Source of the DNA: Bacillota bacterium
GTDB taxonomy: Bacteria; Bacillota; DTU065
NCBI GenBank assembly: GCA_018435125.1
Contig: JAHDNZ010000053.1
Coordinates: 1-43,097 of the forward strand
Length of the DNA stretch: 43,097 nt
Direction of reading: 5' to 3'
Both the position numbers and the translations under genes were made by a program. Below the pieces are notes generated by a model that was not told where the DNA came from, did no database searches, and saw only the letters and a list, made by a program, of their open reading frames with translations. Positions 1 through 43,097 of the stretch are shown piece by piece. Within the stretch, counting starts at the first letter, position 1; every line of letters starts with the position of its first letter.

Positions 1-2
1 AT

Positions 3-86
3 ACTTTTGATAAAATGCTCGAAGCACTCAAACTACCACAGATACCTAGTCCCGGAAAAGTCAATAGATTAAAAAAACAAATGTGA
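3..86 (+). CDS. C-terminal tail of an unidentified protein, truncated by window edge
   Basis: An open frame enters from the left edge and ends at the TGA at 84-86, giving 27 residues ending in GKVNRLKKQM. It is followed closely by a strong terminator, which supports a real gene end. The basic, proline-containing tail is compatible with a transposase C-terminus, but that is only an impression; no domain is visible in so short a piece. Confidence 0.35.
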   Translation, partial: TFDKMLEALKLPQIPSPGKVNRLKKQM

Positions 87-119
87 CAATACAAAACCAT
101 AAATTCGTGGAAAAATAAT

Positions 120-174
120 AACCCGCTATAACCAAGTAAGCACAATGGTTACAACGGGTTTTTTCTTTATTTTG
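120..174. terminator. Bidirectional intrinsic terminator
   Basis: A two-part stem (AACCCG/CGGGTT outside, TAACCA/TGGTTA inside) is followed by a T-rich run on the plus side (160-173). On the minus side it is followed by ATTATTTTT. It can end both the plus-strand gene tail at 86 and the minus-strand ABC transporter operon ending at 250. Confidence 0.8.
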
Positions 175-226
175 GTGTAAAACTTAGGAAAAACTTTCTT
201 GTTATCGTAAATCCCTAAGTTACACC
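174..226. repeat. Imperfect inverted repeat, GGTGTAA..CTTAGG / CCTAAG..TTACACC
   Basis: Arms at 174-188 and 214-226 match apart from two extra A residues in the left arm; the loop is about 25 bases. There is no T tract on either side, so it is not an obvious terminator. It lies between the end of the left-edge gene and the ABC permease, and could be an end of a mobile element or an RNA hairpin. Confidence 0.4.
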
Positions 227-249
227 CTCAAAAGGCGGTTTTTTAATGT

Positions 250-1974
250 TTAGGCACCTTTGGCATCAACTGCTCCGGTTAATAGTAGCTCTAATCTTTT
301 AATGGAGGAGTTGACACAGAAAATAAGGACACCCACCGTCTCCAGCGAAAAGAGACCCAGACTAAGTATTTTCGCCCACATTGGGGAAAGAGCTTGAAAA
401 AAGCTTACCTCTGAATACCACCACTGGAAGGAGAAGGTAGCTCCTAAAAGTAGTATTATTGGCATCATACCCAAATTAATCAACAATATTTTACCAGTTC
501 CTTCCTGAGATTTGGAAGAACCGATCTTGATATTAAAATTAGGATAGTAGATATCACTCCAAACATCAATTGAGATTAGAGCTGCCAAAGATATTACTAC
601 AATAGGGATACTTATACTTAATGGGAATAAAGCTACTCCCGGGATAAAGTAGAAAATCATAAGCCCAATCAAACCTTCTAAAAGGCATGGTAGATAGCCA
701 AAGATATATTTACTCCAAAAAACGGTTTTGGGGTTTAGAGGCAAAGCTTGCATAAAGCGCCAGTTCTTACCTTCTCTTGATAAAGCTAAGCCGGCTACGG
801 TTGGCCCTGAAAGGCCTGCAAACAAAAGAATCATAAACAAATTAACCGATTGATCTATAAAACTTGGTCTCATTCCTTCAGTTATAGGTACACCTGGGCT
901 AGCTTTCATATTGTTAAAAGCAAAAAAGCCCATTACAATAAGACCGACAGCGATCTGGTACCACATAAAAGGTTCGCGTTTAAGATAGAGTAACTCTTTT
1001 CTTAACATGGCCTTAAAAGGAGAACCAGAGCCTTGGATAGGTTTTCCGCTTACTTTTACTTTCTTCTTTTTCGACGCATCAACCTCTTGACCACTCCCCC
1101 AGCCAGAAAGGTAAAGCTTGGCTGAAAGCGAGGTCGTAAGCCAAAAGACAAGCCCTGCTCCTAGCAGAAGCGGAATTAAATTAGCCCAGAGATTTACCTG
1201 AGAGCCAGGTAGGGTAGCCACAGAAGATTTAGCCATCCAAACATGAGGCAAAAAGCTTAGCTTATTTAGGCCTAGATCATTTAACCCGTTCAAGGCAGCT
1301 ATTATTTCTTCTTCACTTAGATTCATCATACTTGAAGAGAAGGCTTGAGTTAAAAAGACAATCAAAAGGCCCATCACTAAAGTAGCTGAAAGCAGAATCT
1401 GTTTTAGTCTTTGCCCGGGAATATAGCGCATAATCAAAAGGAGTAATAGGGCTGCCACACTCCCAAAGAGTACAAAACCGGCTAAATAGCTAACAATTGT
1501 AGTGAGGTAGTAAACAAAACTTGCCTTATAAGCTATTCCTAAACCGATTAGAGGTGTTAAAGTCATAAAACTAATGGAAAGAAAGATTAAACCCAAACAC
1601 TCGGTTAACTTCGCTGCAAAGATGTTTTTAACCCGAAGAGGTGTTGCCAATAGAAAGTGCATATCCGAAGATTCAAAAAGGTATTCGTGAATTACCCTTA
1701 AACCGGTTAAAAAAAGAAAGAGAATGGTCCCTAAACTTAAAAGCTGGCTAATGGCTAAAATTGATGACTGGACAAGAATCTCGCTTCCCGGGGGAAACAT
1801 TGCGAGCAGATCCTTAAAAAGGTTATAGGCCATAAAGGTCCACATTACGGCAAAGCCAATTATAGCCAGATAACCTAAGCTGGTACCGATAGCCTTCTTT
1901 TTGGATTTAGATTTAAAAGCTGAGGTAAACCAGATTTTAGCACTGGTTTTAAGCAAAAGCAGATACTCGTGCAT
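250..1974 (-). CDS. ABC transporter permease subunit (putative ABC exporter)
   Basis: Integral membrane protein of 574 residues with roughly a dozen hydrophobic segments, resembling the large 'putative ABC exporter' permeases (PF16949 type). A charged cytoplasmic loop rich in lysine (about residues 300-325) splits it into two membrane halves. It directly follows the ATPase gene, so the two form an export pair; the substrate cannot be told. A GTG at 1980 overlaps the ATPase stop codon, but the AGGGGG Shine-Dalgarno lies 2 nt from it and 8 nt from the in-frame ATG at 1974, so I prefer 1974. The gene ends before a terminator at 120-174. Confidence 0.85.
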   Translation of the reverse strand: MHEYLLLLKTSAKIWFTSAFKSKSKKKAIGTSLGYLAIIGFAVMWTFMAYNLFKDLLAMFPPGSEILVQSSILAISQLLSLGTILFLFLTGLRVIHEYLFESSDMHFLLATPLRVKNIFAAKLTECLGLIFLSISFMTLTPLIGLGIAYKASFVYYLTTIVSYLAGFVLFGSVAALLLLLIMRYIPGQRLKQILLSATLVMGLLIVFLTQAFSSSMMNLSEEEIIAALNGLNDLGLNKLSFLPHVWMAKSSVATLPGSQVNLWANLIPLLLGAGLVFWLTTSLSAKLYLSGWGSGQEVDASKKKKVKVSGKPIQGSGSPFKAMLRKELLYLKREPFMWYQIAVGLIVMGFFAFNNMKASPGVPITEGMRPSFIDQSVNLFMILLFAGLSGPTVAGLALSREGKNWRFMQALPLNPKTVFWSKYIFGYLPCLLEGLIGLMIFYFIPGVALFPLSISIPIVVISLAALISIDVWSDIYYPNFNIKIGSSKSQEGTGKILLINLGMMPIILLLGATFSFQWWYSEVSFFQALSPMWAKILSLGLFSLETVGVLIFCVNSSIKRLELLLTGAVDAKGA

Positions 1975-1979
1975 ATTCA

Positions 1980-2735
1980 CTACCCCCTAAGATGGCTGAT
2001 GAGTTCCTTGTCAGCATCGCTAGCTGTAAGTTGTAAAAACAACTCCTCAAGTGAACCTTCCTTGCCTTGTCCTTGTCTTAACTCCTCTACCGTACCGATA
2101 AACTTGAGCTGACCCTTTTGAATTATACCCACTCTGTCAGCCATCTCTTCGGCAATTTCCAGGATATGAGTTGACATAAACACAGTACGGCCTTCTTTGG
2201 CGAGTTCTTTTAAAATATCTTTGATCAACCTAGCTGAACGGGGATCAAGTCCTACTGTTGGCTCATCCAAAAAAAGAACCTGAGGATCATGGATTAGGGC
2301 AGCAATAATATTTGTTTTTTGCCGCATACCATGCGAATAACCCTGCATTAAATCATCCTGGCGATCATCAAGTTCAAAGATCTTGAGATATTCTTTGGCA
2401 ATTTGGCGAGCTTTTTGGCGTTCGATCTGGTAGATATCAGCCACAAAATCCAAAAATTCCCTGAGAGTAAGCTTATCATAAACATTAGGTTCATCCGGAA
2501 CAAAGCCAATATATTTTTTAGCCTCCACCGGATTATTAGTCACCGAAACAGAGCAGATCGATGCCTCGCCTGCAGTTGGAATTAACAGTCCGGAAAGCAT
2601 TTTAATAGTTGTAGTTTTTCCGGCACCGTTAGGACCTAAAAACGCAAACAGTTCGCCCGGTTCTACCTTAAAACTTACTTTATCAACAGCTCTAAATTTA
2701 CCAAAATCTTTGGTCAACTCTTTGGCTTCAATCAC
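1980..2735 (-). CDS. ABC transporter ATP-binding protein
   Basis: Cytoplasmic ATPase subunit of 251 residues. Walker A is GPNGAGKTT (residues 34-42), the signature-like motif is YSHGMRQK, Walker B is VLFLDEP, followed by a D-loop and a switch His in STHILE. This is the ABC-2 exporter subclass. The GTG start at 2735 is set by GGAGG 8 nt upstream; the start lies inside the last codons of aroE (8-nt overlap), suggesting coupled translation. The downstream permease gene overlaps its stop by one base or follows within a few bases. Substrate unknown. Confidence 0.93.
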   Translation of the reverse strand: MIEAKELTKDFGKFRAVDKVSFKVEPGELFAFLGPNGAGKTTTIKMLSGLLIPTAGEASICSVSVTNNPVEAKKYIGFVPDEPNVYDKLTLREFLDFVADIYQIERQKARQIAKEYLKIFELDDRQDDLMQGYSHGMRQKTNIIAALIHDPQVLFLDEPTVGLDPRSARLIKDILKELAKEGRTVFMSTHILEIAEEMADRVGIIQKGQLKFIGTVEELRQGQGKEGSLEELFLQLTASDADKELISHLRG

Positions 2736-3543
2736 CTAAACTGCCTCCTTTTAAATATTCATCTAAAACTTTTTGCATCTCTATAATAGGTGCCTTTACA
2801 GAAAACCAGGATTCAAACGAAATAGCTCCCTGGTGTAAAAGCATGCCATCACCTGTTATTACCTTGTGTTTAGTTGCTTTGGCGATTCTAATTAAGGTGG
2901 TTTTTCGGGGATTATATACCAGATCGCAAAAAACAGTCTCTGGCCCATAAAGCCTGGGATCTAAAACCGGGGTCACATCTACATCAGGATACATCCCCAC
3001 CGGAGTACAATCCACAACCAAATCAACCTTGACCACAAGATCTTTTTTAAGCTCTAACCATTCAAATTGAGCCCAAAATAAGGAGCGAGGCTTTTGCCTA
3101 CTGGTCACATAAATTTGGCAGCCACTGTCTTTAAGTCCAACGGCTACCGCCCTTGCCGCTCCGCCACAACCAACTATAAGGGTGGTTTTTTTTGCTTTAG
3201 GATCAAAACCTGCTTCTTTTAAGGATCGAACAAAACCCGGAGCATCCGAATTATCACCCACGAATTTACCTCGGCTCAATTTTACCAGATTTACCGCTCC
3301 GATTTCAGCTGCCTGGGGGGTGATTTCATCTAATAAATCTATGATTCTCCTTTTATAGGGAATCGTAACATTAAATCCCAGGCAACCCAAGCTTTTTAAA
3401 CCACTGACACAGGATCGGAGCTCTTTTTCTTCTACGTCAAAGAGTCGATAGTCTCCTTTGATGTCTAACGTTTGTAGAGCTTTGTTTTGTATAAGCGGAG
3501 ATAGCGAGTGGGTTAAAGGATGGCCTAATAAACCAATAAGCAC
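2728..3543 (-). CDS. aroE: Shikimate dehydrogenase
   Basis: Reduces 3-dehydroshikimate to shikimate with NADPH in aromatic amino acid synthesis. The 271 residues show the substrate-binding HSLSP motif, NVTIPYK with catalytic Lys64, GDNSDAPGF with catalytic Asp100, the nucleotide-binding GCGGAARA loop and the C-terminal GDGMLLHQG motif. Length is normal. GTG start with GGAGG 7 nt upstream. It is unusual only in being the first gene of a run leading into an ABC exporter pair. In many Firmicutes aroE sits next to yqeG-yqeH; here tldD-tldE separates them. Confidence 0.96.
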   Translation of the reverse strand: MLIGLLGHPLTHSLSPLIQNKALQTLDIKGDYRLFDVEEKELRSCVSGLKSLGCLGFNVTIPYKRRIIDLLDEITPQAAEIGAVNLVKLSRGKFVGDNSDAPGFVRSLKEAGFDPKAKKTTLIVGCGGAARAVAVGLKDSGCQIYVTSRQKPRSLFWAQFEWLELKKDLVVKVDLVVDCTPVGMYPDVDVTPVLDPRLYGPETVFCDLVYNPRKTTLIRIAKATKHKVITGDGMLLHQGAISFESWFSVKAPIIEMQKVLDEYLKGGSLGD

Positions 3544-3591
3544 TTGTTTTCCTCCTCTTCTACGTAGCTTTTAGTAAAAAGGTTTCATAAT

Positions 3592-3615
3592 AAAAAGGGC
3601 CCTAAGGCCCTTTTT
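3592..3615 (-). terminator. Intrinsic terminator after tldE
   Basis: Perfect stem AAAAAGGGCC / GGCCCTTTTT with a 4-base loop. On the minus strand it ends in a T run. It overlaps the stop codon of tldE and separates it from aroE. Confidence 0.8.
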
Positions 3616-4933
3616 ATTCTCCGCTTACACTGATTCCATCTACCAGCAGAGTTGGAGCGCCTGTAGAACCATACATTCTCAGGTCGCTTCCGACACGGGT
3701 TACCTTAGAGAGAAGATCCAGCAAATTTCCGGCTATAGTTATTCCCCGAACCGGTCTAACTAGTTTCCCATTTTCTATTAAAAACCCTGAGGCACCGAGA
3801 GAAAAATCTCCGGAGATTGGATTAGCAGTGTGTAGCCCCATAACATTGTTAATCAAAAGGCCACGTCTTAGAGAATCTATCATATCTTCTTTGGAAGCAA
3901 GTCCCGGCTGAAAATAGATATTGGTAGGTCCACAACTTACAGTAGCTTTGACTCCGGCTTTAACACCGTTACCTGTGGAAGCCGTTTGCAAGCGATTGGC
4001 CGTATAACTATTGTGGTAAAAACCTAGCAAAACTCCGCTGTCAACCAGAACAGTCCTTTGCATGGGCACACCTTCATCATCAACGATGGCCGTAGCTATA
4101 CCGTCTTCCATAGTACCATCGTCAATAATTGTTATCAAAGGAGAAGCAACTTTTTGGCCTACTCTATCCGCAAAGAGAGATTTTTTCTTAATTACCGCTT
4201 TGGCTGAAAGAATATCAGCTAATACCCCGAGGATATTTGCAACCACTTCCCGATCGAGAATTAAAGGCAGTTTCTCTGATACAATGGGCCTTGCTCCCAG
4301 CATTGAGACTGCTTTGTCTGCCGCTTCTTCACCTAAATTACGGAAGTTTAGCTTATTAAATTTGCGTACCACATCAAAAGCATAACCCTCTTCTCTTTGG
4401 CCGTCTTCTTCCGCTAAAGAAAGCACATAGGCATGATAAAATGAGCTGGTATATTCGGCTAAAACGCCTTCACTACTAGCAATCATTATCTCAGCTAAAG
4501 AATCTCCGTAAGCTGAGCGCTGTACCTTAATAATTCTAGGATCATATTTTTTAGCCACTTTTTCAGCCAGCATAGCTTGAGCTAATTTTTCTTCAAAGCT
4601 TACCTCAGCCAGAGTTTCTCTATCTCCCAAGGCCATATTGGCCGAAGGTAATATATTGTACTTATCCGGCGCAGTAACTTTAGCATTTTCAATGGACTGA
4701 TTTAAGGTCTTTTTAACACTATCCAGACTCAATTCGGTACTAAAGGCAAAACCCATTCTCTCACCAACTAAAGTCCTTACCCCTACCCCTTGGGTACTTT
4801 TCTTATCGAGGCTTTCAAGCTTTTGATTGGAAACAATAAGCTCAGTCGATTGACCTCGCATCACAAAGATCTCAGCTTTGGCGCCTAGTTGAGGAGCTTT
4901 TAGAGCCACCTCTTTAAGATCGGTTAGTTTCAT
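3614..4933 (-). CDS. tldE: TldE/PmbA family metalloprotease-like subunit
   Basis: Partner of TldD in the TldD/TldE heterodimeric protease, which degrades unfolded peptides and matures some ribosomally made peptides. The 439 residues align in outline with PmbA: an N-terminal domain with ...GVGVRTLVG..., then a C-terminal domain with SGDFSLGASGFLIENGK. It lacks the HExxxH motif, as expected for the non-catalytic subunit. ATG start at 4933 overlaps the tldD stop (ATGA) with GGAGG 7 nt upstream, so the two are translationally coupled. No precursor peptide gene is visible next to it. Confidence 0.92.
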   Translation of the reverse strand: MKLTDLKEVALKAPQLGAKAEIFVMRGQSTELIVSNQKLESLDKKSTQGVGVRTLVGERMGFAFSTELSLDSVKKTLNQSIENAKVTAPDKYNILPSANMALGDRETLAEVSFEEKLAQAMLAEKVAKKYDPRIIKVQRSAYGDSLAEIMIASSEGVLAEYTSSFYHAYVLSLAEEDGQREEGYAFDVVRKFNKLNFRNLGEEAADKAVSMLGARPIVSEKLPLILDREVVANILGVLADILSAKAVIKKKSLFADRVGQKVASPLITIIDDGTMEDGIATAIVDDEGVPMQRTVLVDSGVLLGFYHNSYTANRLQTASTGNGVKAGVKATVSCGPTNIYFQPGLASKEDMIDSLRRGLLINNVMGLHTANPISGDFSLGASGFLIENGKLVRPVRGITIAGNLLDLLSKVTRVGSDLRMYGSTGAPTLLVDGISVSGE

Positions 4934-6333
4934 TTTTCTTCCTCCTCAATCAGGCCACCTATAGTAAGGCTTTTGATTTTAATTGTAGGCTGAGCATCAG
5001 CTACCGGAACTCCCTGCCCATCCTTACCACATGTACCAAGCGAAAATCCCAAATCATGGCCTACCATCTCAATATCATTTAAAACCTGGGGTCCATTGCC
5101 AATTAAGGTAGCCCCACGTACAAGGCTTCCAAGCTCGCCGTTTTCTATAAGATACCCCTCAGCTACATCAAATACAAAATCCCCATTTGTGGTATTAACC
5201 TGCCCTCCGCCCATCCGGGTTACCAGAAGACCTTTTTGAGTAGAGTTGATTATTTCAGTGGGATCATCCTCACCGGGTGCGATATAAGTAGTACTCATAC
5301 GGGGAATCGGTTTATAACTATAAGATTCTCTGCGGCCATTGCCCGTGGGCCTTAAACCCAACTTTTTAGCATAATAGAGATCGGTCATGTACTGTTTGAG
5401 AACACCATTTTCAATGAGTACAGTTTTTTCAGCCGGAGTGCCCTCATCATCATAAGCAAAATAGCCATAGCGACCATTCATGGTAGCATCATCTATAACT
5501 GTCACCTTTTTAGAGGCCACAACCTGGTTGAGTTTTCCGGCATAAACACTCATACCATGGTAAATTAAATCGCCTTCAAGTCCATGCCCGCAAGCTTCGT
5601 GTACCATAGTGCCTCCAGCTTCAGAGCTCATAACGACCGGCATTTTCCCAGCAGGTGCGGGTTTGGCTGAGAGCATCTTTACAGCTCTTTTTGCTGCAGT
5701 TCGAGCGAGCTTATCAGCATTTTCTCTGGCTACCTCAAAGCCAAGAATACCACCCTGAGACTCAAAACCAGTCTGAACGACATCTTTGTCTCTGGCCACT
5801 ACATTGATAGAAAACCTAGTTGAAATTCGCTCTTCTTTACTCAAAGCACCTTCTGAGTTAGCAACAAGGATATCCTTTTTGGTATCCACATAACTTACAG
5901 TTACCTGTACTACCTTCTCTGAATAACTTCTAGCCACATTATTGGCAGCCATGACCACAGCAGTTTTTTCACTAATCGGCACTGTTTTGGGATCTTCCTT
6001 TACTTGAGTAGATTGCAGTTTCTGAGGTGAAAACTCTTTAACCTCTGTCTGTTTTTGCTTACCATTGGCAAGAGCTATATCTCGAGCTGCTTTTAATAGA
6101 CCATCTAAGGAGAGGTCATTGGTTTGAATATAAAGCGAGCGGTCCTCCTCGATAAGCCTAATACCTGCTCCCTGGTCTACTCCTGTTGTAATGTTTTCGA
6201 TACGATCCTCTTCACATACCACACCTGTAACTTCCTTGTATTCGAGATATAGATCAGCAAAATCTCCACCCCCTGCTAGTGCTGTGGTTAAGATCTGTTT
6301 AATCTCTTCATTGCTCAATCCGAAAATATCCAC
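4930..6333 (-). CDS. tldD: TldD family zinc metalloprotease subunit
   Basis: Catalytic half of the TldD/TldE protease. The zinc motif HEACGH is at residues 245-250 and is followed by GLEGD; the C-terminal part has GDFVFDVAEGYLIENG and GTCGKDGQGVPV typical of TldD. 467 residues, normal length. GTG start at 6333 with GAGGAGG 7 nt upstream. First gene of a tldD-tldE pair; no convincing promoter was found in the 296-bp gap upstream. Confidence 0.94.
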   Translation of the reverse strand: MDIFGLSNEEIKQILTTALAGGGDFADLYLEYKEVTGVVCEEDRIENITTGVDQGAGIRLIEEDRSLYIQTNDLSLDGLLKAARDIALANGKQKQTEVKEFSPQKLQSTQVKEDPKTVPISEKTAVVMAANNVARSYSEKVVQVTVSYVDTKKDILVANSEGALSKEERISTRFSINVVARDKDVVQTGFESQGGILGFEVARENADKLARTAAKRAVKMLSAKPAPAGKMPVVMSSEAGGTMVHEACGHGLEGDLIYHGMSVYAGKLNQVVASKKVTVIDDATMNGRYGYFAYDDEGTPAEKTVLIENGVLKQYMTDLYYAKKLGLRPTGNGRRESYSYKPIPRMSTTYIAPGEDDPTEIINSTQKGLLVTRMGGGQVNTTNGDFVFDVAEGYLIENGELGSLVRGATLIGNGPQVLNDIEMVGHDLGFSLGTCGKDGQGVPVADAQPTIKIKSLTIGGLIEEEEK

Positions 6334-6629
6334 TCGATAACCTCCTCAGAATTCCTGAAAAACCAAATTATCTCCATGCTATTGTTGCTAGGAATAAGTC
6401 CCAAATAAAGCCACAGGCGGAGTAAGTTTTTTTAATATCTTGAAAAGTACTCTAAGTGACTTTAGAACCGATCCTTGTGGTTGCCATAGTTTTAATTAAA
6501 GTCATGTAAACTCTTTCTTATCTTCCTAAAGCTAAATCATCTAGTTAGATCTATTCTACGAAAAAAATTGCTAAAGTATCACTCCATGTATATTTAGGAA
6601 AATCTATCTCTTTCTAGACTAGTTATTTA
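6334..6629. other. Intergenic gap between tldD and yqeH
   Basis: AT-rich stretch without a credible ORF. On the minus strand I see a TTTACA-like hexamer but no good -10 at the right distance. It probably holds the tldD promoter, which I could not pin down. Confidence 0.3.
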
Positions 6630-7679
6630 TTAACTTTGTTTTTTGGGGCCAATAAGAGGTGAGCGTTTAGGCAAACTCAAACCAGCCGGGGCAATTACTT
6701 CCAAAGCTGCAGGAGTATGGCGAAAAGAAACCCAGCCAAGGCCCGGTATTACCAGATCTTCATTGCCTATTCTCATGTCTTTTTTTTCAAAAGCCAAACC
6801 TTTTTGACACAAAGGGCAAGGGGGGCTATTTGGAGCAAAGTGTTCCAAATAACTTACAGTTTTATCCCTATTTACTCTATTAACCTCTATGCTTTCTGGC
6901 ACAAAAGCAATAGCCAGTATAGGCTTTTCACTTTTTAGATTTAGATGAACTAAGCCTCCTAAAGAAATACCTTGTCCTTCTTTTAGTTCAAAAAGTTTAC
7001 TGACCATTTTTTTATCAGGTACAAGGGAACTAGCACAGTCTAAACATAAGAGTTCTAAGAGTCTTCCCTGAGGCCAAAGACCGGGAGTGTCTATAATAAC
7101 TCCTTTAGAGTCGGGAAAAAACAGATTGTTTAGTGTGGTCCCAAAAGCTACTGAGATGGTAGGAGTTGCCTCGTTTACCAGTTTTTTAACAAGGGTAGAT
7201 TTGCCGGAATTTGTTGTTCCTACCACTGCGGTCACCTTGCCTCTTAACCTGGAAAGCTCATCAATTCCCCAGCCCTTTTTACCGCTAACTGCCACAAAAC
7301 TATCAGGATAAGGCAAGCGTTTTTTAGCCCATTCTAGTGCTTCTTTAGCTGAAGTAATAGGTGGCAGAAGGTCGATTTTAGTTAATACACCTATAGTGTG
7401 TTTTTTTCTAAGCAATTTATCAAAATCCGGATGCAAGCTAGACTCAAAATCAATAATATCCAGCACTAAAAAAGCAGTATCTGCCTGGTCTAACGCCTCG
7501 CTAACGGCCTTTTGATAACTACCCTTATCCAGCAGAGATGGCTTTAGATCGCCATAATGAACTAACCTGTAGCAGCGCTGGCAAACCTCAGCTTTGTCAA
7601 AGACCTTTTCAGGGACAAACCCGGGCTTTTTAGGGTCCTCTTTTTGAATTTCAATTCCACAGCCTTTACAAATCCTCAT
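6630..7679 (-). CDS. yqeH: Ribosome biogenesis GTPase YqeH
   Basis: Circularly permuted GTPase needed for 30S subunit assembly. An N-terminal zinc finger (Cys4, Cys7, Cys33, Cys36) comes first. The G motifs run in permuted order: G4 TKIDL (100-104), G5-like VSGKKG, G1 GTTNSGKST (154-162), G3 DTPG (197-200). A C-terminal treble-clef/RNA-binding part contains CPLCQKG. 349 residues is typical. ATG start overlaps the last 14 nt of yqeG, so the pair is translationally coupled. The yqeG-yqeH pairing is conserved in Firmicutes. Confidence 0.95.
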   Translation of the reverse strand: MRICKGCGIEIQKEDPKKPGFVPEKVFDKAEVCQRCYRLVHYGDLKPSLLDKGSYQKAVSEALDQADTAFLVLDIIDFESSLHPDFDKLLRKKHTIGVLTKIDLLPPITSAKEALEWAKKRLPYPDSFVAVSGKKGWGIDELSRLRGKVTAVVGTTNSGKSTLVKKLVNEATPTISVAFGTTLNNLFFPDSKGVIIDTPGLWPQGRLLELLCLDCASSLVPDKKMVSKLFELKEGQGISLGGLVHLNLKSEKPILAIAFVPESIEVNRVNRDKTVSYLEHFAPNSPPCPLCQKGLAFEKKDMRIGNEDLVIPGLGWVSFRHTPAALEVIAPAGLSLPKRSPLIGPKKQS

Positions 7680-8217
7680 CCTTATTCCCCCCGCCAGAGA
7701 CCTGTCTTGGGAAAACCCCCTGTAATTCCAGATGGGTTTTTATTTTTCTTTCTAACACTCTAATAAGCCTAGTCGTAAAAAACTCCTTTTTAGCTTGAGG
7801 AGTTACTAAAATAGTGTAGCAGCCACTGCGATTGCCACCTAAAATATCGGTAAAGAGCTGATCTCCGATTACAGCTGTTTCTTTAGGGCTTGTACCCATT
7901 AATTCCATAGCTTTTTTAAATGGTGTGCGGCGTGGCTTGGGAACACCTGCCACATACTTGACACCTAGTTTATCAGCAAAGCGACTCACTCTGCTGCTGC
8001 CTCCATTGGAAACAATACAGATATCAAGCTCGGCCCTTTTTAAGCCCTCAAGCCATTTAAGCAGTTTATCCGATGCTGCTGAAACTTCTTGACGCCAGGG
8101 GACAAGGGTATTATCCAAATCCACTATAACCCCTTTGATACCATTGTTTACCAGTTCTGTTACCGGAATTTGCCACAACCGTTTATACCATTTTTTTGGT
8201 ATTAAATGCTCGCGCAT
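7666..8217 (-). CDS. yqeG: YqeG family HAD IIIA-type phosphatase
   Basis: Cytoplasmic HAD-superfamily phosphatase. Motif I is VDLDNT (Asp33, Asp35), motif II is IVSNG, the lysine motif is KPRRTP and motif III/IV is VIGDQLFTD. 183 residues; the C-terminus overlaps yqeH. ATG at 8217 with GGAGG 5 nt upstream. The start lies only 12 nt beyond the stop of the displaced 3' end of sigK (8230), so in the excised chromosome sigK-yqeG-yqeH would be contiguous. Confidence 0.93.
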   Translation of the reverse strand: MREHLIPKKWYKRLWQIPVTELVNNGIKGVIVDLDNTLVPWRQEVSAASDKLLKWLEGLKRAELDICIVSNGGSSRVSRFADKLGVKYVAGVPKPRRTPFKKAMELMGTSPKETAVIGDQLFTDILGGNRSGCYTILVTPQAKKEFFTTRLIRVLERKIKTHLELQGVFPRQVSGGGNKDEDL

Positions 8218-8229
8218 ACCTTCCTCCTT

Positions 8230-8290
8230 CTACCTATAGCCATCTAAAAGCATAGCTTTTTGAATTTTACTTATCGCCCTCTTTTCAATG
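8230..8290 (-). CDS. sigK: 3' segment of split sigK (last 17 codons)
   Basis: On the minus strand, codons from 8289 read IEKRAISKIQKAM... and end LDGYR with TAG at 8232-8230. IEKRA is the hallmark C-terminus of sigma-K/sigma-E factors after SRSYVSR. The shared core CATTGAAA (8290-8283) matches the end of the 5' segment at 11438-11431. Joining them in frame gives SRIEKRAISKI and a 228-residue SigK. It has no start codon of its own, so it is silent until the element is removed. It lies immediately upstream of yqeG. Confidence 0.9.
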
Positions 8291-8310
8291 GCTGGTTTAC
8301 AAAACACAAA
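8283..8310 (-). other. Recombination site at the recombinase end of the sigK element (attL/attR half)
   Basis: The core CATTGAAA lies at 8290-8283 with central dinucleotide GA at 8286-8285. The element-side arm (8287-8310) is an imperfect inverted copy of the arm at 11409-11432, matching at 20 of 24 positions. The outer side (below 8285) is sigK coding sequence. The arm ends 6 bp from the recombinase stop codon. Confidence 0.85.
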
Positions 8311-8315
8311 TCTCA

Positions 8316-9665
8316 TTAAAACAAAGCCCAAATTAAGACCTCATCGGATGCTAACTCCACTTTATCTACAAATAGCTCTAAGATTTGCTTCTTATATTTG
8401 TTATTTAGAATTGGATTTTCTCTGACTACTTCAGTTCCGCTCATTTTACTTAAAGCAGCGAGTTCTTTATTGAGATTCTCAATCTCTATTTCTACATTTT
8501 GCTGTTCTTCCCTGTATATATTGTATTTAATAATACCGGAAAGAAGATATCCTAAAATTCTCTTCTCTTTGCTTTTAAGATCTTGTAGTGCTTTTTCTCT
8601 TTTAGTAAACTCTGCTTGTAAGTTATCTTGCTGAATTTTCTTTACATAACTAATATACTCGGGTAACCTTTTTTCAAAATGAAAAACAAATTCCTTCCAG
8701 ATTAGGTTATCCAATTTAACTGTTGAATATGGCCTTATTTGGCATTTTTTTAGTCTCTGCCATGAACAGATGTAGTAAGAATAACATTTCCCCCGTACAT
8801 AATGACTGTTTACCTTTATTTTTGCCCCACATAAATGGCAATAGAGTAGGTTTTGCAAAAGATATTCATTTTTGGTTTTTCTCTTGGCTGTTTTTTTATT
8901 GCTTTCTTTTTGCTTTTGAGCTTTAAGAAAAACCTCTTTTTGAATTATCTGAGGAACTGCAACAGATATGCTCCCGATATCTAGCACCCCTAAATAAGTG
9001 GGGTTAGATAATATCCTTAACACTGTAGAAGCATGCCAGTTTTTCCCCAAAGGGGCTTTAATCTGTTTTTGATTAAGTTTTTTTGCCAGACTCATACCAC
9101 TATCAAAACCTTTGAGGTATTCTGTAAAGATATACTCTACCATTTTAGCCTCATATTCTACAATCCTAAGTGAATCTGTCTCTTTATCAAAACAATAACC
9201 ATAAGGTTTTACAAAACCTGGGAGTCTCCCGTTTTCAGCTTTTTTGCGTTTGCCTCTTAAAGTACGTTCTCGGATTAAAGCATGTTCAAACTCTGCGATA
9301 GCACCTCGAAGCTCTAAAAAAAGTTTCCCCAAAGGTGTACTTTCCCAGCTAAAGTTAACAAAAACCAATTTCACCTGACATTTATCTATTTCGCTTGTCA
9401 ATAAAAGCAGATCAAAAAGATTACGACTTAGGCGATCGGGATCGTAGATAACAATCAGATCGATGGCCTTTTTTAAGGCTAACTCTCTTAGGGAGGCAAG
9501 TGCCGGTCTTTCTATTTCAATACCGGTATAGGTATCTTCAAGATAGATTATCTCTTTGGCACCTAGTTCCTCAGCTTTTTTAAGACAAGCTTCCTTTTGT
9601 GTCTCTAGGCTGTAACCTTCTTTTTGTCCCTGAGTGCTTACTCTGGTATAGACTAGAGCTTTCAT
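8316..9665 (-). CDS. Large serine recombinase of the sigK element (SpoIVCA-like)
   Basis: Site-specific recombinase predicted to excise the element and rebuild sigK. Resolvase domain at residues 1-145 with catalytic Ser10 in YTRVSTQGQ and the YDPDRLSRN motif (74-82). A 'recombinase' DNA-binding domain follows (about 155-260), then a zinc ribbon (Cys276, Cys279, Cys300, Cys308), a coiled coil (about 335-410) and a short tail. 449 residues is compact for the family. ATG at 9665 with GGAGGA upstream. Its first 86 bases overlap a small ORF. Upstream I see only a weak sigma-E-like pair (TTCATTT and CATTATAT around 9795-9820), too poor to call. Role in sigK excision is inferred from position and att sites. 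Confidence 0.93.
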   Translation of the reverse strand: MKALVYTRVSTQGQKEGYSLETQKEACLKKAEELGAKEIIYLEDTYTGIEIERPALASLRELALKKAIDLIVIYDPDRLSRNLFDLLLLTSEIDKCQVKLVFVNFSWESTPLGKLFLELRGAIAEFEHALIRERTLRGKRKKAENGRLPGFVKPYGYCFDKETDSLRIVEYEAKMVEYIFTEYLKGFDSGMSLAKKLNQKQIKAPLGKNWHASTVLRILSNPTYLGVLDIGSISVAVPQIIQKEVFLKAQKQKESNKKTAKRKTKNEYLLQNLLYCHLCGAKIKVNSHYVRGKCYSYYICSWQRLKKCQIRPYSTVKLDNLIWKEFVFHFEKRLPEYISYVKKIQQDNLQAEFTKREKALQDLKSKEKRILGYLLSGIIKYNIYREEQQNVEIEIENLNKELAALSKMSGTEVVRENPILNNKYKKQILELFVDKVELASDEVLIWALF

Positions 9666-9756
9666 CAGTCTCCTCCTTTAGAAACTTTTCTGTAAACAGA
9701 GACCAAGCTCTTTGGGCCTGGTCCTTATCTTCAATGGTAATCCAGGTGATTTTCAT
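9580..9756 (-). CDS. Small ORF overlapping the recombinase start; candidate accessory factor
   Basis: 58 codons starting MKITWITIED with a G-rich Shine-Dalgarno (GGGGGGG, 6 nt upstream) and ending inside the recombinase gene (86-nt overlap). The first 32 residues look protein-like; the part overlapping the recombinase is low quality and may be an out-of-frame shadow. An in-frame ATG at 9795 would add a hydrophobic MGAFLIGFLGG extension. Skin excision in C. difficile needs a small recombination directionality factor encoded in the element; this is the only spare ORF here, so it is a candidate by position. No homology is recognised. Confidence 0.35.
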   Translation of the reverse strand: MKITWITIEDKDQAQRAWSLFTEKFLKEETDESSSLYQSKHSGTKRRLQPRDTKGSLS

Positions 9757-9845
9757 AAAAATCCCCCCCAAAAAACCTATTAAAAAAGCTCCCATATAAT
9801 GCCAGTCCTTGTTAAATGAAAACAAAATAGTCTAAACCAACACTT

Positions 9846-9880
9846 AAAAAAGACTTCTGAAAGCTTAGCCTTCAGAAGTC
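9846..9880 (-). terminator. Intrinsic terminator after the phosphodiesterase gene
   Basis: Perfect 10-bp stem GACTTCTGAA / TTCAGAAGTC (9852-9861, 9871-9880). On the minus strand it is followed by six T. It ends the cargo gene transcript and insulates the recombinase, which therefore needs its own promoter between here and 9757. Confidence 0.9.
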
Positions 9881-9916
9881 CTATACACCTTTATTTACCT
9901 AAGTACCTTGAGTTAA

Positions 9917-11305
9917 TTAATCTTGTTTTTGCACTCTAAGCATACTTAAAGCTGTAGCCGGGACATTGGTAGTAATCAAAGAGACTCCCCGGTCTTTCAT
10001 CTGTTGCATGATCTCTTTATTATCCACAGTCCAGGCCCAAAGAGCATAGCCTCGATCGAGAAAATAGGCTGCGGTCTTATTATCAATTAACGGATGAGCC
10101 AGATCAAGAATTCTGGTATTGGCAGATTTGGCTATTCTTTCAATTTCTTTGTAATCAGCAGCACTGCCGATAAGGATAGCAGCAGGAATGTCCGGAGCAA
10201 TCTCGCCTACTTTCTTAATACTATAGGCATTAAAGGAAATTATGGCCACTTCTTTTCTCATTTTTAGCTCGTCGACAATCTCCACTACCTTCTCTTCAAT
10301 GCCGGTCGCTTTGATTTCAATCACCAGACGGGCCTTGCCTTTTACCTCCAAAAGAGCTTCTTTAAGGGTTGGAACCGGTTCACCTTTATAGATAGCTGAC
10401 TTTTTACTACCGGCATCAAGAGCCTTAATCTCTTCCAGGGTCATCTGGGAAATATAGCCTCGGCCATTGGTGGTACGATCGACTGTAGCGTCATGCATAA
10501 CAACAATTTCGCCGTCTTTTGTCATATATACATCTATTTCAACCTGATCAGCACCGACTTCAATGGCAGATTTTATTGCTGCCAAAGTGTTTTCAGGTGC
10601 TACTGAAGAATTCCCTCTGTGAGCTACGATTCTAGGGAAGATGGGGCTAGCCTCCAGGGCAACTTCGTCCACTAACTCTTGAAACTCTTCCTTATTGAAA
10701 GGTTCAATCTTAATATTATCAAAGGCCACCTTACAACCATTTACGTGTAAGCCAAAAACTCCGTCTTTGCGGAAGCCTTTTTCATAAGCTGCAAATTGCA
10801 ACTCGTCGTTAATAAAGTAAAAGAAATAATCTCCGGTAACAGCCACTTTAATGCGGTAAGTCTCACCTATCTTAAATTGTCTTTTATAGGCTTTGGTTCT
10901 CCTTACATCCCAGTTGCCGCCCGGTTCTCTGAAAGCAAGCTCCGTGCCGTTACTGGCTGTAGCGTTTTGTCTAATGGTAAACATGTGATAGGGGGCCATA
11001 CCGTTTGGGGTTGCCCTAAAGAAAATGGAAAACCAGCGGCTATTATTGACAGCCGAAAGATAGGTAGCATCAACAGAATAAACAAATTCCTCCAGCTCTG
11101 GTCCAAAGATAACCCTACCTTGAACAGAACCCGAGCTGCTCTCACCGACTAAACGACCCTCTTCGACTTTCCACTTGCCTTCAATAACTTTAAAATCTTC
11201 CGGCAGGTTGTCACCAGAAAAATCCTGGGTATAAACATCAAAAGCCAGAGTAGTAACAGAAAAGATTAGTACTAGAATTAAGATCAGGTAATTTGATCTG
11301 CGCAA
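9917..11305 (-). CDS. Secreted glycerophosphodiester phosphodiesterase with N-terminal concanavalin-like domain
   Basis: Predicted extracytoplasmic enzyme cleaving glycerophosphodiesters to glycerol-3-phosphate and an alcohol. Signal peptide 1-22 (short basic start, hydrophobic core, ending LAF). Residues about 25-202 look like a concanavalin A/LamG-like beta-sandwich. The GDPD barrel runs 226-460 with HRGN (His229, Arg230), APENT, EID (Glu256, Asp258) and HD (271-272), so the catalytic residues are present. TTG start at 11305 with AAAGGAGG 8 nt upstream. It is cargo of the sigK element, lying between the split sigK and the recombinase, in the same direction. It would leave the mother-cell chromosome on excision. 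Confidence 0.92.
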   Translation of the reverse strand: MRRSNYLILILVLIFSVTTLAFDVYTQDFSGDNLPEDFKVIEGKWKVEEGRLVGESSSGSVQGRVIFGPELEEFVYSVDATYLSAVNNSRWFSIFFRATPNGMAPYHMFTIRQNATASNGTELAFREPGGNWDVRRTKAYKRQFKIGETYRIKVAVTGDYFFYFINDELQFAAYEKGFRKDGVFGLHVNGCKVAFDNIKIEPFNKEEFQELVDEVALEASPIFPRIVAHRGNSSVAPENTLAAIKSAIEVGADQVEIDVYMTKDGEIVVMHDATVDRTTNGRGYISQMTLEEIKALDAGSKKSAIYKGEPVPTLKEALLEVKGKARLVIEIKATGIEEKVVEIVDELKMRKEVAIISFNAYSIKKVGEIAPDIPAAILIGSAADYKEIERIAKSANTRILDLAHPLIDNKTAAYFLDRGYALWAWTVDNKEIMQQMKDRGVSLITTNVPATALSMLRVQKQD

Positions 11306-11408
11306 CTTTTTTTCCTCCTTTAGATTTATTTTCTAACAATTACAACTCTTCTCTAAAATAACCTGATTTCCCTTTGAAAACCAAGACTTGACCTTAAAAG
11401 GCTTTCTA

Positions 11409-11438
11409 TTTGCGTTTTATAAACTAACCATTTCAATG
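11409..11438 (-). other. Recombination site at the sigK 5' end of the element
   Basis: Core CATTGAAA at 11438-11431 with central GA at 11434-11433. The element-side arm (11409-11432) pairs with 8287-8310 as an inverted repeat at 20 of 24 positions. Together in the circle they would give a 50-bp attP, the usual length for large serine recombinases. The outer side is sigK coding DNA. Confidence 0.85.
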
Positions 11439-12064
11439 CGTGAGACATAGGAACGGGAAATTCCCAAATAACGAGCAATCTCTCTTTGGGTATAACGCAT
11501 ACCATCATTTAAGCCATAACGCAAACGTAAAATAAGTTTTTCCCTAGGAGTAAGATAAGTCAGTTTTTCATAGAGTTTTTGCTTTTCTAAGCGGTCCTCT
11601 ACTTCTTCTAAAACTAATTCATCAGAGGGTATAATATCCATTAAAGATAGTTCGTTGCCTTCTTTATCCGAGCCAATAGGATCGTAGAGGTGCTGCTCCT
11701 GTTTAGTCTTTTTGGCGGCTCGAAAATGCATTAGTACTTCGTTTTCTATACAGCGTGCTACATAGGTCGCAAGCCTCGAGCTTTTCTCAGGATCAAACGT
11801 ATTAACACCCTTAATAAGTCCAATGGTACCAATAGAAATTAAATCTTCGCTATCCTCTCCTTGTTCGGCATATTTTTTAACAATGTGGGCTACCAAGCGA
11901 AGGTTTCTTTCAATCAGTGTTTTTCTGGCTTGTTCATCTCCTGCTTTTAACTGTTTAATTAACCTCTCTTCTTCATCAGGTTCAAGAGGTTGCGGGAAGG
12001 TGCCACCGGAAACATGAGAGACAAAAAGCAGAGCTCCCAATCTAAGTCTTGGCCCAAAGGCCAT
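11417..12064 (-). CDS. sigK: RNA polymerase sporulation sigma factor SigK, 5' part (interrupted)
   Basis: Mother-cell late sporulation sigma factor. The frame shows FPQPL, NLRLVAHIVKKY, the region 2 motif EDLISIGTIGLIKGV, ATYVARCIENE, DPIGSDKEGNE, and region 4 ending TQREIARYLGISRSYVSRIE. After Glu211 it runs into the element and stops four codons on (MVSL is element-encoded up to the TAA). About 15 hydrophobic residues precede SHVSGG, matching the position of the pro-SigK pro-sequence removed by SpoIVFB. The ORF could begin at a TTG at 12073, but AGGAGG is then too close; the ATG at 12064 has it 9 nt upstream. The intact gene is restored by joining to 8289-8230. Confidence 0.93.
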   Translation of the reverse strand: MAFGPRLRLGALLFVSHVSGGTFPQPLEPDEEERLIKQLKAGDEQARKTLIERNLRLVAHIVKKYAEQGEDSEDLISIGTIGLIKGVNTFDPEKSSRLATYVARCIENEVLMHFRAAKKTKQEQHLYDPIGSDKEGNELSLMDIIPSDELVLEEVEDRLEKQKLYEKLTYLTPREKLILRLRYGLNDGMRYTQREIARYLGISRSYVSRIEMVSL

Positions 12065-12094
12065 AACCTCCAACCTCCTAAAGTCAGCTAAAGT

Positions 12095-12102
12095 AGTGTA
12101 TG
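12095..12102 (-). promoter_or_regulatory. Sigma-E-type -10 element upstream of sigK
   Basis: On the minus strand the octamer is CATACACT, an exact match to the sigma-E -10 consensus CATACAnT. It sits about 31 bases before the ATG at 12064 and about 17 bases before the Shine-Dalgarno. A -35 match is weak (ACAATA around 14 bases upstream). SigE control of sigK is the known arrangement in sporulating Firmicutes. Confidence 0.6.
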
Positions 12103-12115
12103 CTAAAAGTAAGTT

Positions 12116-13285
12116 TTATTGTGCCTGTACGCGGCGCACCAGACTCATTTTTGGTACCAGCACCGGCATGTCAACTTTTACTTGCCAGTTGGGATGAGCT
12201 ACAAGTACCTTTTTACCATCCTGATACATTTCAGGCCAGATAATATTGTAGATCTCACCTTTGGGGGTTAGAATCTCTACAGTTTCTCCGGTATTAACTA
12301 CTGTTCTAATCGCTACGTTATCTTCTTCGATAACGGCAACAAAGTCTCTGGTACTTAAATAAGAATGAGAACTTTGATAACTCTCAGAGGGTCTTCCATA
12401 AAGGAAACCTTTGGTAAAAGGTCTGTGGCTTACAGATTCAACTAAGTCATAACTTAACTTAGGAATCATATCTCCATGTGCTAGAGCATCTAAGGCTAGA
12501 CGGTAAGCTAGGGTAGTTGCGGCTACATAGTGAACACTTTTCATGCGTCCTTCAATCTTAAACGCTTTAACACCGGCTTGAATTAAGTCTGGTAAATCGT
12601 CTAGTAAACAGAGATCCCCGGGGCTTAGAATATAACTGCCTCTTTCATCTTCTTCAATTGGCATATATTGCCCCTGTCTTTGTTCTTCAACAAGGTGATA
12701 TTTCCAGCGACAGGTATGAGTACAGTCTCCCTTGTTAGCTGAACGACCGGTTAGATAGGCACTTAAAATACACCGCCCAGAATAAGCCATACACATCGCG
12801 CCATGGACAAAGATCTCGGTTTCGATCTCTTTTGCGATCTCTTTAATTCTCGCTAAATTAACTTCTCTGGCCAGAATAATACGACTCGCACCCAGCTTTT
12901 GCCAGACTCTGGCTGCTTTTAGACTAGTGGTATTGGCTTGGGTACTGATGTGGATCTCAGCTTTGGGCCATACTTCCTTAACAGTCTCTAAAACACCTAA
13001 ATCCGAAACAATCAAAGCATCGGGTCCGATATCTTTAAGGTCTAAAAGATACTCTTTTAGTCCCTGATATTCATCATCATATAGATAGCTGTTAATTGTT
13101 ACATAGAGTTTCTTGCCCTTGAGGCGTACAATCTTTAGACCTTCTGCAATTTCTGCGAGAGTAAAATTTCCGGCCTGGGCTCTTAGACCAAAATTTTCTC
13201 CGGCCAGATAAACTGCATCAGCTCCATATAAAACAGCATACTTTAATTTTTCCAACGTGCCTGCGGGAGAAAGCAGTTCAACCAT
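12116..13285 (-). CDS. Peptidase U32 family protein (TrhP/YrrO-like tRNA hydroxylation protein)
   Basis: Related to TrhP, which hydroxylates wobble uridine 34 of tRNA. Starts VELLSPAG; the core has ...YGADAVYLAG..., the U32 signature EIFVHGAMCMAYSGRC, and further cysteines in KGDCTHTCRW that fit an iron-sulfur site. A GRMKS motif and a C-terminal beta-domain follow. An upstream ATG (13294) overlaps the mltG stop, but the AAGGA lies right against it; the ATG at 13285 has proper 9-nt spacing and matches family starts. The mltG-U32 order resembles B. subtilis yrrL...yrrN-yrrO, supporting the tRNA role. Confidence 0.9.
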   Translation of the reverse strand: MVELLSPAGTLEKLKYAVLYGADAVYLAGENFGLRAQAGNFTLAEIAEGLKIVRLKGKKLYVTINSYLYDDEYQGLKEYLLDLKDIGPDALIVSDLGVLETVKEVWPKAEIHISTQANTTSLKAARVWQKLGASRIILAREVNLARIKEIAKEIETEIFVHGAMCMAYSGRCILSAYLTGRSANKGDCTHTCRWKYHLVEEQRQGQYMPIEEDERGSYILSPGDLCLLDDLPDLIQAGVKAFKIEGRMKSVHYVAATTLAYRLALDALAHGDMIPKLSYDLVESVSHRPFTKGFLYGRPSESYQSSHSYLSTRDFVAVIEEDNVAIRTVVNTGETVEILTPKGEIYNIIWPEMYQDGKKVLVAHPNWQVKVDMPVLVPKMSLVRRVQAQ

Positions 13286-13290
13286 ACTAA

Positions 13291-14364
13291 TCATTCCTTG
13301 TTATTTTGCTTTAGCCAGTTTTCAAAGACCGCTTGAGCTTTTAAATGCTCTTTATAGGTCTTACTAAAAACATGACTGCCATCACCTTTAGCTACAAAAT
13401 ACAGATATTCGCTCACTTCGGGATTAAATACAGCCTCCAGTGATTTATAGCCAGGGTTTCCTATCGGACCAATTGGTAGTCCCGGATGGAGATAGGTGTT
13501 ATACAGTGAATCGATGGTTAGATCCTTATCTGTTAATCTTGCTCTAGGTTTTTCTAAAACATAGGTTACGGTAGCACATGATTGCAGATACATATTCAGA
13601 GCCAGACGCCTCAAAAAAACACCTGCAACCAGAGGTCTTTCCGCATCGAGTAAAGCTTCTTTTTCTACTATTGAAGCTAAAACTACGGCTTCATGTAAGG
13701 TAAGCCTACCATTTGCAACCGGATTTTGAGGATAAGCTAGAAATAGCTCTTCTAAAGTCTGGATGGTCTTTTTATACATCGAAAGATAAACTTCTTCCGG
13801 TTTTTCTGGGCTATAGTAATAGGTATCTGGAAACAGATAGCCCTCAGGTGAACCAGGGGGATTACTGCTAAATTCATTTTTAACATTCTCTGGAAGCTTA
13901 CTCTTTTGAAGTAAACTAAAAAGAGCAGCCATATCCGGAGCCGGAGCTAAAAGACGCTCTGAGATCTGCGCTAGAGTAAACCCCTCAGGGATAGTTACTT
14001 TAGCAAGCAGGGGACGATCGTTAATTAAACTGGTTAAAACATCTGCCGGGCTTTGGCCCTGGCGCAAAGAAAAATCTCCGGCCTTTAGCTTAAGGTCATC
14101 TCCTTTTAAGCGTGCCAGTAAGGTCAGTAAATTAGCATCGGGAATTAAACCTTCTTGTTGTAAAGCTAGGGTTGTTTCTTTTAAACTGCTCCCCTTATTA
14201 ACCGTAAAAACAGTATCCTGCTTGACACTCGGTCTAAAAAGTCGCAGATAACAACAAAAGCTTAACCCGATGATAAAAAGGAGACCGCACCAAAGTAAGA
14301 TTCGAACTTTCTTTTCTTTGTTAATTGATAGATCTGTTTTGGCCATATTTAAAATTGGTAGCAT
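13291..14364 (-). CDS. mltG: Endolytic murein transglycosylase MltG
   Basis: Membrane-anchored lytic transglycosylase that cuts nascent peptidoglycan strands. 357 residues with a single membrane segment near 22-43, a LysM-like part (about 50-115) with IPEGFTLAQI, and the catalytic YceG domain with the ASIVEKEA motif carrying the catalytic Glu. The conserved LPIGPIGNPG and YFVAKGDGSH blocks are present. ATG at 14364 with a GGGGG Shine-Dalgarno about 10 nt upstream; an in-frame ATG at codon 7 is possible. A perfect palindrome covers the start codon (see 14356-14373). Confidence 0.95.
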   Translation of the reverse strand: MLPILNMAKTDLSINKEKKVRILLWCGLLFIIGLSFCCYLRLFRPSVKQDTVFTVNKGSSLKETTLALQQEGLIPDANLLTLLARLKGDDLKLKAGDFSLRQGQSPADVLTSLINDRPLLAKVTIPEGFTLAQISERLLAPAPDMAALFSLLQKSKLPENVKNEFSSNPPGSPEGYLFPDTYYYSPEKPEEVYLSMYKKTIQTLEELFLAYPQNPVANGRLTLHEAVVLASIVEKEALLDAERPLVAGVFLRRLALNMYLQSCATVTYVLEKPRARLTDKDLTIDSLYNTYLHPGLPIGPIGNPGYKSLEAVFNPEVSEYLYFVAKGDGSHVFSKTYKEHLKAQAVFENWLKQNNKE

Positions 14365-14373
14365 CTGCTACCA
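14356..14373 (-). repeat. Palindrome over the mltG start codon
   Basis: TGGTAGCA-tc-TGCTACCA is a perfect inverted repeat with 8-bp arms. It includes the mltG ATG (14364-14362) and abuts the Shine-Dalgarno. In the mRNA the start codon would lie in the hairpin loop, so it could limit mltG translation or act as a DNA operator. Confidence 0.45.
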
Positions 14374-14395
14374 TCCCCCTCAAGTTATAACTGTA

Positions 14396-14418
14396 CTCCC
14401 CGGTAAAATACCAGGGAG
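14396..14418. repeat. Hairpin between DUF1292 gene and mltG
   Basis: CTCCC-c-GGTA-aaa-TACC-a-GGGAG forms a clean stem. The T-rich tail (from 14420) is on the plus side, opposite to the genes, so for the operon mRNA it is a hairpin without a U tract. It may aid mRNA processing or stop antisense transcription. Confidence 0.45.
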
Positions 14419-14428
14419 CATTTTTATT

Positions 14429-14803
14429 TTATTCTTCGTCTTCATCTAAACCAAGTTCTTGATTTACATATTCAATTACCCGGTTAAGTTCCTCTTCGTC
14501 TTCGATTGGATGAAGCTCTAAATCTTCGTCTTCGCCAACCATTTCCATAATCACCGTAATATCTTCTTCTTCGAGTGAATTTAAAACGGCATAGGCTTTA
14601 TCATCTAACTCCACCACAAAGATTATCTCAAATGGATGCTCATTATCATCTTCGTCGACTAAAAGAATAATCTCTTGTTCATCACAGCACTCGTCACAGC
14701 ACTCGTCACAGCACTCGTCTTCCATCTCGCCATAAATCTCTTTATTGTCTCCACAACCACAACCACATTCATGTTCATGCTTTTTGTCCAATTTTCTCTT
14801 CAT
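14429..14803 (-). CDS. DUF1292 family protein with Cys/His-rich N-terminus
   Basis: Acidic cytoplasmic protein of 124 residues. Residues about 43-124 match the DUF1292 fold (IILLVDEDDNEHPFEI...FVVELDDKAYAVL), whose function is unknown. The first 42 residues are an extra Cys/His-rich segment: HEHECGCGCGD, then three copies of DECC. This looks like a metal-binding patch, more elaborate than in most members. It sits in the conserved ireB-ruvX-DUF1292-mltG cluster. The Shine-Dalgarno (AAAGGG) is very near the ATG and weak. A TATAAT lies about 60 bp upstream. Confidence 0.88.
   Translation of the reverse strand: MKRKLDKKHEHECGCGCGDNKEIYGEMEDECCDECCDECCDEQEIILLVDEDDNEHPFEIIFVVELDDKAYAVLNSLEEEDITVIMEMVGEDEDLELHPIEDEEELNRVIEYVNQELGLDEDEE
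14682..14717 (-). repeat. Three perfect 12-bp tandem repeats encoding DECC
   Basis: The unit TCACAGCACTCG (plus strand) occurs three times head to tail inside the DUF1292 gene. Being a multiple of three, copy-number change keeps the frame and alters the number of Cys pairs. Confidence 0.85.
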
Positions 14804-14861
14804 CCCTTTCTTGTTACGCTAATTGATAACTTCCTAAAGACACTAGTTCTAGTTTGAGTTT

Positions 14862-14867
14862 ATTATA
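14862..14867 (-). promoter_or_regulatory. Possible -10 element upstream of the DUF1292 gene
   Basis: Perfect TATAAT on the minus strand, 59 bp before the DUF1292 ATG and after the ruvX stop. The -35 region (TTTTAG or TTTAGC) is poor, so this may be a weak internal promoter for DUF1292-mltG. Confidence 0.35.
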
Positions 14868-14914
14868 ACGAGCTGATTCTAAAGCTAAAAGCCAAAGTTT
14901 CTGGCTCAAAACCC

Positions 14915-15337
14915 CTAATTTCCCCTGGTCAAGTTTATTCTATCAATAAATCCCTGCAAAATATACGCAGCTGCTTGTTGATCGATAACCTGTTTTCGTT
15001 TACGCCTAGATAAATCCGCTTTGATCATTACTTTCTCTACCGCCATGGTGCTAAGCCTCTCATCCCAGAAATGTACTTTATAGCCTTCTTCTTGGAGAAT
15101 ATGGCCAAATTCACGGGTTGCTTGCGCTCTAGGGCCTTCGGTGCCGTTCATATTTAGGGGTAGACCAAGCACAATTTCAACCGGTGAATAAGGTTCTATA
15201 AGCTCCTTAAGGGTAGAAAGATCAGTCCTTATTTGGCTACGTTTAATTACTGTTAGCGGTTGGGCGGAGATTAATAGAGCATCTGAAATAGCTACTCCGA
15301 TAGTCTTTTCTCCTAAATCCAGACCTACATAACGCAT
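14915..15337 (-). CDS. ruvX: RuvX/YqgF family Holliday junction resolvase-like nuclease
   Basis: RNase H-fold protein involved in RNA/DNA processing (YqgF; pre-16S rRNA processing in E. coli). 141 residues: GLDLGEKTIGVAISD near the start with the first catalytic Asp, VLGLPLNMNGTEG, WDERLST with Asp/Glu, and DQQAAAYIL near the end. A longer frame to 15400 exists, but the family start is MRYVGLDLG; the ATG at 15337 has AAAGGTGG 7 nt upstream, formed by the last codons of the preceding reductase gene. Part of the ireB-ruvX-DUF1292 cluster. Confidence 0.94.
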   Translation of the reverse strand: MRYVGLDLGEKTIGVAISDALLISAQPLTVIKRSQIRTDLSTLKELIEPYSPVEIVLGLPLNMNGTEGPRAQATREFGHILQEEGYKVHFWDERLSTMAVEKVMIKADLSRRKRKQVIDQQAAAYILQGFIDRINLTRGN

Positions 15338-15339
15338 AA

Positions 15340-16284
15340 CTAAACCACCTTTATGGCAAACTCGGGGCAAACAGACGCACAATAGCCACAACGAACACAT
15401 TTTTCATGATCAACTACCGCTTTATTAGCAATTATTTCAATAGCTCCCTGTTTGCAACGCTTTTTACAAGCACCACAGCCAATACACCAATAATCAATAT
15501 GAAGCTTTCTTGGCTCTTTGGCAACTTTTTGCCATTCTTCTTCCTCAGGTATCTTACTGGAAAAGAGCTTTAAGTTCAAGTCCACTTCGCTAAATCTTCT
15601 CATCCCCACAGCAATAGCTGCCAACTCAGGTTTTTTGAGCAGATAATCAAAAGCCTCTTTAGCCCTGGGAATTAATGACCCTCCGCCTAAGGCCTTCATA
15701 GCGTAAAGACCTTTGCCGAGACTTTGGGCAAAAGCAATAGCCTCTTCCATCTCTTCTTTGGAACCATCTAAAATACCGATCCCAGTTAAATTTAGCAGCG
15801 GATGAATCACATCTATCTCAGGTATTAAAGCTGCGGCATGCACCGCTTTTACCGCATGTGTTGATATGCCAATCGCCTTAATATGTCCCCTTGATTTGGC
15901 CCAAACTAAATAATCGAGTGCTCTGCGATGACCTTTTAAGGTTAGAGCAGACTCTTGTTCATGCAACATAAAAATACTGATTGTGTCGCGGTCAAGTTTT
16001 ATTCTAGCTTCTTCTACAGCTTTTCTCATCTGGTCGTAGTCGTAGGCATAAGATTTTGAGACAATAATAGTATCAGGGTATAATCTAGTACCTTCTTTTA
16101 TATGTTCGTAGGTGCCATAGAGTTCTGCCGTATCAATAAAATTGACCCCTTGCTCCAAAGCATAACTAATAACTCTTCCCCCTTCCAAAGGCGAAAGATT
16201 TGCTTGCAAAGGGCCAATTGTTAATGCTCCAAAACAAAGACGCGATACCTTAAAACCTGTTTGACCTAACATGCGATATTCCAA
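15340..16284 (-). CDS. Aldo/keto reductase with C-terminal 2x[4Fe-4S] ferredoxin domain
   Basis: Oxidoreductase of 314 residues. The barrel starts MEYRMLGQTGFKVSRL and has the tetrad elements FIDTAELYG (Asp, Tyr), VSKS (Lys) and MLHEQ (His). The last 50 residues hold two clusters, CIGCGACKKRC and CVRCGYCASVCP. This AKR-ferredoxin fusion is common in strict anaerobes; substrates are unknown. TTG start at 16284 with GGGG 7 nt upstream. It lies inside the ireB-ruvX cluster, 3 nt before the ruvX start, which is an uncommon insertion. Confidence 0.9.
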   Translation of the reverse strand: MEYRMLGQTGFKVSRLCFGALTIGPLQANLSPLEGGRVISYALEQGVNFIDTAELYGTYEHIKEGTRLYPDTIIVSKSYAYDYDQMRKAVEEARIKLDRDTISIFMLHEQESALTLKGHRRALDYLVWAKSRGHIKAIGISTHAVKAVHAAALIPEIDVIHPLLNLTGIGILDGSKEEMEEAIAFAQSLGKGLYAMKALGGGSLIPRAKEAFDYLLKKPELAAIAVGMRRFSEVDLNLKLFSSKIPEEEEWQKVAKEPRKLHIDYWCIGCGACKKRCKQGAIEIIANKAVVDHEKCVRCGYCASVCPEFAIKVV

Positions 16285-16375
16285 ATCAATGCCCCAAAGA
16301 TTTCACCAGTTTTTTGCCCCTAAAACCCTTGGCAAATTTTGATGATTCCTACAGGGTAAGCCACCACCTTTCATT

Positions 16376-17836
16376 TTACATCTTCGTTTGACCTAAGGTC
16401 AGTGTGGTTTTCAGTTTATCAGTTTGATACTGATCACTGATAACAACTTTAATCCATTCTTTGCGCTTGGGCAAGTTTTCTTCTTTTAAACCTTCAAAAG
16501 TGATTTTACCTTTTCTTTCCAAAACCTCAACGGCTTCCTCTTTACTTAATCCGACAATAGTCTTTACTATCTCTTCCGGACTAATAACCGGATAAAGATC
16601 CATATTCAATCTGACTTTAGCCTCTTTCTCATCTAGGATTGTCTCTGTAATTGTTACCGTCTGAGGCACCAAACTATAGAAGCTTGGTAAAAGATCAGGC
16701 AAGAGCTTTTCAGCTTCTTTTTCTATATCTTCAGTCAGTAGCTTTTTTACCGTAATATTCTGAGTGGCAATAGCTGTAACCGTGCTGGAAAAGTCGCCGG
16801 CCTGCCTATCGAACTCGATTATTGGTTCCTCTTTGGTGATACTGTTTTCCAGGAGGTATTCTCCCGGTCTTAAGGTAATTTTTTCGTCAGAAAGGAGTTT
16901 GATTGCTTCCTTAGAAGCTAAATCGAGATCAGCCTGGGTTACAACCGGCCTTTTTTCACTTTTACCACCGGTTAAAGCTTTAAGGTTGCGGACAGTGATA
17001 TCTTTATAGTCACCGGTTAAAAAGTTAATTTCTCCCGCTTTAATATTATACTCCGCCCCAAGTTCAGAGGCTTCGATAAACCCTAGTGCTTGTCCGGCTG
17101 TCTGGCTAGAACGTACATCGAGGACATAAACTACTTCAGCACCCGGTATAAGTACATCCTCTTTAAGCAGATATTTTTTCCCGTCTTTACTCCTTAGTTG
17201 GGTGCCTTTATAAAGTTTAAGCTGTTTTGTACCTTGGTTTATAAAGACTACCTCACCTTGAGCACGCTCAAGACCCACAACTTTGCTGCCGGTTGCAGCT
17301 TGAAGGGCAACCTTTTTTAAGGTGATGAGCTCATTTTGCTTCTCCAAAGCCTCCAGATTCAAACTAATTTCGGTGTCGGTATTAATTATCTGGGGATACA
17401 AAGTAACGATAACCTTTGGTAAAAACCAATACCTAAGGCCCCACTGCAACAGGAAAAGCACCACAAAAACCACACCGGCTGCTACCAAGGTATTTTTCGT
17501 CCAGCTAGATAAGGGAGCTTCTTTAGTAGTCTTTTCCAGTTCTTCGCTACCTTGAGGCTGGGTAGTACTAAAAAAGGTTTCGATAGAATCAGCTACCGGA
17601 AGCCTAAGTTTGGTTAATCGTGCTTTGAGTTCTTTATTGGGAGTCAAAAAGACAAGATTCTTGTTTTCTTCGTGAGCATAGTAAGCCAATAATTTTAGAT
17701 TGGCTTCGCTAAAGAGAAATAAACCCTCTTCGGATATCCTAAGAAAAACCAGGTTTTCGATAGTATTTTGCAGCTTTTGAACTAAGGATGAGATACTGTC
17801 TCCTGCTTTGACCTCGTAAATATGATACCCCTGCAC
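16376..17836 (-). CDS. Membrane-anchored protein with baseplate J-like beta domain
   Basis: 486 residues, function unknown. The cytoplasmic part (1-110) starts GYHIYEVKAGDSISSL and looks like a small regulatory fold. One membrane segment follows (about 114-134). The large outer part contains VVFINQGTKQLKLYKGTQL, a LIPGAEVVYVLDVRS strand, then AGQALGFIEASELGAEYNIKAG, which resembles baseplate J/gp47-like domains often annotated in Clostridia. The C-terminal 100 residues include LSKEEAVEVLERKGKI. GTG start at 17836 with GGGGG 8 nt upstream. It follows ireB by 17 bp and precedes the ruvX group, suggesting an envelope role in the same operon. Confidence 0.7.
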   Translation of the reverse strand: MQGYHIYEVKAGDSISSLVQKLQNTIENLVFLRISEEGLFLFSEANLKLLAYYAHEENKNLVFLTPNKELKARLTKLRLPVADSIETFFSTTQPQGSEELEKTTKEAPLSSWTKNTLVAAGVVFVVLFLLQWGLRYWFLPKVIVTLYPQIINTDTEISLNLEALEKQNELITLKKVALQAATGSKVVGLERAQGEVVFINQGTKQLKLYKGTQLRSKDGKKYLLKEDVLIPGAEVVYVLDVRSSQTAGQALGFIEASELGAEYNIKAGEINFLTGDYKDITVRNLKALTGGKSEKRPVVTQADLDLASKEAIKLLSDEKITLRPGEYLLENSITKEEPIIEFDRQAGDFSSTVTAIATQNITVKKLLTEDIEKEAEKLLPDLLPSFYSLVPQTVTITETILDEKEAKVRLNMDLYPVISPEEIVKTIVGLSKEEAVEVLERKGKITFEGLKEENLPKRKEWIKVVISDQYQTDKLKTTLTLGQTKM

Positions 17837-17853
17837 TGCTTTTGCCCCCTTAG

Positions 17854-18105
17854 CTATTTTTTCATATAGCCACGTACAAGCTCTTCTACTAGAGCGTCTC
17901 TGCTAACACTTCTTATCAATGTACGAGCATTGTTGTGACTGGTAATATACGTGGGATCTCCACTCATCAAATAGCCGACTATCTGACCTACAGGATCATA
18001 TCCTTTTTCTTCTAAAGCTTTATAGACTTCGCGAATAATGCTACTGGTGCCGTTTTTCAACTCTTCAGCCGAAAAGCGCATAGTACGATCTGTTACATCA
18101 GGCAT
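17854..18105 (-). CDS. ireB: IreB family regulatory phosphoprotein
   Basis: Small cytoplasmic protein (83 residues) of the IreB/YrzL family (DUF965); in Enterococcus it is phosphorylated by the kinase IreK and affects cephalosporin resistance. It shows DRTMRFS with phosphorylatable Thr near the start, EVYKALEEKGYDPVGQIVGYLMSGDPTYITSHNNAR and the RDALVEELVRGYMKK end. A longer frame to 18165 lacks a usable Shine-Dalgarno; the ATG at 18105 has AAGGTGAG upstream and matches family length. Normally found between alaS and ruvX, as here. Confidence 0.94.
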   Translation of the reverse strand: MPDVTDRTMRFSAEELKNGTSSIIREVYKALEEKGYDPVGQIVGYLMSGDPTYITSHNNARTLIRSVSRDALVEELVRGYMKK

Positions 18106-18165
18106 GGTTCTCACCTTCCTCGGTAAAAATACACTTGCATGAAAATTTCGCGTTTCCTCAAACAA

Positions 18166-18446
18166 CTCCTTTTTAGGGCAAAAGCATTTCCTTTACCTAC
18201 ATAATACCCTAAAGAAGACTAAGCAAACCAGTACCGGATTTGGTTAAAATAGCAAAGTAATCTGATTTAAGAAAGACAACTAGCAAATTAGCTCTTTAAC
18301 CATCAGCTGCTCTTTCTTGTTAAGAGGCTCTTAATACCTAGGATACTATCTATAGTATATCAAATATTTGTGACAGACTAAATCTAACCCTTTCTAACCT
18401 CTAAAGACTTTTCTTAACAAAATTATTTTAGTAGTTTGCTTATCAA
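18166..18446. other. Intergenic region between DUF2905 gene and ireB with two palindromes
   Basis: No credible ORF. Two perfect inverted repeats sit 8 bp apart: TTAAGAG-g-CTCTTAA (18320-18334) and ATACTAT-ct-ATAGTAT (18343-18358). The second overlaps a TATACT hexamer on the minus strand. The ireB operon promoter is likely here, though I could not find a full -35/-10 pair. Confidence 0.4.
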
Positions 18447-18644
18447 CTAATAAATAAGACTAACCAGCCCACTTAAAAGCAACATGCTTGTTAGCGGTAT
18501 GAAAATAAATAGATTTTCTTTGCTAATCTTAATATCCCCCGGCAAATTAAAAAACCAGGTAAAAGAATTAGCTCTACCCACCAATAAGCCAACGATTATC
18601 AAAACAAAACCACAAGTTATTAATAAGTGAGATATATTGCTAAT
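18447..18644 (-). CDS. DUF2905 family small membrane protein, apparent ATT start
   Basis: 65 residues: SNISHLLITCGFVLIIVGLL forms one membrane segment. The family-typical loop FNLPGDIKISKENLFIFIP follows, then a second membrane segment and the TAG at 18449-18447. The motif LPGDI.I...N..F.IPLTTS is diagnostic of DUF2905, function unknown. No ATG, GTG or TTG is available at the right place: an in-frame TAA lies 1 bp above the ATT at 18644-18642. GAGGTG precedes that ATT by 8 nt, and the resulting MSNISHLL matches family N-termini, so I infer an AUU start. A terminator after alaS separates it from alaS. Confidence 0.7.
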   Translation of the reverse strand: MSNISHLLITCGFVLIIVGLLVGRANSFTWFFNLPGDIKISKENLFIFIPLTSMLLLSGLVSLIY

Positions 18645-18696
18645 TTAATATTCACCTCGAGACACTTGTCAATCCGAGTTTGAGTTTTTTAGTTTT

Positions 18697-18727
18697 AAAA
18701 AAAGAGACGGTTAACCGCCTCTTTTTT
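18697..18727 (-). terminator. Intrinsic terminator after alaS
   Basis: Stem GAGACGG-TTAA-CCGCCTC (one G-U pair in RNA) flanked by A and T runs. On the minus strand it ends in seven T. It overlaps the alaS stop codon. Confidence 0.85.
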
Positions 18728-21347
18728 AACTTTGCAATTTCTGGATTATTTCAGGAAGTTTAGCTAACATAGCGGTAATATTTTCAGGATTACTGCCACC
18801 TGCTTGAGCACAATCCGCTCTTCCTCCACCGGAGCCTCCTACTATATGGGCTAGTTCTTTGACTATATTACCAGCCTGCAGGCCTTTTTTTACCAAGTTA
18901 GTTGAAACAAGGCATAACAAAATAGCCTTGCCTTCTTTGGAACCTGAAAGCAATAGGACACCATCTAGGTCTTTTTTAACTGAATCACCCATAGCCCTTA
19001 AGGTATTAATATCGGTCTGGCCAAGATTAACGGCTTTGTAAGGTATCTCACCTACTAAATTAAAATCTGCCAATAGATCTTTGCCTTTTTGAGCTGCAAC
19101 TTTAGCTTCTAGAGCCATAAAAGTCTTCTTCAACTCGTTATGCTCTTCTTCTAATTTTTCTATCCTTTGAGGCAGATCCCAAGGACTGGTTTTTAAGGAG
19201 GTGGCCAGATTTGAGACCAGATCTTCGATTTTTACAAATTCTTCATAGGCAGCCTCGCCGGTAACTGCTTCGATACGTCTTATCCCTGAAGCTATACTAC
19301 CCTCAGTTAGAATCTTAATTAAACCTATTTCACCAGTAGCTTTGATGTGAGTACCTCCACAAAGCTCCTTAGAATAATCATCTATGGTAACCAGTCTTAC
19401 CTTATCACCATATTTTTCTTCAAATAAAGCCGTCGCACCTAGTTCTTTGGCTGCATCGAGCTCCATAATTTCTACCTTTACAGGTAGATTAGTTCTCACC
19501 TTTTCATTGGCAAGAGCTTCAATTAAGCGCAGCTCTTCTTTGGTAGGAGCCTGATAATGCGTAAAGTCAAATCTTAGTCTTTCAGCTTCAACTAAAGAGC
19601 CGGCCTGGTTAACATGTTCTCCTAAAACCTGTTTTAGGGCTTTATGAAGAAGATGGGTTGCGGTGTGATTCCTGGCAATTTTCTGCCTCCTATTTTGATC
19701 AACAACCGCTTCTACTTCAGTATTAAGCTTTAGCGAGCCCTCTAAGACTTCTACCAAGTGAAGGATGAGGTTCTCAGAAGGAGTCTTAACATCCAAAACC
19801 TTGGCTTTGCCACCTGGAAAAGTTAGATAACCTGTATCGCCAATTTGACCACCTTTTTCGGCATAAAAAGGCGTCTTTTCTAAAATTACCATTCCTATGC
19901 CTTTTAACTCGTCAACTAGATCATTATCCTGGATAAGCCCTTTAACCTGAGTTTTAGCTAAAAGACAATCATAGCCAATAAAAGTTGTGGAGAAATTAGG
20001 AGCAATACTATTATAAAAAGCCTGATCGGCACGGACATAATCATTATCACCATGAGCTTTGCGAGCCATTTCCCGTTGACTTGCCAAAGCTTTTTCAAAG
20101 CCTGTTTGATCTATGGTAAAATGCTTTTCCTTAGCGATCTCTTCTGTAAGTTCGCGGGGGAAACCATAAGTATCATATAGCTTAAAGACCTCTTCTCCCG
20201 GAAGTGTTTTGACGCCTTCTTTTGTAAGCTCTTCTAAAAGATCGCCTAAAATTGTTAAACCTTGATCTAAAGTGGCTTGGAAACGTTTTTCTTCCATAGC
20301 AATAATTTTAAGAATATAGGCTTTCTTTTCTAAAAGCTCAGGATAACCACCCTGCATCTGTCTAATAACTACCTCTACGACCTCGGAAAGGAAAGAGCCT
20401 TTAATACCGATTAGTTTGGCAAAACGAACTGCCCGCCTGATAATTCTTCTAAGAACATAACCACGACCTTCATTGGAAGGCATAATCCCATCAGCTACCA
20501 TAAAGGTCATGGCACGTGAGTGATCGGTAATCACTCTTAAAGCCGTATCATCTTTATTATTATCTCCATAGTTTATGCCAGCCAAAGAGGCAATCTTATC
20601 TATAAGCGGTCGATTGGTATCTATCTCAAAAACATTGTTTACCCCTTGCAAAATGACACACATTCTCTCCAGTCCCATACCGGTATCGATACCTTTTTGC
20701 TTAAGAGGTGTATAGTTGCCTATTTCATCTTTATGAAACTGGATAAAAACCAGGTTCCAAAACTCTAAAAAACGTCCGCAGTCACAATCCGGTCCACAGT
20801 TTTTATCATGACAACCGACTTGTTCACCTAAGTCGATAAAGATTTCCGAGTTCGGTCCGCAAGGGCCGATACCCAACTCCCAAAAGTTAGTTTCTTTACC
20901 GAGTCTAACAATTCTTTCCTTAGGTTGACCTTGTTTTACCCAAAGATCAAACGCTTCATCATCATCTAGGTAGACCGTAACCCAGATCTTTTCTTTAGGT
21001 AGCTTTAGTCTTTCGGTGACAAACTCCCAAGCCCAGGGAATTACCTCAGCCTTAAAATAATCCCCAAAAGAGAAGTTACCTAACATTTCAAAAAATGTCA
21101 GATGTCTTGATGTACGACCCACATTATCTAAATCACCTGTACGCATACACTTTTGACAGGTGGTAAGTCTAGATGCTTCTGGTTTAGCTTCCCCGAGAAA
21201 GTAGGGTTTTAGAGGAACCATACCAGCACCTGTAAGAAGCAAGGTGGGATCAGATTTGGGTATCAAAGAAAAACTAGGCAGTGCCTTATGAGCTTTTTGT
21301 TGAAAAAATTCCAAATACATCTTTCGTAATTGATCAGCAGTTATCAT
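18726..21347 (-). CDS. alaS: Alanine--tRNA ligase
   Basis: Charges tRNA-Ala. 873 residues: class II catalytic core at the N-terminus (MVPLKPYFLGEA, FFEMLGNFSFGDYF, ...GMGLERM, NEGRGYVLRR), then the editing domain with HTATHLLHKAL and CGGTHIKATGEIG, and the C-Ala domain with GSGGGRADCAQAGG. All landmarks are present. ATG at 21347 with GAGGG 7 nt upstream; that Shine-Dalgarno is one arm of a small palindrome (GACCCTCGGGTC, 21353-21364), and a second GGAGGTGA lies just above it. No room for a T-box leader in the 63-bp gap. Order AI-2E permease-alaS-ireB-ruvX is conserved in Firmicutes. Confidence 0.98.
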   Translation of the reverse strand: MITADQLRKMYLEFFQQKAHKALPSFSLIPKSDPTLLLTGAGMVPLKPYFLGEAKPEASRLTTCQKCMRTGDLDNVGRTSRHLTFFEMLGNFSFGDYFKAEVIPWAWEFVTERLKLPKEKIWVTVYLDDDEAFDLWVKQGQPKERIVRLGKETNFWELGIGPCGPNSEIFIDLGEQVGCHDKNCGPDCDCGRFLEFWNLVFIQFHKDEIGNYTPLKQKGIDTGMGLERMCVILQGVNNVFEIDTNRPLIDKIASLAGINYGDNNKDDTALRVITDHSRAMTFMVADGIMPSNEGRGYVLRRIIRRAVRFAKLIGIKGSFLSEVVEVVIRQMQGGYPELLEKKAYILKIIAMEEKRFQATLDQGLTILGDLLEELTKEGVKTLPGEEVFKLYDTYGFPRELTEEIAKEKHFTIDQTGFEKALASQREMARKAHGDNDYVRADQAFYNSIAPNFSTTFIGYDCLLAKTQVKGLIQDNDLVDELKGIGMVILEKTPFYAEKGGQIGDTGYLTFPGGKAKVLDVKTPSENLILHLVEVLEGSLKLNTEVEAVVDQNRRQKIARNHTATHLLHKALKQVLGEHVNQAGSLVEAERLRFDFTHYQAPTKEELRLIEALANEKVRTNLPVKVEIMELDAAKELGATALFEEKYGDKVRLVTIDDYSKELCGGTHIKATGEIGLIKILTEGSIASGIRRIEAVTGEAAYEEFVKIEDLVSNLATSLKTSPWDLPQRIEKLEEEHNELKKTFMALEAKVAAQKGKDLLADFNLVGEIPYKAVNLGQTDINTLRAMGDSVKKDLDGVLLLSGSKEGKAILLCLVSTNLVKKGLQAGNIVKELAHIVGGSGGGRADCAQAGGSNPENITAMLAKLPEIIQKLQS

Positions 21348-21410
21348 AGTGTGACCCTCGGGTCCTTCACCTCCGTTACATCTTTTCTAATCATACTAAC
21401 AAGTACACAA

Positions 21411-22442
21411 TTAGTCAATTAGACTGGCTCTAACTAAGCGAATATAAATGGCTTGCAAAGTACTTTTAATTATAGCCACAAGAGGTACAGCCACTAGCAT
21501 ACCACCAAAACCCCAAAGTCTTTCACCGGCTAAGACAGCCATAATTACGGTAATAGGATGCAAACCGGTATGATCGCCCACAATTTTAGGTGTTAAGATC
21601 ACATTATCGATCTGTTGGACAATGGTAAAAGCTAAAATGGCCCACAGCCCCTTAGATGGTGAAGATAAAAAAGCTAAAATCACCCCGGGGATGGCACCTA
21701 TTACCGGACCGAAGTAGGGGATTAAATTGGTAAAGCCAACAATAATACCGATTAATAGAGCATATCTCACCCCTAATATTATCATCGCTAAAAAGCCTAA
21801 CAGGCCTACCAAAAAACCTACTATCAAAAGACCTCTAAGATAACCCCCCAAAGAGGCATTGATCTCTTTTAAAATCCCTTTAACCTGTCGCCTTAAAGGC
21901 AGGGGAAAAACTCGGTATAAAGACTCTAAAATTTTTTTGCGATCACTTAAAAAATAATAGGTTAGTACCAAGGAAACAAAAAAAATGAATAGGCTCTGCA
22001 ATACTTTTGGCACCGAAGCCACTACATAAGCACCTACTGAGATAGCAAATTCCTCTGCTCTTAGAGAAATTTCCTGTAAAAAAGCCTCACTGAGTTTTTT
22101 TCCCTTACCGCCGCTTAGCTTAACAGATAAACTTAAAAGTCTTTCTTTTAACTCTAAAAATCTAAGGGGTAAGACTTGCGATAATTCTAGTATCTGTTCA
22201 GAGAGGGCCGGGATAAGATATAAGCCTGCTAGTATTATGATCACAGCTATAAAAGCAAATACTACAATTATTCCAATCCTTCTGGGTACTGCTCTTTGTT
22301 CTAACGAGTCAATTACCGGTTCTAAAAGATAAGCTAAAATCAGCCCCAGTAATAAAGGCAAAAAAAGCGGCAGCAGATAAAAAGCTAAGATGATCCCCGT
22401 TAAACCAAGAAAAAGAAGAGACCAAACAACTTTTTTTTGCAT
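21411..22442 (-). CDS. AI-2E family transporter (YrrI-like permease)
   Basis: Inner-membrane protein of 343 residues with about eight hydrophobic segments and the AI-2E pattern: PLFLPLLLGLILAYLLEP early, FTNLIPYFGPVIGAIPGV and LQ...IQQIDNVILTPKIVGDHTGLHP late. Family members export small molecules or act as Na+(Li+)/H+ antiporters; the substrate here is unknown. ATG with GGAGG 6 nt upstream. It precedes alaS, as yrrI does in B. subtilis. Confidence 0.92.
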   Translation of the reverse strand: MQKKVVWSLLFLGLTGIILAFYLLPLFLPLLLGLILAYLLEPVIDSLEQRAVPRRIGIIVVFAFIAVIIILAGLYLIPALSEQILELSQVLPLRFLELKERLLSLSVKLSGGKGKKLSEAFLQEISLRAEEFAISVGAYVVASVPKVLQSLFIFFVSLVLTYYFLSDRKKILESLYRVFPLPLRRQVKGILKEINASLGGYLRGLLIVGFLVGLLGFLAMIILGVRYALLIGIIVGFTNLIPYFGPVIGAIPGVILAFLSSPSKGLWAILAFTIVQQIDNVILTPKIVGDHTGLHPITVIMAVLAGERLWGFGGMLVAVPLVAIIKSTLQAIYIRLVRASLID

Positions 22443-22465
22443 AAGCTGCCTCCTTGATAAATTGA

Positions 22466-22491
22466 GTAAGAGGGGGCTTTACCCCTCTTAC
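22466..22491. repeat. Hairpin between YtxH-like gene and AI-2E permease gene
   Basis: GTAAGAGGGG / CCCCTCTTAC stem of 10 bp with a 6-base loop. Only a short TTTT follows on the plus side and TCAATTT on the minus side, so at most a weak terminator or attenuating hairpin. Confidence 0.5.
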
Positions 22492-22670
22492 TTTTCGTCG
22501 AAAACTGGGCTTATTTTAATAGCTTTGGCTGCTGTACCGATGATATCCGAGGCCTGTCTAGCTTTTTTAACCATCATGGCTTTAGTTCTACCGTTAGAGC
22601 GATTATAGACCAATACTCCTGTAATACCACCTACTAAAACGCCAAGTAGCATACCTTGCCAAAAACGCAT
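22488..22670 (-). CDS. Small YtxH-like membrane protein
   Basis: 60 residues. One glycine-rich membrane helix (about 4-24, GMLLGVLVGGITGVLVY) followed by a basic amphipathic stretch, as in YtxH/YtxG-type small proteins of Firmicutes whose role is unclear. AGGAGG lies 7 nt before the ATG and is formed by the last codons of the PRC-barrel gene, which ends 2 nt away, so the two are coupled. Confidence 0.75.
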   Translation of the reverse strand: MRFWQGMLLGVLVGGITGVLVYNRSNGRTKAMMVKKARQASDIIGTAAKAIKISPVFDEK

Positions 22671-22671
22671 T

Positions 22672-23229
22672 CTAATCCCTCCTGTTTAAAAAACAAACTG
22701 CTTCGGTTTTAGTATTATTGGCCAAAGACAAAAGCCTGCGTGAGTGTTCACGTAATCTATCTGCTCCCACACTCTGACAATTTTCCGGTACCAAGACCAC
22801 ATCACCTTGGGTCATTTCAGGTGAAATTAACCACAGTTGTCTGCCTCTTTTTAGATCTTCGAATAAACTTTTCGAAACCTCCAGCCCCAAAACGCAGTAG
22901 TTATTCTCATCGATAATCACATCTGTGATGTGGCCAATCAAATTGCCGGTTTGGGTCATAAGAGGTTTAAACCTGATTCCGTCAGGCTTTTTTTGTTGCC
23001 ACTTTTTTATACCCTCAGCCTTAAAAACAGTTACCCCATCCTTGCCTAGGCTTTTTACCCCCTTAATCTCAACAAAGCCCAAAGCATACCTTTTGAGGGG
23101 AAGTTTAAGTAAGAGTCCCTCTATAGCTCCGTTTTGCAGCGAAAAAAGCAGATCTATTACTCTACCTTTTATCTTGCCGGTATCTAAATCCACGACTTGG
23201 CTGTTCATTAATTCACTGGCTCTTTGCAT
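22672..23229 (-). CDS. PRC-barrel domain protein (YrrD-like)
   Basis: 185 residues with two PRC-barrel repeats: residues about 5-75 (SELMNSQVVDLDTGKIKGRV) and about 85-155 (RFKPLMTQTGNLIGHITDVI...). PRC barrels bind RNA or protein partners; in B. subtilis the related yrrD lies in the same alaS neighbourhood. No membrane segment. ATG with GGGGAG closely upstream. Exact function unknown. Confidence 0.85.
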   Translation of the reverse strand: MQRASELMNSQVVDLDTGKIKGRVIDLLFSLQNGAIEGLLLKLPLKRYALGFVEIKGVKSLGKDGVTVFKAEGIKKWQQKKPDGIRFKPLMTQTGNLIGHITDVIIDENNYCVLGLEVSKSLFEDLKRGRQLWLISPEMTQGDVVLVPENCQSVGADRLREHSRRLLSLANNTKTEAVCFLNRRD

Positions 23230-23261
23230 AAATCTCCCCGTATTTAGGATGTACTTGTAAA

Positions 23262-23294
23262 CAAAAGAATAACCCGCAAGAATCTTCTTGCGGG
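23262..23294 (-). terminator. Intrinsic terminator after iscU
   Basis: Perfect stem CCCGCAAGAA / TTCTTGCGGG with 2-base loop. On the minus strand it is followed by TTATTCTTTTG. It ends the isc operon. Confidence 0.85.
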
Positions 23295-23313
23295 CTGAAA
23301 CCTTTTACCAGTA

Positions 23314-23745
23314 TTAGCTTTCTTCTTCAAGTTCGTGGCAACAAGTATGACAATCCTCACATTTATCAACAGGTAAGCCCTGTTTTTTCTTATAATCTAC
23401 AATGGCCTTATGCAGTGCATCCGCAGCTAAAAGTGAGCAGTGCATCTTCACCGGAGGCAGCCCTCCTAAAGCTTCGGCAACGGCTTGGTTGGAAATTTGC
23501 ATAGCTTCGTCAAGATTCTTGCCGATCACTATTTCCGTAACCATAGAAGAGGTAGCAATGGCAGCTCCGCAACCGAAGGTTTTGAATTTAGCATCGACTA
23601 TTTTGCCATCTGAAACTTTAATGTAAAGCTTCATAATATCGCCGCATTTGGCATTACCTTGCTCACCGACTCCATCGGCATCATTTATTTCGCCTACATT
23701 TCTTGGGTTCATAAAATGATCCATAACTTTATCCGTATAATCCAT
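23314..23745 (-). CDS. iscU: Iron-sulfur cluster scaffold protein IscU/NifU
   Basis: Assembles Fe-S clusters from sulfur supplied by IscS. 143 residues with the three cluster ligands Cys34 (NAKCGD, with Asp36), Cys59 (FGCG) and Cys103 (MHCSLLAADAL). It has an extra C-terminal tail CEDCHTCCHELEEES with four further cysteines and two His, not part of the classic scaffold. ATG with GGAGG 7 nt upstream, 11 bp after iscS. Last gene of iscR-iscS-iscU. Confidence 0.95.
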   Translation of the reverse strand: MDYTDKVMDHFMNPRNVGEINDADGVGEQGNAKCGDIMKLYIKVSDGKIVDAKFKTFGCGAAIATSSMVTEIVIGKNLDEAMQISNQAVAEALGGLPPVKMHCSLLAADALHKAIVDYKKKQGLPVDKCEDCHTCCHELEEES

Positions 23746-23756
23746 CTTATTGCCTC

Positions 23757-24923
23757 CTATCCTTGGTATAGCGGGGACATCGCCCTTAAATTAGCCACAA
23801 TTTTAGGAAGTACCTCTAAAACTTTATCGATCTCAGCTTCGGTATTTTCTTTGCCCAAACTAAGTCTCAGCGAGCCATGAGCAATTTCATGTGTCAGTCC
23901 AATGGCAAGCAGCACATGGCTTGGATCCAGTGAGCCAGAAGTACAGGCTGAACCGCTTGAAGCGGCAATTCCCAACATATCAAGGTGAAGGAGCATACCC
24001 TCGCCTTCTATATACTTAATACTTACATTGACATTATTGGGCAGACGTTTGTTGCCTCTCGGTCCGTTTAGGCGACTTTCCGGAATTTTCTCCAAAAGAC
24101 CGTCTATCAGGCGATCTCTTAGCTTTGATATACAGAGATTCGCTTCTTGTTGCTCGCTTACAGCAAGTTCCAGAGCCTTTGCCATACCAATAATCCCTAC
24201 ATGGTTGTGAGTGCCGGCTCTTAAGTTGCGTTCCTGTCCCCCACCCAAAAGAATGGGTTTAAGACGGATACCGTTTCTTACAAATAAAGCGCCCACACCT
24301 TTTGGTCCATAGAATTTGTGAGCTGAAATGGATAGCAGATCCACAGGCAGCTCTTTTAAGTTAAGCGGCAATACCCCTGCCGATTGCACGGCATCGACAT
24401 GGAAAGCGACCCCTCTTTGGCGGCAGATCTCGCCTAACTCTTCAATGGGTTCAATCGTGCCGATTTCGTTGTTGGCGTGCATAATACTGACTAAAATGGT
24501 ATCAGGTCTAATGGTTTTTTCTAATTCTTTAGGATCAACAAAACCTTCGCTATCTACAGGTAGATAAGTTATATCAAAACCTTCCTTGGATAGAGCTTCA
24601 CAGGTATGAAGTATGGCATGGTGCTCGATACTGGAGGTAATTATGTGTTTGCCTTTTTTTGAGTTAGCATAAGCAAAACCTCTTAAGGCCAGGTTGTCTG
24701 ATTCTGTCCCGCCGCTTGTAAACATTATCTCTTTGGGTTTTGCCCCAAGACATTCGGCTATAGTTTCACGTGAATTCTCCACGTGTTTGGCTACATCTCT
24801 GCCAAAACTGTGAACACTCATCGGGTTACCGAAATGTTCGGTAAAAAAGGGCAGCATTTCAGCTAATACTTCTTTACGAACATAGGTAGTAGCAGCATGA
24901 TCAAGATAGATTTTTTCTGTCAT
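23757..24923 (-). CDS. iscS: Cysteine desulfurase IscS/NifS
   Basis: PLP enzyme that takes sulfur from cysteine for Fe-S clusters and thiolation. The family start IYLDHAATT is followed by HANNEIGT, the PLP lysine in SISAHKFYGPKG and the mobile active-site Cys in GSACTSGSLDPSH. 388 residues from the ATG at 24923. A longer frame begins at a GTG at 24941, but that GTG lies inside a hairpin and has no adjacent Shine-Dalgarno. The ATG also has only a weak GGAT; the good GGGGAG site is further up, before the hairpin (24935-24957), so initiation may depend on RNA folding. Confidence 0.95.
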   Translation of the reverse strand: MTEKIYLDHAATTYVRKEVLAEMLPFFTEHFGNPMSVHSFGRDVAKHVENSRETIAECLGAKPKEIMFTSGGTESDNLALRGFAYANSKKGKHIITSSIEHHAILHTCEALSKEGFDITYLPVDSEGFVDPKELEKTIRPDTILVSIMHANNEIGTIEPIEELGEICRQRGVAFHVDAVQSAGVLPLNLKELPVDLLSISAHKFYGPKGVGALFVRNGIRLKPILLGGGQERNLRAGTHNHVGIIGMAKALELAVSEQQEANLCISKLRDRLIDGLLEKIPESRLNGPRGNKRLPNNVNVSIKYIEGEGMLLHLDMLGIAASSGSACTSGSLDPSHVLLAIGLTHEIAHGSLRLSLGKENTEAEIDKVLEVLPKIVANLRAMSPLYQG

Positions 24924-24934
24924 ATTACAATCCA

Positions 24935-24957
24935 GTGTCACCTAATGATAGGTGCAC
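24935..24957 (-). repeat. Hairpin in the iscR-iscS intercistronic region
   Basis: CACCTA-atga-TAGGTG (24939-24954) extended by GTG/CAC across a one-base bulge. It lies between the GGGGAG Shine-Dalgarno-like site (about 24961-24966) and the iscS ATG. Either a translational control hairpin or a DNA operator. Confidence 0.5.
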
Positions 24958-24987
24958 TTTCTCCCCTTTCAATGGACTTTGCCTGTA

Positions 24988-25404
24988 TTAACTTTTTAAC
25001 CTTTTATTTTCAGCTATTAAATCAGCTAAGGTAGTAGAACCTAAAACCTGATTCATAGCCGCAGCTAACTTTTTCCAAATTGCTTGAGCCGCACAAACGG
25101 GACTGCGTTTACAATTATCCTCGGCTAAGCAATCGACAGGTGCGATTGGACCTTCTAGAACTTCAACAATTTCAGCCACAGTAATTTTATCTGGAGCTCT
25201 CGCTAGAATATAACCTCCCTGAGCACCTCTTTGACTGATAACCAAGCCTGCTTTTCGCAGTTCTGCTATAAGCTGTTCCAGGTAATGCTCGGAGATCTCT
25301 TCTCTCTCTGCTATGGCCTTAAGGGGCACCGGACCTTGGCCATATCTATCTGCCAAATCGAGTGCTGCTCTTAATCCATATTGACCTTTGGTAGAGAGTC
25401 GCAT
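24988..25404 (-). CDS. iscR: Rrf2 family Fe-S cluster regulator IscR
   Basis: Transcription factor whose DNA binding depends on an Fe-S cluster. 138 residues: winged helix at 1-65 (MRLSTKGQYGLRAALDLA, EHYLEQLIAELRKAGLV, GAQGGYILAR) and the cluster-binding cysteines Cys92, Cys98 and Cys104 in the IscR spacing. First gene of iscR-iscS-iscU. ATG with GGAGG upstream. A strong promoter with a 24-bp palindrome over the likely transcription start lies just upstream, which fits autoregulation. Confidence 0.94.
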   Translation of the reverse strand: MRLSTKGQYGLRAALDLADRYGQGPVPLKAIAEREEISEHYLEQLIAELRKAGLVISQRGAQGGYILARAPDKITVAEIVEVLEGPIAPVDCLAEDNCKRSPVCAAQAIWKKLAAAMNQVLGSTTLADLIAENKRLKS

Positions 25405-25418
25405 AAGTGCCCTCCTTT

Positions 25419-25442
25419 AATCCCAACTAATTTACTCGGATT
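25419..25442 (-). promoter_or_regulatory. Palindromic operator, candidate IscR autoregulatory site
   Basis: AATCCCAA...TTCGGATT-type palindrome: the outer five bases AATCC/GGATT match exactly and most inner positions agree as purine/pyrimidine pairs. It begins 8 bp downstream of the -10 of the iscR promoter, covering the expected start site, where a repressor would block transcription. Assignment to IscR is from position. Confidence 0.55.
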
Positions 25443-25450
25443 TCGTTATT

Positions 25451-25479
25451 ATGATACCATCCAAAAAAAAATAAATCAA
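25451..25479 (-). promoter_or_regulatory. Promoter of iscR-iscS-iscU
   Basis: On the minus strand: -35 TTGATT (25479-25474), 17-bp spacer with a T run, -10 TATCAT (25456-25451). Good sigma-A match, 47 bp before the iscR ATG. Confidence 0.8.
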
Positions 25480-25605
25480 CCTTTATTTTAAACTTTTTCT
25501 ATGAGCTAGCTTCTATTTATGGAAAGCTAATTTCCCTGGTTAAAGACCTTTTAGCAGAAAGATTCTTAATTGCGAAAGCTTTCTCTGTCAAAAAAGCAAA
25601 ATTAG

Positions 25606-25661
25606 AAGTGGGTGAGCAATTTTTTCTAAAGAGGAGAAAAAACTACCCACCCAACCCACTT
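25606..25661. terminator. Long hairpin downstream of the phosphoesterase gene, possible bidirectional terminator
   Basis: Outer stem AAGTGGGT / ACCCACTT, with an inner T6/A6 pairing (about 25619-25642). The plus side ends in TTTTT; the minus side in CTAATTTTG. It lies 7 bp from the stop of the minus-strand phosphoesterase gene. Confidence 0.5.
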
Positions 25662-25667
25662 TTTAGC

Positions 25668-27428
25668 TTAATTTAATTTTACTGTAAATGAGTCTACTAT
25701 CTCACCACCGGGTTTAATAGCCGTTACGGTAAGATTATGAGCTTTAACATCAACTTTAAGGAAATGTAGCGGTGCCATAAAAGGGGATTTACTTCTTGCT
25801 ATCTGATAGCCTCCTCCTCCACCACTTACCACATAGTGAACCTTTTCTTTTTCGATGTGATCATAGACATGAGCATGCCCCGAAAAAACTACCTTCACTT
25901 GATATTTCTCCAGAATACTAGCAATTTTATCTCTAAGGTCTTTACTGGCATTGTCGTCATACCAAGACATAAACAAAGGACAATGAGTAAAGATAATTTT
26001 GTATGGTTTATTTGAATCTTTTAACTCTGCTTCCAACCATTGCAGTTGGGCCAAAGAAAGGTCTCTTTCACTTGAGGAATCAAAAGAGATAAACTGAAAA
26101 GGTCCATATAGAAAGGAATAGTTATTTTTGTGTTCCAGATAATCGAAGCACTGATAGTACTTATAATGATGATCATCATGATTGCCTAAAGTTGGAAAAA
26201 ACGGAGCTCTGGCCATTAAAGGCCCGCTATACTTAAACAGATCCTCCCAGTCAAGGGTATTGCCTGGCTGGTTTACCAAATCGCCAAGATGAAGGATAAA
26301 ATCAAAATCATTAACCTTTAGCATCTCGTTGGCCACTAATATTTGCTCTGCATGCTGAGTATCGCCGTAGACCAAAAAAGTAAAATTCTCTATCTCTAGG
26401 TTATTAAAAGCCTTAAACCGGTAGTTATCAGAGACTAAAACCGTGTCATTTTGAACTTTTAGTTTCAAGCGATAACCATATTCACCGGCTTTTAGTTGCG
26501 GAAAAACCGCTTTATAGTGGGTGTCTAAAGCGCATTTTTGTGCAATTACTGGCAGAGTATAAATATCGCTTTTATTAGCTAATGGCCAATATTCTACTAA
26601 GCCTAAAGCAAAAGCATTACATTCAAAGCTAACCTGGATCCGGTTGTTTCCCAAAGCCCCCAGTATTGGGCCTCTTAGCAGTTTTAATTTAGCGGTAGTA
26701 AATGCTACTTTCTCCATGGCATCTCTGATCAAAACCTTTAACTCATAAGTGCAATTAGGTTCCAAATCGGTTAGAACCAGCTGGTGATTAAGGCTTTTTT
26801 CATCCGTCTTTATTTCGGTAAGCTCACTACCCTCTTTTAGTAAAATATAGCGGCAACAGACCTCATTTAAGGTAGAAAAGGTAAGCTGTGCACAATCACC
26901 GCTAAGGTTAACTACTTTTGGTAGGGCCACTATAGCCGGAGGGTTATTGGAGTCATATCTTTTTGTTTTGGAGGCTAGAATTTCTACCTCAGAGATCATA
27001 AACCAGCCTATATTAGGGTTGGGTTTTATTTTTAGGTAGATATAATGCAGCGGGAGTAGGTTCAAATCCATTCTATAAGCAAAAGCTCTGTTATCTGTAA
27101 CTTGATAAGGCTCCCTTACAGCCTCACCTAAATTACGATACGTTTTACCATCTTCGGATATCAAAACTTCGATACCATCTGGCAGACCTACCGAAGCTGC
27201 TTTTGATATCACGGCATAGACTACAATCGAAGTTATATCTAAACGTGTCTTTTTAAGATCGAGTTCTATTTCTACTTCTTCCCGGCAGCCATCCCAACCT
27301 ACTAAATCCGGCCAGTTGAATTCTTTTTTACCATCACTAAGCTTAGTCAAAAAAGGGTCATCATAAGGAGATTGTGGTTCTAAGTTGACATAGCGGTAGT
27401 GTTTAAAAGCTACTTTTTCTAAATCCAT
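25668..27428 (-). CDS. Multidomain metallophosphoesterase (F5/8-like, Fn3-like, calcineurin-like)
   Basis: 586 residues. Residues about 1-150 resemble an F5/8 type C (discoidin) carbohydrate-binding fold. About 160-340 look like Fn3/purple-acid-phosphatase N-terminal sandwiches. The C-terminal half is a calcineurin-like phosphatase with all metal motifs: GDTQH, GDLVN, GNHDDH, THCP and GHAHVYDH. It resembles bacterial purple acid phosphatase-like enzymes, but those are usually secreted and no signal peptide is visible here. The ATG is well set by GGAGG 7 nt upstream. A CCCTAT-ttt-ATAGGG palindrome (27472-27486) lies in the promoter region. Substrate unknown; not part of an obvious operon. Confidence 0.87.
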   Translation of the reverse strand: MDLEKVAFKHYRYVNLEPQSPYDDPFLTKLSDGKKEFNWPDLVGWDGCREEVEIELDLKKTRLDITSIVVYAVISKAASVGLPDGIEVLISEDGKTYRNLGEAVREPYQVTDNRAFAYRMDLNLLPLHYIYLKIKPNPNIGWFMISEVEILASKTKRYDSNNPPAIVALPKVVNLSGDCAQLTFSTLNEVCCRYILLKEGSELTEIKTDEKSLNHQLVLTDLEPNCTYELKVLIRDAMEKVAFTTAKLKLLRGPILGALGNNRIQVSFECNAFALGLVEYWPLANKSDIYTLPVIAQKCALDTHYKAVFPQLKAGEYGYRLKLKVQNDTVLVSDNYRFKAFNNLEIENFTFLVYGDTQHAEQILVANEMLKVNDFDFILHLGDLVNQPGNTLDWEDLFKYSGPLMARAPFFPTLGNHDDHHYKYYQCFDYLEHKNNYSFLYGPFQFISFDSSSERDLSLAQLQWLEAELKDSNKPYKIIFTHCPLFMSWYDDNASKDLRDKIASILEKYQVKVVFSGHAHVYDHIEKEKVHYVVSGGGGGYQIARSKSPFMAPLHFLKVDVKAHNLTVTAIKPGGEIVDSFTVKLN

Positions 27429-28132
27429 TTTCGCTCCTCCTCAAACTTTAGAAACTCAGTTCTATTTCTTTTCCCTATTTTATAGGGTAACTCCTTGAAA
27501 AAAGTTTTTTAGTTACCTTCACCTGTTTAGCAATTATTTGTGGCCAAAATAGCATTATTGTTATAGAACAGTTAGAGTATTTGTTTTTTATTTATCTCTC
27601 TAGCCATTGTTTTATTTTTCTCGTGTAAAGTGAAGCTAACTCCAACCAACTTATCCTTACAGATGATTTTACTTCTTCTATTGAAAAGTAGGGCCTTATT
27701 AGGAATAGCTGGCAAAACTATACCTGGCAACCAAGTTTAGAGGAATGGAGAATTGGAAGGGTTTTGAATTCTCTTAATCTCATAACGAGTTAACCAAATG
27801 TGACTTAGTATTAAAACTCTGAGTCTATTGCCATTTTGTATCGTAAAGATAAGAGTCCGGTGATAACCTACTTTATAAGCCAATTTCCTACTTGAATAAA
27901 GACAAGCAGTAATCTCGAGCAAAGGGCACTTATCAGGTGGATAGCTAATGAAACAGTAGAGTTCATCCCAATGAATATTCCTTCATAGCGAAGCATTTGG
28001 CTAGATAGCGATTATAATACAACTAAAAAGAGTAGTTTGGTTTACACCAATATCTAACCTTAGTTCAGAGGATATTCTTTTTTGCCAGTTAATTAGGTAA
28101 GTACAATTATAAAGAGGGGGTAATCTTTTATT
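27429..28132. other. Gene-poor AT-rich region at the island edge
   Basis: 704 bp without an intact gene. It holds the leader of the phosphoesterase gene, a degenerate toxin-like frame (27737-27982), an isolated TATAAT (28013-28018) and a TTGCCA/AATTAT pair ahead of the plus-strand pseudogene at 28133. This marks the switch from minus-strand core genes to the plus-strand island. Confidence 0.5.
27737..27982 (-). pseudogene. Degenerate ParE/RelE-like toxin fragment
   Basis: An open frame of 81 codons without a good start codon or Shine-Dalgarno. The stretch KLAYKVGYHRTLIFTIQNG followed by RLRVLILSHI has the look of the ParE/RelE core (VGxYRxxF.I..G..RVL.IGHR). No antitoxin gene is next to it. 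Weak call; it could be a chance frame. Confidence 0.22.
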
Positions 28133-28583
28133 ATGAAAAGAAAGTTATGGTTGTTTCTTTTTCTCGTTTGCGTGTTAAGTGCTGTGACCTAGTTTTCAAT
28201 GAACTGTGTGACCTAAAATTAAATTACTATATACATTAGATGAATTTACTTTATTACATTGGTATGAAGAGTATCGTGACAATTTAGGAACACGTGGCGT
28301 AGAAGCAGGTGAAACATGGGTAGAACCTAAAACAAAGTATTTTCAAGTAACTGCGGAATCTGCTCTATATGTATATTATGACCAAAATATTATAAATTTT
28401 TCCGATACTTCTCCTACTCATAATGGTATTACTTTTTCTTGTTATGTTAGAGAAGAACAATGGGACGGCATATGGACTAAATATGTAGAGTATGATGATG
28501 GATCAATCGAAAATGTTGCTTGGGAACGTACAATAATCATAAAATCCTGGTGTCATAGTTGGGCATGGAGATATTTGTACTAA
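28133..28583 (+). pseudogene. Broken gene for a small secreted protein
   Basis: ATG at 28133 (AGAGGGGG upstream) encodes a clear signal peptide, MKRKLWLFLFLVCVLSAVT, then TAG at 28190. In the next frame, after a TGA at 28209, 123 codons stay open to the TAA at 28581-28583 and read as a plausible Trp/Tyr-rich exported domain ending SWCHSWAWRYLY. No usable start codon lies in that second frame. So signal peptide and mature part are out of frame. The break region has two near-copies of GTGACCTA (28184-28191, 28208-28215). Family not recognised. AT-rich composition differs from the flanking core genes. Confidence 0.55.
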
Positions 28584-28587
28584 CAGT

Positions 28588-28635
28588 AATTGCTAAAACG
28601 AGGTAAGATTTAAGCTTGCCTCGTTTTTAGCAATT
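28588..28635 (+). terminator. Intrinsic terminator after the broken secreted-protein gene
   Basis: Long stem AATTGCTAAAACGAGG / CCTCGTTTTTAGCAATT (one bulged T), with inner AAG/CTT pairing. The A4/T5 runs inside make it work in both directions. Confidence 0.8.
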
Positions 28636-28705
28636 CTAAAGAAGGTATATTTTATCCTTTAATGAATAATTTTATTATTAGTTTCTTTTTAAGGGAGGAA
28701 ATGGC

Positions 28706-29230
28706 GTGATTGTGAATAAACGTATTCCCTTTGTTATCTTAACTATATTACTTCTTGTTCTCATCTTTCTTTGTATTATACTTAGAGATCGATCTGAGAA
28801 TATAGTCTGCCTTATGAATTCACATTTCTTTCTAAAGGAAGATTTAAACGATCTTGCTCGAGAATATAAGGTTAAATCTGGTTTTTCTATCAAATATGTT
28901 TTCCCGAGAGAAAAAGCAAATGCAAAAATATATCTTTTGCAAGTGATTAACATGTTAGAAAAGAATCCAGAAAAATTTGATGTGATCATGGTACTCACGC
29001 ATCCAACTCTTCACTTAGAAGAACAAAAAATCGTCGCATCATATTTTTTAGATGAAGATAATTATTCGCTTGCTTTAGATGACTATACCAGACTGGGTGT
29101 AAATCGATGGAGTGATAAGCCTGATGAAGCATTACAACTAATCCAAACTATAGTTGAGGAATATAAACAGGGTCTATTATATATACCGATATGGGAGCGC
29201 AAAAAAATAAAAGCATCACCAAATAAGTAG
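28706..29230 (+). CDS. Membrane-anchored protein of unknown function
   Basis: 174 residues. One N-terminal membrane helix (about 8-27) after a short basic start, so the rest is probably outside the cell. The outer part (LMNSHFFLKEDLNDLAREYK...FDVIMVLTHP) has a faint resemblance to the first lobe of extracellular solute-binding proteins, as does the next gene, but no family is recognised. GTG start with GGGAGG 7 nt upstream. It is 11 bp before the 388-residue gene, so they are likely co-transcribed. AT-rich, on the opposite strand to most of the window. Confidence 0.65.
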   Translation: MIVNKRIPFVILTILLLVLIFLCIILRDRSENIVCLMNSHFFLKEDLNDLAREYKVKSGFSIKYVFPREKANAKIYLLQVINMLEKNPEKFDVIMVLTHPTLHLEEQKIVASYFLDEDNYSLALDDYTRLGVNRWSDKPDEALQLIQTIVEEYKQGLLYIPIWERKKIKASPNK

Positions 29231-29241
29231 GAGGCTTAAGG

Positions 29242-30408
29242 ATGAAGGATAGATCCGCATTTGTAATTATCATTGTGCTTTTACTAGCCGCTACCGGTCT
29301 TATAATTAAGTCGTTCTTTCAACCCCCGCGTGTTGTAACTCAAGATAAACAAGATAAGGAAGATAAAATCAATCTTCGCGTAAGTGGTTATGGAGGGTAC
29401 CTTGAAGAAGATTACTTAAAAGAAATTAAAGAGGAATATGAAAATATTAATCCTTCTATTCGAATTATCTTAGAGATATCACCGGCTTCTATCGAAGATA
29501 TGTCCTTTAAATCTGGCTTTATCCCTAACTATGAACAACGTATTTTAGCTGATTATGCAGCAAATAATTCTCCTGATATTTTTTATATACCACCTGGTAG
29601 AATAAGAAGATATGCTGAAGCTGAAGCTTTATTAAATGTTCAACCTTTTCTAGATGAAGAATATAGCGAGCTTTCAAGAAATATCGAAGGTGGTACCTTT
29701 GCTATTAGCAGAGGATCAATTACTCTAGGTATTTCCTCTAAAACCAAATATCCCGAAGAAGCTTTTAAGCTGCTAGATTATATTTACAAAGATTACCAAA
29801 AACGATTAGAAGAAATTAGAGCCAATGCTATCAAACAAGCAGCTAAATTTCTCCTCCCAGAAAGTGGCCTAGAAAGTAGTGATGATTTTCAATTAACATG
29901 GAATGCCTATGCTGTTGCCATGAATAGATCAGATTTAGTTTTATGGACTGCACCTGATAGTGAACCACTTTATTGGGGTTTCCGAGCACCTTATGATCAT
30001 TATGATTATGTCTATGTACAATTAGGTTTTCGAAAAGAAGACAGGACAAAAATAACATCCGGTTCTGTATCATTACGTGCCCCATTTGCAGATAATTTCA
30101 AAATGGTTCATAACTTCAAAACCTGTATGGGGCTTTTAATAAGAGCAGTTGATCCAACCCTTACCACAGAAGAGGTAGAAAAAGTTCTTATAGACCTGGG
30201 TTTTGATCTAGATAACTTTGACTTAACACCATTTCATATGATTGGTGCTGTTTACTATCACGGTTATGAATATAGAACAGAAGCTCTAGGTATTAAAAAA
30301 GAGCATACAATGGCACAGGAATTTTCAAAAATGACGTTTGGACCTTCTTACAAACTGATTGGCAGAAAACAAGATGCCTGGCGAACGCCATACAGACGTT
30401 ATCCTTAG
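29242..30408 (+). CDS. Membrane-anchored, solute-binding-protein-like protein of unknown function
   Basis: 388 residues. N-terminal membrane anchor or signal (about 6-24). Residues 43-135 look like the start of a family 1 extracellular solute-binding protein (INLRVSGYGGYLEEDYLKEI, then AANNSPDIFYIPPG). They run straight into a piece resembling the end of such proteins (GISSKTKYPEEAFKLLDYI, about 160-180). The central part of a normal binding protein is absent, so this is a condensed or fused form. The last 200 residues match nothing I know. No permease or ATPase gene accompanies it. RBS AGGAGG-like GTAGGAGGC upstream of the ATG. Confidence 0.65.
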   Translation: MKDRSAFVIIIVLLLAATGLIIKSFFQPPRVVTQDKQDKEDKINLRVSGYGGYLEEDYLKEIKEEYENINPSIRIILEISPASIEDMSFKSGFIPNYEQRILADYAANNSPDIFYIPPGRIRRYAEAEALLNVQPFLDEEYSELSRNIEGGTFAISRGSITLGISSKTKYPEEAFKLLDYIYKDYQKRLEEIRANAIKQAAKFLLPESGLESSDDFQLTWNAYAVAMNRSDLVLWTAPDSEPLYWGFRAPYDHYDYVYVQLGFRKEDRTKITSGSVSLRAPFADNFKMVHNFKTCMGLLIRAVDPTLTTEEVEKVLIDLGFDLDNFDLTPFHMIGAVYYHGYEYRTEALGIKKEHTMAQEFSKMTFGPSYKLIGRKQDAWRTPYRRYP

Positions 30409-30471
30409 TAAAAAATAACTCTAAGTTTGTTTTTTCTTGCTTTATAAATAGAAAATGAAAAGGAGGGTAAG

Positions 30472-30624
30472 ATTATAACAATAATAAGTGTATTGACTAG
30501 AGATATTATCTGGGGAAATAGAATGTTTGAATTGGTGCAAAAACAGAATGATATCGATCTTAAATATGTAGGCCCACAGTTGTTAATCGCCATGCGTGGC
30601 ACACTAGTTAAAAAAAAAGAATAG
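30472..30624 (+). CDS. Possible 50-residue ORF with ATT or ATA start
   Basis: A strong GGAGGG stands 4 nt before an ATT (30472) and 7 nt before an ATA (30475), followed by 50 open codons to the TAG at 30622-30624: ...TRDIIWGNRMFELVQ... ending LVKKKE. The upstream frame is closed by a TAA. No ATG/GTG/TTG start lies within normal spacing. A terminator follows at once, as expected for a transcribed unit. Function unknown; could also be a decayed gene start. Confidence 0.35.
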   Translation: MITIISVLTRDIIWGNRMFELVQKQNDIDLKYVGPQLLIAMRGTLVKKKE

Positions 30625-30654
30625 CCACTTTTTAAAGGGGCTATTCTTTTTTAG
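30614..30654 (+). terminator. Intrinsic terminator closing the plus-strand island
   Basis: AAAAGAATAGCC / GGCTATTCTTTT stem of 12 bp followed by T. Overlaps the stop of the 50-residue ORF. Confidence 0.85.
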
Positions 30655-30674
30655 AAAAAAAACAGCCCTTTTCT

Positions 30675-30703
30675 TTGACTCCATCTCTCTATAAGCATAT
30701 AAT
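30675..30703 (+). promoter_or_regulatory. Sigma-A promoter of arsR-rarA
   Basis: -35 TTGACT (30675-30680), 17-bp spacer, -10 TATAAT (30698-30703). Near-perfect. The leader to the arsR GTG is about 95 bases. Confidence 0.85.
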
Positions 30704-30806
30704 TAAATTGTAGTTACTGAACTCAGCCTTACTTTTGTTACTCTTTAGTTGCCTGTAAAAAGCAGGTTCGGTAAAAGTTTCTATAGTCTAAAAAAGGAGG
30801 ATTACT

Positions 30807-31172
30807 GTGCAAGAACTACTTGGTCGTCTTAAAGCGATAAGTGATCTGACCCGCTTAAAAATACTCAAATTAATTATGGAAAGAGAGTTTAGCGTCTGTG
30901 AACTGGCCAAACTGCTTAATATCAGTCAACCGGCTGTCTCCCAACATTTAAGAAGGCTTAAGGCCGTTGGCTTGGCTGAAGATAAACGTAGGGGACAGTG
31001 GATCTATTATCAAACCACCAAAGATTCATTGCTTGATCTGGCCTCTGATCTTACCAAGCTTTGCCAATGTCAACTAGCCAATTTGCCTGAGTTCAAGGAG
31101 ATACTGCCTCTTCTTGCCAATGTTAAAGACTTAGAGCTTGATTGCCGGAGTCCAAACGATAGTAAAAACTAG
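30807..31172 (+). CDS. ArsR family winged-helix transcriptional regulator
   Basis: 121 residues. Helix-turn-helix SVCELAKLLNISQPAVSQHLRRLKAVGLAEDKRRGQWIYY is classic ArsR/SmtB. Of the ELCVCDL metal motif only one Cys remains (SVCEL, residue 31); further cysteines lie in the C-terminal LCQCQ, so an arsenite or other thiol-metal sensor of different ligand set is possible. No metal resistance gene is adjacent. GTG start with GGAGG 6 nt upstream. It is followed by rarA after 19 bp and shares its promoter. Confidence 0.92.
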   Translation: MQELLGRLKAISDLTRLKILKLIMEREFSVCELAKLLNISQPAVSQHLRRLKAVGLAEDKRRGQWIYYQTTKDSLLDLASDLTKLCQCQLANLPEFKEILPLLANVKDLELDCRSPNDSKN

Positions 31173-31191
31173 TATAAGGAGGCCTTTTTAA

Positions 31192-32490
31192 ATGGATCTC
31201 TTTAGCCAGGTATCACAAGAGGCAATAAAAAGGCAGGCTCCTCTTGCTGATCGCATGCGACCACGAACCTTAGCTGAGTTTTATGGTCAAGATAAAGCTG
31301 TTGGCAAAGGTAGTGTCTTAGAACAGTTGATCCTGCACGATAAAGTTCCCTCCCTGATTCTTTTTGGACCTCCCGGCTCTGGAAAAACAACCTTAGCCGG
31401 CATTATTGCCAATCTAACTCAAGCTAATTTTATAACCTTAAGTGCGGTATCTAGCGGTGTTAATGATCTTAGAGCTGCGGTTTTAAACGCTAAAGAAGCT
31501 ATCTTAAGGGGCAAAAAAACTATTCTATTTATTGATGAAGTTCATCGCTTCAACAAAGCTCAACAAGATGCCCTTTTGCCCTATGTTGAAGACGGTACCC
31601 TTATTCTAATCGGAGCTACTACTGAAAATCCGATGTTTAGTGTCAACAAAGCTCTGCTTTCAAGATGCCGCTTAGTAGAATTAGAATACCTTACAAGCGA
31701 AGCTATTCAGAAAATTCTTCTGGCTGCTTTATCTGACAAAGAAAGAGGCCTGGGAGAGTTTGAGACAGACCTGGAAGAAGATTTCCTGGAAAGGTTAATA
31801 ATATTAACCAACGGTGATGCCCGTCAGGCCTTAAATACTCTTGAACTCTGTGTCTTAGCTGCTCCAAGAGTTGATGGCCGTGTGAGGCTAAACAAAAAAA
31901 CCCTGGCCGATGTAGTGCAAAAGCCCATCTTAAACTACACCAAAGGTGGAGATGAACACTACGATGTGATCAGTGCCTTTATAAAAAGCGTACGTGGTTC
32001 TGATCCAAATGCCGCTATCTATTATCTTGCTCGTATGCTTTATGCCGGTGAAGATCCCCTATTTATAGCCAGACGATTAATAATTTTAGCTTCCGAAGAT
32101 ATTGGCCTGGCAGACCCGTTTGCTTTAACCATGGCTGTCAGTGCAGCCGAAGCCGTAAACCGCATCGGTCTACCCGAAGGTCGCATCCCGCTGGCAGAGG
32201 CAACTATCTATCTTAGTCTTTCTCCCAAATCAAACTCATCCTATCTGGCCATCGATAAAGCCCTGGCTTATATAGAAAAAAACAAACAACCGCAAGTACC
32301 CAATCATCTGCGCGATGGCAGCAGAGGCGGCCTGGAAAAATTAGGTTACGGTAAAGGTTATCTCTACCCCCACGATTATCCCGGCCATGTTGTATCTCAA
32401 AGGTACCTACCAGAAGGTCTCTTAGAAACCTTCTTTCTGCCGGGCGAACTAGATCGAACTACCTCTCCTAAAAGCTCACCCAAAAAGTAA
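31192..32490 (+). CDS. rarA: Replication-associated recombination protein RarA (MgsA)
   Basis: AAA+ ATPase related to clamp loaders that acts at stalled replication forks. 432 residues: LADRMRPRTLAEFYGQ at the start, Walker A GPPGSGKTT, Walker B LFIDEVHRF, sensor TTENPMFSVN, GDARQALNTLE, and the C-terminal tetramerisation domain with GSDPNAAIYYLARMLYAGEDP and LGYGKGYLYPHD. Full length. Co-transcribed with arsR, a context also seen with other rarA genes next to small regulators in Clostridia. Confidence 0.96.
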   Translation: MDLFSQVSQEAIKRQAPLADRMRPRTLAEFYGQDKAVGKGSVLEQLILHDKVPSLILFGPPGSGKTTLAGIIANLTQANFITLSAVSSGVNDLRAAVLNAKEAILRGKKTILFIDEVHRFNKAQQDALLPYVEDGTLILIGATTENPMFSVNKALLSRCRLVELEYLTSEAIQKILLAALSDKERGLGEFETDLEEDFLERLIILTNGDARQALNTLELCVLAAPRVDGRVRLNKKTLADVVQKPILNYTKGGDEHYDVISAFIKSVRGSDPNAAIYYLARMLYAGEDPLFIARRLIILASEDIGLADPFALTMAVSAAEAVNRIGLPEGRIPLAEATIYLSLSPKSNSSYLAIDKALAYIEKNKQPQVPNHLRDGSRGGLEKLGYGKGYLYPHDYPGHVVSQRYLPEGLLETFFLPGELDRTTSPKSSPKK

Positions 32491-32520
32491 GCCTTATAGC
32501 TTTTACTTTCAACATATTGA

Positions 32521-32563
32521 AAAAAAGCTAGCCTCTTTATTAAGAAAGAGCGCTAGCTTTTTT
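32521..32563. terminator. Bidirectional terminator between rarA and nadD
   Basis: AAAAAAGCTAGC...GCTAGCTTTTTT, with inner CTTT/AAAG pairing. Serves the convergent rarA (plus) and nadD (minus); it overlaps the end of nadD. Confidence 0.88.
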
Positions 32564-33142
32564 GGCGTAGATTTTTTTCAGCTTAAGGTATTCATACGCT
32601 GCCGGATGAAGATAATACCTGACATCTAGACCTGCCTGAAGTCTGTTTCTAATCTCGGTCGAGGAAATACCTATCGGTGGCGAGTCAATAAGGATAAAAT
32701 CTTTGACATGTTCTTTAATAAATTCACTGTGACTGAAATCTGCCTCCGGCCTTGCTATCCCAATTACTTTACAATGCCTAATAATCTCCTCGGGCTTTTT
32801 CCAAGTACTAAAATCCCTCAGTGAATCTCCACCTACAATAAAGTAGATCTCAGCATCTGGAAATTTCCGACTTAACTCCGCCATCGTCTGATAGGTAAAA
32901 GCCGGGGTTTTTCTTTCATAGTCCCAAAGGCCAATCTTAAAAAAGGGGTTTTCAGCCAGGGAGAGTTCCAACATGGCCAGCCTGTCTTTGGCTGTAGCTG
33001 TGGCCTGTTTCTTATGGGGAGGAATATTAGCCGGGGCAAAATAAACACAATCTAGACCGACCTTTTCTCTGGCTACCTCAGCCATAAAAAGGTGCCCCCA
33101 GTGAACCGGATCAAAGGTGCCGCCTAGAATACCAATCTTCAT
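32540..33142 (-). CDS. nadD: Nicotinate-nucleotide adenylyltransferase
   Basis: Makes deamido-NAD from nicotinate mononucleotide and ATP. 200 residues: GILGGTFDPVHWGHL at the start, PPHKK, VGGDSLRDFSTWKKPEEI and the ISSTEIRNRL motif. ATG overlaps the proA stop (ATGA), so translation is coupled. Last gene of the obgE-proB-proA-nadD run. The related order obg-proB-proA-nadD is common in Clostridia. Confidence 0.96.
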   Translation of the reverse strand: MKIGILGGTFDPVHWGHLFMAEVAREKVGLDCVYFAPANIPPHKKQATATAKDRLAMLELSLAENPFFKIGLWDYERKTPAFTYQTMAELSRKFPDAEIYFIVGGDSLRDFSTWKKPEEIIRHCKVIGIARPEADFSHSEFIKEHVKDFILIDSPPIGISSTEIRNRLQAGLDVRYYLHPAAYEYLKLKKIYAKKASALS

Positions 33143-34377
33143 CTGATCTGTCCTTCTCCCTCAATAACATATTTTACAGTGGTCAGTTCTTCTAAGCCCA
33201 TCGGTCCTCTGGCGTGTAGCTTTTGAGTAGAGATCCCAATCTCAGCACCCAAGCCAAATTCAGCTCCATCGGTAAAACGGGTTGAAGCGTTGACATAAAC
33301 CGCTGCGGCATCTACCTCAGCTTCAAAACGTTTGGCCGTAAAGTAATTGTTGGTAACAATAGCTTCCGAATGCTTGGAAGAATACTTAGCTATATGCATC
33401 AGAGCATCGTCTAAACTCTCTACCACTCTAATGGCCATGATTAAATCCAGGTATTCTGTAGACCAGTCGTTTTGATTTGCCACTTCAAGCTCAGGGAGGA
33501 ACTGTCTGGCATAAGGACAACCTTTTAAGAGGACACCCCGGCTTTTTAATTCCTCTGCAATTAGCGGCAAAAACTCGGCAGCTATATCCTCATGGATTAA
33601 AGCCTTCTCTAGGGCATTACAAACCCCGGGCCTTTGGCATTTCCCATTAATAATAATCTCTTTGGCCATATCTAAATCGGCATCTTTGTCGATATAGATA
33701 TGGCAGTTGCCAACCCCGGTTTCAATTACAGGTACGGTAGCGTTTTCGGTGACAAATTTAATCAAACCGGCACCGCCACGGGGAATAATCAAATCTAAGT
33801 ATTCTCTAAGCTTAATCATCTCAGCTACTACTGTTCTATCGGTATCTTCAATTATTTGAATCGCATCAGGCGAAATTAAACTCCGAGCTAAACCGGCTTT
33901 TAGCACTTTAACTATGGCTTGATTGGAATGAAAAGCTTCACTACCGCCTCTTAGAATAACAGCATTGCCCGCTTTTAAACAAAGTGCCGCAGCATCAGAG
34001 GTAACATTGGGTCTGGCTTCATAGATAATACCGATTACCCCGATTGGCACCCGGACTTTTCTGATTTTAAGTCCGTTTGGTCTTTGAGTCATATAAATTT
34101 CATGGCCGTTAGGATCTTCTAGGTCGGCTACCTCCTTTAGACCGCTAGCCATAGCTTCTAACCTTTTTGATGTTAAAAGCAAGCGATCTTTCAGGGCTGT
34201 GGAAAGATGGGGGTTTTCTAAGAGATCCTGCTCATTGGCTTTTAATATTTCAGTTTCGCTATCTTTTAGGGCCTTGGCCATCTCTATCAAGGCCGCATTT
34301 TTTTGTAAGCTAGATTGTAAGGAGAGTGTCTTTGCGGCCTCAAAAGCCAGTTTGCTTTTTTGATATAAATCAGACAT
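33139..34377 (-). CDS. proA: Glutamate-5-semialdehyde dehydrogenase (gamma-glutamyl phosphate reductase)
   Basis: Second enzyme of proline synthesis. 412 residues: VPIGVIGIIYEARPNVT, AVILRGGSEA, IPRGGAGLI, and the active-site Cys in GKCQRPGVCNALE. ATG at 34377, one base after the proB stop. Downstream nadD overlaps by 4 nt. Confidence 0.97.
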   Translation of the reverse strand: MSDLYQKSKLAFEAAKTLSLQSSLQKNAALIEMAKALKDSETEILKANEQDLLENPHLSTALKDRLLLTSKRLEAMASGLKEVADLEDPNGHEIYMTQRPNGLKIRKVRVPIGVIGIIYEARPNVTSDAAALCLKAGNAVILRGGSEAFHSNQAIVKVLKAGLARSLISPDAIQIIEDTDRTVVAEMIKLREYLDLIIPRGGAGLIKFVTENATVPVIETGVGNCHIYIDKDADLDMAKEIIINGKCQRPGVCNALEKALIHEDIAAEFLPLIAEELKSRGVLLKGCPYARQFLPELEVANQNDWSTEYLDLIMAIRVVESLDDALMHIAKYSSKHSEAIVTNNYFTAKRFEAEVDAAAVYVNASTRFTDGAEFGLGAEIGISTQKLHARGPMGLEELTTVKYVIEGEGQIR

Positions 34378-34378
34378 C

Positions 34379-35470
34379 TCAATCCCTCCTAAAAAGCACT
34401 AGATCGTTGCGGTGCACTACAGTATTAACCTCTTTCCCTAAAAGCTTGGTAGCTTCAAAAGAAGAAAGTCCTTGGATTTGATTTAGCTCGCCTGCACTAT
34501 AGCGAGCTTGGCCTCTGGCGATAATCTGACCTTCTAGATCTTCGATATCAACCACATCACCTTTGTTAAACTCGCCTTTCACCTCTATAATACCACTGGA
34601 GAGGAGACTTTTACCTTCGTTAAGCAAAGCTTCTTTGGCACCGCCATCAATCACAATGGTTCCACTCGAACAAGCACCAAAGGCTACCCAGCGGCTTTTC
34701 CCCCGCAGGGATTCCTTATTGGGATAAAAAAAGGTACCAATACTAAGGCCATCGAGAATCTCTTTTAGTCTTTTTTGCTCTTTGGCATGGGCAATTATAA
34801 CGGCAATACCGGTTTTAGTAGCGATATCGGCCGCTAATAGCTTAGTATACATCCCCCCGGTACCTCTTTTGGAACCAGCTCCGGAGGCTTTTTCCCAGAG
34901 TTCATCGGTTAAAGAAGTAACCTCTGATATTAATTTAGCTTCTTTATCCTGGCGCGGATCGGCTGTAAATAACCCCTCTACATCCGAAAATATTATTAAA
35001 AGATCGGCTTCACACAAAGCTGCCACCTGAGCTGAGAGAGAATCATTATCACCAAATTTTAATTCTTCGATAGCTACGGTATCATTTTCATTGACAATGG
35101 GTATAACATTTTCATTTAAAAGCGTTATAAAGGTGTTTTGCGCATTGACATAACGATTGCGAAGAGCCAGATCTTCTCGGGTCAGAAGAATCTGAGCTAC
35201 GGTTTTGCCATATTCGGCAAAAAGTTTTTCGTAAAGATGCATTAAAAGCGGTTGCCCGACTGCTGCAGCTGCCTGCTTAAGAGGGATAGCCTTGGGCCTT
35301 TTTTCAATACCCAAACGGCTCATGCCAGCGGCAATGGCTCCGGAGGAAACTAAAACCACGCTCACTCCCGAATTGTGTAAATCAGCCACTGCTCTGACTA
35401 ATAACTCAAAAGCATTAAGGTTAAGACTGCCGTTTTCATAAGTGAGACTTGAAGTGCCCACCTTAATCAC
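34379..35470 (-). CDS. proB: Glutamate 5-kinase, N-terminus displaced by a +1 frameshift
   Basis: First enzyme of proline synthesis. Kinase domain (IKVGTSSLT, VSSGAIAAGM, NENDTVA, FGDNDSLSAQVA, GTGGMYTKL) plus C-terminal PUA domain (about 270-360). The clean frame starts at a GTG at 35470 with no good Shine-Dalgarno, giving 363 residues. The frame can be read upstream as RDVKRVV, which matches family N-termini. A GTG at 35507 with AGGGGG 7 nt upstream encodes MKSDYLP and then hits TGA at 35486-35484; one extra C in CTTCCGTGAT separates the two frames. So the gene is either frameshifted with internal re-start or needs ribosomal +1 shifting. The nucleotide-binding Lys and GTSS are kept. Confidence 0.93.
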   Translation of the reverse strand: MIKVGTSSLTYENGSLNLNAFELLVRAVADLHNSGVSVVLVSSGAIAAGMSRLGIEKRPKAIPLKQAAAAVGQPLLMHLYEKLFAEYGKTVAQILLTREDLALRNRYVNAQNTFITLLNENVIPIVNENDTVAIEELKFGDNDSLSAQVAALCEADLLIIFSDVEGLFTADPRQDKEAKLISEVTSLTDELWEKASGAGSKRGTGGMYTKLLAADIATKTGIAVIIAHAKEQKRLKEILDGLSIGTFFYPNKESLRGKSRWVAFGACSSGTIVIDGGAKEALLNEGKSLLSSGIIEVKGEFNKGDVVDIEDLEGQIIARGQARYSAGELNQIQGLSSFEATKLLGKEVNTVVHRNDLVLFRRD

Positions 35471-35518
35471 TACTCTTTTTACATCACGGAAGATAGTCGC
35501 TTTTCACAGCGATGCCCC

Positions 35519-37209
<1,691 letters not shown>

Positions 37210-37229
<20 letters not shown>

Positions 37230-37950
37230 GGGCTAGAGCTGAACCTGCCGCAAGGGCTGCAGCTATAGCTAAAGCCTCTGCCGCCCTACTGGTTCCAGAT
37301 AACAGTTCACCTTGAACGATATCTCTTACAGCTGAGGCTATGGCAACTCCGGGAACCAGCACCATCAGACCTCCGACTAAAACCAGAGGTGTACTAATCT
37401 CCGGGAAAAAGTACTGGGCCAAATAAACATAATTAGCCACTAAAAATGAGGATGCGATACCGGAAAGATAATAATTGGCATTAAAATGTTCCAAGACTTT
37501 AGTGACACTAAAGGCAATTAATCCGGCTATTGCAGCAACTATCAGCTCCATTTGCCTGCCGCCTAAGATAAAGGTAAAGCTTACACTAGCTACCATCACC
37601 GCTAAAACCCTCTGAAAGGTTGTATAGCTTAACCCCCGCAGATCTTTTATTCTTTGGCTTGCTTCTTGTAGGGTCAAGTCGCCTTTTGCCAATTCTCTTG
37701 AGATAGCATTGACACCGGCAATACGCCCCAGATCCTCGGTACGGTAATGGATCCGTCTGATTCTGGTTAAAAATTCCTGGTCTTTGCCTACGGTCAAAAA
37801 GATACCTGTCGGCGTGACATAGGCCTCTACCGAATAGCCTAGAGCTTTACCCATTCTTTCCATGGTCTCTTCAGTCCTGTATACTTCAGCTCCTGAGGTA
37901 AGAAGCATCTCTCCTGCTGCTAGAATCAAATCCACAACTTCGCTGTGCAT
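37210..37950 (-). CDS. Threonine/serine exporter family, large subunit (ThrE type)
   Basis: 246 residues. N-terminal cytoplasmic region (1-115) with the signature LTSGAEVYRTEETMERMGKALG and YVTPTGIFLTV, then five membrane segments (about 117-240) with LVPGVAIASAVRDIVQGEL. This is the PF06738 subunit. It overlaps the small subunit gene by 20 nt, so both are made together. Placed between rpmA and obgE, an insertion into the usual rplU-rpmA-obgE order. Confidence 0.9.
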
Positions 37951-37983
37951 AGCCCTATCCCCCCCTCCCCAAAAGCCCTTTTT

Positions 37984-38017
37984 TCAAAAAAGCCCTTCGG
38001 GATTTCCCGAAGGGCTT
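37984..38017 (-). terminator. Intrinsic terminator after rpmA
   Basis: Perfect 12-bp stem AAGCCCTTCGGG / CCCGAAGGGCTT with a 4-base loop; minus strand ends in T6. It separates rplU-prp-rpmA from the ThrE-obgE-pro genes, which must have another promoter or depend on read-through. Confidence 0.92.
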
Positions 38018-38032
38018 GGTTTGCAGTACAGC

Positions 38033-38317
38033 TTAATCAGCTAAAGCATATACACTGACCTTTTTGCCATTTTTGCCCTTTGGCTCAAAGGTTACATAGC
38101 CGTCGATAAGAGAGTAAATGGTATGATCTTTACCCAGTCCTACATTGCAACCGGGATGAATCTTCGTTCCTCTCTGCCGGATAAGGATGCTCCCTGCAGA
38201 AACCATCTCGCCACCAAAGCGCTTAACACCCAGACGTTGAGCGGCTGAATCACGACCGTTTTTACTACTACCTACACCTTTTTTAGATGCAAAAAACTGT
38301 AGATTTATACGGAGCAT
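38033..38317 (-). CDS. rpmA: 50S ribosomal protein L27
   Basis: 94 residues. Begins [24 protein letters not shown]: the [10 protein letters not shown] junction is the Prp cleavage site found in Firmicutes. [15 protein letters not shown] and GKDHTIYSL are standard. The frame extends to a GTG at 38326, but GGAGG is 8 nt before the ATG at 38317. That Shine-Dalgarno lies in the final codons of prp, whose stop is 2 nt upstream. Confidence 0.97.
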
Positions 38318-38319
38318 CT

Positions 38320-38655
38320 CTAACACCTCCTTACAATGTCGAGTTTAACATATTCCTGATAGCTGTTTGCCATATCCTCTAAAGCCCAAAAAAGAGTATT
38401 AAGAATAGTCTCTGCTCTAATTAGCTGGTCATTTTCCAACTTAGACCATTTTGGGGCTATGACAAACACGGCTTCTTTTTCATTGGGGTTAATTTCAGCA
38501 GGTATATTATAGCGCTTAAGAGCAATACCTGCGGCAAAAGCCAGGGTGGAAATGCCGGCGCAGACTATATCTTCGCCTTTCTTTGCATAACCGGTATGGC
38601 CTTTTATAGTAACTCGTAAAATGCGTTCTTTAATATCAACCGTAATGTGAGTCAT
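38320..38655 (-). CDS. prp: Ribosomal-processing cysteine protease Prp
   Basis: Cleaves the N-terminal leader of L27. 111 residues with the catalytic pair His20 (IKGHTGYA) and Cys32 (DIVCAGIS). Its presence matches the NLQFFA leader on the neighbouring L27. ATG overlaps the rplU stop by one base (TAATG), coupling the genes. Confidence 0.95.
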
Positions 38656-38966
38656 TAGCCTAAAATTGAGGTAATCTTTAGCTCGGTGTAAGGTTGACGA
38701 TGTCCTTGTTTCTTACGGTAGTTCTTCTTGGCTTTATACTTGAATACAATAATCTTTTTAGCCTTGCCATTTTTAACTACTTCAGCGGTAACTTTAGCTC
38801 CATCAATATAAGGAGCGCCTACCTTAGTCTCATCGCCACCAATTAGAAGCACCTTATCCAAATCAACTACGTTGCCGGCTTCGGCATCAAGTTTTTCAAC
38901 TTTGATGAGATCGCCTTCACTTACACTGTACTGCTTCCCACCTGTTTCTATTACAGCATACTTCAA
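38655..38966 (-). CDS. rplU: 50S ribosomal protein L21
   Basis: 103 residues beginning [19 protein letters not shown], with the basic C-terminus [25 protein letters not shown]. The frame reaches 38981, but the TTG at 38966 has GGAGG 8 nt upstream and matches family length. First gene of rplU-prp-rpmA, preceded by a structured leader and strong promoter. Confidence 0.96.
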
Positions 38967-38981
38967 CCTGCCCACCTCCAT

Positions 38982-39066
38982 TTCTCTTAGACTCGCCGAA
39001 AAAGGCGCGTAAAAACGTCTTAAAGCCTTGCCCGAGCGGTTTTGAGTTGCAGGTTGTCAGCCACTC
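38982..39066 (-). ncRNA. Structured 5' leader of rplU (L21-leader-like)
   Basis: The transcript before rplU folds into at least two hairpins. One is AGAC...GTCT enclosing CGCC/GGCG (38989-39020); another pairs GAGT with ACTC near 39045-39066. The conserved-looking single strand CTCAAAACCGCTCGGG lies between. Position and appearance fit the ribosomal protein L21 leader known in Firmicutes, which is thought to regulate the operon by product binding. Match judged by eye. Confidence 0.6.
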
Positions 39067-39072
39067 TTTGTT

Positions 39073-39101
39073 AGTATAACACCTAATAATCTTCTTGTAA
39101 A
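39073..39101 (-). promoter_or_regulatory. Promoter of rplU-prp-rpmA
   Basis: Minus strand: -35 TTTACA (39101-39096), 17-bp spacer, -10 TATACT (39078-39073). A perfect palindrome ACTAGATCTAGT (39101-39112) abuts the -35. Confidence 0.85.
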
Positions 39102-39226
39102 CTAGATCTAGTATATATCAGTACTGACGCATGCAATTTTTTAATCTTTGACTCCACTGCGTAAATAGAGTACTGTCCCCTCTTAATAACTCATATGAAA
39201 CTTTATACAGGTAATTCCTTGTTCCG

Positions 39227-39607
39227 TTGACTGTGCAAAAAGATAAAGATGGGGTAACTATTTTAGATGGGCAAGTAAACGTAGCCAATATTTGCTGTGT
39301 TAGTAAAGCACAAATGGGGGATTATGTAACTTCATTATCTCCCCAAGATTTAAAGAAGGTTGCAATTGCGGTAGCGAGATCTTTGGACTTAATGACTCAT
39401 TATAATAGATTGAAAAAAAGACTACCAGATAAACTGAAATTTATTGATAGGATAAAACAGGATCGGAATATAGCTCAAGATTATATAAAAAAACTCAGGA
39501 CTATTGCTCAAGTATCCACCGATGATGAGCTTGAAGAATTTATCCGATCAAAATTGACTTCAAGTGGGGGAACTTTGGATAAGTTCCTCTTTACTTTATA
39601 TGTATAA
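39227..39607 (+). pseudogene. Probable MazF/PemK-type toxin remnant (C-terminal part)
   Basis: 126 codons from a TTG that lacks a Shine-Dalgarno; an in-frame TAA lies 15 bp upstream of it. The piece VNVANICCVSKAQMGDYVTSLSP followed by DLKKVAIAVARSLDL resembles the last part of PemK/MazF toxins (an 'I.TVSK.RL..YV..LS..DL.KVD.AL..SL.L' pattern), followed by a helical tail. The catalytic N-terminal half is missing and no antitoxin gene is adjacent. It is AT-rich, on the opposite strand to its neighbours, and followed by a terminator. Assignment is tentative. Confidence 0.35.
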
Positions 39608-39671
39608 AATTCTTGTAATAACATATAAGAAAAACACAAAGTGGCTTCAGCCAGGAAAGCTAAGGTTTTAA

Positions 39672-39709
39672 GATGAAAGCTGCCATTTCCGGCGGCTTTC
39701 ATCGTTTTA
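39672..39709 (+). terminator. Intrinsic terminator downstream of the toxin remnant
   Basis: GATGAAAGC-t-GCC / GGC-g-GCTTTCATC stem followed by GTTTTAT on the plus strand. Confidence 0.75.
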
Positions 39710-40096
39710 TCACTCCACACAGAAGTGGTTTTTTTATGCCAATTTTAAGGAGATAATGCCCCACATGAGAATACCCATCCTGTCGGACCTGTTTAAATCC
39801 AGAGCTACCCCCCAAGTTAAATGAACTGTAAATAAGTTGCATGTCCTGTTTGGAAAAATCAAATTAAAGTCCATAGCTTGGGCACCTTTCTTAATAAAAG
39901 CCAAACTAGTTATCTCATTTTAATTTTGTTAAGTCTAGTATCTTATGCGAATTTTTTTTCGTATTCCTTCATTACGATCATTCTAAGCCGTTTCACAACT
40001 CATATATAAGCACTAAGAGTATTCACTAACCAAAAGAACAGTCCGAAGATTGATTTACCTATGCTATAAATTCAGCTGTCATCTGTTTTGGCTACG
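39710..40096. other. Gene-free AT-rich stretch
   Basis: About 390 bp with no convincing gene. AAGGAG at 39748 precedes an ATG (39757) that opens only 22 codons to a TGA; it may be a decayed gene start. Nothing else is recognised. Confidence 0.4.
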
Positions 40097-40130
40097 AATA
40101 AAAGGCTGCTGACCTTTTTTGTCAGCAGCC
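40097..40130 (-). terminator. Intrinsic terminator after the reductase gene
   Basis: Perfect 10-bp stem GGCTGCTGAC / GTCAGCAGCC; on the minus strand followed by TTTTATT. Ends the two-gene flavoprotein unit. Confidence 0.88.
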
Positions 40131-40160
40131 TGAAGGAGTTTATAAAATCTACTCCTTTAT

Positions 40161-41705
40161 TTAATTCTTTCCAGGCCAGCTTGGCGCCTTACCGGTAGCA
40201 GCAATTTCCCCGGCAATCTTACCAAAGGCCAGAGCATCAGCCACAGCATTAGAACCAAGGCGGTTAGTTCCGTGTACTCCACCTGTAACCTCACCAGCTG
40301 CAAAAAGACCAGGAATTACTTGATCCCAGATATCTTGCACCTGTGCCCTAGGGGTAATCTTTAGACCACCCATGGTATGGTGAGCAGATGGCCATTGAGG
40401 AATTGCATAGTAAGGACCTTCGTAAATAGGCAGGGTTACACCCTTGTCGATACGTTTACCAAAGTCCAAGTCCTTGCCGTTTTCAACGAAGTTGTTGTGT
40501 CTTTCAAGAGTAGCTTTGAGAGTCTCTACACTCATGTTAACTTTGTTACCTTTATAGGTATGAGCATTGATCATCTCTACTAGTTCTTCCAAAGTATCGG
40601 CCTTAAAGATTCTGTCTCTGGACATACCCCATTTAAGGTCAGCTTCGGTGGTAAACTGGTAGGCCATCTTCTCATTGAAAATGGAGAAGGTTGGAAAACC
40701 TCCCGATTTAAGAGCTGCCATGGAGTTGACATCTCTGCGCTCGCCTTCGTCAACATATCTCTTACCATTGATATCTACATAAACGATACCAAAGCCCGGT
40801 CCGCTGCAGGGAATAACTGCAACTTTATCTAAACGGCCATTGTTTGGATCGGCAAATGGATACAGTTGAATATAGGACATATGCAAGGTATTGGCACCAA
40901 TCTGCTGAGCCAGTCTGATACCTTCACCGGTAGCACATGGTTGATTAGTAGTTGGGGTTTCAGGAGTAATCCAAGGCACGTAGTTTTGTCTCATTTCAGG
41001 GTTGGCAGCAAAACCGCCGGTAGCTAAAACAACACCCTTAAGAGCGCGGATATTCTTAGTACCTTCTTTGGTTTCCACCTTAATACCAAGAACATTACCC
41101 GCCAGAGGCTCTTCACGATATATATAGACCATCTTGGTGTTTAGCTGTAGCGAAATATTCTCTTTTTTTAACATTTCGTATTGAGTTACAATAATATCAG
41201 AGCCGCACTGACTTTCAGTGGTATAAGTGCGGTAACTATAGTGTCCGCCAATACGAGAAAGTGCGTCTCTGACTTTAAGACCATTATCAAGCAATAGATT
41301 CAACATCACAGGTGAACCATAGACAAACTGCTCAACAAGTTTAGGATCGGAAAGATTATCTCCACCGGCAATAGTATCTGCAATGTGCTTTTCAGGCGTA
41401 TCAAGTTCCAGATTAAGCTTTTCTGCCATGTTTAGCTTACTGGTATATGAAGCCCAAATACCACCGTTGATGATGGAGTTGCCACCGACAAAAGGCATCT
41501 TTTCAATTAAAACGGTTTTAGCACCAGCCATATGCGAAGCATAAGCTGCTGATAAACCTGCAAAACCGCCACCAACAACTATAACATCATAAGTCTCATC
41601 CCACTTAGTTGGGGGAGCAATAAAGCCTTTATCCTCAGCACCTACTCCTAAACTAAAGGAGAGAACTAGAAGAGCTGTCACAAATAGGATTATGCTTTTT
41701 TTCAT
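40161..41705 (-). CDS. Secreted FAD-dependent fumarate reductase-like flavoprotein
   Basis: Extracytoplasmic reductase of the flavocytochrome c/FrdA family. 514 residues: signal peptide 1-23 (ending GVGAE), FAD-binding VIVVGGGFAGLSAAY at about 40, GGNSIINGGIWASY, LATGGFAANPEMR, the active-site region HHTMGGLKI and GVHGTNRLGSNAVADALAFG with a conserved Arg. No heme motif (CxxCH) and no FMN-binding domain of its own, so electrons must come from a partner, most likely the triple-FMN protein encoded just upstream (31 bp). Substrate may be fumarate or another unsaturated acid. ATG with AGGAAG 9 nt upstream. Confidence 0.88.
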   Translation of the reverse strand: MKKSIILFVTALLVLSFSLGVGAEDKGFIAPPTKWDETYDVIVVGGGFAGLSAAYASHMAGAKTVLIEKMPFVGGNSIINGGIWASYTSKLNMAEKLNLELDTPEKHIADTIAGGDNLSDPKLVEQFVYGSPVMLNLLLDNGLKVRDALSRIGGHYSYRTYTTESQCGSDIIVTQYEMLKKENISLQLNTKMVYIYREEPLAGNVLGIKVETKEGTKNIRALKGVVLATGGFAANPEMRQNYVPWITPETPTTNQPCATGEGIRLAQQIGANTLHMSYIQLYPFADPNNGRLDKVAVIPCSGPGFGIVYVDINGKRYVDEGERRDVNSMAALKSGGFPTFSIFNEKMAYQFTTEADLKWGMSRDRIFKADTLEELVEMINAHTYKGNKVNMSVETLKATLERHNNFVENGKDLDFGKRIDKGVTLPIYEGPYYAIPQWPSAHHTMGGLKITPRAQVQDIWDQVIPGLFAAGEVTGGVHGTNRLGSNAVADALAFGKIAGEIAATGKAPSWPGKN

Positions 41706-41736
41706 CTATAAACTCTTCCTTTCTAAGTTATTAGTA

Positions 41737-42603
41737 TTATTTGAGGGCATCTTTAACAGCATTCATTAAAGCTTTGCTGCTTACTGAAGCCCCTGCTACA
41801 GCGTCCACTTCAATACTTTGAGCCTTGAGGATATGAGGAATAACTTTCTCAAAAGCCACATCACCCAGAAATGGTGTTTCTTTGTGTTCGAGAACCTTAA
41901 TATCTGTTAGCTTGCCATCTTTAACGGTTACCTGCACCTTTATTGGAGCATTGTGACCTTTGGCCGTGCCAACAAAAACACCATCCTTAAAGACTATCTT
42001 CTTTGAAGCATTGGCTTGATCAAGTATGCTTCCTACAGCACTGATCATAGCATTGCTCGAAACCGTAGCTCCTAAAACGGCATCAACATCGCTGCTTTGA
42101 GTAGCTATAATAGCTTTAGAAACCTCAAAAAAGGCAGTGTCTGAGATGATTGGTGTCTCTTCAGACTCTAGTACATCAATCTTTGCGATCCGGCCGCTTT
42201 TAATCACGACCTCAACCTTAATTGACCCGTTGTTGCCTTTAGCTTGAGCCTGATAAACACCATCTTTATAGCCAGGGCTTTTTAAGGCATCTTCGACAGC
42301 ACGCATCATACCTTGGCTGGAAATGGTAGCACCCATAACGGCGTCTACATCAAGTTTTTGATTAGCGATAATCGCTTTACTAACTTCAGCAAAAGCTGTA
42401 TCGGAAATAATTGGTGTCTCTTCAGACTCTAAAACCTTAATTCTAGAAATCTCACCTCCTGTTACAGTTACCTCTACCTTAATAGAGCCATTGTTACCCT
42501 TAGCCTGACCGCTAAAAATCCCATCCGGATAGGCTGCTAAGGCACTACAGGTTATTAAGGCCAATGCTATAAACGCCAACAGGGGTTTAATTGTTTTGCG
42601 CAT
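41737..42603 (-). CDS. Exported protein with three tandem FMN-binding domains
   Basis: 288 residues: signal peptide 1-24, then three FMN-binding repeats (about 26-108, 113-193, 206-287). Each ends in a flavinylation-type motif: DAVMGATISS (GAT at 91-93), DAVLGATVSS (178-180) and DAVAGASVSS (271-273, Ser in place of Thr). In this family ApbE attaches FMN covalently to that residue. Repeats 1 and 2 are nearly identical over GNNGSIKVEV and LESEETPIISDTAF, showing recent duplication. Similar to PplA-type flavoproteins that carry electrons outside the membrane. No ApbE gene is in the window. It probably feeds the downstream reductase. RBS GGAGG 10 nt before the ATG. Confidence 0.9.
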   Translation of the reverse strand: MRKTIKPLLAFIALALITCSALAAYPDGIFSGQAKGNNGSIKVEVTVTGGEISRIKVLESEETPIISDTAFAEVSKAIIANQKLDVDAVMGATISSQGMMRAVEDALKSPGYKDGVYQAQAKGNNGSIKVEVVIKSGRIAKIDVLESEETPIISDTAFFEVSKAIIATQSSDVDAVLGATVSSNAMISAVGSILDQANASKKIVFKDGVFVGTAKGHNAPIKVQVTVKDGKLTDIKVLEHKETPFLGDVAFEKVIPHILKAQSIEVDAVAGASVSSKALMNAVKDALK

Positions 42604-42862
42604 TATATACTAACCTCCTTCCCTGTTCGTTTATTATTTAACATTCTTCGTCACCTTTTTGACTCCTGCCTATTTTAAAATATATTTATATTATATTTAT
42701 ATAACATCTTTTAAACCCTGAATCTACGTCTAAAGAACAATCCTTATATCCTTCGCTTTTACCGAAGTTTAAACAAGCTAACAATAAATATAATTATACT
42801 AGCTAAAAATAACGCCAATCTGATACTAATTTCTTTCCTTGCTCCAAATGATAAGAGTCATA

Positions 42863-42905
42863 ATTCCAAAAATGCCATCACTAATAGTGATGGCATTTTT
42901 GGAAT
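42863..42905. terminator. 43-bp perfect palindrome, probable bidirectional terminator
   Basis: Arms of 21 bp, ATTCCAAAAATGCCATCACT onward, with a single central base. The A5/T5 runs inside the arms give a usable U tract in either direction. Likely ends a minus-strand gene lying beyond the right edge. Confidence 0.7.
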
Positions 42906-43058
42906 AACGCTAAAGGCTTTATAAATAAGCGTTACTTTTAAGATTTATTTGTTTTATCGAGAATTTCAAGTATAAGTTAGCCACCAATGTGCCCAAATTT
43001 CTAAGAATTATTCTCTAAGCATTGAGGAGTAGTGAATGAACTTAGCATAGTAGTTTCC

Positions 43059-43080
43059 AACTGGCTGGGCCCAGCCAGTT
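43059..43080. repeat. 22-bp perfect palindrome AACTGGCTGGG/CCCAGCCAGTT
   Basis: A GC-rich hairpin at the window edge; on the plus strand it is followed by TTT, on the minus strand by GGAAAC. Could be a terminator remnant or operator; flanking sequence is cut off. Confidence 0.5.
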
Positions 43081-43097
43081 TTAACTATGACAAGGCA

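Follow-up and report, generated by a model that had tools for sequence, protein, structure and literature searches.

A DUF2905 frame between alaS and ireB

The window, by which we mean the whole 43,097-nucleotide stretch of DNA analysed here, carries on its minus strand a frame of the DUF2905 family (PF11146). Along that strand follow in order the alaS stop, a hairpin with a T run, about 50 nt that include GAGGTGA, a TAA, an ATT, the DUF2905 frame itself and a TAG. The features are listed below, in the order in which they are read; G002 is the only other genome of the class in our sample with a DUF2905 gene.

18726..21347, minus: ORF of the upstream neighbour, which we take from its sequence to be alaS
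18697..18723, minus: hairpin and T run upstream of DUF2905, probable alaS terminator (-16.4 kcal/mol, z -5.6)
18652..18658, minus: Shine-Dalgarno (SD) match GAGGTGA, 7 nt before the ATT (sequence, shuffles)
18620..18655, minus: ORF of 11 codons that begins with GTG, overlaps the SD out of frame and ends with TAA at 18622-18620
18645..18647, minus: in-frame TAA immediately upstream of the ATT (sequence)
18642..18644, minus: ATT codon, where the G002 orthologue has its ATG (ungapped alignment; no ATG, GTG or TTG 27 to 44 codons before the motif)
18447..18644, minus: DUF2905 (PF11146) frame from ATT to TAG, 65 sense codons, 56.6 bits
18600..18602, minus: TTG, start of a 51-aa ORF from mechanical ORF calling (ORF list)
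18447..18449, minus: early in-frame stop TAG, within the homology to G002 (alignment with G002)
18423..18446, minus: frame past the TAG, LISKLLK and then TAA, resembling the G002 tail (alignment, shuffles)
17854..18105, minus: ireB, downstream neighbour (PF06135, 116.2 bits)

The product, a small membrane protein, matches the PF11146 profile well above the cut-off (56.6 versus 22.2 bits; E, 3.2e-15), which places it in the family, and contains the LPGDI motif and two hydrophobic stretches. A genome search found a single copy of the gene. The hairpin behind alaS was not flagged by a pattern scan. A sigma-70-like pair, TTGACA at 18672-18667 and TATTAA at 18650-18645, was noticed by eye and set aside; transcription from it would begin past the ATT, and a promoter scan did not list this pair and gave one hit, located elsewhere, with 1.9 expected in shuffles. 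Folding of a hairpin across the SD and the ATT was no better than in shuffles (z -0.9).

Our sample of the class comprised five genomes, of which two, the window genome and G002, have a DUF2905 gene. In G002 the gene occupies the same place before ireB, downstream of a hairpin-like sequence similar to the one behind alaS; its ATG stands behind GAGAGGAG. In the three genomes without the gene (G001, G003 and G004), alaS and ireB are adjacent and no DUF2905 remnant was seen between them. The gene appears to be unneeded in the class, since three of its five genomes do without it. Comparison within the class hence relies on one orthologue, which comes from another genus and is 54% identical. Among the 66 loci of the family with enough flank, DUF2905 lies beside ireB only in the window and in G002. 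A plasmid search gave no match, and DUF2905 or PF11146 is named in no paper of the literature searched. The ireB leader (18106-18230), too, is conserved across all five genomes of the class: GGAAGGTGA precedes the ATG, and about 50 to 70 nt upstream lies a AAAAAGGAGTT-like element.

The codon at the family start position

Members of the family start about 33 to 37 codons before the motif. In an ungapped alignment that runs through the first hydrophobic stretch, the methionine of G002 falls on the window ATT codon, and L042, a locus from a MAG named Desulfotignum, has an ATG in the same N-terminal register. Because the ATG codons of G002 and L042 share this register, the ATT is the expected start site. 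The only in-frame ATG, GTG or TTG codons before the motif are the TTG at 18602 and two more, 19, 13 and 12 codons ahead of it. When the 50 nt upstream of the ATT are shuffled, an SD match of 7 nt arises in 0.3% of cases. In predicted pairing the SD does not stand out within the window: 13 of 35 genes, DUF2905 included, pair as strongly or more strongly.

These observations agree with the original prediction, whose description of the frame was correct in all essentials. It had assigned a 65-codon open frame to DUF2905, with an in-frame stop directly above the start (the TAA at 18647-18645), an SD at a proper distance (the 8 nt that it counted from GAGGTG are the 7 nt from GAGGTGA) and an ATT at the expected start that gave a family-like N-terminus. 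The prediction had also allowed that a frameshift might make the GTG at 18655 the real start; the ungapped register with G002 and L042 places the start at the ATT and rules this out.

Whether the ATT is conserved, a check that the prediction had proposed, was examined in a family survey of 243 loci, 241 of them in addition to the window and L042. The survey drew on a phylum sample of 398 genomes, 243 with a match, and covers L042 and 242 of these 243; G390, with its match at a contig end, was left out, and L032 was dropped as the same locus as L033. An ATG, GTG or TTG stands 27 to 44 codons ahead of the motif in 241 of the 243 loci (162/163 and 79/80 in the two parts of the survey), and the window gene is one of two exceptions, with ATT, the other being L221, with CTG. 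At none of the other loci examined is ATT the sole start. A relative with ATG at this codon was half of what the prediction had named as speaking against it, and G002 is such a relative. As judged from these alignments, the window ATT is derived or erroneous and not conserved.

At L221 (G233:C1, around 2760638), a DUF2905 frame follows ruvB; its sole start-like codon, the CTG, overlaps the ruvB stop, and its tail is intact. Judged by sequence, L221 makes a better case than the window gene for a DUF2905 member with a working non-canonical start.

The C-terminal end and the conserved positions

The premature-looking TAG is a second lesion, overlooked in the original prediction. A query with the G002 protein aligns through it (residues 3 to 72 of 73, 54% identity, 66.5 bits), and for the six residues past it an equal score against the G002 tail is reached in 0.4% of shuffles. 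Between motif and stop, 240 of the other 242 loci (162/162 and 78/80) have 36 to 41 codons and the window has 32; the remaining two loci are L229, which is frameshifted, and L231, which is cut by a contig end. Read-through of the TAG to the next TAA would restore a span of 40 codons, to which we attach little weight, as the chance that the next stop lands in the family range is 0.31. No internal stop was found among the other DUF2905 matches listed. Loss of the tail removes from the window product the basic residues that occur among the last five in 160 of 163 loci. The truncation amounts to about 11% (65 of 73 codons remain), less than the shortening of >20% used as a criterion for pseudogenes (PMC2916853). 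The window gene thus differs from the PF11146 family in having no canonical start, a C-terminus about eight codons short and a place between alaS and ireB; elsewhere in the family the gene often follows ruvB (41 of the 66 loci with sufficient flank). Separately, L229 (G295:C7:13455-13654) is a broken copy, with DUF2905 spread over two frames.

In an alignment of conserved columns that left out L229 and L231, the window deviates at 5 of 39 positions and G002 at none. The changes are G to S, K/R to H, G to F and two hydrophobic positions to G and Y. As many or more deviations are found in 12 of 240 other loci, seven of them in the divergent family f62, and 12 other loci, two of them broken or cut, have a lower PF11146 score. 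The window had been the most deviant of the first 163 loci, a claim that was dropped once lower-scoring loci were added. Pairwise omega between the window and G002 is 0.42, which is unremarkable, as 157 of the 711 other pairs with comparable dS have a value at least as high. A relative-rate count with L042 as outgroup gave 5 versus 3 sites, which is a weak comparison. Neutral simulation from the G002 gene produced start loss together with exactly one stop in 1 to 13% of runs, depending on divergence, and does not discriminate.

Probable early decay and its alternatives

Our results suggest, with a probability of roughly 0.65, that the DUF2905 gene of the window is a young gene in early decay. 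One changed start codon behind a good SD could be a weak functional start or a first step of loss. Loss is favoured because both ends of the gene are altered and most of the class lacks it, and because the early TAG is explained by a decaying gene and not by a regulated start. Measured against the intact orthologue in G002, the start codon and the TAG are disabling changes of the kind that marks a pseudogene. From the present state of the sequence and its alignments we infer both the loss of function and the order of events: the start codon would have turned to ATT on the way to the window genome, and the TAG would have arisen some eight codons short of the ancestral end, while the SD and the bulk of the protein sequence remain intact. 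Any residual protein would come from inefficient AUU initiation, perhaps with about one-tenth of the yield of AUG if Staphylococcus aureus is a guide, and would be without the basic C-terminal tail of nearly all family members. Against decay stand the strong SD and a frame that, the TAG aside, is uninterrupted, with no frameshift and with LPGDI and the hydrophobic pattern kept. The small truncation, the unremarkable omega, the weak relative-rate count, the other loci that deviate as much or score lower and the single orthologue available in the class also weigh against it. Pseudogenes are known to arise through altered start codons, though in a minority of cases: in Salmonella, 2 of 346 pseudogenes have such a change, one of them from ATG to ATT (PMC2916853). 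What the window gene shares with the Salmonella cases is ATG turned to ATT by a point mutation, with the gene otherwise intact. However, the Salmonella cases were judged against closely related intact genomes, whereas here the nearest orthologue belongs to another genus and is 54% identical (PMC2916853).

It is doubtful that the gene is instead functional and starts with AUU, with a strong SD that compensates for the codon, a low output, possible repression by IF3 as for infC and a tolerated short C-terminus. The GAGGTGA at the right spacing is consistent with this reading, and so is infC of the same genome (L068, 270-310), which appears to begin ATT AGC AAA after GGGAGGG. ATT AGC is found at infC in all four class members where infC was found (G002 gave no infC hit), the infC starts being assigned by N-terminal register and SD. 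The infC and DUF2905 starts have the 8 nt ATTAGCAA in common and a strong SD each. Because infC of this genome appears to start with ATT, AUU-capable machinery is probably present, and the DUF2905 frame may perhaps still yield a truncated protein through weak translation from AUU. Precedents are described in a study of S. aureus: cvfC1 (61 aa) has an AUU start with an extended SD and about 10% of AUG output, in poor medium AUU and AUA starts yield about 10% of the AUG level, and citZ has a lineage-restricted AUA start that initiates (PMC13009471). As in DUF2905, AUU stands behind a strong SD in infC and cvfC1, and cvfC1 also encodes a small protein (PMC5472188, PMC13009471). L221, with CTG as its only start-like codon, likewise favours a working DUF2905 start.

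However, the cvfC1 codon is conserved among staphylococci and supported by ribosome profiling and a reporter (PMC13009471), whereas the DUF2905 ATT is a candidate start read from the sequence. Of the marks of regulated non-canonical starts of the infC, sigR and cvfC1 type, the window gene has the strong SD and not a conserved codon: G002 differs, and no other ATT-only locus was found among those examined. Nor does control at the start codon explain the early TAG, and the gene is missing in three of the five class genomes. IF3 represses the GTC start of sigR, as overexpression of IF3 and fidelity mutants have demonstrated (PMC5472188). For DUF2905, initiation-factor control had been proposed on the sole basis of the codon itself, and it is unsupported. 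The original prediction holds for the family, the frame, the SD and the position of the ATT; the ATT is not conserved, and initiation-factor control finds no support beyond the codon. Examined at its start alone, a gene defective at both ends can be mistaken for one with a rare regulated start, and family-wide checks of both ends help to tell the two apart. It is unlikely that the gene encodes a working small membrane protein that recently passed from AUG to AUU, lost its tail and is made at a low level under IF3 control alongside infC. If the AUU start were functional, a small membrane protein would join the short list of AUU-initiated genes.

A sequence or assembly error, or a mixture of strains, at one or both lesions is improbable. 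In favour of an error, the assembly comprises 91 contigs and has 2.56% contamination, but two independent errors would be needed within one 73-codon gene, conserved residues are changed too, and the 34 other window ORFs listed are open with ATG, GTG or TTG starts (mechanically assigned, except for ireB). Translation from the TTG at 18602 into a 51-aa protein, the ORF found by mechanical calling, is scarcely credible. By eye no SD stands ahead of this codon, and little of the first hydrophobic stretch would remain in the product; the codon is also 19 codons from the motif, compared with 27 to 44 for the canonical codons of 241 of 243 loci.

Elsewhere in the window, a solute-binding-protein-like ORF (29242-30408) has a Pfam match of only 45 residues and may be degenerate. 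A 126-aa ORF on the plus strand (39227-39607) has no Pfam match and, by eye, looks like the C-terminal half of a MazF/PemK-like protein. A ribosomal protein L21 leader (RF00559, 44.8 bits) lies at 38979-39051 on the minus strand.
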